From the NCBI RefSeq assembly GCF_004570385.1, contig NZ_SPQL01000006.1, positions 124,001 through 188,000 of the forward strand: a DNA stretch of 64,000 nt, read 5' to 3'. The translations under genes and the position numbers were made by a program. Under the pieces are notes generated by a model, which saw only the letters and a program-made list of their open reading frames with translations, searched no databases and was not told the origin of the DNA. This document shows, piece after piece, positions 1 to 64,000 of the stretch. The number at the start of each line of letters is the position of its first letter. Within the stretch, counting starts at the first letter, position 1. Source of the DNA: Blastococcus sp. CT_GayMR19 (lineage in GTDB: Bacteria; Actinomycetota; Actinomycetes; Mycobacteriales; Geodermatophilaceae).

Positions 1-1
1 C

Positions 2-343
2 CGGACGCTGCTGGCGGTGCAGGCCGAGGGGCTGGACATCGGCACGTCCGCGGGCGTGCAGGCGTTCGTGGTCCCGCTGGGGGCCGAGGCCAAGCGGGTC
101 GCCGTCCGCCTGGTGGGGGAGCTCCGGCAGGCCGGCGTCGCCGCCGACACCGTCTACGGCGACCGCGGCCTCAAGGGCGCCATGAAGGCCGCCGACCGCT
201 CGGGTGCCTCGCACGTCGTGGTGATCGGCGACCGCGACCTCGCCGAGGGAGTCGGCCAGCTCAAGGACATGTCCACCGGCGAACAGCGGCCGGTCCCGGT
301 CGGGGAGCTGTTCGAGACGGTGCGTGGAACGGTGGGGGCGTGA
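2..343 (+). CDS. hisS: histidyl-tRNA synthetase, C-terminal part (5' end outside window)
   Basis: The last 113 codons of HisRS are present; the gene enters from the left edge. HisRS charges tRNA-His in the cytoplasm. What is seen is the C-terminal anticodon-binding alpha/beta domain, with the family-typical ending: a VVIGDRDLAEG segment, then QLKDMSTGEQ, then a short helix. The catalytic class II core is not in the window. The dispersed junction repeat follows directly after the stop codon. Identification rests on this domain only, but the pattern is characteristic. Confidence 0.9.
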   Translation, partial: RTLLAVQAEGLDIGTSAGVQAFVVPLGAEAKRVAVRLVGELRQAGVAADTVYGDRGLKGAMKAADRSGASHVVVIGDRDLAEGVGQLKDMSTGEQRPVPVGELFETVRGTVGA

Positions 344-497
344 CCGTGAGAAGGACGCGCGAGCGAGCATCGCAGGGAGATGCCGGGAGCCGACAGCGAG
401 TGAGCATCGCAGCGAGCGCCAGTGAGCGAGGAGCGGAGCGAGCGCGGAGGCGACTGACGATCTCGACCGAGGAGCGGAACGAGCGCGGAGTCGAACG
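344..497. repeat. Junction repeat region between hisS and the aldo/keto reductase gene
   Basis: The 154-bp gap is built of GAGCGAG/GCGGAG-type purine-rich repeats. Positions 400-442 form a 43-bp unit that recurs with one mismatch at 22577-22619 and in shortened form at 23964-24005. Partial copies lie on both sides (GAGCGAGCATCGCAG at 361-375, GAGGAGCGGAACGAGCGCGG at 469-488). No gene is seen. The right end, GGAGTCGAACG, sits where a ribosome binding site for the next gene would be. Confidence 0.85.
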
Positions 498-1487
498 ATG
501 AGCATGGAGCAGCGGCCCTTGGGGCGAACGGGCGCGGACGTGTCGGTCATCGGGCTGGGCACCTGGCAGCTCGGCGGCGACTGGGGGGACGTCGACGACG
601 ACGCCGCCGCCGAGGTCCTGGACGCCGCCCTCGACGCCGGGGTCACCCTGCTCGACACCGCCGACGTCTACGGCGACGGCCGGTCGGAGGTGCGGATCCG
701 TCAGTCGCTGGCCGCCCGGTCCGACCGTCCCTTCGTCGCCACCAAGGCCGGCCGCCGGGCCGATCCCTTCGAGGCGGCCCAGTACACGCCGGAGAACCTG
801 CGGGCGTGGGTCGACCGGTCCCGCCGCAACCTCGGCGTCGACACCCTGGACCTCGTCCAGCTGCACTGCCCGCCCCCCGCGACCTACGAGGACGACCGCG
901 TGTACGACACGCTGGACGCCCTGGTCGCCGAGGAGGCGATCGCCGCCTACGGGGTCTCGGTCGAGTCGGTTGCGGAGGGTCTGCGCGCGATCCAGCGCCC
1001 CGGCGTCCAGTCGCTGCAGGTCATCCTCAACATCTTCCGACGCAAGCCGCTGGAGGAGCTGCTGCCGGCCGCGCGGAGGGCCGACGTCGGGATCCTCGCC
1101 CGGGTGCCCCTGGCCAGCGGGCTCCTGACCGGCAAGTACGACGAGTCGACGACGTTCCCGGCCGACGACCACCGGAACTTCAACCGGCACGGCGAGGCCT
1201 TCGACGTCGGCGAGACCTTCGCCGGCGTGCCCTTCGAGGTCGGGGTGGACGCCGCACGGGAGGTCGCCGCGATCGCCGGGCCCGACGTGCCGACGTCCGC
1301 GTTCGCGCTGCGCTGGGTGATCGACCAGCCCGGCGTCACCACCGTCATCCCCGGCGCCCGCAACGTCTCCCAGGTGCGCGGCAACGTCGCCGCCGCCACC
1401 CTCGCCCCGCTCTCGCAGTCCCAGCTCAGCGACCTCGAGCGCGTGTACGACGAGCGCATCCGCGCCCACGTCCACGACCGCTGGTAA
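498..1487 (+). CDS. aldo/keto reductase
   Basis: 329 aa, the usual size for an NADPH-dependent (alpha/beta)8 aldo/keto reductase. The N-terminus (RPLGRTGADVSVIGLGTW) is typical. The catalytic tetrad can be placed as D53 and Y58 (in LLDTADVYG), K83 (in ATK) and H123 (in LVQLH). The C-terminus carries the cofactor-binding segment ending TTVIPGARNVSQVRGN. The physiological substrate cannot be told from sequence. It starts directly after the junction repeat, and 45 bp separate it from aspS, so the two could be co-transcribed. Confidence 0.9.
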   Translation: MSMEQRPLGRTGADVSVIGLGTWQLGGDWGDVDDDAAAEVLDAALDAGVTLLDTADVYGDGRSEVRIRQSLAARSDRPFVATKAGRRADPFEAAQYTPENLRAWVDRSRRNLGVDTLDLVQLHCPPPATYEDDRVYDTLDALVAEEAIAAYGVSVESVAEGLRAIQRPGVQSLQVILNIFRRKPLEELLPAARRADVGILARVPLASGLLTGKYDESTTFPADDHRNFNRHGEAFDVGETFAGVPFEVGVDAAREVAAIAGPDVPTSAFALRWVIDQPGVTTVIPGARNVSQVRGNVAAATLAPLSQSQLSDLERVYDERIRAHVHDRW

Positions 1488-1532
1488 CCGGCCACCCGGT
1501 CCTTCCCACCGCCCTCTGAAAGGCCCTTCTCA

Positions 1533-3308
1533 GTGCTTCGCACCCACGACGCCGGCACGCTCCGCGCGTCCGACGCCGGTTCCACCGTCACCCTCGCCGG
1601 CTGGGTCGCCCGCCGCCGCGATCACGGCGGCGTCGTCTTCCTCGACGTGCGGGACGCCTCCGGCTACGTCCAGGTCGTCGTCCGCGAGGAGGAGGCCCAC
1701 CACCTCCGCAACGAGTACTGCGTCCTCGTGACCGGTGAGGTGCGCCGCCGTCCGGAGGGCAACGAGAACCCCGAGCTCCCGACCGGCGAGATCGAGGTGG
1801 CGACGACGTCGCTGCAGGTGCTGTCGGCGTCTGCGCCGCTGCCGTTCCCGATCGAGACCGACCAGGCGGCCGGGGACGACGTCCGCTACGCCTACCGCTA
1901 CCTCGACCTGCGCCGCCAGGGCCCGGCGAAGGCGCTGCGGCTGCGCTCGGAGGTGAACCGGATCGCCCGCGGGGTGATGGCCGGGCACGGGTTCGTCGAG
2001 GTGGAGACGCCGTCGCTGACCCGTTCCACCCCGGAGGGCGCCCGCGACTTCGTCGTCCCGGTCCGGCTGCAGCCCGGCAAGTGGTACGCACTGCCGCAGT
2101 CGCCGCAGCTGTTCAAGCAGCTGCTGATGATCGGCGGGCTGGAGCGGTACTACCAGATCGCCCGCTGCTTCCGGGACGAGGACTTCCGCGCCGACCGGCA
2201 GCCGGAGTTCACCCAGCTCGACTTCGAGATGAGCTTCGTCGAGCGGGACGACGTCCTGGCGATCGCCGAGGACGTCGTCCGGGCGCTGTGGCGCGAGCTG
2301 GCGTCCTACGACGTGCCGGAGATCCCGCGGATGACCTACCGCGAGGCCATGGACCGGTTCGGCTCCGACAAGCCCGACCTGCGCTTCGGCATCGAGCTGA
2401 CCGAGCTCACCTCCTACTTCACCGACACCCCGTTCCGCGTCTTCCAGTCGCCCTACGTCGGGGCCGTCGTCATGCCCGGCGGTGGCTCGCAGCCGCGACG
2501 GGCGTTCGACGCCTGGCAGGACTGGGCGAAGTCCCGCGGTGCCAAGGGCCTCGCGTACGTCACGATCAGCGAGGACGGCGAGCTGGGCGGGCCGGTCGCC
2601 AAGAACATCTCCGACGCCGAGCGCGGAGGCCTGGTCGAGGCCGTCGGCGCGAAGCCGGGCGACTGCGTCTTCTTCGCCGCAGGCCAGCGCCGGTCCTCCC
2701 AGGAGCTGCTCGGCGCCGCCCGGAACGAGATCGCCAAGCGCCTCGAGCTGATCGAGCCCGGCACGTGGTCGTTCCTGTTCGTCGTCGACTTCCCGATGTT
2801 CGAGCAGACCGAGAGCGGCGACTGGACGTTCATGCACCACCCGTTCACCTCGCCCACGCCGGACTACCGGGAGTCCTTCGCCGAGAACAAGGGCGAGGCG
2901 CTGTCCGACGCCTACGACATGGTGATCAACGGCAACGAGGTGATGAGCGGCTCGGTGCGTATCCACGACGCCGGGCTGCAGGAGCGTGTGTTCGAGACCC
3001 TCGGGATGTCCCGCGAGGAGGCCCGCGAACGGTTCGGGTTCTTCCTGGAGGCGTTCGCCTACGGACCGCCGCCGCACGCGGGTGCCGCGCTCGGCTGGGA
3101 CCGGCTCTCGGCGCTGCTGACCGGCGTCGACTCGATCCGCGAGGTCATCGCCTTCCCGAAGACCGGCGCCGGGTTCGACCCGCTGACCGGCGCGCCGACA
3201 CCGATCACCGACGCGCAGCGCACCGAGGCCGGCATCGACGCCAAGCCGGAGGAGCCGCCGCTGCCGGGCCACCCAGGCGCGCCCGGGCCGAGCAACCCGA
3301 CCAGCTGA
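1533..3308 (+). CDS. aspS: aspartyl-tRNA synthetase
   Basis: 591 aa class IIb synthetase of the bacterial type. Order: N-terminal OB-fold anticodon-binding domain ([19 protein letters not shown]), catalytic core with motif 2 ([20 protein letters not shown]), the bacterial GAD insertion domain, and motif 3 ([11 protein letters not shown]). Its C-terminus ([13 protein letters not shown]) closely resembles mycobacterial AspRS. The GTG start is preceded by GAAAGG about 8 bp upstream. No AsnRS gene is in the window, so whether this enzyme also charges tRNA-Asn for an amidotransferase route cannot be judged here. It converges on the DUF559 gene with a palindrome between them. Confidence 0.96.
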
Positions 3309-3322
3309 CGCCGGTTCCGAGT

Positions 3323-3390
3323 TGATCATCGGGTTGTTGCCGCCCGGTTGAGCGCGCCGGCGCGTGTCGGCGGCAACAACTCGGTGATCA
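3323..3390. repeat. 22-bp inverted repeat (palindrome copy A), possible bidirectional terminator
   Basis: Arms 3323-3344 (TGATCATCGGGTTGTTGCCG plus CC) and 3369-3390 are reverse complements with two mismatches, around a 24-nt GC-rich loop. It fills the gap between convergent aspS and the DUF559 gene. The outermost TGA of the right arm, read on the minus strand (3388-3390), is the stop codon of the DUF559 gene. There is no T-tract. A second copy lies at 4343-4408, so it is a dispersed element and not a one-off hairpin. Confidence 0.85.
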
Positions 3391-4263
3391 CGCTCCGGGA
3401 TGCCAGCCGCGGCTGACGAGCGCCCGACGCGTGCGATCCAGCAGAACCGTGGGGCCGTTGACGTGGCGGGACGCGAAGCGCAGCGTCAGCCATCCGTCGG
3501 CGGCCATCAAGGAGTAGCGGTCGATGTCCCGGCCGAACTGATCGCGCTCTGCGTGGTGTCGACCCTCGTACTCCAGTGCGACCCGCCACCGTGCATAGCC
3601 GAGATCAGCATGGGCCACCTCGCGGCCCCATCGATCGTGGACGGGCAGCTGCGCCTCCGGGTCCGGCAGGTCGCTGATCAGGAGCCAGTAGCGCATGAGG
3701 CTCTCGGGACGGGACATGGCGAGCGCCGAGATCATCTGTGCGCATGCCCGTGCGCGGACGACTCCCCGTACCCGATCGGCCCGGGCGAGCCGGCGCGCCA
3801 GCCCCTCGGCGGTCAGCAGCCCGCGGCGGATGAGAGCGTCTCCGATCACCACGAGCTCGGCAGCCGAGGTCCTTCCTGCCAGGTCGAGATACGTCTGTTC
3901 GCCCGACGTGACGCGTAGCCCCTCGAATGCGACGACGTCCTCGTCCTCGAGCTGCCGGACGTGCATCTGCAGCCCGCGCCGCTGGGGTAACACCTTCTGT
4001 GCGGGCACCACCGCATGAACGGTGGGGGAGCACCGGGTCGGCAGCGCGTACAGCTCTGCCGCCGTCTCCAGCCCGAAGGCGGCACCGGCCGGTAGGACCC
4101 GGGACCACGCACGGCACCGCTCGGCGAGGGTGGGTTCCACCACCGACGAGAGATAGACGCCGCGGCTCACGCGCAGGCCGTCAGCGACGATCTGCCTTCT
4201 CCGGGCGCCGCCGTCGAGGGCTCCCCGCCATGTGTAGACCGAGCCCAGTTCGACGTCTTCCAT
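3388..4263 (-). CDS. DUF559-type (Vsr-like) predicted nuclease with AbiEi-like N-terminus
   Basis: 291 aa. Residues about 1-75 resemble the winged-helix start of AbiEi-family proteins (G-LRVSRGVYL). The last 90 or so residues resemble DUF559 / very-short-patch-repair endonuclease folds: an acidic residue in ADLGYARW, then a strand reading VALEYEGRHH, where PD-(D/E)XK-like families keep E-x-(D/E)-G-x-x-H. Such genes are common and multicopy in actinobacteria and have no assigned role. No partner toxin gene is adjacent. The gene lies between two copies of the same palindrome and its stop codon is inside one of them, which could indicate a mobile or cargo gene; that is inference. Confidence 0.75.
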   Translation of the reverse strand: MEDVELGSVYTWRGALDGGARRRQIVADGLRVSRGVYLSSVVEPTLAERCRAWSRVLPAGAAFGLETAAELYALPTRCSPTVHAVVPAQKVLPQRRGLQMHVRQLEDEDVVAFEGLRVTSGEQTYLDLAGRTSAAELVVIGDALIRRGLLTAEGLARRLARADRVRGVVRARACAQMISALAMSRPESLMRYWLLISDLPDPEAQLPVHDRWGREVAHADLGYARWRVALEYEGRHHAERDQFGRDIDRYSLMAADGWLTLRFASRHVNGPTVLLDRTRRALVSRGWHPGA

Positions 4264-4311
4264 CGCCGAACCGTGCGGTCTCCGAGCCGCGGCCGGGCCG
4301 GAGAGGGGACA

Positions 4312-4343
4312 GCTGTGGACAGCGCTCGAGGCTGTGGACGGCG
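4312..4343. repeat. 13-bp direct repeat next to palindrome copy B
   Basis: GCTGTGGACAGCG (4312-4324) and GCTGTGGACGGCG (4331-4343) differ by one base and run into the left arm of the palindrome at 4343. They lie in the 143-bp gap upstream of the DUF559 start codon. No promoter is clear there. Confidence 0.6.
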
Positions 4344-4408
4344 ATCATCGAGTTGCTGCCGCTGACACGCGTAGCCACGCCGCAGTCGGCGGCAACAACT
4401 CGATGATC
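4343..4408. repeat. 19-bp inverted repeat (palindrome copy B)
   Basis: Arms GATCATCGAGTTGCTGCCG (4343-4361) and its reverse complement with one mismatch (4390-4408) surround a 28-nt loop. The sequence family is the same as at 3323-3390. On the minus strand the TGA at 4407-4409 is the stop codon of the aldo/keto reductase gene, as in copy A. Termination of that gene is a plausible job, but no T-run follows. Confidence 0.85.
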
Positions 4409-5312
4409 AACTCGGGGGGTGGGCGGGGCGGGCGGGCGGGGGCCAGGTGGCGTTGAGCCTGGCGAGCTGGTCGTCGGTGAGCTTCAGGTCTGCAGCGGCC
4501 GCCGAGTCGATGATCGACTCGGGCCGGGAGGCGCCCGGGATGGGGAGAACGACGTCGGCCTGCGCCAGGTGCCAGGCCAGCGTCACCCGGTAGACCGAGA
4601 CGTCGAGCTCGTCGGCGACCTCCGCGAAGGCCGGGGCGGCGGCGTCCAGCGAGCCGGCCGCCGACACCCCGCCGAACGGGCTCCAGGGCAACCACGCCAG
4701 CCCGGTGGCGGCGCAGTGCGCCAGCTCGTCGGCCGAGGACCGCCAGCCGGGCGAGAACTGGTTCTGCACGCTCACGAGGGCGTCGCCGCAGATCGCCCGG
4801 GCGGCGTCGATCTGGGGAATGTCCGCGTTCGAGATGCCGACCATCCGCACCAGGCCGTCGTCGAACAGCGAGCGCAGGGCGCCCATCGACTCCTCCCACG
4901 GCGTCGCGGGGTCGGGCCGGTGGAACTGGTAGAGCCCGATCGCCTCGACGTGCAGCCGCCGCAGCGAGTCCTCGCAGGCCCGCCGCAGATAGGCCGGCGA
5001 CCCGTCGAGATCCCAGTCCCTGCCGCGCCGCGTGTGCCCGCCCTTGGTCGCGACGAGGACGTCCGCGCGCCCGTACGAGCGCAGCGCGTTGGCCACCAGC
5101 TCCTCGTTGTGCCCGAACTCGGCCTCGTCGCGGGAGTAGGCGTCCGCGGTGTCGATGAGGGTCACCCCGGCGTCCAGCGCGGCATGCACCGTCGCCTCGG
5201 CGTCCGACGGCGAGGGCCGGGGCTGTTTCGTGGAGAGCGGCATCGCGCCGAGGCCGATGGCCCCCACGGCCAGGCGGCCCACGGTGTCGTTGCCGATCGA
5301 TCGCTGCTGCAC
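4407..5312 (-). CDS. aldo/keto reductase
   Basis: 301 aa NAD(P)H-dependent oxidoreductase. The expected tetrad is D54 and Y59 (LIDTADAYS), K90 (ATKGG) and H131 (LYQFH). The cofactor-binding end reads LPIPGASRPESI. It is only distantly similar to the reductase at 498-1487, so it is not a recent duplicate. It is divergent from rarA, 35 bp apart, and its 3' end runs into palindrome copy B. Substrate unknown. Confidence 0.9.
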   Translation of the reverse strand: MQQRSIGNDTVGRLAVGAIGLGAMPLSTKQPRPSPSDAEATVHAALDAGVTLIDTADAYSRDEAEFGHNEELVANALRSYGRADVLVATKGGHTRRGRDWDLDGSPAYLRRACEDSLRRLHVEAIGLYQFHRPDPATPWEESMGALRSLFDDGLVRMVGISNADIPQIDAARAICGDALVSVQNQFSPGWRSSADELAHCAATGLAWLPWSPFGGVSAAGSLDAAAPAFAEVADELDVSVYRVTLAWHLAQADVVLPIPGASRPESIIDSAAAADLKLTDDQLARLNATWPPPARPAHPPS

Positions 5313-5334
5313 GGAAGCAGTCGTGCCCCGCGGG

Positions 5335-5340
5335 TAGCTT
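5335..5340 (+). promoter_or_regulatory. -10 element for leaderless rarA
   Basis: TAGCTT ends 7 bp before the GTG start at 5348 and there is no Shine-Dalgarno sequence, the layout of actinobacterial leaderless transcripts. No convincing -35 box is seen. Confidence 0.5.
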
Positions 5341-5347
5341 CTGAACC

Positions 5348-6685
5348 GTGAGTTCGCTGTTCGACGACCCCGCGGAGGCCGCCGCCGAGGCCGCTGTCGA
5401 CGCCGGGGCTCCGCTCGCCGTCCGCATGCGGCCGCGAGCGCTCGACGAGGTCGTCGGCCAGGAACACCTGCTCGGGCCGCGCGCCCCGCTCCGCCGGCTG
5501 GTGGAGTCCGACGAGCCCATGTCGCTGGTGCTGTACGGCCCGCCGGGAACCGGCAAGACGACGCTGGCCCACGTCATCTCGCTGGCCACCAAGCGGCAGT
5601 TCGTGCAGCTGTCGGCGCTCGACTCGGGCGTCAAGGAGGTCCGCGCGGTCATCACCGCCGCCAAGCGCGAGCTCACCTACGCCGGCCGCCGGACCGTGCT
5701 CTTCATCGACGAGGTCCACCGGTTCTCCAAGACGCAGCAGGACAGCCTGCTCAGCGCGGTCGAGGACCGGATCGTCAGCCTCATCGCCGCGACCACGGAG
5801 AACCCGTTCTTCTCCGTCGTCAGCCCGCTGCTGTCCCGCTCCCTCGTCCTGGCCCTGCAACCGCTGAGCGACGACGACATCCGCGCCGTCCTGCAGCGCG
5901 CCCTCACCAGCGACCGCGGCCTCGACGGCGCCGTCACCCTCACTGGGGAGGCCGAGGAGCACCTGCTCCGGATCGCCGGTGGCGACGCCCGGAAGGCCCT
6001 GACCGCGCTGGAGTCCGGCGCCGGGGCTGCAACGTCCGCCGGCACCGACGTCCTCGACCTGGCGACCCTCGAGACCGCCGTCGCCCAGGCGGCCGTCCGC
6101 TACGACCGGCAGGGCGACCAGCACTACGACGTCACGAGCGCGCTGATCAAGAGCATCCGGGGCAGCGACGTCGACGCCGCCCTGCACTACCTGGCCAGGA
6201 TGGTGGCGGCCGGTGAGGACCCGCGCTTCATCGCGCGGCGACTGGTCATCTCCGCGAGCGAGGACATCGGCATGGCCGACCCGACGGCGTTGCTGACCGC
6301 GGTCGCCGCCGCCGACGCGGTCGCCTTCATCGGCATGCCGGAGGGGCACTTCCCGCTGGCGCAGGCCGTCGTCCACCTGGCGACGGCCCCGAAGTCCAAC
6401 GCCGTCACCGTCGGCATGAGCGAGTCGATGGCCGACGTGCACGCCGGACTCGCCGGACCCGTGCCGCCGGGGCTGCGGGACGCGCACTACGCAGGGGCCA
6501 AGAAGCTCGGCCACGGCAAGACCTACGACTACCCGCACGCCCATCCCGACGGCGTCGTCCCGCAGCAGTACCCGCCCGATGCGCTGGTCGGGAAGGACTA
6601 CTACCGGCCGACCAACAGGGGCGTCGAGGGTCGGCTGGCGGAGCGCCTGGCCAAGCTCCGCGCGATCATCCGCCGCACGCGCTGA
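5348..6685 (+). CDS. rarA: replication-associated recombination protein A (RarA/MgsA AAA+ ATPase)
   Basis: 445 aa. It belongs to the clamp-loader-like AAA+ family that acts at stalled or gapped replication forks. Seen: N-terminal [22 protein letters not shown], Walker [10 protein letters not shown] (about residues 64-72), Walker [10 protein letters not shown], the TTENPFF sensor region, and the MgsA/RarA C-terminal tetramerisation domain ([11 protein letters not shown]). Length and motif order match the family. It is transcribed alone, divergent from an aldo/keto reductase gene. Confidence 0.95.
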
Positions 6686-6789
6686 CCAACCGTCCACCGA
6701 CGGACGCCTCTCGGGGCCCACGACTACTGTGACCACGCCGGGCCGACGCCCGCCCGAGGCAGAAACGACCGAGGAACAGGAGACCCCGC

Positions 6790-7215
6790 GTGTCCCCAGG
6801 AGAGTGGGCCGGACTGATCGCCGCCCTGGCCTTCGTGCTGCTGGTGGTGTTCCTCGCCATCCCCCTGCTCAAGCTGGGGCGCACGCTCGACGAGACGACG
6901 CTGACCGTCCGACAGGTGCGCGAGCAGAGCGCGCCGATCCTCGGTCAGGCCAGCACGACGGTCGCGCACGTGAACAGCAACCTCGAGCGCGTCGACGACA
7001 TCACCGGCAACGCCGCCAACGTCTCGAGCAACGTCGCCGCCCTGAGCAGCGTCGTCGCCGCCACGCTGGGCAGCCCGCTGATCAAGGTCGCCGCCTTCAG
7101 CTACGGCGTGCGCACCGCGGCGAAGAAGAAGCGTGAGGGTCAGGCCGTCGCCGACGCGGCGGCCCGGGACAAGGAGGCCCGTCGCGCCCGCCGGGCCGAG
7201 CGGAGGAGCTCCTGA
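6790..7215 (+). CDS. DUF948 membrane-anchored protein
   Basis: 141 aa. A single N-terminal membrane segment (about residues 7-28, LIAALAFVLLVVFLAIPLL) is followed by an amphipathic, probably coiled-coil stretch rich in V, N and S, and a strongly basic tail (KKKREG, RRARRAERR). This matches DUF948 proteins, which regularly sit before alaS in actinobacteria and have no known function. The GTG start is preceded by GGAACAGGAG. The stop overlaps the next start (TGATG), so translation of the two is probably coupled. Confidence 0.8.
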   Translation: MSPGEWAGLIAALAFVLLVVFLAIPLLKLGRTLDETTLTVRQVREQSAPILGQASTTVAHVNSNLERVDDITGNAANVSSNVAALSSVVAATLGSPLIKVAAFSYGVRTAAKKKREGQAVADAAARDKEARRARRAERRSS

Positions 7216-7496
7216 TGCGCCGCCTGTTCTGGCTCGCCATGGGCATCACGATCGGTGCCCTCGTCGTCCGCAAGCTCTCCCGCGCCGCGGAGAAGATGAC
7301 GCCCGCGGGCATTGGCGCATCCATAGCCGAGGGCCTGCGCGAGCTCGCCGACGCGATCGGTGACTTCGGCGCGGACGTCCGCGCCGCCGCCGCCGACCGG
7401 GAGGCGGAGCTGCGGGCGGGCACGGGGCTGGACGCGCCGTTGCCCACCGGTGACCAGGTCCAGCTGCCCGGACGGCGCGGCGCGCACTCCGCCTGA
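7215..7496 (+). CDS. small alaS-linked protein, DUF6167-like
   Basis: 93 aa. A short hydrophobic N-terminus (LFWLAMGITIGALVVRKL) is followed by an amphipathic helix and a polar C-terminus. Position (after DUF948, before alaS) and shape fit the uncharacterised DUF6167 family; the family name is recalled and not tested. Its start overlaps the upstream stop by one base. Function unknown. Confidence 0.7.
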   Translation: MRRLFWLAMGITIGALVVRKLSRAAEKMTPAGIGASIAEGLRELADAIGDFGADVRAAAADREAELRAGTGLDAPLPTGDQVQLPGRRGAHSA

Positions 7497-7598
7497 CGCC
7501 CGGTCCGCACGCCGCCCGACGTGGACGACCACCTACCTCCGGCCGGAGGCACCGAGCAGCCCGCTCCGGCGCCGGCCCCGCAGAACTGAGTAGACCTG

Positions 7599-10286
7599 AT
7601 GCAGACCGCCGAGATCCGCCGCCGCTTCCTCGAGCACTTCGCCCAGCGTGAGCACACCGTCGTCCCGAGCGCCTCGCTGATCTCTCCCGACCCGACGCTG
7701 CTGTTCACCGTCGCCGGGATGGTGCCGTTCATCCCGTACCTCACCGGCCGGGAGCCGGCGCCCTTCCAGCGGGCGACCAGCGTGCAGAAGTGCGTCCGCA
7801 CCCTCGACATCGAGGAGGTGGGCAAGACCACGCGGCACGGCACGTTCTTCCAGATGAACGGCAACTTCTCCTTCGGCGACTACTTCAAGGAAGGCGCGAT
7901 CTCCTACGCCTGGGAGCTGGTCACCGGGCGGATCGAGGACGGCGGGCTCGGCTTCGACCCCGACCGGATCTGGCCCACGGTCTACCTGGACGACGACGAG
8001 GCCTTCGACGCCTGGCACCGCGTCGCCGGCGTCCCCAAGGAGCGGATCCAGCGGCGGGGCAAGGAGGACAACTACTGGCACACCGGCGCCCCCGGGCCGG
8101 CCGGTCCCTGCTCGGAGATCCACTATGACCGCGGTCCGGAGTTCGGCCCCGACGGCGGCCCGGAGGTCGACCTCGCGGGCGACCGGTTCCTGGAGATCTG
8201 GAACCTCGTCTTCATGCAGTACGAGCGGGGCGAGGGGGAGGGGAAGAACTTCCCGATCCTCGGCGAGCTGCCGAAGAAGAACATCGACACCGGCATGGGC
8301 CTGGAGCGGGTGGCCTTCCTGATGCAGGGCGTCGACAACATGTACGAGATCGACGAGGTCGCGCCGGTGCTCCGCCGCGCCGCCGAGCTGGCCGGGGTCA
8401 CCTACGGCCGCGATCACGCCGCCGACGTCCGCCTGCGCGTCGTCGCCGACCACGTGCGCAGCGGGCTGATGCTCATCGGGGACGGCGTGACGCCCGGCAA
8501 CGAGGGCCGCGGGTACATCCTGCGCCGGCTGCTCCGCCGCGCCGTCCGCTCGATGAAGCTGCTCGGCATCGACGAAGCCACGCTGCCCGAGCTCCTGCCG
8601 GTGTCCCGGGACGCGATGTCGGCGAGCTATCCGGAGGTCGCCACCGACTTCGCCCGGATCTCCTCGATCGCCTACGCCGAGGAGGAGGCGTTCCGGCGCA
8701 CGCTCTCGGCCGGGACGACGCTGTTCGACACCGCCGTCGACCAGGCCAAGAAGGCTGGGACGCCGGCGCTCTCCGGCGAGCAGGCGTTCAGCCTGCACGA
8801 CACGTTCGGCTTCCCGATCGACGTCACCCTCGAGATGGCCGCCGAGCAGGGCGTGACCGTCGACGAGGAGGGCTTCCGCGCGCTGATGAAGCAGCAGCGC
8901 GACCGCGCCCGCGCCGACTCCCGCGCCAAGCGCACCGGCGCGGTCGACGTGCTGGCCTACCGCCGGCTGCTCGCCGAGCACGGTCCCACCGACTGGCAGG
9001 CGTACGACACCCTGCGCACCGACTCCCGCGTGCTCGCCGTCGTCTCCGAGCTCGCCGGGGAGGACGACGGCGCGACCGTCGCCGGCCCCGGCGAGATCAC
9101 CCGGGTCGTCCTGGACCGCACCCCGTTCTACGCGGAGTCCGGCGGCCAGGTCGCCGATGCGGGCGTGCTCACCTGGGACGAAGGCACCGCCGAGGTCCTC
9201 GACGTCCAGCGGCCGGTCAAGGGCCTGGTCGCGCACCAGGTCCGCGTCCTGGAGGGCGAGCTCCGCGAGGGTGCCGAGCTCACCGCCGAGGTCGACTACG
9301 AGTGGCGGCTGTCGGCCTGCCAGGCGCACTCCGGCACGCACGTCGTCCACGCCGCGCTGCGCCAGGTCCTCGGCCCGCAGGCGCTCCAGTCGGGCTCCTA
9401 CAACCGGCCGGGCTACCTGCGGCTCGACTTCGCCTGGCAGGGCGCGCTCAGCCAGCAGCAGCGCAGCGACATCGAGGACGTCGCCAACGCCGCGGTCCGT
9501 GCCGACCACAAGGTCACCGCCTCTTACATGACGCTGCCGGAGGCCCAGGCCTTCGGGGCGCTGGCGCTCTTCGGGGAGACCTACGGCGAGCAGGTGCGCG
9601 TCGTCGAGATCGGCGGGCCCTGGTCGCGGGAGCTCTGTGGTGGCACCCACGTGCGGGGCAGCGCGCAGATCGGCACGCTGGCGCTCACAGGGGAGTCCTC
9701 GGTCGGTTCGGGGTCGCGCCGGGTGGAGGCCGTCGTGGGGCTCGAGGGCTTCCGCTACCTGGCCCGGGAGCGCGACCTGGTCCGCCAGCTCGCCGACCTG
9801 CTGAAGGCGCCGCAGGACGGGCTGGTCGAGCGGGTCAGCGGGATGCTGGCGCGGCTGCGCGACGCGGACAAGGAGCTGGCCGAGCTGCGCGGCCAGCAGA
9901 ACCTCGCGGCAGCGGGCTCGCTGGCCGCCTCGGCGCACGACGTCGGCGGCGTCACCGTGGTCACCGGCTCGCCCGCCGGCCTCGGCGGGGGCGACCTGAG
10001 GACGCTCGCCCTGGACATCCGGGGCCGGCTGCCGGACGCCGCGCCCACCGTGGTCCTGCTGGCGTCGGAGTCCGGTGGCAAGGTGGCGCTGGTGGCAGCA
10101 CTGAACCCGGCCGCGCTCGCGCGCGGACTGTCGGCCAACGACCTGCTCCGGGCTGCTGCCCCGCCGGTCGGGGGCCGGGGTGGCGGCAAGGCCGACGTCG
10201 CCCAGGGTGGCGGAACCGACCCCGCGGGTATCCCCGCGGCGTTGCAGGCCGGCGAGCAGGCGGTTGCGACCGCCACTGGGAGGTAG
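7599..10286 (+). CDS. alaS: alanyl-tRNA synthetase
   Basis: 895 aa, normal bacterial length. Domains in order: class II catalytic core (GTFFQMNGNFSFGDYFKE; GMGLERVAFLMQG), helical tRNA-recognition domain, editing domain with its zinc and catalytic motifs (HSGTHVVH near residue 578 and CGGTH near 680), and the C-Ala domain ending in GGRGGGKADVAQGGG. It acts in the cytoplasm and clears mischarged Ser/Gly-tRNA-Ala through the editing site. It is followed after 6 bp by ruvX, as in most actinobacteria. Confidence 0.97.
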   Translation: MQTAEIRRRFLEHFAQREHTVVPSASLISPDPTLLFTVAGMVPFIPYLTGREPAPFQRATSVQKCVRTLDIEEVGKTTRHGTFFQMNGNFSFGDYFKEGAISYAWELVTGRIEDGGLGFDPDRIWPTVYLDDDEAFDAWHRVAGVPKERIQRRGKEDNYWHTGAPGPAGPCSEIHYDRGPEFGPDGGPEVDLAGDRFLEIWNLVFMQYERGEGEGKNFPILGELPKKNIDTGMGLERVAFLMQGVDNMYEIDEVAPVLRRAAELAGVTYGRDHAADVRLRVVADHVRSGLMLIGDGVTPGNEGRGYILRRLLRRAVRSMKLLGIDEATLPELLPVSRDAMSASYPEVATDFARISSIAYAEEEAFRRTLSAGTTLFDTAVDQAKKAGTPALSGEQAFSLHDTFGFPIDVTLEMAAEQGVTVDEEGFRALMKQQRDRARADSRAKRTGAVDVLAYRRLLAEHGPTDWQAYDTLRTDSRVLAVVSELAGEDDGATVAGPGEITRVVLDRTPFYAESGGQVADAGVLTWDEGTAEVLDVQRPVKGLVAHQVRVLEGELREGAELTAEVDYEWRLSACQAHSGTHVVHAALRQVLGPQALQSGSYNRPGYLRLDFAWQGALSQQQRSDIEDVANAAVRADHKVTASYMTLPEAQAFGALALFGETYGEQVRVVEIGGPWSRELCGGTHVRGSAQIGTLALTGESSVGSGSRRVEAVVGLEGFRYLARERDLVRQLADLLKAPQDGLVERVSGMLARLRDADKELAELRGQQNLAAAGSLAASAHDVGGVTVVTGSPAGLGGGDLRTLALDIRGRLPDAAPTVVLLASESGGKVALVAALNPAALARGLSANDLLRAAAPPVGGRGGGKADVAQGGGTDPAGIPAALQAGEQAVATATGR

Positions 10287-10292
10287 ACCAGC

Positions 10293-10967
10293 GTGCCTGA
10301 TCGGAACGATTACAACCCCGAGGACACCGGTCCCGTCGGCGGACGGCGGCGCGACCTGCCGGCCGTCCCACCGGCCCGGCCGCGTGCGACCACACCTCAG
10401 CCGACGTACCACCCGACGACCGAGCTCGACCTCGGCCGCGGGTTCCCGCCGCCGGTCACGCACGAGACGAGCGAGATCGATCTCAGTGGCGGCTGGCCCG
10501 AGCACTTGAAGGTGCCGCCCCGGCGGGCGTCGTCGCGCCCGTCCGGCCGGGTGCTGGGGGTCGACGTGGGCACGGTCCGGGTCGGCGTCGCTCTGTCGGA
10601 CCCGACCGGCACGATCGCCAGCCCGCTGGAGACGCTCCATCGCGCGAAGGACGAGTCCGATCTGGACCGGCTCGCGGCGCTCGTCGTGGAACACGAGGTA
10701 TCAGAGGTGGTGGTGGGAGAGCCGAGGCATCTGTCAGGTGCGTCGGGCGCTTCCGCCCAGGATGCCCGTGCCTACTCTGAGGCACTGGCCAGTCGCGCAG
10801 CGGATGTGCCGGTGTACTTGATCGACGAAAGGCTCTCCACCGTGACCGCAGCCAGTCACCTGCGCGCGGGCGGCATCGACAGCCGCAAGCAGCGTCCGGT
10901 GATCGACCAGGCGGCCGCGGTGGTGATCCTGCAGCAGTACCTCGACAGCCGGCAGACCCGATCATGA
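10293..10967 (+). CDS. ruvX: YqgF/RuvX family putative pre-16S rRNA nuclease with N-terminal extension
   Basis: 224 aa. The RNase H-like YqgF domain begins near residue 86 (VLGVDVGTVRVGVALSD) and contains the later motifs VVVGEPRHLSG and DERLSTVTA. The family is linked to 16S rRNA 5'-end maturation and was earlier called a Holliday junction resolvase. Most members are about 140-160 aa; here a proline- and charge-rich leader of some 85 residues precedes the domain and carries a duplicated motif (TELDLGRGFP at 43-52, SEIDLSGGWP at 60-69). It starts 6 bp after alaS at a GTG. Confidence 0.9.
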   Translation: MPDRNDYNPEDTGPVGGRRRDLPAVPPARPRATTPQPTYHPTTELDLGRGFPPPVTHETSEIDLSGGWPEHLKVPPRRASSRPSGRVLGVDVGTVRVGVALSDPTGTIASPLETLHRAKDESDLDRLAALVVEHEVSEVVVGEPRHLSGASGASAQDARAYSEALASRAADVPVYLIDERLSTVTAASHLRAGGIDSRKQRPVIDQAAAVVILQQYLDSRQTRS

Positions 10968-11040
10968 CCGGCTCGGCGGGGCGCTGTTCGACAGCACCGC
11001 CGCCGGGCGAATCGCCGGCGTGCGCCAGCGAGGAGGACAC

Positions 11041-12936
11041 ATGACCGATCCCAGCGGATCGCGCGGAGGCCGACATTCGTCCGGCTTCCCGGAGAGCCCG
11101 TTCACGGCCGGCCACGAGTTCCGCGCCGACTTCCCGGTGCCGCGCACTCCGGGCTTCGCCGCCCCGCGCTACGAGGACGCCCGCTACGAGCCGCCGCTGT
11201 GGACCACCGCGACCGCGGGCTCCGCGTTCGACGCATCCGCGCACACCACCGGGGGCCTCCGTTCCGGCTCCGGCCTGCTCGACCGCCGTCCGGACGAGAC
11301 CGGCCCGCTCGTCGAGCCCGAGTGGTGGTCCTCTCCCGGTGCCGAGCACCTGGGCGGTCCCCTGACCGCACGGCACAGCCGTGACGAGCCGCCCGGCCGG
11401 GGCGCCTGGGGCTCCGACCCCCGCACCGGCCCCGCATCGCCCCATCCCTCCGCCCCGCTCCCGCCGATGCCCCCGGGCGTGTGGGACCGGCTGCAGTCCC
11501 GCCACGGCGCGCCGGGCGACGACGCCGCGACCGTGGCGCAGCCGCTCGTCCCCGGGGCGCCCCCGGTGTCCGAGGAGCCCGGCGCACCGTCGGACGAGGA
11601 GACCGAGGCGCACCACCTCGACCCACGCGCCTGGGAGGACCAGACCGGCGGGCTGGACGTCATCGGTGCCCACGTCGCCGAGGACGCGCCCCGTCCGCGC
11701 GGACGCCGGGCCCGCCGCGAGGCCGCCGAGGCCGCCCGCCGCGCGGAGTACGAAGCCGGCGAAGACCTGGAGGCGGCCGGCCTCGAGCCGGACGACCTCG
11801 AGCACGACGTCCTGGGTCCCGACGGCCTGGTGCGCGACGAGCACTTCGGGGAGGACATCCCCGTCAAGCCCTACGACCCGCGTTCCAGCCGCGCGCGCCG
11901 GCGCCGGCGTCCGATCGCGATCGTGGTCTCGCTGCTGCTGCTGGCCGGGCTCGTCGTCGGCATCGTCGTCGGCGGGCAGCGGCTGCTGACGCTGATCGAC
12001 CCTACGTCGCGCGACTACACCGGGCAGGGGACAGGAACGCAGGACATCCGCGTCAGCGAAGGTGAGACGCTCAGCGACATCGCGCGGACCCTGGTCGACG
12101 CCGGCGTCATCGCCTCCGCCGGCCCGTTCGTCGTGGCCGCCGAGGCCAACGCGGAGTCCAAGGGCATCCAGCCCGGTGTCTACGCCCTGCGGAAGCAGAT
12201 GAGCGGGCAGGCAGCGCTGGATCTGCTGCTCGACCCCGCGGCGCGCCAGCTCTCCCGGGTCACCCTGCCCGAGGGGCTCACCGTCCAGCGCACGCTGGCC
12301 CGCCTCGCCGAGGCGACCGGCCGGCCGGAGGCGGAGTTCCAGGCCGCGGCCTCCGACCTCGCGGCGCTCGGCCTGCCCGCCTACGCCACCGGCGGCCTCG
12401 AGGGCTTCCTCTTCCCGGCCACCTACGACGTCGAGCCCGACGACGCGCCGGCGGACATCCTGCGGCAGATGGTCACCCGCTCGGTGCAGATGCTCGACCA
12501 GCTGCAGATCCCGGTCGAGCGTCGGCTCGAGGTCGTCACCAAGGCGAGCCTGGTGCAGGCCGAGGCGGGCTCGGTGGAGGACATGGGCAAGGTGGCCCGC
12601 GTCCTGGAGAACCGGCTGGCCGACGGGATGGCCCTGCAGCTCGACACCACGGTCAACTACGCCAACAACAAGGGCGGGATCACCACCACCGCCCAGGACC
12701 GGGCCAACCCCTCGCCGTACAACACCTACGTGCACGCCGGCCTCCCGCCCGGGGCGATCAGCAACCCCGGTGAGGACGCGCTGCGGGCGGTGCTGGCACC
12801 CACCCCGGGCGACTGGCGCTTCTTCGTGGTCGTCGACCCCGACACCGGGGAGACCCGGTTCGGGGCCACCGCCGAGGAGCACGAGCAGAACGTGCTGCTG
12901 TTCCAGCAGTGGCTGCGGGAGAACCCCGAGGGATGA
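11041..12936 (+). CDS. mltG: endolytic murein transglycosylase MltG with long cytoplasmic N-terminus
   Basis: 631 aa. The ATG at 11041 is chosen because AGGAGGA (11031-11037) lies just before it; a GTG at 11020 in the same frame has no such site. Residues 1-285 are a Pro/Glu-rich, low-complexity cytoplasmic region. One membrane segment follows (about 289-312, IAIVVSLLLLAGLVVGIVV), then the extracytoplasmic YceG domain, with the catalytic glutamate probably in ASLVQAEAG. MltG cuts nascent glycan strands next to elongating synthases. The gene sits between ruvX and aroE as in many actinobacteria. Its stop codon opens a tandem stop/start ladder. Confidence 0.9.
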   Translation: MTDPSGSRGGRHSSGFPESPFTAGHEFRADFPVPRTPGFAAPRYEDARYEPPLWTTATAGSAFDASAHTTGGLRSGSGLLDRRPDETGPLVEPEWWSSPGAEHLGGPLTARHSRDEPPGRGAWGSDPRTGPASPHPSAPLPPMPPGVWDRLQSRHGAPGDDAATVAQPLVPGAPPVSEEPGAPSDEETEAHHLDPRAWEDQTGGLDVIGAHVAEDAPRPRGRRARREAAEAARRAEYEAGEDLEAAGLEPDDLEHDVLGPDGLVRDEHFGEDIPVKPYDPRSSRARRRRRPIAIVVSLLLLAGLVVGIVVGGQRLLTLIDPTSRDYTGQGTGTQDIRVSEGETLSDIARTLVDAGVIASAGPFVVAAEANAESKGIQPGVYALRKQMSGQAALDLLLDPAARQLSRVTLPEGLTVQRTLARLAEATGRPEAEFQAAASDLAALGLPAYATGGLEGFLFPATYDVEPDDAPADILRQMVTRSVQMLDQLQIPVERRLEVVTKASLVQAEAGSVEDMGKVARVLENRLADGMALQLDTTVNYANNKGGITTTAQDRANPSPYNTYVHAGLPPGAISNPGEDALRAVLAPTPGDWRFFVVVDPDTGETRFGATAEEHEQNVLLFQQWLRENPEG

Positions 12937-12993
12937 GGACAGCGGGATGAGGACAGCGGGATGAGGACGCGCGGGATGAGGACGGTGCGGTGA
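12933..12993 (+). repeat. Tandem stop/start ladder at the mltG-aroE junction
   Basis: A unit of about 14 bp (ATGAGGACAGCGGG) is repeated with starts at 12933, 12947, 12961 and 12976 and a diverged last copy at the aroE GTG (12990). Every copy begins ATGA or GTGA, so stop and start codons overlap at every step. The first two units encode overlapping MRTAG-stop mini-cistrons; the third is one base longer and reads through to the TGA at 12991-12993, overlapping the aroE start. Confidence 0.85.
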
Positions 12994-13793
12994 GGGCAGC
13001 GGTCCTCGGTCGCCCCGTCAGCCATTCCCTCTCGCCGCTGCTGCACCGGGCCGCCTACGCGGCACTGGGGCTGGCCGACTGGACCTACGACGCCTTGGAC
13101 GTGGGCGCCGAGGACCTCCCGGAGCTGCTGGCCGGGCTGGGGCCGGAGTGGCGGGGCTTCTCCGTCACGATGCCGTGCAAGCAGGCGGCCGCGGCGGTCG
13201 CCGACGTCGTGGAACCACTGCCCCGGCTGCTGGGGGCGGCGAACACGCTGATCCGCACCGACGCCGGCTGGCGTGCGGAGAACACCGACGTCAGCGGCGT
13301 CGGGATGGCCCTGCAGCTGGCCGGCGTCGAGGAGGTCGGTGAGGCGGCGATCGTCGGTGCCGGCGGCACGGCGGGCGCGGCGGCCGTCGCCCTGGCGTCC
13401 CTGGGCGCGGCGCACGTCGAGGTCGTCGTCCGGGATCCGTCGCGTGCGGCGGGCCTGACCCGGGTGCTGGACACGCTGGGCGTCCCGGTGACCGTCTCCC
13501 GGCTGGCCGACGCCGTCCTCGACGCGGCCGTGGTGGTGAGCACCGTCCCCGTCGACGCCCAGCCCGACGTCCTGGACCTTCCCTGGCGGGGCGGCCAGAC
13601 CGTGCTCGACGTCCTCTACGCGAACTGGCCCACGCCGCTGGCGCAACGGGTGGGCGAGGTGGGCGGGACCGTCGCCGGGGGGCTCGACGTGCTGTTCTGG
13701 CAGGCGACCCTGCAGGTGGAGCTGATGACGGGGCAGCCCGCGCCGATCGCCGCCATGCGGGCGGCTCTGGACGCCGCCGTGGGCCCCCGCTGA
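12990..13793 (+). CDS. aroE: shikimate dehydrogenase
   Basis: 267 aa. NADP-dependent reduction of 3-dehydroshikimate in the chorismate pathway. Seen: substrate-binding VSHSLSPLLHRAAY at the N-terminus, FSVTMPCKQAA with the catalytic lysine (the family usually has NVTxPxK), AENTDVSG, and the Rossmann loop VGAGGTAGAA. The Cys in MPCK is common in actinobacterial AroE. The GTG start is the last rung of the stop/start ladder, so translation probably depends on ribosomes terminating at mltG. Confidence 0.93.
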   Translation: MRAAVLGRPVSHSLSPLLHRAAYAALGLADWTYDALDVGAEDLPELLAGLGPEWRGFSVTMPCKQAAAAVADVVEPLPRLLGAANTLIRTDAGWRAENTDVSGVGMALQLAGVEEVGEAAIVGAGGTAGAAAVALASLGAAHVEVVVRDPSRAAGLTRVLDTLGVPVTVSRLADAVLDAAVVVSTVPVDAQPDVLDLPWRGGQTVLDVLYANWPTPLAQRVGEVGGTVAGGLDVLFWQATLQVELMTGQPAPIAAMRAALDAAVGPR

Positions 13794-13805
13794 CGTCCTG
13801 ACCCG

Positions 13806-14498
13806 ATGGACGTCCTCGAAGGGCCGGCGGCGGGGGGAGCGCACCCGGCCGCCGTGCTGGTCGTGGCCGCGCTGGTCGCGGTGGTGCTCGGGCCGTGGCT
13901 GGCCCGCGTCGCCGTCCGCCTGGCGTCGCGGGACGCCGACCTGCGTCCTACCGCGGTGCGGGTGGTGGTCACGGTCGTCGCCCTCGGGGCGCTGCTCGCC
14001 GGGGCGCTCCTGCTCACGGGTGTCCGCCCGGCGGCCGTCGCGTTCGCCTGGGCCGGCGGCGCCGCCGTGGTCCTCGCCTCGGTGGACCTGCTGGTGCACC
14101 GGCTGCCCGACCGGGTCACCTATCCCGCCTACGCCGTCTGCGCCGTCTCCCTCACCGTGGACGCCGCCGTGATGGACGAGTGGGCACCGCTCGGCCGGGC
14201 GGTGGTCGCGGCGGCCGCCGCCTTCGCCGTGGCGGCCGGTGCCGCGGCGGTGTCGCCGCAGGGGCTCGGCTTCGGGGACGTGAAGCTGCTCGGGATGGTC
14301 GGTCTGGTCCTGGGCTGGGTGGGCTGGGGTGTGGTGCTCGTGGGCGTCTTCCTCGGCCTGCTCACCGGCGCCGTCGTCTCGCTGGTGCTCCTGGCCACCC
14401 GCCGTGCCGGATGGCGGACGGCGCTGCCGTTCGGGCCGCCGCTGCTGACCGGCGCCGTGATCGCCCTGGCGCTGGCGGGCCCCGTACCCGTCGGTTGA
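13806..14498 (+). CDS. A24-family prepilin peptidase
   Basis: 230 aa polytopic membrane protein with about six hydrophobic segments. The two conserved aspartates of type IV prepilin peptidases are visible in [12 protein letters not shown] and in the GxGD motif GFGDVKLLG. The zinc-binding N-terminal methylase domain of PilD is missing, as in most short actinobacterial members. It would cleave prepilin-like leaders of Flp/Tad or DNA-uptake pilins, though no pilin gene is near. It sits 12 bp after aroE inside the aro block. Confidence 0.85.
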
Positions 14499-14531
14499 GC
14501 GGTGCCGGACGGGTGCGGCGGGCCCGCCTGG

Positions 14532-14537
14532 CAGAAT
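14532..14537 (+). promoter_or_regulatory. -10 element for leaderless aroC
   Basis: CAGAAT ends 7 bp before the aroC ATG at 14545, in a gap with no Shine-Dalgarno sequence. This suggests a leaderless promoter for the aroC-aroK-aroB group inside the larger cluster. No -35 box is recognised. Confidence 0.45.
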
Positions 14538-14544
14538 CCCGGCC

Positions 14545-15726
14545 ATGTTGCGCTGGCTGACCGCAGGTGAGTCGCACGGGCAGCAGCTCACCGCCATCCT
14601 CGAGGGGCTCCCGGCCGGCGTCGAGGTGCAGACCGCCGATCTCGACGCCGCCCTGGCCCGTCGCCGGCTCGGTCACGGGCGCGGCGCGCGGATGTCGTTC
14701 GAGCAGGACGAGGTCACCCTCACCGGCGGTGTGCGGCACGGCCGCACCCAGGGTGGCCCGATCGCCGTCCAGGTGGGCAACACCGAATGGCCGAAGTGGA
14801 CGACGGTGATGTCCGCCGACCCGGTGGACCCCGAGATCCTGGCCGGCCAGGCCCGCAACGCGCCGCTCACCCGTCCGCGTCCCGGGCACGCCGACCTCGC
14901 CGGCATGCAGAAGTACGGCTTCGACGACGCCCGCCCCGTGCTCGAGCGGGCCAGCGCCCGGGAGACCGCCGCGCGGGTGGCGCTCGGCGCCGTCGCGTCG
15001 GCGTTCCTCCGCCAGACCGTCGGCGCCGAGGTGGTCAGCCACGTGGTCGCGATCGGCCCGGTCGTCGTCCCGGACGGGGTCGTCCCGGGCCCCGGCGACA
15101 ACCCGCGGATCGACGACGACCCGGTCCGCTGCGCCGACCCGGCGACGAGCGAGGCGATGGTGGCCGAGATCGACGACGTCCGGAAGAACGGCGACACCCT
15201 CGGCGGCGTCATCGAGGTCGTCGTGCACGGGCTGCCGCCCGGCCTGGGGAGCCACGTGCACTGGGACCGCCGGCTCGACGCGCGGCTGGCCGGTGCCCTG
15301 ATGGGCGTCCAGTCGGTGAAGGCCGTCGAGGTCGGGGACGGGCTCGAGACCGCCCGCCGCCGCGGCTCGGTGGCCCACGACGAGATCGTCCGGAACGACG
15401 ACGGCCGGATCGAGCGGGTCACCGACCGCGCCGGCGGCATCGAGGGGGGCATGAGCACCGGCGGGGTGCTGCGGGTGCGTGCCGCGATGAAGCCGATCTC
15501 CACGGTGCCGCGGGCGCTGCAGACCGTCGACGTCGCGACCGGCGAAGCCGCCGTCGCGATCAACCAGCGCAGCGACGCCTGCGCCGTGCCCCGGGGGAGC
15601 GTGGTCATGGAGGCGATGGTGGCCCTCGTCCTCGCCGACGCGGTCCTCGAGAAGTTCGGCGGCGACTCGGTCGCGGAGACCCGCCGCAACGTGCACTCCT
15701 ACCTCGACGCGCTGCAGATCCGGTGA
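14545..15726 (+). CDS. aroC: chorismate synthase
   Basis: 393 aa. Converts EPSP to chorismate using reduced FMN. Family signatures are present in order: [20 protein letters not shown] at the N-terminus, [11 protein letters not shown], [18 protein letters not shown], the [16 protein letters not shown] helix, and [12 protein letters not shown] near the C-terminus. Length fits the actinobacterial type. The stop overlaps the aroK GTG start by 4 bp (GTGA at 15723). Confidence 0.96.
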
Positions 15727-16295
15727 GTCTCCCCGTTCTGGTGCTCGTCGGGCCGCCGGCGTCGGGCAAGACCACCGTAGGGACGGCGGTGGCGCAGGCG
15801 CTCGGCGTCGCCTTCCGCGACACCGATGCCGACGTCGAGCTCGAGACCGGCAGCTCGGTGGCCGACGTGTTCATCTCGCAGGGGGAGCCGCACTTCCGCG
15901 CCCTGGAGGAGCAGGCCGCCGCCCGTGCCCTGGCCACGCACGGCGGGATCCTCGCGCTCGGCGGGGGAGCCGTGACCAGCGCGGCCACCCGGAAGCTGCT
16001 CGTGGAGTACGGGCAGAGCGGCGGCACCGTCGTCTGGCTGGACGTCGACCTCGCCTCGGCGGCGAAGCGCGTCGGTCTCTCCCGCGACCGCCCCATCCTC
16101 GGCGTCAATCCGCGCGCGATGCTGAGGCACATGCTCGAGACGCGGGCGCCGCTCTACGGCGAGGTGGCCACCCAGAGGGTGCCGACCGGTGGGCGGGGCC
16201 CCGACGAGGTGATGGCCGAGGTGCTCGCCGTCACTGCTCCGCAGGGGAACCCGCAGCCTGCGGCGCCTGGCCCCACGACGTCGGCCGGCCGATGA
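15723..16295 (+). CDS. aroK: shikimate kinase
   Basis: 190 aa. The GTG at 15723 overlaps the aroC stop (GTGA) and gives a normal-length P-loop kinase. Walker A is GPPASGKTT near the N-terminus; the shikimate-binding acidic motif is [21 protein letters not shown] forms the substrate loop; RDRPIL carries the lid arginine. It phosphorylates shikimate with ATP. The C-terminal 20 residues are Pro/Gly-rich. The stop overlaps the aroB ATG (ATGA at 16292), so aroC, aroK and aroB form a coupled chain. Confidence 0.94.
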
Positions 16296-17341
16296 GGCGC
16301 GTGCCGGTCGCGGGGGACAAGCCCTACGACGTCGTCGTCGGCCCCGGCGCCCAGGTCGAGCTCGGCCTGGTGCTGGCGGGCACACCGCGGGCCGTCGTCG
16401 TCCATGCGCCGCCGCTGGCCGCCGCCGCGGGCGCGGCCGTCGAGATCCTGCAGTCGGCGGGGGTCGCCGCCGGGGCCGTCGTCGTCCCCGACGGGGAGGC
16501 GGCCAAGACCGCCGAGGTCGCCGCCCGCACCTGGGAGGAGTTCGGCCGGCTGGGGCTGACCCGCTCGGACGCCGTCGTCGGGGTCGGCGGGGGAGCGGTC
16601 ACCGACCTCGCCGGGTTCCTGGCCGCCACGTGGGTGCGCGGCGTCCCCGTGGTCCAGGTGCCCACCAGCCTCCTGGGCATGGTCGACGCCGCCATCGGCG
16701 GCAAGACCGGGATCAACACCGGCGCAGGCAAGAACCTGGTCGGCGCGTTCCACCCGCCCGCCGCGGTGCTGGCCGACACCGACGCCCTGGCTGCGCTGCC
16801 GGAGGCGGAGTTCCGCTCGGGGCTCGCCGAGGTCGTCAAGTGCGGTTTCATCGCCGACGCCGCGATCCTGGAGCTGCTCGACGCCGACGCGACCGGCCGC
16901 CGCGACACCGCCGAGCTCATCGAGCGGGCGGTGCGGGTGAAGGCCGACGCCGTGGGCGGGGACCTCTACGACACCGGGCAGCGGGAGTTCCTCAACTACG
17001 GGCACACGCTCGCCCACGCCATCGAGCGGGTCGAGGACTTCGGCTGGCGGCACGGCGAGGCGGTGGCCGTCGGACTCGTGTTCGCCGCCGAGCTGGCCGG
17101 GCAGGCCGGGCTGCTCTCCCGCGAGGACGTCGACCGGCACCGCACCCTGCTGGCCGCCATGGGCCTGCCCACCCGGTACGCGGGCGACTGGGACCGGCTG
17201 CAGGCGGTGATGCGGGTGGACAAGAAGGCCCGCGGCGCATCTCTCCGGTTCGTCGTCCTCGACGGGCTCGGCACGCCGATGATCCTGACCGACCCGGCCC
17301 AGGCCTGGCTCGACGCCGCCTGGTCGGCCGTCGCTCTGTAG
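16292..17341 (+). CDS. aroB: 3-dehydroquinate synthase
   Basis: 349 aa NAD- and metal-dependent cyclase that turns DAHP into 3-dehydroquinate. Seen: the glycine-rich [52 protein letters not shown], and the metal-binding histidines in [11 protein letters not shown] and HGEAVAVG. It starts with a 4-bp overlap with aroK. A 61-bp gap leads to aroQ. Confidence 0.96.
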
Positions 17342-17402
17342 CTCACCCACCCCACCGCCCCAGCCGATCCACCCGCTCCCACCGCCCCGAACAAGGAGCC
17401 GC

Positions 17403-17837
17403 ATGACGATCCAGGTGCTCAACGGCCCGAACCTCGGCCGGCTCGGTCTCCGCGAGCCGGAGAAGTACGGCACGACCACCTACGCCGAGCTCGTGGCACT
17501 GGTGGAGGCGACGGGGCGTGACATGGGCGTCGAGGTGCAGGTCCGCCAGACCGACGACGAGGGCGAGATGCTGCGCTGGGTCCACGCGGCGTCCGACGCG
17601 GCCGACCCCGTGCTCATCAACCCCGGAGGCTGGTCGCACACGTCCGTGGCGCTGCGGGACGCCCTGGCGGGGCTCAACGCGCCCCTGATCGAGGTGCACA
17701 TCACCAACATCCACGCCCGCGAGGAGTTCCGGCACCACTCCTACGTCTCGGGCGTCGCGGACGGCGTCATCGCGGGCCTCGGCGTCAGCGGCTACATCCT
17801 GGCGCTGGGATGGCTCGCGCAGCAGGGCGTCCGGTGA
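17403..17837 (+). CDS. aroQ: 3-dehydroquinate dehydratase, type II
   Basis: 144 aa, the normal size of the dodecameric type II enzyme. The N-terminal signature [17 protein letters not shown] contains the active-site loop with its arginine and tyrosine; [18 protein letters not shown] and [18 protein letters not shown] complete the active site. The preceding AAGGAG (17393-17398) is a good ribosome binding site. The stop overlaps the pepQ GTG (GTGA at 17834). Confidence 0.96.
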
Positions 17838-18961
17838 GCACGGCCGGGGTGGGGTCGGTGGACCGCAGAGCCGATCGGCGGGACGCGCTGCGGGCCACCG
17901 CAGCCCGGCAGGGGCTGGACGCCGTCCTGGTGACGAATCTGCTCAACGTCCGCTACCTGACCGGCTTCACCGGCTCCAACGGCGCGCTGCTGGTGCGCAC
18001 CGACGGCGGCGACCTGTTCGGGACCGACGGCCGGTACACCACCCAGGCCGGCACCCAGGTGCCCGACGTGGAGCTGATCGTGGACCGCGGCACCGTCCCG
18101 GCGCTCGCCCGCGAGGCCGTACGCCGCGGCGTCGGCCGGCTCGGCTACGAGTCCCACGACCTCACGGTCGACGGCCTGGTCGGCCTCGAGAAGGTCCTCA
18201 CCGCGGCGGCCGACGGGGGAGCGGTACCCGAGCTGACCTCGATCCGCCGGGCGGTGGAGGCGCTGCGCGCGATCAAGGACGACGACGAGATCGAGGCGCT
18301 GCGCCGCGCCTGCGCCGTGGCCGACCAGGCGCTCGCCGAGCTCGTGGCCGAGGGTGCCCTGCGGCCCGGCCGAACGGAGCTGCAGGTGGGCCGGGAGCTC
18401 GACGCCCGGATGCTGCAGCTCGGTGCCGAGGCGCCGTCGTTCGAGACGATCGTCGCCGCCGGCGCCAACTCCGCGATCCCGCACCACCGGCCCGACGCGA
18501 CCGTGCTGGCCGACGGCGACTTCCTCAAGCTCGACTTCGGCGCGACGGTGGACGGCTACCACTCCGACATGACCCGCACCGTCGTCCTGGGTCGTGCGGC
18601 CGATTGGCAGCGGGAGATCTACGAGCTCGTCGCGGCGTCCCAGGCCGCGGGGCGGGCCGCTCTGGAGGTCGGCGCCGACGTCGTCGCGATCGACGGGGCC
18701 TCGCGCGAGGTGATCGTCGCGGCTGGTCACGGCGAGCACTTCACCCACGGCCTCGGCCACGGTGTGGGCCTGGAGATCCACGAGGCGCCGGGTATCGGGC
18801 CGCTGGGCGCGGGTACCCTGGCTGCCGGCATGGCCGTCACCGTGGAGCCGGGCGTCTACCTACCCGGACGCGGCGGTGTCCGGATCGAGGACACGCTGAT
18901 CGTCACGGACGACGCGCCCGAACTGTTGACCCTCACGAGCAAGGAACTGCTGGTTCTCTAG
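17834..18961 (+). CDS. pepQ: Xaa-Pro peptidase, M24 family
   Basis: 375 aa. The GTG at 17834 overlaps the aroQ stop; an in-frame start 24 bp upstream exists but would overlap aroQ further. The N-terminal creatinase-like domain is followed by the pita-bread M24 domain, with metal ligands visible in [19 protein letters not shown] (two Asp), [16 protein letters not shown] (His), [11 protein letters not shown] (Glu) and [11 protein letters not shown] (Glu). It probably removes N-terminal residues before proline. It lies directly before efp, the common actinobacterial order. Confidence 0.92.
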
Positions 18962-19522
18962 ATGGCTACCACCAACGACCTGAAGAACGGCATCGTCCTC
19001 AACCTGGACGGTCAGCTCTGGACCGTCACCGACTTCCAGCACGTGAAGCCGGGCAAGGGCGGCGCGTTCGTGCGGACGACGCTGAAGAACGTGCTCTCGG
19101 GCAAGGTCGTCGACAAGACGTTCAACGCCGGCACCAAGGTGGAGACGGCCAACGTCGACAAGCGGTCGATGACCTACCTGTACAAGGACGGCACCGACTT
19201 CGTCTTCATGGACGGCGACACCTACGACCAGATCCACGTCTCGGCCCAGACCGTCGGCGGGGGTGCCGACTACCTCCTGGAGAACACCGAGGTCGTCGTC
19301 GCCGTGCACGACAACGTGCCGCTCTACGTCGAGCTGCCGGTGACCCTCGAGCTCGTCGTCCAGCACACCGACCCGGGCCTGCAGGGCGACCGCTCGACCG
19401 GCGGTACCAAGCCCGCGACGCTGGAGACCGGCGCCCAGATCCAGGTGCCGTTGTTCATCACGACCGGCGAGAAGCTCAAGGTCGACACCCGCGACGGCCG
19501 GTACCTCGGCCGCGTCAACTGA
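18962..19522 (+). CDS. efp: translation elongation factor P
   Basis: 186 aa, three beta-barrel (KOW plus two OB) domains. EF-P relieves ribosome stalling at polyproline. The domain I loop reads [10 protein letters not shown] with the tip lysine at K32. The ending [19 protein letters not shown] is near-identical to other actinobacterial EF-Ps. The ATG follows the pepQ TAG with no gap. The loop is PGKGG and not the PGKGP recalled for Corynebacterium and Streptomyces EF-P. Confidence 0.97.
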
Positions 19523-19539
19523 AGTCCCGGTAGCTGCAC

Positions 19540-19947
19540 ATGGCCGCACGGTCCAAGGCGAGGAAGCGGGCCGTCGACGTCCTCTACGAGGCCGACATCC
19601 GCAGCGGGGACCCGCTGACGCTGTTGCGCGAGCGGCTGGCCGACGAGACGCAGCCGGTGCACGAGCACACCGTCCGGCTGGTCGAGGGGGTCGCCGAGCA
19701 CGCGGTGCGCATCGACGCGCTGATCGACGCGCACGCGTCGAACTGGTCGATCGACCGGCTGCCCGACGTCGACCGGGCGATCCTGCGGATGGCCGTCTTC
19801 GAGCTGCTGTGGGCCGACGACGTCCCCGACGCCGTCGTCATCGACGAGGCGGTCGAGCTGGCCAAGGTGCTGTCGACCGACGACTCGCCGGCCTACGTGA
19901 ACGGCGTGCTCGGTGCGATCCTGGCGGCCGAGGTCCCGACCGCCTGA
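19540..19947 (+). CDS. nusB: transcription antitermination factor NusB
   Basis: 135 aa all-helical RNA-binding protein that works with NusE/S10 in rRNA antitermination. Seen: N-terminal ARSKARKRAVDVLYEADIR, the central NWSIDRLPDVDRAILRMAVFELLW, and VIDEAVELAKVLSTDDSPAYVNGVLG at the end, all typical. It is the last gene of the aro-pepQ-efp-nusB block and is followed by two strong hairpins. Confidence 0.96.
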   Translation: MAARSKARKRAVDVLYEADIRSGDPLTLLRERLADETQPVHEHTVRLVEGVAEHAVRIDALIDAHASNWSIDRLPDVDRAILRMAVFELLWADDVPDAVVIDEAVELAKVLSTDDSPAYVNGVLGAILAAEVPTA

Positions 19948-19976
19948 GGCGCCGCGACGCGCGTCCCCGTTGCGTA

Positions 19977-20015
19977 GAAAAGGACCTGTCCGAGCCCCCG
20001 GACAGGTCCTCTTCT
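19977..20015 (+). terminator. Hairpin terminator downstream of nusB
   Basis: A perfect 12-bp stem (19981-19992 with 19999-20010) with the 6-nt loop AGCCCC, extended by AGAAA on one side and CTTCT on the other. The mixed A/T flanks could make it work in both directions. It lies 33 bp after the nusB stop. Confidence 0.8.
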
Positions 20016-20115
20016 GCGCAATCGCCGGCGATCGGTTGTGCGCTCAGCGGGGTCTCCCGGCCGCTGATGCCCCGGTACGTGCACAATCGCGCGCGCCCTC
20101 GGCTGGGGCGAACGC

Positions 20116-20152
20116 AGGAGGCTCCGTCCGCATGCTGCGGACGGAGCCTCCT
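20116..20152 (-). terminator. Hairpin terminator downstream of bldD
   Basis: A perfect 15-bp stem (20116-20130 with 20138-20152) with a 7-nt loop, 14 bp beyond the bldD stop on the minus strand. There is no U-tract. Between convergent nusB and bldD it pairs with the first hairpin to separate the two transcription units. Confidence 0.75.
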
Positions 20153-20166
20153 CGGACGTTGCTGAG

Positions 20167-20724
20167 TCAGCGCGGGGCGCGGCGGCGCTCCCAGTTGGGG
20201 TCGAGCTCGTCGTCCTCCAGCAGGTCGTCGCCGCCCGTGCTGACGATGCCCTCCATGCCGGGGGAGAGCACCCCCCACTCGATGAGCCGGGTGGTCAGCT
20301 CGTCGGGGCTCATGTCGTAGATGATCGCGAGCGACTTGAGGTCCTCGGTGCGAATGGAGAGGACCTTGCCGTTGTAGTCGTGCCGCTGCGCCTGGATGGT
20401 CGAGGCGTATCGGGCGAGCGGGCCGGCCTCGTCGGCGGGCAGGGAGCCCAGCGACTCGAGGTTCAGCACGATCTTGGTGCTGGTGGTCACCGCGGAGCTG
20501 GGCCGCGGGTCGGGGAGCAGTTCGGAGACCGGCACGCCGTAGAACACCGCGAGCTCGGAGAGCCGCTGCACGGTGACGGCGCGGTCGCCGCGTTCGTAGG
20601 AGCCGACGACCACTGCCTTCCAGCGGCCGTGCGACTTGTCCTCCACGCCCTGCAGGGAGAGGCCCTGCTGGTTACGGATGGCGCGGAGCCGGGCGCCGAG
20701 TGCCCGCGAATAGTCGGTGCTCAT
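20167..20724 (-). CDS. bldD: developmental transcription regulator BldD
   Basis: 185 aa. This start gives [10 protein letters not shown], aligning residue for residue with Streptomyces BldD; the frame is open to a GTG at 20775, which would add 17 residues. The XRE-type helix-turn-helix domain is residues 5-70 ([20 protein letters not shown], then [15 protein letters not shown]). The C-terminal domain holds the cyclic-di-GMP motif RxD-x8-RxxD at R114, D116, R125 and D128. In Streptomyces, c-di-GMP-bound BldD represses sporulation genes; here the targets are unknown. It is divergent from pyrR. Confidence 0.93.
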
Positions 20725-20933
20725 CGCTGCATGCTCACTGTCCGTCGTCTCGTATGGGTCCTGTTGGTCACTCACCGTACTGGTCGGGCCCGACGCGCAA
20801 CAGGCGGATGCTCCCCTCGGGCTCGGTAACCGAGATGCGACCCTTCGTGGTCGAGCCGATCGCTGCCTGCGTCTGGACGGGTGCGCGCAGTGGATCGGGG
20901 CCCGTGCAGTACCGTCGTCCGCGGTCCGAAATC
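20725..20933. promoter_or_regulatory. bldD-pyrR divergent promoter region
   Basis: About 200 bp upstream of both genes. It must hold both promoters, but no -35/-10 pair is convincing. A 13-bp inverted repeat (CTCGGTAACCGAG, 20822-20834) could be an operator. No exact BldD box (GTNAC-N4-GTNAC) was found; GTCACTCACCGTAC at 20767-20780 is close but has one base too many. Confidence 0.35.
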
Positions 20934-20972
20934 ACTCCTTTAACGACCCGTCCAGTGAGGCGGGGAAGGAGG
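20934..20972 (+). promoter_or_regulatory. PyrR-binding RNA hairpin that covers the pyrR Shine-Dalgarno sequence
   Basis: CTCCTT (20935-20940) can pair with AAGGAG (20966-20971), the Shine-Dalgarno sequence of pyrR. Above an internal bulge (TAACGA), CCCG (20947-20950) pairs with CGGG (20961-20964), and the top carries TCCAGTGAGG, matching the PyrR recognition loop UCCNGNGAGG. The shape is that of a PyrR site used for translational repression, as reported in Mycobacterium smegmatis: PyrR with UMP would hold the hairpin closed and shut off the operon. Confidence 0.8.
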
Positions 20973-20976
20973 CCAC

Positions 20977-21663
20977 ATGGCCAGCTCGACCCAGCCTGCC
21001 CGGATTCCGGGCGGCACCGACGCGCCGAAGCCCGGCACCCCAGCCGCCGGGGGTGTGCTCCTCTCCGCCGGCGACGTCGGCCGCGTGGTCGACCGCATGG
21101 CGCACCAGCTCATCGAGCGGGCCGCCACCACGGACCCGGGCGCTGCGGACGGCGGACTCTCCGCGCTCGTCCTCGTGGGCATCCCGACGCGCGGCGCCCC
21201 CCTGGCCCGTCGGCTCGCCGCCCGGATCGAGGCCTTCTCCGGCACCCGGGTCGACGTCGGAACGGTCGACATCACGCTCTACCGCGACGACCTACGGCGG
21301 CGCGGAGTGCGGGCGCTGGAGCCCACGCTGCTGCCCGATGCGGGCATCGACGACCGCCTCGTCGTCCTCGTCGACGACGTCCTCTACTCCGGCCGGTCCG
21401 TGCGCGCCGCCCTCGACGCCCTGCGCGACCTCGGGCGACCGAAGGCGGTGCAGCTGGCGGTGCTGGTCGACCGTGGCCACCGGGAGCTGCCGATCCGGGC
21501 CGACTTCGTGGGCAAGAACGTCCCGACGTCGCGCATTCAGCAGGTGCGCGTGCACCTGACCGAGATCGACGGCACCGACGAGGTCCTGGTCACGGAGGGG
21601 GACGGCCTGGGCACGGGAGCGAGGAGCGGAGCGACCCGCGGGAGCGAAGGGGAGGCAGAGTGA
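20977..21663 (+). CDS. pyrR: pyr operon regulator PyrR / uracil phosphoribosyltransferase
   Basis: 228 aa, longer than the usual 180-190. The fold is a type I phosphoribosyltransferase with the PRPP loop [18 protein letters not shown] (about residues 128-145) and the PyrR-typical [12 protein letters not shown]. The N-terminal 35 residues are an Ala/Pro-rich extension, and the last 20 or so (after LVTEGDGLG) are encoded by a copy of the junction repeat, so they are unlikely to be part of the fold. The ATG has a perfect AAGGAGG 4 bp upstream, inside the regulatory hairpin. The stop overlaps the pyrB GTG. Confidence 0.93.
21617..21660 (+). repeat. Junction repeat copy inside the 3' end of pyrR
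   Basis: GGGAGCGAGGAGCGGAGCGA and a following GGGAGCGAAGGGGAGG match the core of the dispersed junction repeat. It is translated as the PyrR C-terminal tail ([15 protein letters not shown]) and runs up to the GTGA at which pyrB starts. Confidence 0.75.
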
Positions 21664-22580
21664 AGCGCCACCTGCTGGAGGCCGCGGACCTGGACCGCGC
21701 CGACGCCACGCTGGTACTGGACACCGCGGCGCAGATCGACGCCGCGCTGGCCGGGCGCGAGGTGAAGAAGCTGCCCACCCTGCGCGGCCGCACGGTGGTG
21801 AACCTGTTCTTCGAGGACTCCACCCGCACGCGCATCTCCTTCGAGCTCGCGGCCAAGCGGCTCTCCGCCGACGTCATCAACTTCTCGGCCAAGGGCAGCA
21901 GCGTGTCAAAGGGCGAGAGCCTCAAGGACACCGCGCTCACCCTCGAGGCCATGGGCAGCGACGCGATCGTCGTCCGGCACCACGCCTCCGGGGCGCCGCA
22001 CCGCCTGGCCTCCTGGGTCAAGGGCAGCGTGGTCAACGCCGGCGACGGGACGCACGAGCACCCCACCCAGGCGCTGCTCGACGCGTACACGATCCGGCAG
22101 CGCCTCGGGCGGCTCGAGGGCGTCCGGGTCGCGCTCGTCGGCGACGTGCTGCACAGCCGGGTCGCCCGGTCCAACGTCGGCCTGCTGCACACCCTCGGCG
22201 CCGAGGTCACCGTTGTCGCGCCGCCCACGCTGGTGCCGGTCGGCGTCGGCAGCTGGCCGGTCGAGGTCAGCTACGACCTGGACGCCGTCCTGCCCAAGGC
22301 CGACGTCGTGATGATGCTGCGCGTCCAGGCCGAGCGGATGACCGCCTCGTTCTTCCCCAGCGCCCGCGAGTACAGCCGCCGGTACGGACTCGACGCCCGC
22401 CGGATGGCCACCCTCCCCGACGACGCGATCGTCATGCATCCCGGCCCGATGAACCGCGGGATGGAGATCGCCGCCGAGGTGGCCGACTCCGTCCGCTCCA
22501 CGATCGTCGAGCAGGTCGGCAATGGGGTCTCCGTGCGCATGGCCGTGCTCTACCTGCTGCTGGGGGGGCGGAGCGAGTGA
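21660..22580 (+). CDS. pyrB: aspartate carbamoyltransferase catalytic subunit
   Basis: 306 aa. The GTG at 21660 overlaps the pyrR stop (GTGA). It condenses carbamoyl phosphate and aspartate, the committed pyrimidine step. Key motifs: carbamoyl-phosphate loop [31 protein letters not shown] with the lysine of the 80s loop, [26 protein letters not shown], and [11 protein letters not shown]. No regulatory pyrI follows. A run of seven G (22562-22568) lies near the 3' end, and the stop TGA is the start of a junction repeat. Confidence 0.96.
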
Positions 22581-22640
22581 GCATCGCAGCGAGCGCCAGC
22601 GAGCGAGGAGCGGAGCGAGTGACGAGCGGAGCGAGTGTGG
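22566..22640. repeat. Junction repeat copy between pyrB and pyrC
   Basis: Positions 22577-22619 repeat the 43-bp unit seen at 400-442 with one mismatch, flanked by extra GCGGAGCGAG units on both sides. The pyrB stop codon (22578-22580) lies in its first bases. The pyrC ribosome binding site GGGGAG (22643-22648) follows directly. Confidence 0.88.
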
Positions 22641-22653
22641 ACGGGGAGCCCGC

Positions 22654-23943
22654 ATGACGAACTACCTGATCAAGGGCGCGAAGCCCTACGGCGGCGAGGC
22701 CGCCGACATCTTCCTCAAGGACGGCCGGATCGCCTCGATCGGCGAGCACCTGCGGGTGCCGGGCGCCGACGTGATCGACGCCGCCGGCCTGGTCGCACTG
22801 CCCGGCCTGGTCGACCTGCACACCCACCTGCGCGAGCCCGGCCGGGAGGACGCCGAGACCGTCGAGACCGGCAGCCGGGCGGCCGCGCTGGGCGGGTTCA
22901 CCGCTGTGCACGCCATGGCCAACACCGACCCGGTCGCCGACACCGCCGGCGTCGTCGAGCAGGTCTGGCGGCTGGGCCAGCAGGCCGGCCTGGTGGACGT
23001 CGTCCCGGTCGGCGCCGTGACCGTCGGCCTCAAGGGCGAGCGGCTGGCCGAGCTCGGCGCCATGGCCGACTCCGCGGCCCGGGTCCGCGTCTTCTCCGAC
23101 GACGGGATGTGCGTGAGCGACCCGGCGCTGATGCGCCGCGCGCTGGAGTACGTGAAGGCCTTCGACGGCGTCGTCGCCCAGCACGCCGAGGAGCCGCGGC
23201 TCACCGTCGGCGCGCAGATGCACGAGGGCGACCGGTCGGCGCGGCTCGGGCTCGCGGGCTGGCCGGCCGCGGCCGAGGAGGCGATCATCGCCCGCGACGT
23301 CCTGCTGGCGGGGCACGTCGGCGCCCGCCTGCACGTCTGCCACGTGTCGACGGCGGGCTCGGTCGAGCTGCTGCGCTGGGCGAAGGCGCGCGGCGTCCAG
23401 GTCACCGCCGAGGTCACCCCGCACCATCTGCTCCTCACCGACGCCTGCGCGGAGGGCTACGACCCGGTCTTCAAGGTCAACCCCCCGCTGCGGACGGCCG
23501 AGGACGTGGCCGCCCTCCGGGCCGGGCTGGCCGACGGGACCATCGACGCCGTCGCCACCGACCACGCCCCGCACGCCGTGGAGGACAAGGAGAGCGAGTG
23601 GGCCGCGGCCCGGCCAGGGATGCTCGGGCTGGAGCAGGCGCTGTCCGTCGTCGTCGAGACGATGGTCGAGACCGGGCTGCTCGACTGGGCCGGCGTGGCC
23701 GATCGCATGTCGGTGCGCCCGGCGGTCATCGGCCGGCTCACCGAGCAGGGCCGCCCGCTCGCCCCCGGCGAGCCGGCCAACCTGCTGCTGCTGGATCCCT
23801 CCACCCGGGCCACCGTCGACCCGGCCGCGCTGGCCAGCCGCAGCCGCAACAGCCCCTATGCCGGCCGGGAGCTCCCCGGCCGGGTGGTCGCGACCTTCCT
23901 GCGGGGCGTCCCGACCGTGCTCGACGGAAAGGCGCAGAAGTGA
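22654..23943 (+). CDS. pyrC: dihydroorotase
   Basis: 429 aa, the longer class I (Bacillus/actinobacterial) dihydroorotase. The ATG at 22654 gives the normal N-terminus [13 protein letters not shown] and has GGGGAG 5 bp upstream; earlier in-frame starts would be inside the repeat. Metal and catalytic motifs: [13 protein letters not shown] (HxH), [23 protein letters not shown] (His), [11 protein letters not shown] (His) and ATDHAPH (Asp). It cyclises carbamoyl aspartate to dihydroorotate. Confidence 0.95.
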
Positions 23944-23959
23944 GGAACGAACACGACGG

Positions 23960-24006
23960 GCGAGTGAGCATCGCAGCGAGGTCTGCGAGCGAGGAGCGGA
24001 GCGAGT
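23960..24006. repeat. Junction repeat copy between pyrC and carA
   Basis: 23964-24005 is a 42-bp version of the same unit, in which CGCCAGC of the other copies is replaced by GTCTGC. It fills most of the 76-bp gap. The carA ribosome binding site GGAGGGGAG (24009-24017) follows its end. Confidence 0.88.
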
Positions 24007-24019
24007 CCGGAGGGGAGCA

Positions 24020-25186
24020 ATGAGCAACGCGATCCTCGTGCTCGAGGACGGGCGGACGTTCCGGGGCGACTCCTACGGCGCGACCGGGACGACGGTCGGC
24101 GAGGCGGTCTTCTCCACCGGCATGACCGGCTACCAGGAGACGCTGACCGACCCGAGCTACCACCGCCAGGTCGTCGTCATGACCGCCCCGCACATCGGCA
24201 ACACCGGCGTGAACGGCGAGGACGACGAGAGCAGCCGGATGTGGGTCGCCGGATTCGTGGTCCGCGACCCCGCCCGCCGCCCCGCCAACTGGCGGTCGAC
24301 CGGCAGCCTGGACGACGAGCTCGTCCGGCAGGGCGTGGTCGGGATCAGCGGCATCGACACCCGCGCCCTGACCCGGCACCTGCGCGACCGCGGCGCCATG
24401 CGGGTGGGCATCACCAGCGAGCACACGGACGCCGACCGGCTGCTGGCCGAGGTGCGCGCGGCCGAGAGCATGGTGGGTGCGGACCTCGCGCCGCAGGTGA
24501 GCGCGGAGTCGGCCTACGTCGTCCCGGCGGTGGGGGAGAAGCGGTACACGATCTCCGCCCTCGACCTCGGCATCAAGACCGCGACCCCGCGGCACCTGGC
24601 CGAGCTCGGCGTCGAGACGCACGTGCTGCCCGCCACCGCGACCGCGGCGGACCTCCTGGCAGCCGGCCCCGACGGCGTCTTCCTCTCCAACGGTCCGGGC
24701 GACCCGGCCGCCGCCGACTACGCCGTCGAGGCGGTGAGGGGCGTGCTCGACGCGCGCCGGCCGCTGTTCGGCATCTGCTTCGGCAACCAGATCCTCGGCC
24801 GCGCGCTGGGCCTGGGCACGTACAAGCTGCGCTTCGGCCACCGCGGGCTCAACCAGCCGGTGCTCGACCGCGTGAGCGGCACCGTCCGGGTGACCAGCCA
24901 CAACCACGGCTTCGCCGTCGACGCACCGCTCGACCGGGCCACCGACACCCCGTACGGCCGGGTCGAGGTCAGCCACGTCGGCCTGAACGACGACGTCGTC
25001 GAGGGGCTGCGCTGCCTCGACGTCCCCGCGTTCAGCGTGCAGTTCCACCCGGAGGCCGCAGCCGGGCCGCACGACGCGGCGCCGCTCTTCCAGCGGTTCG
25101 TGGACCTCATGGACAGCGCGCGGGGGAGCGGCGACGCGGTCAGCCCACCGCCCGTCGTGGAGCACAGCACGGGGGAGAAGCTCTGA
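24020..25186 (+). CDS. carA: carbamoyl-phosphate synthase small (glutaminase) subunit
   Basis: 388 aa. The ATG at 24020 follows a strong GGAGGGGAG and gives the standard start [19 protein letters not shown]. The N-terminal CPSase_sm domain is followed by a class I glutamine amidotransferase with the nucleophile in [11 protein letters not shown], the SHNHGFAVD segment and the catalytic His/Glu in VQFHPEA. It supplies ammonia to CarB. The stop overlaps the carB start by one base (TGATG). Confidence 0.96.
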
Positions 25187-28100
25187 TGCCGAAGCGCACC
25201 GATCTGAAGCACGTGATGGTCATCGGCTCGGGGCCGATCCTCATCGGCCAGGCCGCCGAGTTCGACTACTCCGGCACGCAGGCCTGCCGGGTGCTGCGCG
25301 CCGAGGGGCTGCGGGTCAGCCTCGTCAACAGCAACCCCGCGACGATCATGACCGACCCCGACGTCGCCGACGCCACCTACATCGAGCCGCTGACCCCGGA
25401 GTTCGTCGAGAAGGTCATCGCGGCCGAGCGCCCGGACGCGCTACTGGCCACCCTCGGCGGGCAGACGGCGCTCAACATCGCCATCGGCCTCTACGAGAAC
25501 GGCGTCCTCGAGAAGTACGGCGTCCAGCTCATCGGCGCCGACGTCGACGCGATCAACCGCGGCGAGGACCGGCAGCTGTTCAAGGACATCGTGCGCTCCA
25601 TCGGCGCCGACGCCCCCCGGTCGACCGTCTGTGCCACCGTCGAGGAGGCCCTCGCCACCGCCGAGAAGGTCGGCTACCCCGTCGTCATCCGGCCGAGCTT
25701 CACCATGGGCGGTCTCGGCTCGGGCATCGCCACCGACGAGCCGATGCTGCGCCGCATGGCCGGCCACGGGCTCGCCGACTCCCCGGTGCACACCGTCCTC
25801 ATCGAGGAGTCGGTGCTCGGCTGGAAGGAGTACGAGCTCGAGCTGATGCGCGACCGCAGCGACAACGTGGTGGTCATCTGCTCGATCGAGAACATCGACG
25901 CGATGGGCGTGCACACCGGCGACTCCGTGACCGTCGCCCCCGCGATGACCCTCACCGACCGCGAGTACCAGGAGATGCGCGACGTCGGCATCGCGGTGCT
26001 GCGCGCCGTCGGCGTGGACACCGGCGGGTGCAACATCCAGTTCGCCGTCCACCCGGGGACCGGGCGTCTCGTCGTCATCGAGATGAACCCGCGCGTCTCG
26101 CGATCCAGTGCGCTGGCCTCGAAGGCCACCGGCTTCCCGATCGCCAAGATCGCCGCGAAGCTGGCCATCGGGTACACGCTCGACGAGATCACCAACGACA
26201 TCACCGGCGTCACCCCGGCCGCCTTCGAGCCGACGCTGGACTACGTGGTCGTCAAGATCCCGCGGTTCGCGTTCGAGAAGTTCCCCGGGGCCGACCCGCG
26301 GCTGACGACCACCATGAAGAGCGTCGGCGAGATCATGTCGATGGGCCGGAACTTCGCCGAGGCCCTCGGCAAGGCGATGCGCTCGACCGAGACGAAGGTG
26401 GCCGGCTTCTGGACGGGTCCGGCCGGCTGGGGCGGTGGGGCGGGTGGATACGCGGACCGGTCGGCCGAGGAGCTGCTCGAGGCGCTCCGGGTCCCGGTGG
26501 ACGGCCGGCTCTATCTCGCCGAGCAGGCGCTGGCCGCGGGGGCGAGCATCGAGCAGGTCGCCGAGGCCAGCGGCTTCGACCCGTGGTTCGTCGACCAGAT
26601 CGCAATGGTCCGCGAGATCGGCGACGAGGTGCGCAGCGCGCCGTCCCTCACCCCGGAGCTGCTCCGCCGGGCCAAGCGGTTCGGGCTGTCCGACCGGCAG
26701 GTCGCCGCCCTGCGCCCCGAGCTGGCCGGTGAGGACGGCGTCCGGACGCTGCGCTGGCGGCTGGGCATCCGGCCGGTCTACAAGACCGTCGACACCTGCG
26801 CCGCCGAGTTCGCCGCCGCCACGCCGTACCACTACTCCTCCTACGACGAGGAGACCGAGGTGCAGCCCCGGGAGAAGCCCGCGGTGCTGATCCTGGGCTC
26901 GGGACCCAACCGGATCGGGCAGGGCATCGAGTTCGACTACTCCTGCGTGCACGCGGTCATGGCTCTGCAGGACGCCGGCTACGAGGCGGTGATGGTCAAC
27001 TGCAACCCCGAGACCGTCTCCACCGACTACGACACCGCCGACCGGCTCTACTTCGAGCCGCTGACCTTCGAGGACGTCCTCGAGGTGGTCGAGGCCGAGC
27101 GGGCCGCCGGCCCGGTGGCCGGGGTCATCTGCACGCTCGGCGGCCAGACCCCGCTCGGCCTGGCGCAGCGGCTCAAGGACGCCGGCGTCCCCGTGCTCGG
27201 CACGTCGCCCGAGGCCATCGACGACGCGGAGCACCGCGGGGCCTTCTCGCGGGTGCTCGCGGACACCGGGCTCACCGCGCCGAAGCACGGCATGGCGACG
27301 ACGTTCGCCGAGGCGCGCGAGATCGCGGCGACCATCGGCTACCCGGTGCTGGTCCGGCCGTCCTACGTGCTCGGCGGCCGGGGGATGGAGATCGTCTACG
27401 ACGAGGCCACGCTCGAGGCCTACATCGCCAAGGCCACCGACCTGAGCGCCGCCCACCCCGTGCTGGTCGACCGGTTCCTGGAGGACGCCGTCGAGATCGA
27501 CGTCGACGCCCTCTTCGACGGCACCGACCTCTACCTGGGCGGGGTCATGGAGCACATCGAGGAGGCGGGGATCCACTCCGGTGACTCGGCGTGCGCCCTG
27601 CCGCCGATCACCCTCGGGTCGGCCGACCTGCTGAAGATCCGGGCGGCGACGGAGAAACTGGCCGGCCGCATCGGCGTGCGCGGGCTGATGAACGTCCAGT
27701 ACGCGATCAAGGACGACATCCTCTACGTCATCGAGGCCAACCCCCGCGCCAGCCGCACGGTGCCGTTCGTCTCGAAGGCGACGGCGGTGCAGCTCGCCAA
27801 GGCCGCCGCCCGGATCGCGGTGGGTGAGTCGATCGCCGACCTGCGGAAGGCGGGGGTGCTGCCGACGACGGGCGACGGCACGGACCTGCCCGAGAACGCA
27901 CCCATCGCGGTCAAGGAGGCGGTGCTGCCCTTCCACCGCTTCCGCACGGTGGAGGGCCACGGCGTCGACACCGTGCTCTCGCCGGAGATGAAGTCCACCG
28001 GTGAGGTCATGGGGCTCGACTCGGAGTTCGGCCGGGCGTTCGCCAAGTCGCAGGCGGCCGCCTACGGCTCGCTGCCGACCGAGGGCACGGTCTTCGTCTC

Positions 28101-28515
28101 GCTGGCCAACCGGGACAAGCGCTCGGCGGTCTTCCCGATCAAGCGCCTGGCCGACCTCGGCTTCCGCGTGCTGGCGACCGTGGGCACCGCTCAGGTGCTG
28201 CGGCGCAACGGGGTGCACTGCGAGGTGGTCGGCAAGTTCAGCGACGGGCCCGGGAACGTGGTGGAGCTGATCCTCGCCGGCGACGTCGACATCGTGGTCA
28301 ACACGCCCTTCGGCTCGCCGGGCAACAGCGGGCCCCGCCTCGACGGGTACGAGATCCGCACGGCGGCCGTCGCCGCCGGCATCCCCTGCATCACCACCGT
28401 GCAGGGCATGGCCGCCGCCGTCCAGGGGATCGAGTCGCTGCGCCGCGGGGACATCGGTGTCCGCAGCCTGCAGCAGGTCCACGCCGCCCTGGCGGCCTCC
28501 CGGGACGCGCAGTGA
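25186..28515 (+). CDS. carB: carbamoyl-phosphate synthase large subunit
   Basis: 1109 aa. Two homologous ATP-grasp halves are visible: [20 protein letters not shown] / [15 protein letters not shown] in the first and [19 protein letters not shown] / [17 protein letters not shown] in the second. The C-terminal MGS-like allosteric domain contains [12 protein letters not shown] and [21 protein letters not shown]. It makes carbamoyl phosphate for pyrB and arginine synthesis. The start overlaps the carA stop, and its own stop overlaps pyrK (GTGA). Confidence 0.97.
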
Positions 28516-29411
28516 CCGGCCGGAATGGCCACGCCGGCCACGTGACCGAGCCGGCGCCGAAACCCGCGCATCCGCCGGTGCAGCGCGAGGTCGAGGTGGT
28601 CGGCCGGCGCCCGGTGAACGCCTACGTCGAGCTGAGCCTGGCCGCCCCGGAGATCGCGGAGCGGGCCGAGCCGGGGCAGTTCCTCGCGTTCGCCATCGGC
28701 GGGGAGACCTCGGCACTCCTGCTGCGCCGCTCCATCGCGATCGCCGGCGCCGGCGACGGCGTGGTCAGCGTCGTCGTGGCTCCGCACGGGCCGGGGTCGA
28801 CCTGGCTGGCGGGGCTGCGGGTGGGGGAGCGGGTGGACGTCGTGGGGCCGCTCGGCCGGCCGTTCCCCGCCGCGCCCGCCGGAGCGCGGGCGCTGTTGGT
28901 CGGCGGCGGCTACGGCGCGGCCGCGCTGGTGGGACTGGCCGCCCGACTGCGGTCCCAGGGGCACGAGGTGGCCGCGGTCGCTGGCGCGGCCTCGGCCGAC
29001 CGGCTCTGCTCGGTGGCGGAGCTCTCGGCCCTCGCCGCGCCGGTGGAGGTGACCACCGACGACGGCAGCGCCGGCCGGACCGGGCGCGTCACCGTCGCGG
29101 TGGACGAGTTGCTGACCGGCGTCGGCGTGGTCTACGCCTGCGGGCCGATGGCCATGCTGCGGGCCGTGGCGGACGCGGCGACCGCGCTGGGGATCCCGTC
29201 CTACGTCGCCGTCGAGGAGTCGATGGCCTGCGGGATCGGGGTCTGCATGACGTGCGTCCTGCCGGTGGTCGGCGAGGACGGCCGCACCCGCTTCTCCCGC
29301 TCCTGCGTGGAGGGGCCGGTGTTCGGCGGTGACCGGGTGCGTTTCGACGACGTGGGGAAGCTGCCGCACGACGTCGTCGGCGCCGACGCGATGGGAGTGG
29401 TGGCCCCGTGA
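28512..29411 (+). CDS. pyrK: dihydroorotate dehydrogenase B electron-transfer subunit
   Basis: 299 aa, FAD/[2Fe-2S] protein. The FAD-binding beta-barrel has [10 protein letters not shown], the NAD-binding part [16 protein letters not shown] and YACGPMAML, and the iron-sulfur cysteines follow C240-x4-C245-x2-C248-x16-C265. It passes electrons from PyrD to NAD. The GTG start overlaps the carB stop. Mycobacteria use the membrane quinone-linked type 2 enzyme and lack pyrK, so the pair marks a type 1B system here. The N-terminal 20 residues are a His/Pro-rich extra. Confidence 0.9.
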
Positions 29412-29424
29412 CCGCCGTCCAACC

Positions 29425-29478
29425 AGCTTTCGGTACAGAAAGCTGCGCCGTCGGCGCGCGCTCTCGGTACCGAAAGCT
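29425..29478. promoter_or_regulatory. Twin 20-bp palindromes between pyrK and pyrD
   Basis: AGCTTTCGGTACAGAAAGCT (29425-29444) and CGCTCTCGGTACCGAAAGCT (29459-29478) are two copies of the ideal palindrome AGCTTTCGGTACCGAAAGCT, each slightly damaged. Their centres are 34 bp apart. They lie in the only sizeable gap (94 bp) in the lower half of the pyr operon. Either they are protein operators or each folds as an RNA hairpin; the sequence alone does not decide. Confidence 0.7.
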
Positions 29479-29505
29479 CACTGATGGAGTGGGGGCGGTC
29501 TCGCC

Positions 29506-30462
29506 ATGACGGTCGTCGAGACCGGCGTCGACATGCGGACGGCGCTCGGCGCGGTGGAGATCCCGGGCCCGGTGCTGACCGCCTCCGGGTGCTCGGCCTT
29601 CGGGCAGGAGCTGGAGCCGTTCGTCGACCTGACCGCGCTCGGCGCCGTCGTGACCAAGTCGGTGCAGCTGCGCCCGCGGTCCGGCCGGCCGACGCCGCGG
29701 ATGGCGGAGACGCCGAGCGGCATGCTCAACTCGATCGGCCTGCAGGGCCCGGGGATCGACGGGCTGCTGGCCGAGGACCTGCCCTGGCTGGCCGAGCGCG
29801 GGGCGCGGGCCTTCGTCTCCATCGCCGGCACCCGGGTCGAGGACTTCGCCGAGCTGGCCGAGCGGTTGCGCGGCGTCCCCGGGGTGCTCGGCCTCGAGGT
29901 CAACATCAGCTGCCCGAACGTGGAGAGCCGCGGCGAGGTGTTCGCCTGCGACCCCGTGGCGGCCTCGGACGTGCTCTCCGCCGTCCGCGCCGCCGCGGAC
30001 CCTGCGCAGCCGGTCTACGCCAAGCTCAGCCCGGACGTCACCGACATCGTCTCGGTCGCGCGTGCGGTTCGCGACGCCGGCGCCGACGGGCTGTCGATGA
30101 TCAACACCCTGCTCGGCCTGGTCATCGACCCCGACACCATGCGCCCGGTGCTCGGCGGGGTGACCGGCGGCCTCTCCGGGCCGGCCATCCGCCCGGTGGC
30201 GCTGCGCTGCGTCTGGCAGGTGCACGCGGCGATGCCGGAGGTGCCCATCCTCGGGATGGGTGGCATCCGCAACGGCCTGGACGCCCTGCAGTTCGTCCTG
30301 GCCGGCGCGAGCGCCGTCTCGGTCGGCACCGCCGTGTTCAACGACCCGTCAGCGCCCGTCCGGATCCACGACGAGCTCGCGGCGGTGCTCGCGGCGCGCG
30401 GCTTCGCATCGCTGTCCGACGCCGTCGGCCACGCCCACCGTCCGGCCGGAGTCGAGCGATGA
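29506..30462 (+). CDS. pyrD: dihydroorotate dehydrogenase, type 1B catalytic subunit
   Basis: 318 aa cytosolic FMN TIM barrel. The catalytic base is the cysteine of NISCPN (C136), which marks class 1 enzymes (class 2 uses serine). Other motifs: TASGCSAFGQELEPF, GAVVTKSVQLRPRSGRPTPR, SIGLQGPGID, AKLSPDVTD and the phosphate-binding GMGGIRNGLDALQF / GASAVSVGTAVF. There is no N-terminal membrane anchor. With PyrK it forms the NAD-dependent heterotetramer. The stop overlaps pyrF (ATGA). Confidence 0.93.
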   Translation: MTVVETGVDMRTALGAVEIPGPVLTASGCSAFGQELEPFVDLTALGAVVTKSVQLRPRSGRPTPRMAETPSGMLNSIGLQGPGIDGLLAEDLPWLAERGARAFVSIAGTRVEDFAELAERLRGVPGVLGLEVNISCPNVESRGEVFACDPVAASDVLSAVRAAADPAQPVYAKLSPDVTDIVSVARAVRDAGADGLSMINTLLGLVIDPDTMRPVLGGVTGGLSGPAIRPVALRCVWQVHAAMPEVPILGMGGIRNGLDALQFVLAGASAVSVGTAVFNDPSAPVRIHDELAAVLAARGFASLSDAVGHAHRPAGVER

Positions 30463-31358
30463 GCGCCTCTGCACTCGACGACGTCGCACCGTTCGGCCGC
30501 CGTCTGGCCGCCGCCGTGGCCGACCGTGGCCCGCTCTGCGTGGGCATCGACCCGCACCGGGCACTGCTGCTGGACTGGGGCGTCGGCGACGACCTGGACG
30601 GCCTGCGGCGGTTCACCGACGCCGTCGTCGAGGCGCTGGCCGGCTCGGTGGCGGTGCTCAAGCCGCAGATGGCGTTCTACGAGCGCTTCGGGGCCCGCGG
30701 GGTCGCAGTGCTGGAGGACGCCGTCGCCCGGATCCGGGCCGCCGGCGCCCTGGTGCTGCTCGACGCCAAGCGGGGCGACATCGGCTCCACGATGGACGCC
30801 TACGCCGACTACCTCGCCGGCGACCACCCCATGCGCGTCGACGCCCTGACCGTGAGCCCCTACCTGGGGCCGGAGTCGCTCGAGCCCGCCCGGCGCACCG
30901 CCGTCCGCTCCGGCGGTGGGCTCTTCGTGCTGGCCCGGACCTCGAACCCGGAGGCGGGGACGCTGCAGCACGCGCTCGTCGGGCAGCGGTCGGTCGCCCA
31001 GGTGGTGGTCGACACCGTGCGTGGCTGGAACACCCCGGACTGGGTCGTCGGCGACCCGGTGCCCGACATCGCGGCGGTCCGCGACCTGGCCACCGGCTGG
31101 GGTCCGTCGACCGGATCGTTCGGCGTCGTCGTCGGCGCCACCCTGCCCGAGCTGGACGTCGACCTCGACGGCCTCGGCGGCCCGATCCTCGCACCGGGCC
31201 TCGGGGCGCAGGGCGGTTCGCCGGCCGACCTCCGGCGGCTCTTCGGCACCGGCCGGGCCGTCGTCCCCACGGTGTCCCGGGACGTCCTGTCCGCCGGGCC
31301 CGACGTCGGCGCGCTGCGCGCCGCCGCGGACCGCTGGGCGGGGGAGCTCGCGGGATGA
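30459..31358 (+). CDS. pyrF: orotidine 5'-phosphate decarboxylase
   Basis: 299 aa, the long class II OMP decarboxylase found in actinobacteria. The ATG at 30459 overlaps the pyrD stop. Signature LLDAKRGDIGSTMDAYADYL carries the catalytic Lys-Asp-Lys/Asp residues; CVGIDPH near the N-terminus and ILAPGLGAQGG near the C-terminus bind the substrate phosphate. It is the last enzyme of UMP synthesis and the last recognisable pyr gene here. pyrE is not in the window. The stop codon is the first rung of a tandem stop/start ladder. Confidence 0.93.
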   Translation: MSASALDDVAPFGRRLAAAVADRGPLCVGIDPHRALLLDWGVGDDLDGLRRFTDAVVEALAGSVAVLKPQMAFYERFGARGVAVLEDAVARIRAAGALVLLDAKRGDIGSTMDAYADYLAGDHPMRVDALTVSPYLGPESLEPARRTAVRSGGGLFVLARTSNPEAGTLQHALVGQRSVAQVVVDTVRGWNTPDWVVGDPVPDIAAVRDLATGWGPSTGSFGVVVGATLPELDVDLDGLGGPILAPGLGAQGGSPADLRRLFGTGRAVVPTVSRDVLSAGPDVGALRAAADRWAGELAG

Positions 31359-31405
31359 GCCTCGCGGGATGAGCCTGGCGGGATGAGCCTGGCGGGATGA
31401 GCAGA
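31350..31405 (+). repeat. Four-copy 14-bp stop/start ladder at the pyrF junction
   Basis: GCGGGATGAGCCTC, GCGGGATGAGCCTG (twice) and GCGGGATGAGCAGA follow each other with no gap. The first unit holds the pyrF stop (31356-31358) and the fourth holds the ATG of the next gene (31397). In between, ATGs at 31355, 31369 and 31383 each open a five-codon MSLAG cistron whose stop overlaps the next ATG. Confidence 0.9.
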
Positions 31406-31699
31406 GCGCTGCCCTGGCTGCTCGCCGGCCTCGGCGCGGCGCTGGTCGTCGCCGGGGCGGCGGTGGTCCTCAGCTCGGCCGCGGACCCCGTGACCGTCTA
31501 CACCGGCGGGAACGCACCGCTGGAGGCGGAGGATCCCGGGGCGTACCGGAGCGAGCTCACCCTGGCCTTCGACGGCGCGGTGCGCTCGAGCGTCGGGCAG
31601 CTCGTCGGGGGCGGGATCGCCGTCCTCGGGCTGCTGGTGCTCACCGGTCTGGCCGGCTGGTTCGCCGGCCTTCGCGCGGCTCGTCGCCGCGCCGGGTGA
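31397..31699 (+). CDS. small membrane protein, unknown function
   Basis: 100 aa. Two hydrophobic segments (about residues 5-28, LPWLLAGLGAALVVAGAAVV, and 69-90, GGGIAVLGLLVLTGLAGWF) flank an extracytoplasmic-looking loop, and the tail is basic (ARRRAG). No family is recognised. It follows pyrF through the stop/start ladder, so it is probably expressed at the end of the pyr operon. Its start has no other ribosome binding site. Confidence 0.65.
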   Translation: MSRALPWLLAGLGAALVVAGAAVVLSSAADPVTVYTGGNAPLEAEDPGAYRSELTLAFDGAVRSSVGQLVGGGIAVLGLLVLTGLAGWFAGLRAARRRAG

Positions 31700-32029
31700 C
31701 TTCCGCCGATCGGGACCAGAGGCGTCCGGCGTGTCGGCGACGGCGTGTCGCACCCGGACGCGCCCGGGAAAGCGCAAGACACCTATCCGGAACCGACTCG
31801 TATCGGAGCGCGCTGACCTGCACTGATCACCACGCGTGATCACACTCGTGGACAGGGTGTGAAGTCGGCGCGCGGGAGGCTGTGGTTTTCCGCGCGCAGG
31901 GGGCGTGACCAGCGGATTTGCCGGGAAGTACGGTCTCCATGAGGCTCAGAGGCGAGCCGCTGTCTCAACGACTCACCCCCAACTGACGGGTCGAGAAACG
32001 GTCCCGCGAACGACACGATTGGGTCTGCC
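31700..32029. other. 330-bp gene-free region upstream of mihF
   Basis: No ORF of interest. An inverted repeat TGATCACCACGCGTGATCA (31824-31842) and a hairpin with arms GCGCGCGG/CCGCGCGC (31868-31875 and 31890-31897) lie in the middle. The stretch 31900-32029 is less GC-rich than genes around it and could be a long 5' leader. No known riboswitch was recognised and no promoter is certain. There is no Shine-Dalgarno sequence right before mihF. Confidence 0.5.
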
Positions 32030-32356
32030 ATGCCCCTGCCTGACCTGTCCCCGGAACAACGCGCCGCCGCGCTCGAGAAGGCGGCGGCGGCCCGCAAGGC
32101 ACGCGCCGAGCTGCGCGAGCGGCTGAAGAGCAAGGGCGCCACGGTCGGCGACGTCCTGAAGCAGGGCGACACCGACGAGGTGATCGGCAAGATGCGCGTC
32201 TCCGCGGTCCTGGAGTCCCTGCCCGGAGTCGGCAAGGCCCGGGCTGCGAAGATCATGGAGCGCCTGGAGATCTCCCCGACCCGCCGCGTGCGCGGCCTGG
32301 GAGCCAACCAGCGGAAGGCGCTCGAGGCCGAGTTCGCCGGCGAGAAGGCCGGCTGA
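32030..32356 (+). CDS. mihF: integration host factor, actinobacterial type (mIHF)
   Basis: 108 aa nucleoid-associated protein restricted to actinobacteria. The N-terminal helix (PDLSPEQRAAALEKAAAARK) is followed by an S13-like helix-two-turn-helix: VSAVLESLPGVGKARAAKIM and RVRGLGANQRKALEAEF. It binds and bends DNA and supports phage integration and chromosome compaction in mycobacteria and Streptomyces. The placement upstream of gmk and rpoZ is standard. A long gene-free stretch precedes it. Confidence 0.95.
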   Translation: MPLPDLSPEQRAAALEKAAAARKARAELRERLKSKGATVGDVLKQGDTDEVIGKMRVSAVLESLPGVGKARAAKIMERLEISPTRRVRGLGANQRKALEAEFAGEKAG

Positions 32357-32397
32357 GCACGCTCGGCGCGATGGACGACCCCGGATGAGGACGACGA

Positions 32398-32985
32398 GTG
32401 GTAGCAGCAACACCGGCGCGGTTGACCGTGCTCTCCGGCCCGTCCGGGGTAGGCAAGGGCACCGTCGTCGCGGAGGTCCGGCGACGGCATCCCGAGGTCT
32501 GGGTGTCGGTGTCGGTCACCACTCGTCGTCCTCGACCGGGTGAGGTCGACGGGGTCGACTACCACTTCGTGGACGACGCCGAGTTCGACCGCCTGATCGA
32601 GACCGACGGCCTGCTGGAGTGGGCCGAGTACGCAGGCAACCGCTACGGCACACCGCTCGACCAGCTGCGCAAGCGACTCTCCACCGGCGCCCCGGCGCTG
32701 CTGGAGATCGAGCTGCAGGGTGCACGGCAGGTGCGGGACCGCGATCCCGAGGCGCAGCTGGTGTTCCTGGCGCCTCCGTCCTGGGCCGCCCTGGTCAGCC
32801 GACTGGCCGGCCGGGGGTCGGAACCACCCGCCGTCCAGGAGCGTCGCCTCGCCCTGGCGCAGGCCGAGCTGGACGCCTCGGGGGAGTTCGACCGCGTCGT
32901 CGTCAACGACGACGTCGCCCGGGCCGCGGACGAGTTGGTAAGCTTGCTGACTGCGCCCTCGCCCGGTCTCGTGCCAGGCGAGTAG
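32398..32985 (+). CDS. gmk: guanylate kinase
   Basis: 195 aa. Phosphorylates GMP to GDP. Walker [13 protein letters not shown]-binding [34 protein letters not shown]; and the lid region with RR. Length is normal. The GTG at 32398 is 41 bp after the mihF stop. It is followed by rpoZ after 77 bp. Confidence 0.95.
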
Positions 32986-33062
32986 TGCCCCCGAGGAAGA
33001 GCACCGCCGGTGGTCCCCACCGGCCGCTTCCTCCCGCTATCGAATGAGGAGCACGCCCGCCC

Positions 33063-33326
33063 GTGTCCGGAGTCGCACCTGCCCCCGAGGGCATCACCAA
33101 CCCGCCGATCGACGAGCTGCTCGAGCGCACCAGCAGCAAGTACGGCCTGGTCATCTTCGCCGCCAAGCGGGCCCGCCAGATCAACGCCTACTACAGCCAG
33201 CTCTCCGAGGGCCTGCTGGAGTACGTCGGCCCGCTGGTCGACACCGCACCGCAGGAGAAGCCGCTGTCGATCGCGCTCCGCGAGATCAACGAGGGTCTGC
33301 TGACCCACACCGCCGGCGAGAACTGA
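33063..33326 (+). CDS. rpoZ: RNA polymerase omega subunit
   Basis: 87 aa. The conserved core is present: [31 protein letters not shown], then [14 protein letters not shown]. Omega binds the beta-prime C-terminus and helps RNA polymerase assembly. The GTG start lies after AATGAGGAGC. A textbook terminator follows 66 bp downstream, so mihF-gmk-rpoZ may be one unit. Confidence 0.96.
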
Positions 33327-33392
33327 TCGCTGCTCCGCTGGGGAACCGGAACACAGACTCCGACCGCCCCGTTCGGGGCAACCAGAACTGAT

Positions 33393-33433
33393 GAGAAGGC
33401 ACCCGGCAGTCGCTGCCGGGTGCCTTCTCTTTT
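33393..33433 (+). terminator. Rho-independent terminator after rpoZ
   Basis: A perfect 17-bp GC-rich stem (33393-33409 with 33413-33429), the 3-nt loop TCG, and a TTTT tail at 33430-33433. It is the only hairpin in the window with a proper T-tract. Confidence 0.93.
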
Positions 33434-33482
33434 GAGGTAGTGCCGCAGGCTCCGGCTACACACCGGAGGTGCGATTGGGAGG

Positions 33483-34718
33483 ATGAGCGTCGTGTCGTCG
33501 ATCGTGCTGGGTGTGAGCGGGGGAGTGGCCGCGTACAAGGCCGCCTTCGTGCTGCGCGCCTTCACCGAGGCGGGCCACGACGTCCGCGTCGTCCCCACAC
33601 CCGGCGCGCTCCACTTCGTCGGCGCCGCCACGTTCGAGGCGCTCTCGGGGAACCCGGTCACCACCGACGTCTGGTCCGACGTCCCCGAGGTCGCGCACGT
33701 CCGGATCGGCCAGCACGCCGACCTCGTCGTCGTCGCGCCGGCCACCGCCGACCTGCTCGCCCGCGCCGCGATGGGCCGCGCGGACGACCTGCTCACCGCG
33801 ACGTTGCTGACGGCCTCCTGCCCGGTCGTCTTCGTGCCGGCGATGCACACCGAGATGTGGCTGCACCCCGCGACGCAGGACAACGTCGCCACGCTGCGCC
33901 GCCGCGGAGCGGTCGTCCTCCCGCCGGCCGTCGGGCGGCTGACCGGCCCCGACTCCGGGCCGGGCCGGTTGCCCGAACCGGCCGACATCGCGGCGCTCGC
34001 CATGGTCGTGCTGAAGCACGGCGCCGACTCACTCCGGCCCGACCTGTCCGGCCGGAGGGTGGTGATCAGCGCCGGCGGCACCCGGGAGCCGCTGGACCCG
34101 GTGCGTTATCTCGGCAACCGTTCCTCGGGCAAGCAGGGCTGGGCGCTGGCCCGGGTGGCGGCGGCCCGCGGCGCCGACGTCGTCCTCGTCGCCGCGAACG
34201 TGGACCTGCCGGTCCCGTTCGGCGTCCGCGTCGTCCCGGTCGGGACGGCGGAGGAGCTGCGCACCGCGATGCTGGCCGAGGCGGTCGAGGCCGACGTCGT
34301 CGTCATGAGCGCCGCCGTCGCGGACTTCCGCCCCGAGGTCGCCGCCGCCACCAAGCTGAAGAAGGGGAGCGCCGGGGAGCCGAGCGCCGTGCCGCTGGTG
34401 CGCAACCCCGACGTGCTCGCCGAGCTCGTCACCAAGCGGACGGCCGGCCAGCTCGTCGTCGGCTTCGCCGCCGAGACCGGCGACGAGGACGCCGACGTGC
34501 TCACGCACGCCCGCGACAAGCTCGCCCGCAAGGGCTGCGACCTGCTCGTGGTGAACGACGTCTCCGGCGGCCAGGTGTTCGGCCGGGCCGACAACGCCGT
34601 GATCGTGCTCGGTGCCGACGGCTCGGCCACCGAGGTGCCCCGCGACAGCAAGGACGCGGTCGCGGCGGGCATCTGGACCGCGGTCGCCGCGCGGCTGGGC
34701 GACCCGCCCTCGCGCTGA
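33483..34718 (+). CDS. coaBC: bifunctional phosphopantothenoylcysteine decarboxylase / phosphopantothenate-cysteine ligase
   Basis: 411 aa, two steps of coenzyme A synthesis. The N-terminal flavoprotein CoaC half (about 1-185) has VLGVSGGVAAYKA, ADLVVVAPATADLLARAAMG and PAMHTEMW; the His in place of Asn is usual for actinobacteria. The C-terminal CoaB half has VVISAGGTREPLDPVRYLGN, SAAVADFRP, and the Lys-rich loop before PSAVPLVRNPD. A DosR- or heme-like role is not suggested. It starts 49 bp after the rpoZ terminator, so it needs its own promoter. Confidence 0.95.
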   Translation: MSVVSSIVLGVSGGVAAYKAAFVLRAFTEAGHDVRVVPTPGALHFVGAATFEALSGNPVTTDVWSDVPEVAHVRIGQHADLVVVAPATADLLARAAMGRADDLLTATLLTASCPVVFVPAMHTEMWLHPATQDNVATLRRRGAVVLPPAVGRLTGPDSGPGRLPEPADIAALAMVVLKHGADSLRPDLSGRRVVISAGGTREPLDPVRYLGNRSSGKQGWALARVAAARGADVVLVAANVDLPVPFGVRVVPVGTAEELRTAMLAEAVEADVVVMSAAVADFRPEVAAATKLKKGSAGEPSAVPLVRNPDVLAELVTKRTAGQLVVGFAAETGDEDADVLTHARDKLARKGCDLLVVNDVSGGQVFGRADNAVIVLGADGSATEVPRDSKDAVAAGIWTAVAARLGDPPSR

Positions 34719-34823
34719 CCACCGGCCGGTGGCCGCCGCCCCCGCACGACGGTCGGCCCCCGCCGGTAACGTTCATGGCGGCTCCAGCCAGAGCCGACCG
34801 TCCGCCGTCGCAGGGAGTACCGA

Positions 34824-36038
<1,215 letters not shown>

Positions 36039-36112
36039 CCGCACTGGACACCCCCGCTCCACCCGACGACCCGGGCTCCTCGCGCGCTGGTGGCCAACCC
36101 GCCCACCGCCCC

Positions 36113-38074
36113 GTGCAGGTGGCCCGGGTCGTCGTCGATGTGCCGCTGGCCCACCTGGACCGGCCGTTCGACTACGCCGTGCCGGAGAAGTTCGCCGGCA
36201 CGGTGCAGGCCGGCTGCCGGGTCCGCGTCCGGTTCAGCGGCCAGCTGCTGGACGGGTTCGTGCTGTCGCTGGCCGACGCCACCGACTTCGCCGGGAAGCT
36301 CCTGCCGCTGTCGCACGTCCCCTCGGGCGAGCCGGTGCTCACCGCGCAGGTGGCCCGCCTGGCCCGGGTGGTCGCGGACCGGTACGCGGGAACCCTCGGT
36401 GACGTCCTGCGGCTGGCGGTCCCGCCCCGTCGCGCGGCCGCGGAGAAGCGGCCGACACCGACGCCCGACACCCTGCCGGGCGGCCCCGATCCGGCCGGGT
36501 TCGCCCGGTATGCGGCGGGGCCGGCCCTCCTCACCGCGCTGGCCGACGGACGCCCCGCGCGGGCGGTGTGGACGGCGCTCCCGGGCGAGGACTGGCCCAC
36601 CCGGCTGGTCGAGCTCTGCCAGGCCGCCCTGTCCGGACGGCGGGGGTCGCTCGTCGTCGTCCCCGACGGGCGGGACCTCGACCGGCTCGCCGCCGCCGCG
36701 GCGCGGTCGTTGCCCGCCGCCTCGTTCACCGTGCTGCGCGCCGACGACTCCCCGGAGAAGCGCTACCGCCAGTTCCTCGCCGCGTCCCGCGGAGCGGCCC
36801 AGGTGGTGCTCGGCACCCGGGCGGCGATGTTCGCGCCCGTGCGCGACCTCGGACTGGTGGTCGTGTGGGACGACGGCGACGACCTGCACGCCGACGAGCA
36901 CGCCCCCTATCCGCACGCCCGCGACGTCCTCGTCCAGCGGGCCTGGCTGGACAACTGCGCCGCCGTCGTCGCCGGCACGTCGCGCACCGCCGAGGCGGCC
37001 CTGCTGGTCGAGACAGGCTGGGCGCACGAGCTCGCCGCCGACCGGTCCGTGCTCCGGACGACGGCGCCCCGGGTCGAGGCCCTCGGCGACGACTTCCAGC
37101 TGGCGCGCGACCCCGCCGCCCGCTCCGCGCGCCTGCCCTCGCTGGCGCACGAGGCCGCCCGCCGGGCCCTCGCCTCCGGCGCGCCCGTGCTCGTGCAGGT
37201 GCCGCGCCGGGGCTACGTCCCCTCCCTGGCGTGTGCCCGCTGCCGGGCGCCGGCCCGGTGCGCCTCGTGCGCGGGACCCCTCGGGATCTCGCCGCGGCCG
37301 GGGCCCGGCGGCGCCCGGATACCCGCCTGCCGGTGGTGTGCCCGCCCGGCGGCGACCTTCGACTGCCCGTACTGCCACGGCACCAAGCTGCGGGCGGCCG
37401 TCGTCGGGGAGTCCCGGACGGCGGAGGAGCTGGCGAGGGCCTTCCCCGGGGCCGTGGTGCGCACGTCCGGCAGCACGTCCGGGGTGCTGGCGACGGTGCC
37501 GGCCGGACCCTCGCTCGTCGTCGCCACCCCCGGAGCCGAGCCCGTGGCCGACGGTGGGTACGGCGCGGCGCTGCTGCTGGACTCCTGGGCGCTGCTGGGC
37601 CGCGCCGACCTGCGCGCCGGCGAGGAGACGCTGCGCCGCTGGATGAACGCGGCGTCCCTGGTCCGGCCCGCGTCCGCGGACGGGCACGTCGTGGTCGCCG
37701 CCGACGCCGCCCACCCCGTCGTCCAGGCCCTGGTGCGCTGGGACCCGGCGTGGCTGGCCGAGCGCGAGCTCGCCGACCGGCGGGAGCTCGGCTTCCCGCC
37801 GGTCACCCGGATCGCGTCGCTGGCCGGCTCCCCGGCGGCGCTGGCGGAGTTCCTGGCGGCGGCCCGGCTACCGGAGGGCGCCGACCTGCTCGGCCCGGTG
37901 CCCGAGCCCCCGCGGCCGGGGCAGGAGGGCGAGCGGGAGCGCTACCTGGTGCGGGTCCCGCGCGGGGAGGGCCTCGCGCTGGCCCGCGCGCTCGCGGACG
38001 TCCAGGGCGTGCGCAGCGCGAAGAAGGTGCCCGAGCACGTGCGCGTGCAGCTCGACCCCCTCGACCTGGTCTGA
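36113..38074 (+). CDS. priA: PriA-like primosomal protein, probably helicase-dead
   Basis: About 653 aa. The start is uncertain: GTG at 36113 or 36119; the frame has no better start after the metK stop. The N-terminal PriA DNA-binding domain is clear (VARVVVDVPLAHLDRPFDYAVPE). The helicase core lacks Walker A (where GSGKT is expected it reads LPGEDWPTRL) and the DEEH box is VVWDDGDD. The zinc-binding CxxC pairs remain (CARC, CASC, CRWC, CPYC). Loss of ATPase motifs is usual in actinobacteria, so a structural replication-restart role is likely. Confidence 0.88.
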   Translation: MQVARVVVDVPLAHLDRPFDYAVPEKFAGTVQAGCRVRVRFSGQLLDGFVLSLADATDFAGKLLPLSHVPSGEPVLTAQVARLARVVADRYAGTLGDVLRLAVPPRRAAAEKRPTPTPDTLPGGPDPAGFARYAAGPALLTALADGRPARAVWTALPGEDWPTRLVELCQAALSGRRGSLVVVPDGRDLDRLAAAAARSLPAASFTVLRADDSPEKRYRQFLAASRGAAQVVLGTRAAMFAPVRDLGLVVVWDDGDDLHADEHAPYPHARDVLVQRAWLDNCAAVVAGTSRTAEAALLVETGWAHELAADRSVLRTTAPRVEALGDDFQLARDPAARSARLPSLAHEAARRALASGAPVLVQVPRRGYVPSLACARCRAPARCASCAGPLGISPRPGPGGARIPACRWCARPAATFDCPYCHGTKLRAAVVGESRTAEELARAFPGAVVRTSGSTSGVLATVPAGPSLVVATPGAEPVADGGYGAALLLDSWALLGRADLRAGEETLRRWMNAASLVRPASADGHVVVAADAAHPVVQALVRWDPAWLAERELADRRELGFPPVTRIASLAGSPAALAEFLAAARLPEGADLLGPVPEPPRPGQEGERERYLVRVPRGEGLALARALADVQGVRSAKKVPEHVRVQLDPLDLV

Positions 38075-38083
38075 CCCGCGGGC

Positions 38084-38578
38084 TCAGTGCCCCGCGGCGA
38101 TCTCCTGCAGCTCCGCCTCGATCGCCGCGTCCAGCTCGGCCTCCCGCCGGGCCCGGTCGGCCGCCAGCCGCCAGTAGACCGGCGCGACGACCGCGACCTG
38201 GGTCAGCCCGGCCGCCGCTCCGAACCACCGGTGCGGATGCCGGATGCCGCGTCGGGCGAGCCTGCCGCGGACCGGCCGATCGAGCAGCTGCAGAGCCAGG
38301 CCGCCCGCGACGGCCCGCACGCCGGCCTCGACGAGTGCGCGGCGCTCCTCCGGTGGCGTGGCCGCGACCGTCCCGAGCGTGCGCGCCTCGCGCAGCACGC
38401 GGGGCAGGTCGACGCTGAGCTGGTCGACGACCAGCAGTGCTCCGGCAGCGGTCGCGATGAGCACGCGGGGCCGGGACCAGGGTGGCGCCTCCCGGCCGGC
38501 CAGCAGGCCGCCGACGGCGAGTCCCTCGACCAGGCTGCTGGTCACGGCGCGGATCCGGTGGGTGCGGAGCGATGGCAC
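38084..38578 (-). CDS. conserved hypothetical protein with hydrophobic segments
   Basis: About 164 aa from the GTG at 38578 (other in-frame starts exist upstream but would run into the def promoter). Hydrophobic stretches at LVEGLAVGGLLAG, VLIATAAGALLVV and TQVAVVAPVYW suggest a membrane-associated protein; the tail is a charged helix (DRARREAELDAAIEAELQEI). No family is recognised. It converges on priA with 9 bp between and is divergent from def. Confidence 0.6.
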   Translation of the reverse strand: MPSLRTHRIRAVTSSLVEGLAVGGLLAGREAPPWSRPRVLIATAAGALLVVDQLSVDLPRVLREARTLGTVAATPPEERRALVEAGVRAVAGGLALQLLDRPVRGRLARRGIRHPHRWFGAAAGLTQVAVVAPVYWRLAADRARREAELDAAIEAELQEIAAGH

Positions 38579-38599
38579 GGAGACAAATCTAGGGCCGCC

Positions 38600-38605
38600 T
38601 ACGAT
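38600..38605 (+). promoter_or_regulatory. -10 element for leaderless def
   Basis: TACGAT ends 6 bp before the def GTG at 38612; no Shine-Dalgarno sequence is present. It is the best of the leaderless -10 boxes in the window. No clear -35. Confidence 0.6.
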
Positions 38606-38611
38606 CGACGG

Positions 38612-39157
38612 GTGAGCGTGACCCCGATCCGGCTGTTCGGCGACCCCGTGCTGAGCACGCCCGCCGCGCCGGTCGTCGACTTCGATGCCGAGCTGCGGCA
38701 GCTCGTCGGCGATCTGACCGAGACGATGTTCGCGGCGGGAGGCGCCGGTCTGGCCGCTCCGCAGATCGGCGTGGGCCTGCGGGTCTTCACCTGGTACGTG
38801 GACGGCGAGGTGGGCCATCTGGTCAACCCCGACGTCACGCCGGTGGGCGACGAGGTCGAGGAGGGCCCCGAGGGGTGCCTCTCGATCCCCGGCTACCGCT
38901 GGGACTGCCGGCGTCACCTGCACGTCGTCGCCAGCGGCTGGAACATGCACGGCGACCCCGTGCGCGTCGAGGGGGCCGAGCTGCTGGCCCGCGCCATCCA
39001 GCACGAGACCGACCATCTCGACGGCGTCCTGTTCGTCGACCGGCTCGACGCAGCGGCCCGGGCCGCTGCGCTCAGCGAGCTCCGGGAGGCCGAGTGGGCG
39101 GGCATGGCCCACTACCTGCCCGCGCCGGCTCCCGTCGTGAAGGTGAGCCCCCACTGA
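38612..39157 (+). CDS. def: peptide deformylase
   Basis: 181 aa metallohydrolase that removes the N-formyl group from new proteins. All three motifs are present: [19 protein letters not shown] (metal Cys) and QHETDHLDG (two metal His and the catalytic Glu). It is the first gene of def-fmt-rsmB and overlaps fmt by 4 bp. Confidence 0.95.
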
Positions 39158-40080
39158 GGCTCCTGTTCGCGGGTACCCCGGCGCCCGCCGTCCCCTCGCT
39201 CGAGGCACTGCTCGGCTCCGGTCACGAGGTCGTGGCGGTGCTCACCCGGCCCGACGCCCCGGCCGGCCGCGGCCGCAAGGTGTCCCGGTCACCGGTCGCC
39301 GAACGCGCCGACGCCGCCGGCATCCCCGTCCTGCAGCCGCGCTCGCCGCGTGAGCCGGAGTTCCTGGCCGAGCTCGCCGGCCTCGCCGTCGACTGCGCGC
39401 CGGTGGTGGCCTACGGCGCGCTGGTGCCTCCCGCCGCCCTGGACATCCCGCGTCACGGGTGGGTCAACCTGCACTTCTCGCTGCTCCCGGCCTGGCGCGG
39501 CGCGGCGCCCGTGCAGCACGCGATCATGGCCGGCGACGAGCTGACCGGCGCCGCGACGTTCCGGCTCGAGGCGGGCCTCGACACCGGTCCCGTCTTCGGC
39601 CTCGTCACCGAGCCGATCGGCCCGCGGGACACCGCCGGCGACCTCCTCGACCGGCTCGCCGTGAGCGGTGCCGGCCTGCTGGTCGCCACGCTGGACGGGA
39701 TCGAGGCGGGCACCCTGGTCGCCGAGCCGCAGCCGGCCGACGGGGTCAGCCTCGCGCCGCGGATAGAGACCGCCGACGCCCGCGTCGACTGGGCGCTGCC
39801 CGCCCACGTGGTCGACCGGCGCGTCCGGGGCGTCACCCCGGCCCCCGGCGCCTGGACGACGTGGCGCGGGGAGCGGCTCCGGCTCGGCCCGGTGGAGCCG
39901 GTGCCCGCCGACGAGCTCCACCCCGGTGAGATCCGGTCCTCCGCCGACGGCGTGCTGGTCGGCACCGGACGCGGAGCGGTCCGCCTCGGGCAGGTCCAGC
40001 CGGCGGGCAAGCGGATGCTGCCCGCCGCCGACTGGGCCCGCGGCGCACGTCCCGCGGCCGGCGAACGGGTGGGGACATGA
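39154..40080 (+). CDS. fmt: methionyl-tRNA formyltransferase with apparent CTG start
   Basis: 308 aa. Formylates initiator Met-tRNA. The family N-terminus ([20 protein letters not shown]) begins at a CTG, 39154-39156, overlapping the def stop as CTGA; no ATG, GTG or TTG is usable in this frame just upstream, and GAAGGTGAG (39139-39147) lies 6 bp before. Catalytic residues sit in [17 protein letters not shown] and LDTGPVF. The C-terminal OB-like domain is complete. Pairing with def is functional: one adds and the other removes the formyl group. Confidence 0.93.
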
Positions 40081-41471
40081 ACCGCCCGCCCCGGAAGACC
40101 TCCAGCGGACCGCGGCCCGGTCAGCGCCGCCACCCCGCCACCCGGCGTCCCGTCCTGGACGGGGCGCGGCTGACCGCCTACGACGTCCTGGACGGCGTCT
40201 CCTCGCGCGCCGCCTACGCGAACCTGCTGCTCCCGCAGCTGCTGCGCGAGCGGCACCTCGAGGAGCGCGACGCCGCCTTCGCCACCCAGCTCGCCTACGG
40301 CACGCTGCGCGCGCAGGGCACGCTCGACGCGGTGCTCACCGGGCTCGTGTCCCGCCCGCTGGCCGAGCTGGATCCCCGCGTCCTCGACCTGCTGCGCCTG
40401 GGCGCCTACCAGCTGATCGACCTCCGGGTGCCGTCGCACGCCGCGGTCGACACGACCGTCAACCTGACCCGCGCCATCATCGGCGCCGGCGCGTCCGGCC
40501 TGGTGAACGCCGTGCTGCGGAAGGTCGCGGCGGGCGACCGGGAGCACTGGCTGGACCGGCTGGGTGGGGACGACGCCGAGCGGCTCGCCCTCGCCACCAA
40601 CCACCCGCGCTGGATCGTCGACGCCTGGCGCGACGCGCTGGGGGGCGACGACGAGCTCGAGCCTGCGCTGCTGGCCGACGACGCGGCGCCCGACGTGCAC
40701 CTGGTGGCCCGCCGGATCGGCCGCGACGAGCTGGCGGCGGAGTCCGGCGGCGAGCCGGGGCCGTGGTCGCCGTTCGCCGTCCGGCTGCACGGGGGTGATC
40801 CCGGCCGGCTGCGCTCCGTGCGCTCCGGTGCGGCCGCGGTCCAGGACGAGGGCAGTCAGCTGGCCGCGCTGCTGCTGGCACGCGCTCCCGTCGACGGGCC
40901 GGACGGGGCCTGGCTCGACATGTGCGCGGGGCCGGGCGGCAAGTCCGGGCTGCTGGCCGCCGTCCGCCCCGACGGCGTGCGGTTGACCGCGGCCGACCGG
41001 GCGCCGCACCGCGCCGAGCTCGTGCGCTCGGCACTGGCCGGCGAGGACGACGTCGAGGTGCTCGCCGCCGACGGCCTGGCGCCGCCCTGGGCACCCGGCT
41101 CCTTCGACCGGGTGCTCCTGGACGCGCCGTGCACCGGCCTGGGAGCACTGCGGCGCCGGCCGGAGGTGCGCTGGCGCCGGACGGCCGAGGACGTCGCGCC
41201 GCTCGCGGAGCTGCAGACGGCGCTGCTGGACAGCGCCCTCGCGTCGGTGCGGATCGGGGGAGTGGTCGCCTACGTGACCTGCTCGCCCCATCCCGCGGAG
41301 ACGGTGGCGATCGTCGACGCTGCAGCTGCGCGCGACGACGTCGAGGTGCTCGCGGTCCCGCCGCTGTTCCCCGACGTCCCGGACATGGCCCGCGGCGACC
41401 ACGGCCAGCTGTGGCCGCACCGGCACGGCACCGACGCGATGTTCATGGCACTGCTCCGCCGCACGCGCTGA
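40077..41471 (+). CDS. rsmB: 16S rRNA (cytosine-967-C5) methyltransferase
   Basis: 464 aa. An N-terminal NusB-like RNA-binding domain (about 25-165) is followed by a SAM-dependent methyltransferase: [11 protein letters not shown] for [23 protein letters not shown] (motif IV Cys) and [11 protein letters not shown] (motif VI catalytic Cys). The first 25 residues are a basic, Pro-rich tail. The ATG overlaps the fmt stop (ATGA). Confidence 0.94.
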
Positions 41472-41492
41472 CGGCCGCCCGGACCGCGTCGC

Positions 41493-42155
41493 TCAGAAGA
41501 AGCCGGTCCCCAGGGCACTCGCCTGGTCGAGGTATCGGCGGTGGGCCCGCTGGAGGTGCTCGGCGGCGACCGCGCAGAGCCATTCCACGGGCGCGGCCGC
41601 GGCGAGCACCGCCGGGGCCGGGCCCTCCGGAAGGCCGGCGTCGCGGTCGAGCAGGCCGCTCGCCGCGGCGAGAGCGGTCACGCAGGCGTCCGCCGGGGTC
41701 GCGTCCCGCGGCCAGTCCGCCGTGCTCCGAGCCGCGTCGCGTGCGGCCCGGTCGCGGTTCCGGTCGGTGTACCGGGGGCGCAGGCCGAACGGCCCCGTCC
41801 GGCGCACCCAGGACCCGGATGCGACGTTCGCCGCCGCAACGTCGCGCAGTCCGATCCGCCGTTCGACCCGCCACTCGTCGAGGGACCGCCCGGACTCGAC
41901 GGCCATCGCGGCGAGCAGCCGGTCGGCGGGCCCGAACCCGGTCGGCGCCTCGTCCACCTCGATGCTCTCCGCGGTCGACTGCAGTCGCCCGGCCAGGGCG
42001 AGGTCCAGCAGCAGACCCGCGCGGACGGCGTCGGAGAAGAGCAGCCGATCCGTCAGCCGGCCGTCCCGGTCCAGGCACAGCGCGGACACCCGCACCGCCA
42101 CACCTCCGGACAGGTCCACGTCGGCACCGTAGGCCGGGGGTCGGCGGAGAGGCAT
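41493..42155 (-). CDS. GPP34 (Golgi phosphoprotein 3)-like protein
   Basis: 220 aa, mostly alpha-helical. RLLFSDAVRAGLLLDLALAGRL and the later RDxxxW-like and AAPVEWLCAVAAEHL segments match the actinobacterial GPP34 family, whose eukaryotic members bind phosphatidylinositol-4-phosphate; bacterial roles are unknown. It converges on rsmB (21 bp) and is divergent from the GNAT gene. Confidence 0.75.
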   Translation of the reverse strand: MPLRRPPAYGADVDLSGGVAVRVSALCLDRDGRLTDRLLFSDAVRAGLLLDLALAGRLQSTAESIEVDEAPTGFGPADRLLAAMAVESGRSLDEWRVERRIGLRDVAAANVASGSWVRRTGPFGLRPRYTDRNRDRAARDAARSTADWPRDATPADACVTALAAASGLLDRDAGLPEGPAPAVLAAAAPVEWLCAVAAEHLQRAHRRYLDQASALGTGFF

Positions 42156-42168
42156 CCCGCGGAGGCGC

Positions 42169-42174
42169 TACCTT
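42169..42174 (+). promoter_or_regulatory. -10 element for the leaderless GNAT-like gene
   Basis: TACCTT ends 7 bp before the GTG at 42182; no Shine-Dalgarno sequence is present. It lies just upstream of the divergent GPP34 start. Confidence 0.5.
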
Positions 42175-42181
42175 GCCGCCC

Positions 42182-42673
42182 GTGGCCTGGCTTCCCGAGG
42201 ACTTCGACCACCCCGTCCGCGTCGGGCTGCCCACGGGGCAGCACCTGCGACCGATGGGCGCGGCCGACACCGAGATCGACTTTCCCGCGGTCATGGGCTC
42301 GCGCGAGCGGCTCTGGTCGATCTACGGCGACGCCTGGGGCTGGCCGCCGGCCCACATGACCCCCGAGCAGGACCGCGACGACCTCGCCCACCACGAGCGG
42401 GAGATCGCGGCGCACGAGAGCTTCCTCTACGGGCTGTTCGAGGACGACGAGGCGGAACTGCTGGGCTGCGTCTACATCGATCCCCCGACCAAGTCCGGTG
42501 GCGTCGGGGCCGAGGTCTCCTGGTGGGTCGTGGACCGCCTCGTCGGCAGCGACGTCGAGCGGGCGCTGGACGAGTTCGTGCCCCGATGGCTGGACAGCTG
42601 GCCGATTCGCCGGCCCCGCTATGTCGGCCGCGATCTCTCCTGGGCGGAGTGGAACGCGCTTCCCCCGCGCTAG
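42182..42673 (+). CDS. GNAT-like N-acetyltransferase
   Basis: 163 aa. N-terminal beta-strand/helix layout, a central strand LLGCVYIDPPTKSGGVGAEVSWWVV (split here by the family's loop) and a C-terminal helix agree with the GNAT fold, but the acetyl-CoA P-loop (Q/RxxGxG/A) is not clear, so binding may be altered. Substrate unknown. The GTG at 42182 is chosen because a -10 box precedes it at leaderless spacing. Confidence 0.65.
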   Translation: MAWLPEDFDHPVRVGLPTGQHLRPMGAADTEIDFPAVMGSRERLWSIYGDAWGWPPAHMTPEQDRDDLAHHEREIAAHESFLYGLFEDDEAELLGCVYIDPPTKSGGVGAEVSWWVVDRLVGSDVERALDEFVPRWLDSWPIRRPRYVGRDLSWAEWNALPPR

Positions 42674-42770
42674 GCATCCGATCAGTGGGCGCGGATGCGC
42701 AGGAAATCGGCCCGGACCTGCTCATCGGCGCACGGTCTCGATGCACGGACGTCGCTCTCCGGGCGGCACC

Positions 42771-42776
42771 TAGACT
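42771..42776 (+). promoter_or_regulatory. -10 element for leaderless rpe
   Basis: TAGACT ends 8 bp before the rpe GTG at 42785, with no Shine-Dalgarno sequence. It would start the rpe-rib-his unit. No -35 box is seen. Confidence 0.5.
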
Positions 42777-42784
42777 CGGCGGAC

Positions 42785-43456
42785 GTGTCCCGGGAACCGA
42801 TGATCGCGCCGAGCCTGCTGTCGGCGGACTTCGCCCGGCTGGCGGAGGACTCCCAGCGGGTCGCTGACGCCGACTGGCTGCACTTCGACGTCATGGACGC
42901 GCACTTCGTCCCCAACCTGACCTTCGGGCTGCCGGTCATGAAGGCGGTCCAGGCGGCCAGCCCGGTGCCGCTCGACTGCCACCTGATGATCGAGAACCCG
43001 GAGCGCTGGGCGCCCGGCTACGCGGAGGCCGGCGCCCGCAACGTCACGGTGCACGCCGAGGCCTGCACCGACCCGCGTGCCGTCGCCCGCGACCTCCGCG
43101 CCGCGGGCTCGCTCGCCGGCCTGGCCCTCAAGCCGGGGACGCCGCTCGAGGACTACCTCGACGTGCTGCCCGACTTCGACACCCTCCTGGTCATGACGGT
43201 CGAGCCCGGCTTCGGCGGTCAGGAGTTCATCGCCGAGGTGCTGCCCAAGGTGCGCCGGGCCCGGGATCTGGTCGCCGCCGGCCACCTGACGCTGTTCATC
43301 GAGGTGGACGGCGGCATCAACGCCGACACCATCGAGCAGGCCGCCGAGGCCGGTGCCGACGTCTTCGTCGCCGGGTCCGCGGTCTACGGCGCCGACGACC
43401 CCGGGAAGGCCATCGCGGCCCTGCGGGCGCAGGCCGCATCGGCCATGCGGGGATGA
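42785..43456 (+). CDS. rpe: ribulose-phosphate 3-epimerase
   Basis: 223 aa TIM barrel of the pentose phosphate pathway, interconverting ribulose-5-P and xylulose-5-P. Motifs: [30 protein letters not shown] (metal His/Asp), [21 protein letters not shown] and EVDGGIN. Ribulose-5-P is also a riboflavin precursor (RibB substrate), which fits the placement before ribD. The stop overlaps ribD (ATGA). Confidence 0.96.
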
Positions 43457-44541
43457 CCGCCACCCCTGCCGAACCGGCCGCCATGATCCGGGCGAGCGAG
43501 GCCGGCGCCATGGCCCGGGCCCGCGAGCTCGCCTCCGGCGTCCTCGGCACCACCAGCCCCAACCCTGCCGTCGGCGCCGTCGTGCTGGCCGCCGACGGCA
43601 CGCCGATCGGCGAGGGGGCCACGGCCCCGCCCGGGGGTCCCCACGCGGAGATCGCCGCGCTCGCCGCGGCGGGGGACCGGGCCCGTGGTGGCACCGTCGT
43701 CGTCACCCTGGAGCCGTGCGCGCACACCGGCCGCACGGGGCCGTGCGCGGACGCGCTGATCGCCGCGGGCGTGGCCCGCGTGGTCGTCGCCGTCCCCGAG
43801 CCGACCGAGCTCGCCGGCGGGGGAGCGGACCAGCTCCGCGCCGCGGGCATCGACGTCGAGCTCGGCGTGGAGCAGGCCGCGGCCGAGGCGGGCGCCCTCG
43901 CGGGCTGGCTGACCGGCGTGCGCGAGCACCGGCCCTTCGTCGTCTGGAAGGTCGCCGCGACCCTCGACGGGCGGGTCGCCGCGGCCGACGGCACCAGCCG
44001 CTGGATCACCGGCGAGGAGGCGCGGGCGGCCGTCCACCGCCTGCGCGCCACCTGCGACGCCGTCGTCGTCGGATCGGGGACGGCGCTGACCGACGACCCC
44101 CAGCTGACCGTCCGCGGTGCCGACGGACGGACGGCGCCGCGACAGCCGCTGCGCGTGGTCGTCGACCGCCGGGGCCGGCTGCCGGCGACCGCCCGCGTGC
44201 TCGACGACGCCGCCCCGACGCACGTGAGCCGGGCCGCGGGCCCCGTGGAGCTGCTGGCCGAGCTGTTCGACCGGGACGTGCGCCGGGTGCTGCTCGAGGG
44301 CGGGCCGACGCTGGCCGCGGCCTTCCTGCGGCACGGGCTGGTGGACGAGGCGGTGGTGCATCTCGCGCCCAAACTGCTCGGCGCCGGCCCCTCCCTGGTG
44401 GGGAACCTGGGAATCCCCACGATCGCCGGTGCGCTGTCCCTGGCGATCATCGACGTCACCCGCTTGGGCGGGGACGTGGAGGTCCGCCTGCGGCCGAACC
44501 GGCACACTGGTGGTCGGCAGTTCGCGGAGGGAAGGAGTTGA
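43453..44541 (+). CDS. ribD: riboflavin biosynthesis deaminase/reductase RibD
   Basis: 362 aa fusion. The N-terminal zinc deaminase has GPHAEIAAL and [17 protein letters not shown]; the C-terminal NADPH reductase has [22 protein letters not shown] and [14 protein letters not shown]. The ATG at 43453 overlaps the rpe stop; a second ATG at 43483 is also possible. It carries out the two middle steps after GTP cyclohydrolase II. Confidence 0.95.
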
Positions 44542-44542
44542 G

Positions 44543-45150
44543 GTGTTCACCGGCATAGTCGAAGAGGTGGGCACCCTCGTCGTCCGCGACGACGCGGCCG
44601 ACTCCGCGGTCCTCCGGATCCAGGCGCGGCGCGTGCTCGAGGGCGTGGCCCTCGGCGACTCGATCGCCGTGAACGGTGTCTGCCTGACCGTCACCGGCGT
44701 GACGCCGGACGGCGTGTGGAGCACCGACGTCATGGCCGAGACCCTGCGCCGCAGCAGCCTAGGCAAGGCCGGTTCCGGCGACTCCGTCAACCTCGAGCGG
44801 GCGGTCACCCCGCACACCCGGCTCGGGGGGCACCTGATGCAGGGCCACGTCGACGGTGTCGGCAGCATCCTCACCCGCACGCCGGGCGATGCCTGGGAGG
44901 TCGTGCGGATCGGCCTGCCGCCCGAGCTCGCGCGCTACGTCGTCGAGAAGGGGTCCATCGCCGTCGACGGCGTCTCGCTCACCGTCAGCGCCGTCAGCGC
45001 CGCGGATCTCCCCGAACCCTGGTTCGAGGTCAGCCTCATCCCGACCACCCTCCGCGAGACCACGCTGGGCGCGCGCACCCCGGGGGACCCCGTCAACCTG
45101 GAGGTCGACGTGATCGCCAAGTACGTGGAGCGCCTGCTGGGAGGTCGCTC

Positions 45151-45154
<4 letters not shown>
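44543..45154 (+). CDS. ribE: riboflavin synthase alpha chain
   Basis: 203 aa, two similar lumazine-binding beta-barrels. The GTG at 44543 yields the canonical [10 protein letters not shown] start and is preceded by GGAGGGAAGGAG. First repeat: [14 protein letters not shown]; second: [27 protein letters not shown] lies between. It dismutates lumazine made by RibH. It starts one base after the ribD stop and overlaps ribBA (ATGA). Confidence 0.95.
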
Positions 45155-47316
<2,162 letters not shown>

Positions 47317-47347
47317 TCTTGTTGTCCGCCCGAGGGAGTTCCTGACC

Positions 47348-48214
47348 GTGCTGCGCGTCGCCGTGCCCAACAAGGGCGTCCTGAGCGAGCCGGCGGCGGA
47401 GATGCTCGCCGAGAGCGGCTACCGCCAGCGCCGGAGCACCAAGGACCTCGCCGTCTACGACCCGGACAGCGACACCGAGTTCTTCTACCTACGCCCGCGT
47501 GACATCGCCGTCTACGTCGCCTCGGGCACCCTCGACGTCGGCATCACCGGCCGCGACATGCTGCTCGAGACCGCGCCGGACGACGGCGAGGGGCCGGCCG
47601 CGGTGGAGGTCATGCCGCTGGGCTTCGGCCGCTCCTCCTTCCGCTTCGCCGCTCCGGTCGAGTCCGGCATCGGGGGGGTCGAGCAGCTGGCGGGCAAGCG
47701 GATCGCCACCGCCTACCCGGTGCTGCTCCAGCGGTACCTGGCCGACTCCGGGATCAAGGCGAGCGTGGTCAAACTGGACGGCGCCGTCGAGACCGCCTGC
47801 CGGCTCGGGGTCGCCGACGCCGTCTGCGACGTGGTCGAGACCGGGACGACGCTGCGTGCCGCCGGGCTGGAGATCATCGGCGAGCCGGTGCTCACCAGCG
47901 AGGCGATCCTGGTCCGCCGGGAGGGCGCCGAGGAGATCCCGGCGGTCGCCCAGCTGCGGCGCCGGATCCGCGGCGTGCTCGTCGCCCGCCAGTACGTGAT
48001 GCTCGACTACGACTGCCCGAACGAGCTGCTCGACCGGGCCACGGCCGTCACCCCCGGACTGGAGGGCCCGACGGTCAGCCCCCTCCAGACGCCGGGCTGG
48101 TCGGCGGTGCGGGCGATGGTGACGCAGGCCGAGACCAACCGCGTCATGGACGAGCTCTGGGAGCTCGGGGCCCGCGCGATCCTCGTGACGAGCATCCACG
48201 CCTGCCGCATCTGA
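47348..48214 (+). CDS. hisG: ATP phosphoribosyltransferase, long form
   Basis: 288 aa, so the HisGL type with a C-terminal ACT-like regulatory domain that senses histidine. The catalytic part has VPNKGVLSEPAAEMLAESGY, DVGITGRDML and the PRPP-binding DAVCDVVETGTTLRAAGL. It makes the first committed step of histidine synthesis and needs no HisZ. The GTG start has GGGAGT 9 bp upstream. Confidence 0.95.
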   Translation: MLRVAVPNKGVLSEPAAEMLAESGYRQRRSTKDLAVYDPDSDTEFFYLRPRDIAVYVASGTLDVGITGRDMLLETAPDDGEGPAAVEVMPLGFGRSSFRFAAPVESGIGGVEQLAGKRIATAYPVLLQRYLADSGIKASVVKLDGAVETACRLGVADAVCDVVETGTTLRAAGLEIIGEPVLTSEAILVRREGAEEIPAVAQLRRRIRGVLVARQYVMLDYDCPNELLDRATAVTPGLEGPTVSPLQTPGWSAVRAMVTQAETNRVMDELWELGARAILVTSIHACRI

Positions 48215-48276
48215 CCCAGGCGTAGCCACTTTCCCTCGGGCGGCAACCTTCCGGGCCTGCCCGGCGTCTCCAGTAC

Positions 48277-48738
48277 GTGCGCATCCTCCTGGCCCTGGTC
48301 GCCCTGCTCACCCTGCTCACCGCCTGCGCGTCCCCGTCCGGGGACGCCGGGGGTGCCGGCGACCGGCCCGCGACCTCCGGCTCCGACGATCCGGCGGCGG
48401 GCGGCGGCATCGAGCAGGCGGACAACGACCTGCAGGTCGAGTTCGACCCCGGTGACGGCACGGAACCGGAGACCTGGACGCTCACCTGCGTCGGTTTCGT
48501 CGAGGGCAGCCACCCCGACGCAGAGGCCGCCTGCGCGCACCTGAAGGCGACGGCCGAGCCGTTCGCCCCGCTGCCCGCTGACGTCGTCTGCACCGAGCAG
48601 TACGGCGGCGCGCAGACGGCACGCGTGCTCGGCCGGTGGAACGGCGAGCCGGTGGACCTCGAGCTCTCGCGGACGGACGGCTGCCGGATCTCCCAGTGGG
48701 ACGCTCTGGGACCGCTGCTCCCCGGACCGGTCGGCTGA
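48277..48738 (+). CDS. lipoprotein with subtilisin-inhibitor (SSI)-like domain
   Basis: 153 aa. The first 17 residues form a lipoprotein signal ending LLTAC (C17 lipidated). A disordered Gly/Ser/Asp-rich linker of about 35 residues leads to a domain with SSI features: TLTCVGF..GSHPDAEAACAHL, then VCTEQYGGAQTARVLGRW, then SRTDGCRISQW. The four cysteines match the two SSI disulfides. SSI proteins block serine proteases outside the cell; a surface-anchored version is the inference. It may be transcribed with hisG or alone. Confidence 0.75.
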   Translation: MRILLALVALLTLLTACASPSGDAGGAGDRPATSGSDDPAAGGGIEQADNDLQVEFDPGDGTEPETWTLTCVGFVEGSHPDAEAACAHLKATAEPFAPLPADVVCTEQYGGAQTARVLGRWNGEPVDLELSRTDGCRISQWDALGPLLPGPVG

Positions 48739-48748
48739 CCGGTCCGGG
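48721..48748. terminator. Perfect 12-bp hairpin between convergent genes
   Basis: CCCGGACCGGTC (48721-48732), loop GGCT, GACCGGTCCGGG (48737-48748). The lipoprotein stop codon (48736-48738) lies at the loop edge. There is no T-tract, but it separates two genes facing each other and could work in both directions. Confidence 0.65.
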
Positions 48749-48757
48749 TCGCGAGCG

Positions 48758-49765
48758 TCAGCGGACCCGGGTGGTCCGCTCGACCAGGTCGATCGCGGTG
48801 CTCAGGCCGAGGGCCATCGCCCGGCCGCTCGTGGATCCGGTGGCCAGCAGCGCGGCCACGGCCGGCATGAGCGGGCGCTCGCCGACGAGGGCGTGGAGCA
48901 CCGCCGCGAACTCACCGCTGACCCGCCCGCAGGCGGCGTGCCGCAGCAGCGCCCGCGACAGTTCCGTCGTGCGGCCGGCGGCCAGGGCGTAGACGCCGGC
49001 GGCGAACCGGTCCGCGGACGGGTGGCCGAGGAGCACCAGCCCCGCGATGGTGCCGGCCATGACGTCGTCCCCGGCGGGGGTCAGGCCGGGGCCGAGCCCG
49101 ATCAGGCGGGTCGCCGTCCGCAGCGCGGCGTCCAGGTCGGCCCGGCGCACCGCGCCGCGCAGCGCGGCGAGCGGGCCGCCGGGGCCGGCGGGCAGTCCGG
49201 GCAGCGTGAAGGCGCTGTGCGGCACACCCTCGCCGTACAGGGCGTTGCGGAGCTGTCGAACGCCTTCGGGCAGCAGCGCCGGGCGCAGGCTCGGCAGCTT
49301 GGGCCGGGGGTTCCACCAGGCCGCCGCGCTCACCGCCAGGTCGCCGACGACGATGCGACCGCCGCCGACCTCGGCCGGGGCGCCGCTGGGCAGGGCGACC
49401 AGCGGGCGGCCGTTGCTGGGCCGGAAGAGCACGCAGGCCAGCGGCAGACGGGCGGCGTCACTGGTCAGCACGCCGACCACGTCGCCACCGCGCTCGCCCG
49501 GCACGTGCAGGTAGACGGCGGCGGGGAAGCTCAGGAGCACCCGTGCCGGCCGGACGGGCCCGCGCAGCAGCTCGGCCACGCCGGTGCTGGCCTGGGCCGG
49601 GACGGCGGTCGCCGCCCGTGCCGGGCGGGCCGTGCGGGCCGTCGCCTGGGCGGACTCGCGGGGGAGGGGGATCGTGGGGAAGCCCGCCTGTGCAGCGCGA
49701 CCGTGGCGCGGCGCCTCCGTCGGCGAGCGGTGGACGTGGCCCGAGGTCTGGTCGACGGTGCGCAT
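48758..49765 (-). CDS. DUF2877 protein, related to oxamate carbamoyltransferase subunit AllH
   Basis: 335 aa. After a poorly conserved 60-residue N-terminus the DUF2877 core has LIGLGPGLTPAGDDVMAGTIAGL, the family hallmark, and ELSRALLRHAACGRVSGEF. AllH works with AllF, AllG and the kinase AllK in allantoin/oxamate breakdown, but none of those is nearby, so the role here is unproven. It is divergent from a PucR-type regulator, a class tied to purine breakdown, which supports a nitrogen-salvage context. Confidence 0.75.
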   Translation of the reverse strand: MRTVDQTSGHVHRSPTEAPRHGRAAQAGFPTIPLPRESAQATARTARPARAATAVPAQASTGVAELLRGPVRPARVLLSFPAAVYLHVPGERGGDVVGVLTSDAARLPLACVLFRPSNGRPLVALPSGAPAEVGGGRIVVGDLAVSAAAWWNPRPKLPSLRPALLPEGVRQLRNALYGEGVPHSAFTLPGLPAGPGGPLAALRGAVRRADLDAALRTATRLIGLGPGLTPAGDDVMAGTIAGLVLLGHPSADRFAAGVYALAAGRTTELSRALLRHAACGRVSGEFAAVLHALVGERPLMPAVAALLATGSTSGRAMALGLSTAIDLVERTTRVR

Positions 49766-50040
49766 GACGGCCCTTCACTGGGAGGGACGACGGGAGTGCC
49801 TGCCATGGCCCCCCCGCCCGGACCCGCCCCACGTCCGCTCGGTCGGAGGGAGGGGCGGTCACCGGGATCCGGCGAAGGCCTACCATCCAGCTGAACGGGG
49901 TGGACCGGGGTTCGAACTTATTCGGCGCGTCGCATGCCCTCTTATGGCGGATGTCGCCAAGAATGAACCCCGGCGTCCGGGGACACCTGACAGGCAGCTG
50001 CGGTGTGGCAATCTGGGCGACAACTGGAAGGGGACACGTG
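49766..50040. promoter_or_regulatory. Divergent promoter region between DUF2877 and pucR-like genes
   Basis: 275 bp with no gene. A 9-bp inverted repeat (CCGGGGTTC at 49905-49913, GAACCCCGG at 49965-49973) spans an AT-richer stretch including GAACTTATTCGG and could be an operator or promoter zone for the regulator. GGAAGGGG (50026-50033) is the ribosome binding site of the downstream gene. Confidence 0.4.
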
Positions 50041-51987
50041 GTGACCCAGGGTGATGCCGCGTTCGCGGCGTCAACGCACCGTAACGGCTCTCTGACGTTC
50101 CGGAGGAATTGGGCGGTCGCCGAGTCGCGCGCCGAGCAGCCGCGGGACGAGCGGTCGAGCTGGCAGGAGCGGATGGGGCTCACCGTCGAGGAGGCCCTCC
50201 AGCTCCCGTCGCTGGCCGGCACGTCGATCGCCGCCGGCGCCTCCGGGCTCGGCCGCGTGGTGCGGCACATGGTCGTCGACGACCCCTCCGATCCGCTCGC
50301 CGGTGCCGGTGCCGACGTCCTCGTCGTCCTGGGCGCCCGGTTGCCCCCGGCCGACGCCGCCAACTGCCGGGCGCTGGTCGAGCGGCTGGACTCGATGGGC
50401 ACCTCCGCCCTGGCCTATCGGCGGAGCGAGGGTCCGGCCCCCGTGCCCGGAGAGATCCTGGCGGAGGCCGACCGGCGCGGTCTGCCCGTGCTGGCCCTCC
50501 CGGCCGGCGTGCGCCTGGACGAGGTGCTGTCCGAGGTGCTCGGCACGGTGGTGACCAAGCAGAGCCAGGCGCTGGCGCTCTCCTCCCGCATGGACGACGA
50601 GTTCATCGGGGTGGCGCTGCGCGGCGGCGGGCTGGCCGAGGTCGCCCACCGCCTCGCCGTGATGCTCGAGGGCGTCGCCGTCCTCGGCCTCGGACCCGAC
50701 CGGGACGTCGTCACCTCCGCCGGCCCGCCCGAGGAGGTCGAGGAGATCAGCGACTGGCTGTGGCTGCTGGACGCCGCGGCCGACGACGCGCTCGCCGAGC
50801 TGACCCCCTCCCGCCGGGTGTCCGGCGTGCGCGCCGACCAGACCGTGGTGACGCCGGCGAACGTGCTGGCCGACGCCGACCTGTCGCCGGCCGACGGCAT
50901 CCTGCTCGTCCCCGGTCACCACGAGCTCCCCGGCGGCGTGGGCGAGTACGCCGTCGCCCCGATCATGGCCGGCGAGCAGCGGCACGGCTGGCTCGTCGCG
51001 GTGCACCGGACCGGCGCGATGATGCTCGGCGCCGGTGGCGTGCTGGAGCGCGCCGCGGTCATCGCCGCCCTGTCGGTGATCCGGCTGCAGGCCGTCCACT
51101 CGGTCGAGCTGCGCTTCCAGGGCGACCTGGTGCGGCGGCTGGTGGGCGGCTCGGTCGGCCACACGGAGCGGACCCTGGCGTACACGCGGTCCTTCGGCTG
51201 GCGGCTGGACGGCCCGGTGGCGGTGCTGGTCACCGCCACGGAGACCGTCGCCGACGCCGCGGCGGACCCCACCAAGGCCCTCGACGTGCTCGACCGCCTC
51301 GCCGACGGCTGGCGGGCGGCTCTGGAACCGGAGGTGGCGGGCGCCGCGGTCGCCGGGCTCGCCACCGAGATCGTGACCCTCCTGCCGCTGGACGGACGGA
51401 CGCCGGAGGAGGTCTCCGCCCTCGTCGCCGCCGTCACCTCGCGGGTGAACGGCCGGCTGCGGCGGGTCGGCCGGCTGCTCGGCACCGGTATCGGCCGGAC
51501 GGCGGAGTCGCTGTCCGCGCTGGCGGAGGCCCACCGCCAGGCGCAGCGCGCGCTCGGCGTCGGGCAGGAGATCCACGGCGTCTCGTCGGTCACGCACTTC
51601 GACCAGCTCGGCGTCTTCCGCCTGCTGTCGCTGATCCCGGACAGCACGGAGCTCCGCACGTACGTGGACGAGGTGCTCGGCACGCTGGCCGACGCCGCGG
51701 ACCCGGACTCGGCGGACCTGCGGGAGACGCTCCGCGTCCTGCTGGAGACGAACCTCAACGTCGCCGAGTCGGCCCGCCGCCTGCACTTCCACTACAACAC
51801 GATGCGGTACCGGATCGGCAAGCTGGAGCGGATGCTCGGCCCGTTCACGACCGATCCCACTCTCCGGCTGAATCTCCTGCTGGCCCTGCACGCGGCACGC
51901 ATGCGGGGCCTGGACCAGCCGCACCGGCCGCCGGTGGAGGCGGGTCTGGCCCTGCAGGCGGACGAGGGTCTGGACTCGCTGGTCTGA
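50041..51987 (+). CDS. PucR-family transcriptional regulator
   Basis: 648 aa. The GTG at 50041 is 7 bp after GGAAGGGG; the frame extends further up without a better site. Domains: PucR N-terminal sensor (about 45-165, LTVEEALQLPSLAGTSIAAG), CdaR GGDEF-like middle region (about 360-520), and a C-terminal PucR helix-turn-helix with LLETNLNVAESARRLHFHYN and TMRYRIGKLERMLG. B. subtilis PucR controls purine catabolism. The divergent DUF2877 gene is the likely first target; allantoin-type signals are possible but not shown. Confidence 0.88.
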   Translation: MTQGDAAFAASTHRNGSLTFRRNWAVAESRAEQPRDERSSWQERMGLTVEEALQLPSLAGTSIAAGASGLGRVVRHMVVDDPSDPLAGAGADVLVVLGARLPPADAANCRALVERLDSMGTSALAYRRSEGPAPVPGEILAEADRRGLPVLALPAGVRLDEVLSEVLGTVVTKQSQALALSSRMDDEFIGVALRGGGLAEVAHRLAVMLEGVAVLGLGPDRDVVTSAGPPEEVEEISDWLWLLDAAADDALAELTPSRRVSGVRADQTVVTPANVLADADLSPADGILLVPGHHELPGGVGEYAVAPIMAGEQRHGWLVAVHRTGAMMLGAGGVLERAAVIAALSVIRLQAVHSVELRFQGDLVRRLVGGSVGHTERTLAYTRSFGWRLDGPVAVLVTATETVADAAADPTKALDVLDRLADGWRAALEPEVAGAAVAGLATEIVTLLPLDGRTPEEVSALVAAVTSRVNGRLRRVGRLLGTGIGRTAESLSALAEAHRQAQRALGVGQEIHGVSSVTHFDQLGVFRLLSLIPDSTELRTYVDEVLGTLADAADPDSADLRETLRVLLETNLNVAESARRLHFHYNTMRYRIGKLERMLGPFTTDPTLRLNLLLALHAARMRGLDQPHRPPVEAGLALQADEGLDSLV

Positions 51988-51998
51988 GCGCCGCTGCC

Positions 51999-52742
51999 GT
52001 GCACCCGCTCGTCACCGCGCTCGTCGGGCGGATGGAGGGGCTGCTGGCCGGCCTGGAGGCCGCCCGCGACCCGGCCCGGTTCTTCCTGGGCACCTACCTC
52101 CGGACGACGCGGGCGGTCGGGGCGGCCCTCGGTCGCGGGGTCTTCGAGGACCCCGACTGGGTCGCGGGATGGGACGTCGACTTCGCCGGGCTGTACCTCG
52201 ACGCGCTGGAGGCCCACCGCCGGGACGCCGGCTCGGTCGCCGGGCCGTGGCGGCTGGCCTTCGGCGCCGACCCCGGCCTGCGACCCGAGGCCCACGTGCT
52301 GCTCGGCATGAACGCGCACATCAACTTCGACCTGCCGCAGTCGCTGGTCCGCATGATCCCGCCCACGGATTTCACCTCCCCTTCGGTGCTCGACCGGCGC
52401 CGCCGTGACCACGAGCGCATCGACGAGGTGCTCGCCTCGCGGGTCGCCGAGGAGGACGTGGCGCTGGAGCGCGCCGGCGGGCGGCGCACGACGCTGGACC
52501 GCGCGCTGGCCCCGGCCAACCGCCAGGCGAGCCGGCTGTTCCTGCGGGAGTCCCGCCGCAAGGTGTGGGTCAACACGGGCGCGCTGCACGCCGCCCGGCT
52601 GCGCGGGCCGGCTGCCTATGCCGAGCGGCTCGCTGACCTCGAGGAGGCCAGCGCCGCCCGCGTGCGTGACCTGCTGCGCCCCGGGCCGGTGCTGCTCCGG
52701 CTGGCCGTCTACGGCTTCGGCGTCACACTGCCCGCGAGCTGA
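51999..52742 (+). CDS. DUF5995 family protein
   Basis: 247 aa, mainly helical, no signal peptide or membrane segment. Features typical of the family are HVLLGMNAHINFDLPQSL in the middle and RDPARFFLGTYLRTT near the N-terminus. Conserved His/Asn residues in that motif suggest a metal site, but no activity is known. The GTG lies 11 bp after the pucR-like stop, so it is probably in the same transcript. Confidence 0.7.
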   Translation: MHPLVTALVGRMEGLLAGLEAARDPARFFLGTYLRTTRAVGAALGRGVFEDPDWVAGWDVDFAGLYLDALEAHRRDAGSVAGPWRLAFGADPGLRPEAHVLLGMNAHINFDLPQSLVRMIPPTDFTSPSVLDRRRRDHERIDEVLASRVAEEDVALERAGGRRTTLDRALAPANRQASRLFLRESRRKVWVNTGALHAARLRGPAAYAERLADLEEASAARVRDLLRPGPVLLRLAVYGFGVTLPAS

Positions 52743-52823
52743 CTCGGTCCCGGGGCGCGCACCGCGGCGCGGCGGGGCAGGGTGGAGGCCGTGCCGCACC
52801 GTGCGGCCCCGAAGGAGGTCCGT

Positions 52824-53582
52824 GTGTCCGAGGTTGCCCGTCCCCTCGCAGGCAAGGTCGCCCTGGTGACCGGAGCATCGTCGGGCATCGGCGAGGCCAC
52901 CGCCGTCGCCCTGGCCGAGGCCGGAGCCGCCGTCGCGATCGGCGCGCGCCGCAAGGACCGGTTGGACGCGCTGGCGTCCCGGCTGCGGGACGGCGGCTCG
53001 ACGGTGCTGCAGCTCGACCTCGACGTCACCGACGAGCAGGCCTGCGCCGACGCCGTCCGCACGACGCGGGAGGAGCTCGGCGGCCTCGACGTCCTGGTCA
53101 ACAACGCCGGCGTGATGCTGCTGGGCACCATCGTCGGCGCCGACCCCGAGGACTGGCGCCGGATGCTGGGCACGAACGTCCTCGGCCTGATGTACATGAC
53201 CCACGCCGCGATCGAGGGCATGGTCGAGCAGGGCTCCGGCGACATCGTGAACATGTCCAGCGTCGCCGGGCGCACCGCCCGCAAGGGGGCCGGCGTCTAC
53301 AACGCCAGCAAGTGGGCGGTGAACGCGTTCAGCGAGTCCCTGCGCCAGGAGGTGACCGGCCAGGGGGTCCGGATCTCGCTGGTCGAGCCCGGGGCGGTGG
53401 CGACGGAGCTGCGGGACCACATCACCCAGCCGGAGGCGAAGGCGGCCGCCGAGCAGATGTACACGAGCATGCGGTCGCTGCAGTCCGAGGACATCGCCCG
53501 GGCCGTGGTCTACGTGGTCAGCCAGCCCCCGCACGTGGCGGTCAACGAGGTGCTGGTCCGGCCGACCGACCAGGAGCGCTGA
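52824..53582 (+). CDS. short-chain dehydrogenase/reductase
   Basis: 252 aa. The GTG at 52824 is 5 bp after GAAGGAGG; an in-frame ATG at 52782 would add 14 residues but lacks a site. Classical SDR: TGASSGIG cofactor loop, NNAG, catalytic Ser in NMSSVAG, and Tyr/Lys in YNASK. Preference for NADP is hinted at by the ARRKDRLD segment after strand 2. Substrate unknown. Confidence 0.9.
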   Translation: MSEVARPLAGKVALVTGASSGIGEATAVALAEAGAAVAIGARRKDRLDALASRLRDGGSTVLQLDLDVTDEQACADAVRTTREELGGLDVLVNNAGVMLLGTIVGADPEDWRRMLGTNVLGLMYMTHAAIEGMVEQGSGDIVNMSSVAGRTARKGAGVYNASKWAVNAFSESLRQEVTGQGVRISLVEPGAVATELRDHITQPEAKAAAEQMYTSMRSLQSEDIARAVVYVVSQPPHVAVNEVLVRPTDQER

Positions 53583-53609
53583 CTACTCCCGCTCGACGCC
53601 CCCGTCTGC

Positions 53610-53615
53610 TAGGGC
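53610..53615 (+). promoter_or_regulatory. -10 element for the leaderless amidohydrolase gene
   Basis: TAGGGC ends 7 bp before the GTG at 53623; no Shine-Dalgarno sequence. The last base departs from TANNNT, so support is weaker than for the other sites. Confidence 0.35.
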
Positions 53616-53622
53616 TCCGCAG

Positions 53623-54846
53623 GTGATTCCTGCGCCGGCTGCAGAGGCGGGGGCGCTCGTCGTGACCGAGGGGCGCCTGCGCAGTGGCGGGGTGGTGGAC
53701 GTGCACTGCGCCGGCGGACGCGTGACGACGCTGGCGCCGCCCGGAGAGGTCACCCCGCCGCCGGGCGCCGTCGTGGTGCACGCGGACGGCGGGCTGGTGA
53801 CGGAGCCGTTCGTCGACGCACACCTGCACCTGGACAAGGTCCGCACGCTCCCGCTGATCGGCGACGCCGCGCTCGAGGCTTACACGGCTGACGGCATGGC
53901 CGACTCCGCTCGTGGCATCGACCTCGCCCGGGCGGTCAAGGCGCACTACGCGGAGGAGACCCTCCTGCCGTCGATCCGGGAGGCGCTGGCGGACGGCGAG
54001 CGCAACGGGGTGCTGCACGTGCAGGCGTTCGCCGACGTCGACACCGCGGCAGGTCTGATCGGCGTCCGGGCGGTGCTCGCCGCCCGTGACGAGTTCCGGG
54101 GCCGGGTCGACGTCTCCGTGGTCGCGTTCCCCCAGGACGGCGTGCTGCGTGACCCGGGTGCCGCGGAGCTGGTCGCGGAGGCCATGGCCCTGGGGGCCGA
54201 CGTCGTGGGCGGCATCCCCTGGATCGAGGCGACCACGGCCGACCAGGAGGCGCACGTCGAGTGGTCGTGTTCGCTGGCCGCCCGGCTCGGGCGGCGGGTC
54301 GCCATGCTCACCGACGACGCACCCGACCCCGGCTTCGACACCACCCGGATGCTCGCCGAGGCGATGCGCCGGCACGGACTGGAGGGTCGCGGCGTCGCCT
54401 GCCACGCCCGGGCGGTCGGCCATTACCCGCCCGACCGGCAGACCGCAGTCCTCGAGCTGACCCGCGACGTGGGGCTGGGACTGGTGAGCGACCCGCACAC
54501 CGGCTCGGTCGCGCTGCCCGTGGAGCGCGCGCTGGCGCTGGGCGTGGCGGTCGCCCTGGGGCAGGACGACATCGAGGATGCGTACTACCCGTTCGGCCGG
54601 CACAACCTGCTGGAGGTGGCGTTCCTCGCCGCCCACCTTCTGGACATGCGTTCCGCGCCGCAGCAGGAGGTGCTGGTCGACCTCGTCACGACCTCGGCCG
54701 CCCGCGTCCTGGGCCTGTCCGACTACGGGCTGCGGAAGGGCGGCCCGGCGGATCTGCTGGTGCACGCGGCGACCAGGACCGTCGATCTGCTGGCCCGCCA
54801 TGACCCGCCCCGGGCGGTGATCCGCGGAGGTCGCGTGCTCGGCTGA
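53623..54846 (+). CDS. cytosine-deaminase-like amidohydrolase
   Basis: 407 aa. The metal-dependent hydrolase barrel is recognisable: DAHLHLDK (H67, H69), CHARAVGHY (H261, H267) and GQDDIEDAYYPFG (D315), the last matching the GHDDVFDPWYPLG of E. coli CodA. By eye, the THVD and HxDE motifs of CodA are replaced (QAFADVD and MLTDDAP), so one metal ligand and the proton shuttle differ. It may use another substrate or be inactive. The nearby PucR and DUF2877 genes suggest nucleobase or ureide salvage. Confidence 0.75.
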   Translation: MIPAPAAEAGALVVTEGRLRSGGVVDVHCAGGRVTTLAPPGEVTPPPGAVVVHADGGLVTEPFVDAHLHLDKVRTLPLIGDAALEAYTADGMADSARGIDLARAVKAHYAEETLLPSIREALADGERNGVLHVQAFADVDTAAGLIGVRAVLAARDEFRGRVDVSVVAFPQDGVLRDPGAAELVAEAMALGADVVGGIPWIEATTADQEAHVEWSCSLAARLGRRVAMLTDDAPDPGFDTTRMLAEAMRRHGLEGRGVACHARAVGHYPPDRQTAVLELTRDVGLGLVSDPHTGSVALPVERALALGVAVALGQDDIEDAYYPFGRHNLLEVAFLAAHLLDMRSAPQQEVLVDLVTTSAARVLGLSDYGLRKGGPADLLVHAATRTVDLLARHDPPRAVIRGGRVLG

Positions 54847-54928
54847 GATCGGCCGCGGACGACCTCGCTGCGGCGTCCAGGGGCACCTGGGTCCCGGGTC
54901 GGTGCTGCGCCGAGACGGTCATCCGGGT

Positions 54929-54934
54929 CAGACT
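54929..54934 (+). promoter_or_regulatory. -10 element for the leaderless NmrA-like gene
   Basis: CAGACT ends 6 bp before the ATG at 54941, with no Shine-Dalgarno sequence. Confidence 0.4.
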
Positions 54935-54940
54935 GCCGGC

Positions 54941-55696
54941 ATGGACGTACTCGTCACCGGTGGAACAGGACGGCTCGGGCAACGGCTCATCGGGCCGCTC
55001 CAGGCGGCCGGTCACTCGGTCAAGCAGATGTCGCGCCGGGGAACCGGCCCGGGCGGGGTCCGGGGTGACCTGGCGACCGGGCGGGACCTCGGGTCCGCCG
55101 TGGCCGGTGCCGAGGTGATCGTGCACGCGGCCAGCGACCCGCGCGGCGATCCCTGGCAGGTCGACGTCGCGGGTACCCGGCGGCTGGTCGAGGCCGTGGA
55201 CCGCGACCGGCTGCGGCACCTCGTCTACGTCTCGATCGTCGGCGTGGACCGCATCCCGTACGGCTACTACCGCGCGAAGTTCGCCGCCGAGCAGGTGCTG
55301 CTCGCCTCGGGGCTGCCGGTGACGCTGCTGCGCGTCACCCAGTTCCACGACTTCGTCGACCTCCTGCTCGACACGGCCCGGCGTGGACCGGTGCTCCCGG
55401 TGCCGATGGGCTGGCGGGTGCAGCCGGTGGACGTGGGCGACGTGGCCGAACACATCGGCACGGTCATCGCCGCACCACCGGCGGGGGACGTCGTCGAGTA
55501 CGGCGGGCCGGAGGAGCTCTCCGCAGCCGACCTCGCCCGCTCCTGGGTCGCCGCCCGTTCCCCCGGGACGCACGTGGTGGCCACACCGGTGCCGGGGAAG
55601 CTGGGGGCCGCCTTCCGGGACGGGGCGGCCTGTCCCACCGGAGGCGCCCGTGGCCGGCGCACCTACGCCGAGCACCTGCGACGGCCCGCGCACTGA
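54941..55696 (+). CDS. NmrA-like / atypical SDR NAD(P)-binding protein
   Basis: 251 aa. The Rossmann N-terminus VLVTGGTGRLGQRL is that of atypical SDR proteins; YYRAKFAAEQVLLASGLPVTLLR is the usual NmrA/complex-I-like helix and strand, and the YxxxK pair is present (YYRAK). Possible roles are redox sensing or reduction of a small quinone. No close partner gene. Confidence 0.85.
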   Translation: MDVLVTGGTGRLGQRLIGPLQAAGHSVKQMSRRGTGPGGVRGDLATGRDLGSAVAGAEVIVHAASDPRGDPWQVDVAGTRRLVEAVDRDRLRHLVYVSIVGVDRIPYGYYRAKFAAEQVLLASGLPVTLLRVTQFHDFVDLLLDTARRGPVLPVPMGWRVQPVDVGDVAEHIGTVIAAPPAGDVVEYGGPEELSAADLARSWVAARSPGTHVVATPVPGKLGAAFRDGAACPTGGARGRRTYAEHLRRPAH

Positions 55697-55784
55697 CCGC
55701 CGTGGTCCTGCCAGGAATGGGAACGCGACGGACGATCTGACCTCGCTGTCCGGAAACCGCCGGAGCGATGTCGGTGCCGCCTCC

Positions 55785-55790
55785 TAGGGT
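55785..55790 (+). promoter_or_regulatory. -10 element for the leaderless EamA gene
   Basis: TAGGGT ends 6 bp before the GTG at 55797 and there is no Shine-Dalgarno sequence. Confidence 0.5.
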
Positions 55791-55796
55791 CGGCCC

Positions 55797-56738
55797 GTGA
55801 GCATCGCCGCACCGCCCGTTCCCGAGACCCGCCGCTCCGCCGTTCTCCTCCTGGCCGCCGTCGCGTTCACCATCTTCGCGTGGGCGTCGGCCTTCGTGGC
55901 GATCCGCGGTGTGGGGGAGGACTTCTCGCCGGGCGCCCTCGCCCTGGGGCGGCTGCTGATCGGCACGGCGGTCCTCGGGCTGCTCCTGGCGGGGCGCGGC
56001 TGGGTGCGCCCCGACCGCCGGGAATGGACCGGTCTGGCCGTGTGCGGGATCGGCTGGTTCGGCATCTACAACGTGGCACTGAACGCCGCCGAGCAGCACC
56101 TGGACGCCGGGACGACGGCGATGCTGGTCAACATCGGCCCGATCCTGATCGCGGTCTTCGCCGGCCTGCTGCTGGGCGAGGGGTTCCCGCGCTGGCTGGT
56201 CGTGGGCATCGCGGTCGCCTTCGCGGGCGTCGTGATCATCGGGGTGGCTACGCGCGGGGCCGAGACCGACACGGTGGGCGTCGTGCTGTGTGTCGTCGCC
56301 GCGCTCACCTATGCGATCGGTGTCGTGTCGCAGAAGCCGCTGCTGCGCCGGCTGCCGGGCCTGCAGGTGACCTTCACCGCGTGCGCGATCGGTGCGGTGT
56401 GTCTGCTGCCGTGGTCCGGCGCCCTGGCCGGCGAAATCGTCCGTGCCCCGGCCGGCTCGATCGCCGGCATGGCCTACCTGGGCGTGGTGCCCACCGCGCT
56501 GGCCTTCAGCACGTGGGCCTACGCGCTGCGCCGCATGGACGCGGGCAAGCTCGGCGTCACCACCTACGTCGTGCCGCCGCTGGTCATCCTCCTGGGCTGG
56601 CTGCTGCTGGACGAGATCCCGCCCGGCCTCGCTCTCGTCGGGGGCGCGGTGTGCCTGGCCGGGGTGGCCTTGTCCCGCCGGAAGGGCCGAGTGCGGCCTC
56701 CGGTGCCGGTGCCACAGGAGGCCGGCGCGCCGGTCTGA
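55797..56738 (+). CDS. EamA-family (drug/metabolite) transporter
   Basis: 313 aa, ten predicted membrane helices in two EamA repeats. The first repeat has WASAFVAIRGVGEDFSPGAL and LNAAEQHLDAGTTAMLVNI; the second has GSIAGMAYLGVVPTALAFSTWAYALRRMDAGKLG. The cytoplasmic tail is short and basic. Exports or takes up small metabolites; substrate unknown. Confidence 0.9.
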   Translation: MSIAAPPVPETRRSAVLLLAAVAFTIFAWASAFVAIRGVGEDFSPGALALGRLLIGTAVLGLLLAGRGWVRPDRREWTGLAVCGIGWFGIYNVALNAAEQHLDAGTTAMLVNIGPILIAVFAGLLLGEGFPRWLVVGIAVAFAGVVIIGVATRGAETDTVGVVLCVVAALTYAIGVVSQKPLLRRLPGLQVTFTACAIGAVCLLPWSGALAGEIVRAPAGSIAGMAYLGVVPTALAFSTWAYALRRMDAGKLGVTTYVVPPLVILLGWLLLDEIPPGLALVGGAVCLAGVALSRRKGRVRPPVPVPQEAGAPV

Positions 56739-56753
56739 CGGGCCCGCCTGCGG

Positions 56754-57236
56754 TCAGAGGTAGGCCCGCGGGTCGACGGGGGGTGGCAGCTCGCCGGGCA
56801 CGATCCGCCGCCCCGAGATGTCGTGCACGATGAGGCGCAGCCAGTTGCCACGGTCGCCCGGCGCCCATGGCTCGACGCCGCTGGCCTCGGTGCGGGCCAC
56901 GAGCTCCTCGCGGTGGGCCGCGCCGACCTGCTCGGCCTGACCTCGGACCAGCACGCTCCACCCGCTCCGGGTGCGCCGATCCACCTCGTCCACCTGGAAC
57001 GTGACGTTCGCGTGCTCGGCCGCCTGCAGAATTGTCCCGTCCCCGGTCCGGATCACCAGCGTCGATCCGTCCAGCGCGTAGTTGACGGGCAGGACCAGCG
57101 GATAGTGCTCGGCGTTGACCCCGATGCGGCCGATCTCCTGGGTGGCGAGCAATCGGTAGCACTCGTCGGTGGGGATGACCTCCATGGTCGCGTGGGGCCC
57201 ACCGGTCGCGGCGGTGTCGGACTGGGGACTCGTCAT
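56754..57236 (-). CDS. pyridoxamine 5'-phosphate oxidase-family flavin/F420-binding protein
   Basis: 160 aa from the ATG at 57236 (a shorter form from the ATG at 57185 is possible). The split-barrel core has ECYRLLATQEIGRIGVN, YPLVLPVNYALDGSTLVIRTG and SVLVRGQAEQV. Such actinobacterial proteins bind FMN or F420 and are often found with Acg-type nitroreductases, as here (divergent, 103 bp apart). Confidence 0.82.
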   Translation of the reverse strand: MTSPQSDTAATGGPHATMEVIPTDECYRLLATQEIGRIGVNAEHYPLVLPVNYALDGSTLVIRTGDGTILQAAEHANVTFQVDEVDRRTRSGWSVLVRGQAEQVGAAHREELVARTEASGVEPWAPGDRGNWLRLIVHDISGRRIVPGELPPPVDPRAYL

Positions 57237-57339
57237 GCGTCCGATTCTGACGAGGGTCGGCCTTGTGCGCACCGTCGGACCGGCGATGAGGTAGGCATGG
57301 AGGGCACCCGTTCCGGGCGCGAGAGGACTGGAGGCAGGC

Positions 57340-58350
57340 GTGGACGAGCAGGACTGGGCGAAGGTGGTGGCCGCGGCCGTCCGGGCCCCCTCGATCCACA
57401 ACACGCAGCCGTGGCGGTTCACGGCCTCCGTCGACCGCCTCGACGTCTTCCTGGACCCGGAGCGGGCCCTGCCCGTGCTGGACCCGACAGGCCGGCAGCA
57501 GGTCATCAGCTGCGGCTGCGCGATCGAGTTCGCGGTCGTCGCGGCCGCCGCCGCGGGCGTGGCCACGGAGATCGATCTGCTGCCCGACGCCGACCCCGAC
57601 CACCTGGTGACGATCCGCGCGACCGGTTCCGCGCCGGCGTCGGGGGAGGACCGTGCCCTTGCCGAGGCGATCGACCGTCGGCACACCGTGCGTGCCGCCT
57701 TCCTGGCTCGCGCGGTTCCGGCCGAGCTCGTCGACCGATTGCGAGCCGAAGCCGGAGCATTCGACACGTGGGTCAAGCCGATCACCCGCTCCGAGGAGGA
57801 GGTGGCGACCGTCTTCCTGATCTCCCGGGCGGAGGAGATGGAGCAGAGCGATCCGGCCTACCTCGAGGAGCTCCAGCGCTGGCTGCGCACCGACCCGGCG
57901 GCCGTCGACGGCGTCCCCGTGGAGGCCGTGCCCAGCGGCGATCCGCACGCCCGGCCCTCCAACTGGCTCATCCGCGACTTCGTCGTCGCCGAGCGGGAGC
58001 AGCACCGCTTCCTCGGGGGCGGGGACCCCGATGCGCCCCCGCCCGACGTGGAGCGGCCGGCCGTCGTGCTCATGGGCACCGACGGCGACGACAGGCGCGC
58101 CTGGCTGCAGGCCGGCCGGGCCCTGGGGCGGCTCCTGCTGCACGCGACGGCGGCGGGGCTGGCGGCCTCACCCCTGACCCAGGCCCTGGACTGGCCCGCC
58201 ACGCGCACCCGGCTGCGTGGGCGACTGTCCCTGGTCGGGCACCCCCAGATGCTCCTCCGGTTGGGCTACCCGTCCGACGCTCCGCCCGGCGCGGTCAGCG
58301 GCCGTCGCCCCGTGGCCGAGGTCCTGCGCTTCGTTCCCGGTGCCGACTGA
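57340..58350 (+). CDS. Acg-family FMN-binding nitroreductase-like protein
   Basis: 336 aa. N-terminal APSIHNTQPWRF is the classic nitroreductase FMN-binding segment; the protein has two nitroreductase-like halves, as Acg proteins do, ending ALGRLLLHATAAGLAASPLTQALD and a short GHPQMLLRLGYP. In mycobacteria acg is part of the DosR dormancy regulon; no DosR box was recognised here. The GTG start follows GGAGGCAGGC. Confidence 0.85.
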   Translation: MDEQDWAKVVAAAVRAPSIHNTQPWRFTASVDRLDVFLDPERALPVLDPTGRQQVISCGCAIEFAVVAAAAAGVATEIDLLPDADPDHLVTIRATGSAPASGEDRALAEAIDRRHTVRAAFLARAVPAELVDRLRAEAGAFDTWVKPITRSEEEVATVFLISRAEEMEQSDPAYLEELQRWLRTDPAAVDGVPVEAVPSGDPHARPSNWLIRDFVVAEREQHRFLGGGDPDAPPPDVERPAVVLMGTDGDDRRAWLQAGRALGRLLLHATAAGLAASPLTQALDWPATRTRLRGRLSLVGHPQMLLRLGYPSDAPPGAVSGRRPVAEVLRFVPGAD

Positions 58351-58363
58351 CCGGCCGCCCGCC

Positions 58364-59167
58364 TCAGTCCCTGCGCCGCGCGGGCGGCGCTGCCCACGGG
58401 TCGCTCTCGTCCTCGTGGCCGCCGTCGACGGGACGTACCCCGGTGGCGTCGGACTCGCGGCGGCGGGCGGCGGCCTCGAGAGCCTCGTCCCGGCGGCGGT
58501 CCTGCTCGGCCCGCCCGGCCCGTTCCAGCTCCCGTTCCTCCCGGCGGGACGGGCGGACGTCGCCTGCCGGCCGCCGGCCGAGCCACCACAGGGCCGCACC
58601 CGCCAGCGCCAGGCCGACCGGCAGGACGTAGGCCGCTGCCCGCTCGGTGCCGCCGTCCCCCAGGTAGGAGGTGACACCCGTCAGGAACAGGACCGTGGCG
58701 GCCGTGCCGACCAGCCCCAGCAGCGCCAGCGCGCTGCCCAGCGCCTCCGACCGCGGCCGCACGGCGTAGGCCAGTGCGATGAGCCCGAGACCGCCTCCGA
58801 CGAGGTAGAGCACGGCGCCGATCGCGTGCAGCGTCGCGTTCCCGTCCAACGGGAAGACCCCGACGAGCAGCACGCCGAGTGCCGCCGCGCCGAGCAGCAC
58901 TGGGACCGCCTGGGCGGCACCCCGGAGCAGGGCCGGCCGGAGCAGGAGCGTCCCGGCGAGGATCAGCGCTCCCTGCAGCACGAAGGAGGCGTTCATCAGC
59001 TGGCGCGCGGGCGAGTCGGCGGCGCCGAGCGCGCTGATGACGTCGCCGGCGCGGGAGTAGGGGCCCGCGAAGCGCGACTCCGCGACGGCCTCCACGACGA
59101 AGAACTGGAGGGTCAGCAGCCAGGCGCAGGCGCCCCACCGGAGCCGGGTCTGGTTCACGCGACCCAT
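58364..59167 (-). CDS. DUF998 membrane protein
   Basis: 267 aa. About six membrane segments (for example [58 protein letters not shown]) with the DUF998 features of a conserved SALG motif and a D in VFPLDGN. A charged, probably disordered C-terminal tail of some 65 residues (REERELERAGRAEQDRRR) is cytoplasmic. Function unknown. It converges on the Acg gene. Confidence 0.8.
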   Translation of the reverse strand: MGRVNQTRLRWGACAWLLTLQFFVVEAVAESRFAGPYSRAGDVISALGAADSPARQLMNASFVLQGALILAGTLLLRPALLRGAAQAVPVLLGAAALGVLLVGVFPLDGNATLHAIGAVLYLVGGGLGLIALAYAVRPRSEALGSALALLGLVGTAATVLFLTGVTSYLGDGGTERAAAYVLPVGLALAGAALWWLGRRPAGDVRPSRREERELERAGRAEQDRRRDEALEAAARRRESDATGVRPVDGGHEDESDPWAAPPARRRD

Positions 59168-59186
59168 GCTCCCAGGCAGGGTTTCC

Positions 59187-59651
59187 TCACCCGACCGCGC
59201 CGATCCCGTCGAGGACGACGGCGAACTGCGCCGGCGACAGCCACGAGGGGTTGCTCCCCGCCGGCATCCGGAGGACCTCGGCGTCCCGCGCCCGAGGGTC
59301 GGCGAGGAGCGCCTCCCGGGCCAGGGGCTCGGCCAGGAGGGTGAGACGGACCGGCACGACCGGCCCGCCCGTTCCGCTCGTGGCAGCGGAAGCGGAACTC
59401 GCGCTCTCGCCGTCGGCGTCCTGTGGCCCGGCCGTCAGGAGGCCGACCGCGTGCACACCTGGGTCGGTGCGGCCGCTGAGCCAGAGGAGGCAGGGCTGCC
59501 CGGCAGCCATGAGCTCCAGCCGGTAGGAGGGGCGCACGCACCGGGTCATGGTCCGCGTCGTGCCCGGCCGCCATCCGGGAGCGAGCTGCGCCGGCGGCAC
59601 GGCGCTCTTGAACACCCAGCAGGCGATGTCCGCGGCGGCCAGGCGGGCCAC
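59187..59651 (-). CDS. EVE-like (PUA fold) domain protein
   Basis: 154 aa from the GTG at 59651. CWVFKSAVPPAQLAPGWRPG, CVRPSYRLELMAAGQPCLLWLSG and the ending PAGSNPSWLSPAQF resemble EVE domains, which bind modified bases in nucleic acid or tRNA. The GTG start lies 14 bp after the stop of the small acidic gene upstream, so the two are probably one transcript. Confidence 0.7.
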   Translation of the reverse strand: MARLAAADIACWVFKSAVPPAQLAPGWRPGTTRTMTRCVRPSYRLELMAAGQPCLLWLSGRTDPGVHAVGLLTAGPQDADGESASSASAATSGTGGPVVPVRLTLLAEPLAREALLADPRARDAEVLRMPAGSNPSWLSPAQFAVVLDGIGAVG

Positions 59652-59665
59652 GTCGGTCGGTCGCC

Positions 59666-59866
59666 TCAGTCGGTGGCGGAGTGCTCCACTCCGCCGGTGG
59701 GATCGGCGTCGTCGGATCCCACGGCCTGGCGCTCCTGCTCGGTGCGGCGCTCGAGCACCTCGTCGCTGGGGTGCGGGTCCTTCGCGTGCTGGGTCCGATC
59801 GCGGGTCACGCTCTCCTCGGGCTGGATGACGTCGTCGAGGGTGGGGCGGTCGTTCGGGCCGGTCAT
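59666..59866 (-). CDS. small hydrophilic protein, unknown function
   Basis: 66 aa, acidic and polar throughout (PTLDDVIQPEESVTRDRTQHAKD, SDEVLERRTEQERQA), no membrane segment, likely disordered. The ATG has GGAG 6 bp upstream, and coding character is good. No family recognised. It precedes the EVE-like gene. Confidence 0.6.
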   Translation of the reverse strand: MTGPNDRPTLDDVIQPEESVTRDRTQHAKDPHPSDEVLERRTEQERQAVGSDDADPTGGVEHSATD

Positions 59867-59938
59867 CGTTGCTCCGTCCGGTGGGGTGATCGTCTCCGCG
59901 GAAGGCCATAGCCGCGGCCGACGGTGCCTAATCCCCGG

Positions 59939-60280
59939 TCAGCGAGGTTCGAGCCGTGCCGCGGGGAGCCAGGTCTCGACCAGCGCCGGCCCGTGCGGTC
60001 CCGTCACGGTGTAGGCGACCCGGCCCTGCCAGGCGCCGTCCCGCTGCCGCCACTCGACCAGGAGGCCCGGCCAGATCCCCGGCGCGTCCGGCGGGTCCCG
60101 CACCCAGCAGTGCCGGCCCTCTCCGCCGGTACCGGCCGGCGCGTATCCGCTGCGCGCGGGTCCCGGGCCCAGCGGGTCCGGGGCTGCCGTCGGCCGGGGA
60201 TCGTCACCGCGGACGCCGGAGTTCGCCGCCCGCTCGCCCAGGGAGCGCCCGGATCGTCCTGGGAGCATGCCGCCGGCCAT
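59939..60280 (-). CDS. conserved hypothetical protein
   Basis: About 113 aa from the ATG at 60280 (ATG at 60268 also possible). The N-terminal half is Gly/Pro/Arg-rich and disordered; the C-terminal half (CWVRDPPDAPGIWPGLLVEW, then AWQGRVAYTVTGPHGPALVE, TWLPAARLEP) looks like a small beta-rich domain seen in many actinobacteria. Function unknown. Confidence 0.6.
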   Translation of the reverse strand: MAGGMLPGRSGRSLGERAANSGVRGDDPRPTAAPDPLGPGPARSGYAPAGTGGEGRHCWVRDPPDAPGIWPGLLVEWRQRDGAWQGRVAYTVTGPHGPALVETWLPAARLEPR

Positions 60281-60369
60281 CTGCGCAGTGTGGCACGACG
60301 TTCGCACACACGTTCGATCCGCTGTCTCGCGACCGGCGGCGCGGGCGTGTCGCCGGCGGCGTCCGCTGG

Positions 60370-62202
60370 TCAGCCGCCGGCGACCCCGTCCGCCAGCGTC
60401 CGGGCGACCCGCTGGAGCAGCGGGTGTGCCGGCAGGTCCTCCACCGGGACGGGCAGCGGCAGCGACCAGTTCGGCCGGCCCGTGGCGCCGGGCATGTTCG
60501 GCCGGCGCACCTCGCCGAGGGCGTCGTCGAGGGTCGCCGAGAGCAGCGTCGACGGCGCCCGGGCGAGCAGCTCGTGTGCCCGTTCCACCGCGTCCTCGGG
60601 GGTGGCGTCCTCGTCCAGGCCGGGAAGGTGCTCGAGCAGCGACGACCGCCCGCGCGCCAGCTCCTCCTCGGTGCCGGTCTTCTGCTCCCGCTGCTCGACC
60701 AGGTCGTCCCCGGTCCACAGCCCCGCCACGGTGGGGAGGTCGTGGGTGGTGACCGCCGCCATCGACGTCGCCGGCCACTCCGCCGGGTCGTCGTCCTCGA
60801 ACCAGAGCAGCCGGTAGGACAGCACGCCGTGCTCCGCCATCGCCTCGCGGACGCCGTCCTCGACCGTGCCGAGGTCCTCGCCCACGACGAGCGCCTCCGC
60901 CCGGTGGCTCTCCAGGGCGACGATGTTCAGCAGGTCCTCGGCGGGATAGCGGACGTAGGCGCCGTCGGCGGCGGTCCCGTCGGAGGGAACCCACCACAGC
61001 CGGAACAGCCCCATCACGTGGTCGACGCGCAGCCCTCCGGCGCCCGCGATCGTGGCCCGGATCGACTGCACGAAGGGCTCGTAGTCGGCGTCCCGCAGCC
61101 GCCAGGGCACCAGCGGTGGCGAGCCCCAGTCCTGGCCCTGGGAGTTGAAGGCGTCCGGCGGAGCGCCGACGCTGACGCCCTCGGCGAGCACCTCCTGCCA
61201 GGTCCAGGCATCCGCGCCGCCCCCGGCGACGCCGATCGGCAGGTCCTGGATGACCGTCATCCCGTCCGTGGCGGCGGTGAACTGCAGCTCCAGCGCCCAC
61301 TGCAGCCAGGCGTGGAACGCCACGACGGCGCCGTGCTGCTCGACGTAGTCCGACAGCGCCGGGCCCTGCGGACGGCGGAGCTCCTCGGGCCAGCTGTGCC
61401 AGTCGCCGCCGTGCTCCTCGGCGATGGCGGCCCAGGTGGCCCAGTCCTGCAGCGTCTGCCCCTGCTCCTCCCGCCAGCGGACGAAGGCCTCCCCGCCGCC
61501 GTGGGCGAAGAAGATCCGCATCAGCACCTCGCGCTTGCGCGCCCAGATCGCGTCGCGGTCGATCAGCGGACCGTCCGACAGGGCCCGGCCGGCGTCCTCC
61601 TCGAGGTCCACCCCGTCGGCACCGGGAACCTCGCTCACCCGGAGGTAGATCGGGTTGCGGAAGCGGCGGGTGGCCGGCAGGTAGGGGCTGGCCTCCTGCC
61701 CGGCGGTCGGGGCGACGGCGTGCAGCGGATTGATCAGGACGAAGCCGGCGCCCTGGTCGGCGGCCATCTGCCGGACCGCCCGCAGGTCGGCCAGGTCACC
61801 GATGCCCCAGCTCGTCCGGCTCCGCGTGGCGTAGAGCTGCACGGCCCAGCCCCACGCCCGGTAGCCCTCGGGCAGCCAGCAGCGGCCCGGGGAGACGATC
61901 AGCCGGCGACGGCGGCCGTCGGCCGAGGAGAGCCAGTGGTACCCGAGCGGGAAGTCGGCCGGCAGCTCGCCGTCGATGTGCCGCACCTCGCCGTCCTCGC
62001 AGAGCACCTCGGCCTCGTCGACCTCCAGGGCGTCCCCGGGGCGGGCGACGATCGGCGCCCGCTCCTCGAGGTCGGGCGGTGGCGTGCCGATGACCTCGCG
62101 CAGGCGATCGATGGTGGCCTGCGCGACGTGGTGCTCCTTGTCCAGCGCGTCCAGCCAGCTCGCGTCGATGCCCCACTCGTCGGTGGTCGGTGTCGGTGTC
62201 AC
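60370..62202 (-). CDS. malQ: 4-alpha-glucanotransferase (GH77)
   Basis: 610 aa. Disproportionates maltodextrins in glycogen/maltose turnover. GH77 landmarks: SWGIGDLADLRAVRQMAADQGAGFV, NPLHAVAPTAGQEASPYLP, the nucleophile Asp in GGLRVDHVMGLFRLWWVP, acid/base Glu in VVGEDLGTV, and the stabilising Asp in TTHDLPTV. The GTG at 62202 is chosen because it gives a normal N-terminus (TPTPTTDEWGI). It follows hrpB by 37 bp on the same strand. Confidence 0.93.
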   Translation of the reverse strand: MTPTPTTDEWGIDASWLDALDKEHHVAQATIDRLREVIGTPPPDLEERAPIVARPGDALEVDEAEVLCEDGEVRHIDGELPADFPLGYHWLSSADGRRRRLIVSPGRCWLPEGYRAWGWAVQLYATRSRTSWGIGDLADLRAVRQMAADQGAGFVLINPLHAVAPTAGQEASPYLPATRRFRNPIYLRVSEVPGADGVDLEEDAGRALSDGPLIDRDAIWARKREVLMRIFFAHGGGEAFVRWREEQGQTLQDWATWAAIAEEHGGDWHSWPEELRRPQGPALSDYVEQHGAVVAFHAWLQWALELQFTAATDGMTVIQDLPIGVAGGGADAWTWQEVLAEGVSVGAPPDAFNSQGQDWGSPPLVPWRLRDADYEPFVQSIRATIAGAGGLRVDHVMGLFRLWWVPSDGTAADGAYVRYPAEDLLNIVALESHRAEALVVGEDLGTVEDGVREAMAEHGVLSYRLLWFEDDDPAEWPATSMAAVTTHDLPTVAGLWTGDDLVEQREQKTGTEEELARGRSSLLEHLPGLDEDATPEDAVERAHELLARAPSTLLSATLDDALGEVRRPNMPGATGRPNWSLPLPVPVEDLPAHPLLQRVARTLADGVAGG

Positions 62203-62239
62203 CCGGCGATCCTCGCCGGGACGGGGAAAGCCCGCAGCG

Positions 62240-64000
62240 TCAGGGTCGCGGCCGGGCCCGCTTCGTGGCGGATGCCACTGCCGGATCCTCCGGCCAGGGG
62301 TGCCGGGGGTAGCGACCGCGCAGCTCGCTCCGGACGGCGGGATAGCCGGTGACCCAGAAGCCGGCGAGATCCGCGGTGGTCGCGACGACCCGCTGGGCGG
62401 GGGAGAGCAGCTGCAGCCGCAGCGGGCGGCCGGCGACCGTCGGTGCCTGCGCCCAGCCGAACACCTCCTGCACCCGTACCGAGAGCGTCGGGACCGTGGG
62501 ATCGGTGTAGTCGACCCGGATCCGGGAGCCGGTGGGGACCTCCACCCGCTCGGGGACGACGTCGTCGAGCCGGCCGGCGAGCTGCCACGGGACCAGCGCA
62601 CGCAGGGCCGCGACGACGTCCAGGCGGGTGAGGTCGGCGCGACCGCGGGCCCTCGACACGTCGATCGCGGCGAGCAGGGCGTCGTCGTCGACGGCCGGCC
62701 ATGGCTGCCCGAGTCCGGCGGATGCCGCGGCCAGGCGGGCCCGCAGCTGGACTGCCGCCGGTGTCCAGTTCAGCAGCCCGAGCCCCTCGAGACGCAGCCC
62801 CTCGGCCAGGGCGGCGGCCACCTCGCCCGGGTCCGGGTCGGGGAGCGGTCGCTCGACCAGCACGATCGCGCCCAGCCGCTGCACGTGCGCGCTGTGGACG
62901 TCGCCGTTCCGCCACGTCACCTCGCCGCGCTCCCTGAGCAGCGCGGTCCCCGCCTCCAGCGCGGTCGCCTCGTCGATCGCGACGGCCGAACGAACCCGGG
63001 CGTCCCGGCGACCGGGGGACCGGTCGGCGACGGCGATCGCCAGCCACGGGGCCCCGGTCAGGGCCGTTCCGGGCACCAGCTCCGCGCCGGTGCCGGCGGC
63101 CATCAGGTACGTGCCGCTGCCGCCCGGCCGGCGCCGGGCGAGCCGCTCGGGGTGCGCCAGCCCGACGACGAGGCCGGCGGCGGTGTCGTCGGGGACGGCG
63201 GGCGGGACGGCGTCGTCGACCGCACGCTCCAGCCGGGTCACCTCGTCGCGCCAGCGGGCGGTGGCACCCCGGTCCGCGCCGCCGCGCAGGCTCCGCCAGG
63301 TTGCGGCGAGGTCGTCGCCGCGGAAGGCCGTGTCCCCGGAGAGGAGCGCGACGACCTCGGCCGCCCGGCGCCGGCCGACCAGCGGCGCGCCGTCGAGCAG
63401 CGCCCGGGCGAGCCGCGGGTGCACCCCGACCGCGGTCAGCGCCCGTCCCCGCGGAGTCGCGCGGCCGTCGTCGTCCACGGCGCCGAGGCTCCGCAGGGTC
63501 TGCTCGGCGACGAGCAGGGCCGCCGGTGGGGGATCGTCGAGGAGCGGCAGGCCGTGGCCGCCGGGCGCACCCCAGCAGGCCAGCTCGAGCGCGAAGGCGG
63601 TGAGGTCGGCGGTGGCGACCTCCGGCTCGTCGTGCGGGGGGAGCCGGTCGTGCTCCGCCGAGGTCCAGCAGCGGTAGACGGCACCCGGCCCCTCCCGGCC
63701 GGCCCGGCCGGCCCGTTGCGTGACCGCCGCCCGCGACGCCCGCACGGTCGCCAGCGATCCCAGCCCCCGGGCCAGGTCCGCGCGCGGGACCCGGGAGAGG
63801 CCGGCGTCCACGACGACGCGGACGCCCGGCACGGTCAGGCTGCTCTCCGCGAGCGCCGTGGCCAGCACGACCCGGCGGCGGGGGCCGGCCCGCAGCGCCG
63901 CGTCCTGCGCGGCTGCCGGCAGCCGGCCGTGCAGCGGGAGCACGTCGGCATCGACGCCGCTCAGCCGCCCGGCGACGGTGCCGATCTCGCCGGCGCCGGG
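62240..64000 (-). CDS. hrpB: ATP-dependent helicase HrpB, C-terminal part (5' end outside window)
   Basis: The last 586 codons are present; the gene continues past 64000. Seen: RecA-like domain 2 with LPLHGRLPAAAQDAAL, VVLATALAESSLTVPGVRVVVDAG and motif VI QRAGRAGREGPG, then the HA2 winged-helix region and the HrpB-specific C-terminus (TGSRIRVDYTDPTVPTLSVRVQEVFGW). Walker A and DEAH motifs are not in the window. RNA helicase of unclear cellular role. Confidence 0.9.
   Translation of the reverse strand, partial: PGAGEIGTVAGRLSGVDADVLPLHGRLPAAAQDAALRAGPRRRVVLATALAESSLTVPGVRVVVDAGLSRVPRADLARGLGSLATVRASRAAVTQRAGRAGREGPGAVYRCWTSAEHDRLPPHDEPEVATADLTAFALELACWGAPGGHGLPLLDDPPPAALLVAEQTLRSLGAVDDDGRATPRGRALTAVGVHPRLARALLDGAPLVGRRRAAEVVALLSGDTAFRGDDLAATWRSLRGGADRGATARWRDEVTRLERAVDDAVPPAVPDDTAAGLVVGLAHPERLARRRPGGSGTYLMAAGTGAELVPGTALTGAPWLAIAVADRSPGRRDARVRSAVAIDEATALEAGTALLRERGEVTWRNGDVHSAHVQRLGAIVLVERPLPDPDPGEVAAALAEGLRLEGLGLLNWTPAAVQLRARLAAASAGLGQPWPAVDDDALLAAIDVSRARGRADLTRLDVVAALRALVPWQLAGRLDDVVPERVEVPTGSRIRVDYTDPTVPTLSVRVQEVFGWAQAPTVAGRPLRLQLLSPAQRVVATTADLAGFWVTGYPAVRSELRGRYPRHPWPEDPAVASATKRARPRP

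Follow-up and report, generated by a model that had tools for sequence, protein, structure and literature searches.

Bacterial minisatellites, also known as VNTRs, are arrays of short units that stand head to tail and vary in copy number. Mycobacterial interspersed repetitive units (MIRUs) are repeat units of tens of base pairs, among them a 77-bp type. According to a review of translational coupling (PMC12548453), coupling between neighboring genes is efficient when stop and start lie −4 to +3 nt apart and is much weaker by ~30–40 nt. The same review gives NTGA as the commonest overlap, notes that insertion of a MIRU makes the MIRU ORF couple at −4, and treats the mechanism and consequences of coupling as still unsettled, with most mechanistic work done in E. 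coli. Here we examine a junction at which several NTGA overlaps follow one another in series. A search of the open-licence literature, covering titles and abstract openings, found no description of such ladders.

The window examined in this study is a 64,000-nt stretch of the genome of the soil actinobacterium Blastococcus sp. CT_GayMR19. On its forward strand the upstream gene mltG (YceG family; Pfam YceG, 2e-73) is an ORF that spans 11020–12936 including its stop, with a start at GTG 11020 or ATG 11041, and is followed on the same strand by the shikimate dehydrogenase gene aroE at 12990–13793 (Pfam Shikimate_dh_N, 8.7e-21). The two genes are now 53 nt apart. Since coupling is described as much weaker by ~30–40 nt (PMC12548453), a gap of this length would be expected to need a bridge.

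The gap is filled by a ladder of RTGA rungs, with ATGA at 12933, 12947, 12961 and 12976 and GTGA at 12990. These positions had been reported in the initial annotation and were found again in the sequence. The mltG stop, TGA 12934–12936, lies inside the first rung; the earliest in-frame start of aroE, GTG 12990, is the last rung. Stop and start therefore overlap in the −4 manner at both ends of the array, and every hop between them is an NTGA. Unit 1 (ATGAGGACAGCGGG, 12933–12946) and unit 2 (12947–12960) are identical, and each contains the mini-ORF MRTAG*, with stops at 12948–12950 and 12962–12964 respectively. Unit 4 (ATGAGGACGGTGCG, 12976–12989) contains MRTVR*, which stops at 12991–12993. 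Unit 3 (12961–12975) is 15 bp long and the other three are 14 bp. As a result its ATG opens a single 10-codon ORF, MRTRGMRTVR*, which passes through rung 4 and ends at the same stop, in agreement with the earlier claim that the third unit fuses two rungs into one ten-codon frame. The chain stays closed despite the longer unit. Tandem Repeats Finder places the array at 12930–13002, with a period of 14, 5.1 copies and a score of 95.

Each rung is a classic NTGA overlap of the −4 type. An ordinary coupled pair has one such overlap, whereas the ladder has several in series, forming mini-cistrons that come from tandem duplication. We think it probable that the ladder grew by repeated small duplications of an NTGA overlap, which were kept when termination-reinitiation still passed between the genes. 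Slippage or unequal exchange would have copied ~14 bp of junction DNA, and each copy would bring an NTGA and so create a mini-cistron that ends in an overlap with the start of the following one. Once it had terminated at 12934, a ribosome leaving mltG could reinitiate at the ATG that overlaps the stop, translate five codons, terminate and begin again, reaching the aroE GTG after four stops (12934, 12948, 12962 and 12991). A 53-nt insert would be expected to reduce coupling, which serial −4 hops along the rungs would bring back; copies of a chain-breaking length would uncouple the genes and be lost. We infer that the rungs are used by ribosomes and are kept by selection to maintain coupling, rather than by chance.

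A second ladder lies on the forward strand at 31355–31400, between pyrF and a small gene without a Pfam match. Its four ATGA rungs, 14 bp apart, were confirmed at 31355, 31369, 31383 and 31397 and form three MSLAG* mini-ORFs. The initial annotation had described the mltG-aroE and pyrF units as unlike one another, which did not hold up on direct comparison: ATGAGGACAGCGGG and the pyrF unit ATGAGCCTGGCGGG have 10/14 bases in common (ATGAG and GCGGG). Among 30 pyrF loci, this genome included, the ladder was present in one, this genome. A plain −4 overlap to the following ORF was found in 11/30, and 18/30 had no such gene, although 3 of these 18 (L416, L427 and L430) look mislocated. Given a ladder in only one of the 30 loci and plain −4 overlaps in 11, the pyrF ladder looks recent.

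Ladders of this kind were sought in the window as three RTGA at a constant interval of 8–30 bp whose units are 70% identical or more. Two places qualified, compared with none in 200 dinucleotide-preserving shuffles. The genome (4.57 Mb in 42 contigs) was then searched by period. The period 14 pattern (RTGA-N10-RTGA-N10-RTGA) gave 6 matches, which were repeat-like only at the two window ladders. Period 13 gave 1 match that was not repeat-like, periods 11, 16, 17 and 20 gave none in this genome, and period 15 gave 14 matches, which the repeat-likeness counts exclude. A two-rung 14-bp case was seen on contig C7 of this genome (G000), upstream of a gene that we take from its sequence to be mnmA. 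As no other repeat-like period-14 ladder exists in the genome, the two ladders in 64 kb look like a local cluster and not a sample of the genome.

The 14-bp unit was also considered as a dispersed element and rejected, for the two-unit mltG-aroE sequence occurs once in 4.57 Mb with up to 3 mismatches allowed. Of known elements, mycobacterial MIRUs come nearest to the ladder, which would work in the manner of a MIRU or a coupling leader: in both, a repeat ORF overlaps the start of the next gene by NTGA. MIRUs, however, are longer, homologous to one another and dispersed, whereas the ladder unit is 14–15 bp and local. Insertion of a mobile unit of the MIRU kind at the junction would account for the type of NTGA site and the stop-to-start reading, and a 77-bp element of that kind does exist in this genome (see below). 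The single occurrence speaks against such an insertion, as does the finding that units trace to local DNA and differ between ladders, and we regard it as extremely improbable.

The source of the units was examined by comparing them with their flanks. Outside the RTGA, the mltG-aroE unit matches the first bases of aroE itself at 8/10 positions, and for the pyrF unit the 8/10 match is to the end of pyrF. The comparison was extended to 36 junction ladders, namely the window's two and 34 found by the codon model described below. Units resembled the tail of the upstream gene in 25/36, the head of the downstream gene in 15/36 and either one in 32/36. When flanks were swapped between ladders the means were 6.1, 5.8 and 10.6, respectively, and 0/1000 swaps reached the observed counts. 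These results show that ladder units stem from local junction DNA. The proposal that the two window ladders arose separately by local duplication is borne out, in that each unit could be traced to its own junction. The added proposal that the duplication took in the first codons of the next gene fits mltG-aroE but not pyrF, where the unit resembles the preceding gene.

A family-wide survey was then carried out on 112 genomes, one per species, by scanning for RTGA triplets at fixed period with the tool's reversed pattern as a control. Matches were found in 75/112 genomes at period 14, 65/112 at period 17, 36/112 at period 13 and 43/112 at period 16. By hand summation the totals were 231 versus 22 in the control at period 14, 51 versus 15 at period 13 and 95 versus 21 at period 16. 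At period 17 there were 146 versus 61, so that the control counts are not negligible, notably here, where 44 of the 61 came from two genomes. The matches carried forward were 150 listed at period 14 (to G028, with 35 genomes outside), 51/51 at period 13, 146/146 at period 17 and 64/95 at period 16, mostly one per array. They represent at least 70 repeat-like loci at period 14, 55 at period 17, 12 at period 13 and 32 at period 16. Flanks were read for 59/70 (among the matches listed), 40/55, 12/12 and 27/32 of these, respectively.

RTGA triplets 11 bp apart occurred in 106/112 family genomes, many as GTGAC-N6-GTGAC, and some recur between genomes (ATGACGTCACTGTGACACCAC). Many of these 11-bp repeats look like direct-repeat operators of a regulator, and period 11 was not used because they confound it. 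Their frequency makes it reasonable to ask whether the ladder is likewise a repeated regulator binding site. That explanation seems very improbable to us: the array lies between co-directed genes and runs from one stop to the next start at 14-bp spacing, and other ladders have units of their own.

Arrays were classified as junction ladders with a codon model, which asks for a gene ending at the first rung and another starting at the last on the same strand and in frame. By this test 24/59 of the 14-bp arrays (among the matches listed), 10/40 of the 17-bp arrays, 0/12 of the 13-bp arrays and 3/27 of the 16-bp arrays were junction ladders. When each flank had to stay open for 90 codons or more, 22, 10, 0 and 3 remained. 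L241 and L259, which have a stop 6–7 codons before the first regular rung, account for the drop from 24 to 22. Among the arrays with flanks read, the 14- and 17-bp junction ladders thus number 34 by the codon model and 32 by the strict count, or ~28 gene pairs when relatives are left out. An earlier test based on third-position GC, which identified 6/59 (14 bp), 5/40 (17 bp), 0/12 (13 bp) and 0/27 (16 bp), was dropped in favor of the codon model; it cannot separate the coding strand and one antisense frame, and ties are scored as antisense.

Unit length separates the junction ladders. With units of 3n+2 bp, such as 14 or 17, the start of each rung would be in frame with the stop of the next. 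With 13- or 16-bp units one duplication would break the chain and a second would restore it (26 or 32 = 2 mod 3). The strict counts are 32 for 14/17 bp versus 3 for 13/16 bp (p 4e-7; Fisher test on proportions, p 0.002). The three 16-bp cases have three rungs each, and with 32 bp from first to last (2 mod 3) the chain can close. This excess fits a loss of uncoupled intermediates. The 3n+2 rule alone does not predict all lengths and is not shown for every length: at period 20 only 2 of the 47 loci tested were at junctions, and at period 15, which has matches in 112/112 genomes, mostly non-repeats among those listed (to G097), 0/11 repeat-like loci from that listing were at junctions.

The unit lengths also bear on the comparison with minisatellites. 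The ladder is likewise a tandem array whose rung number varies between species; unlike minisatellites, junction ladders favor 14- and 17-bp units, which keep the stop/start overlap, over 13- and 16-bp units. The array could nevertheless be a neutral minisatellite, produced by slippage at a GC-rich junction where spacing matters little and aroE initiates alone at GTG 12990. In its favor, tandem RTGA arrays are also found where the junction test fails (35/59 at period 14, among the matches listed), and unit 3 of the mltG-aroE ladder is already 15 bp. Shine-Dalgarno-like matches in the units are without clear enrichment as well, averaging 3.50 versus 3.34 in shuffled sequence; at the last rung, 16/36 ladders have at least 4 matches. 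Nor was any special RNA fold of the ladder detected (z 0.01). The junction bias toward 14/17 bp runs counter to neutrality, as does a chain that is still closed with a 15-bp unit, and we consider neutral slippage unlikely.

Ladder-carrying gene pairs supported by Pfam include hisE-hisG, selA followed by an EF-Tu-like GTPase (selB by position), and a KsgA-type dimethylase followed by a GHMP kinase. For PF03602, a CobQ-like protein, a LigD polymerase and MurJ, Pfam supports the second gene only. No common theme was apparent in the ladder-carrying genes inspected in the family. One array that failed both junction tests, L204 (G131 C1 near 1985079–1985386), has 20 ATGA-bearing copies of a 16-bp unit. 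Beyond the family, a class-wide scan found period matches in 156/196 genomes. Thirty arrays from other families of the class were read; 14 were repeat-like, and 0/14 qualified as gene-gene ladders under the junction test, whose training came from this genus. When frames were assigned by ORF length, the class-wide arrays likewise gave no clear junction ladder.

From the two window ladders the initial annotation had suggested a general process in this lineage. At the level of the family this stands, with 34 junction ladders of 14- and 17-bp units, and both further cases and an excess over chance were found. By density in this genome it does not, as period 14 yields only the two.

The mltG-aroE junction was compared among relatives in a set chosen without regard to ladders, consisting of the window and 80 aroE loci of named genomes (80 kept of 119). 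Blastococcus and Geodermatophilus make up most of the nearest named relatives by AroE. A single MAG supplied two of the 80 loci, L037 and L039, and the gene in front of aroE was identified as mltG from its C-terminal pattern. In 62/81 junctions the aroE start overlaps or abuts the preceding gene. In the other 19 it lies 7 to 53 nt past the preceding stop, and all 19 gaps are bridged by a frame that opens at an NTG on that stop: 16 chains end exactly on the aroE NTGA after one or more hops and 3 join aroE in frame. Exact endings were found in 8/9 lineages, counted by eye from the AroE tree, versus 1 in 3 expected (p 0.001). Start codons are ATG or GTG throughout in 9 of the 19 chains; TTG is needed in 8 and CTG in 2. 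The weak starts in 10/19 chains are what neutral slippage would allow, whereas 19/19 unbroken chains argue against it and are as expected if duplications are kept when termination-reinitiation still passes.

Most mltG-aroE junctions have a single overlap; L035 and L042 have two rungs, L052 has four and the window has five. L052 is the only other long ladder among the 81. On the AroE tree L052 belongs to a supported group, with the window branching off outside it, and the nearest kin of L052, L073, has a plain overlap. The units of the two ladders differ at 1/14 bases. Because of the separation on the tree and the plain overlap in L073, the two ladders appear to have arisen separately; the alternative is loss in several lineages.

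Differences in rung number raise the possibility that a share of ribosomes is lost at each hop, so that the second gene's output would depend on rung number, which slippage easily alters. Rung number varies between species at mltG-aroE (one, two, four or five) and at the orthologous junction between a GCS2-family ligase and an M20 peptidase, which has 3, 4 and 4 rungs in L293, L295 and L297. Against this, such changes could be neutral, and the ladder-carrying genes show no common theme; we regard tuning by rung number as a rather doubtful possibility. It can be true together with the preferred reading, in which duplications are retained when termination-reinitiation is preserved.

Bridging is not confined to ladders. 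A simple gene finder was used to collect gapped same-strand pairs in the window whose stop is ATGA or GTGA and is not overlapped by a start. The chain extends as far as the following gene in 8/9 of these: ruvX-mltG, mltG-aroE, pyrB-pyrC, pyrC-carA, the pair around 29411–29506, pyrF and its next gene, ribBA-ribH, and a minus-strand pair near 59187. In the ninth (47316) the chain ends 2 nt before the next model start. Two TTGA stops showed no relay. At ruvX-mltG (10964–11044, forward strand) a 26-codon ORF begins at an ATG on the ruvX stop and finishes on ATGA 11041. At pyrB-pyrC (22577–22657, forward strand) a 26-codon ORF runs from GTGA to the pyrC ATGA, and at pyrC-carA (23940–24023, forward strand) a 27-codon ORF runs from GTGA to ATGA; the inserts at both are rich in AGCGAG and have stretches in common. 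The 29411–29506 gap has inverted repeats around GCTTTCGGTAC and GGTACCGAAAGC and a 33-codon stop-to-start frame.

Relays were counted in a wider junction set from which the chosen arrays were excluded, and compared with reshuffled gaps, a null that counts in-frame joins and is therefore conservative. Relays were found in 31/36 junctions versus 20.2 expected, and in 24/29 groups versus 16.3 expected (p 0.0026 by groups); the set includes several copies of ruvX-mltG, and the groups are not fully independent. Gap length modulo 3 was 1 in 22 groups, 0 in 4 and 2 in 3. In the window alone 7/7 relayed versus 3.5 expected. The excess of relays over reshuffled gaps is modest.

The ribBA-ribH bridge (46455–46535, forward strand) is of another kind. 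It consists of a 77-bp dispersed element that is bounded by RTGA on either side and encloses a 26-codon ORF running from GTGA to ATGA. The element is also present before qcrA elsewhere in this genome (L022, 865–945) and in the relatives L033, L060, L062, L063, L064, L091 and L111 near 480–820, where its position places it upstream of mltG. In a profile search of 1.48 Mb, 12 matches reached E ≤ 1e-5, of which 9 were the seeds, and the window ruvX-mltG insert matched weakly (E 0.028). With a length of ~77 bp, RTGA ends, an open frame between them and more than one unrelated junction, the element is MIRU-like in its layout and lies outside mycobacteria.

A different dispersed repeat was met at period 20, where a unit like TGAGCCAGGAC was present in 31/47 loci. 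This 20-bp unit (GTGAGCCAGGAC...) stands head to tail, mostly in intergenic-looking DNA (L342–L371 and others), and often follows GGCTCAC, which gives it a palindromic start. A single genome may contain several copies, as in G113, G107 and G103.

Tentatively, operon junctions in this family may grow by duplication under a stop-to-start rule, with rung number acting as a mutable dosage dial for the second gene, and DNA between coupled genes may be kept only if its mini-cistrons hand the ribosome across. We offer the two together as a conjecture, some way short of an even chance. If true, one constraint would have given rise both to the ladders and to the 77-bp MIRU-like inserts, through a relay that lets coupled genes separate and still stay coupled. 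The ladders are a natural repeated experiment on whether termination-reinitiation coupling is selected, as the same gene pair in different species offers ladders that differ in rung number and unit length. If the rungs are used, rung number would be a compact element for tuning, open to construction and direct measurement.
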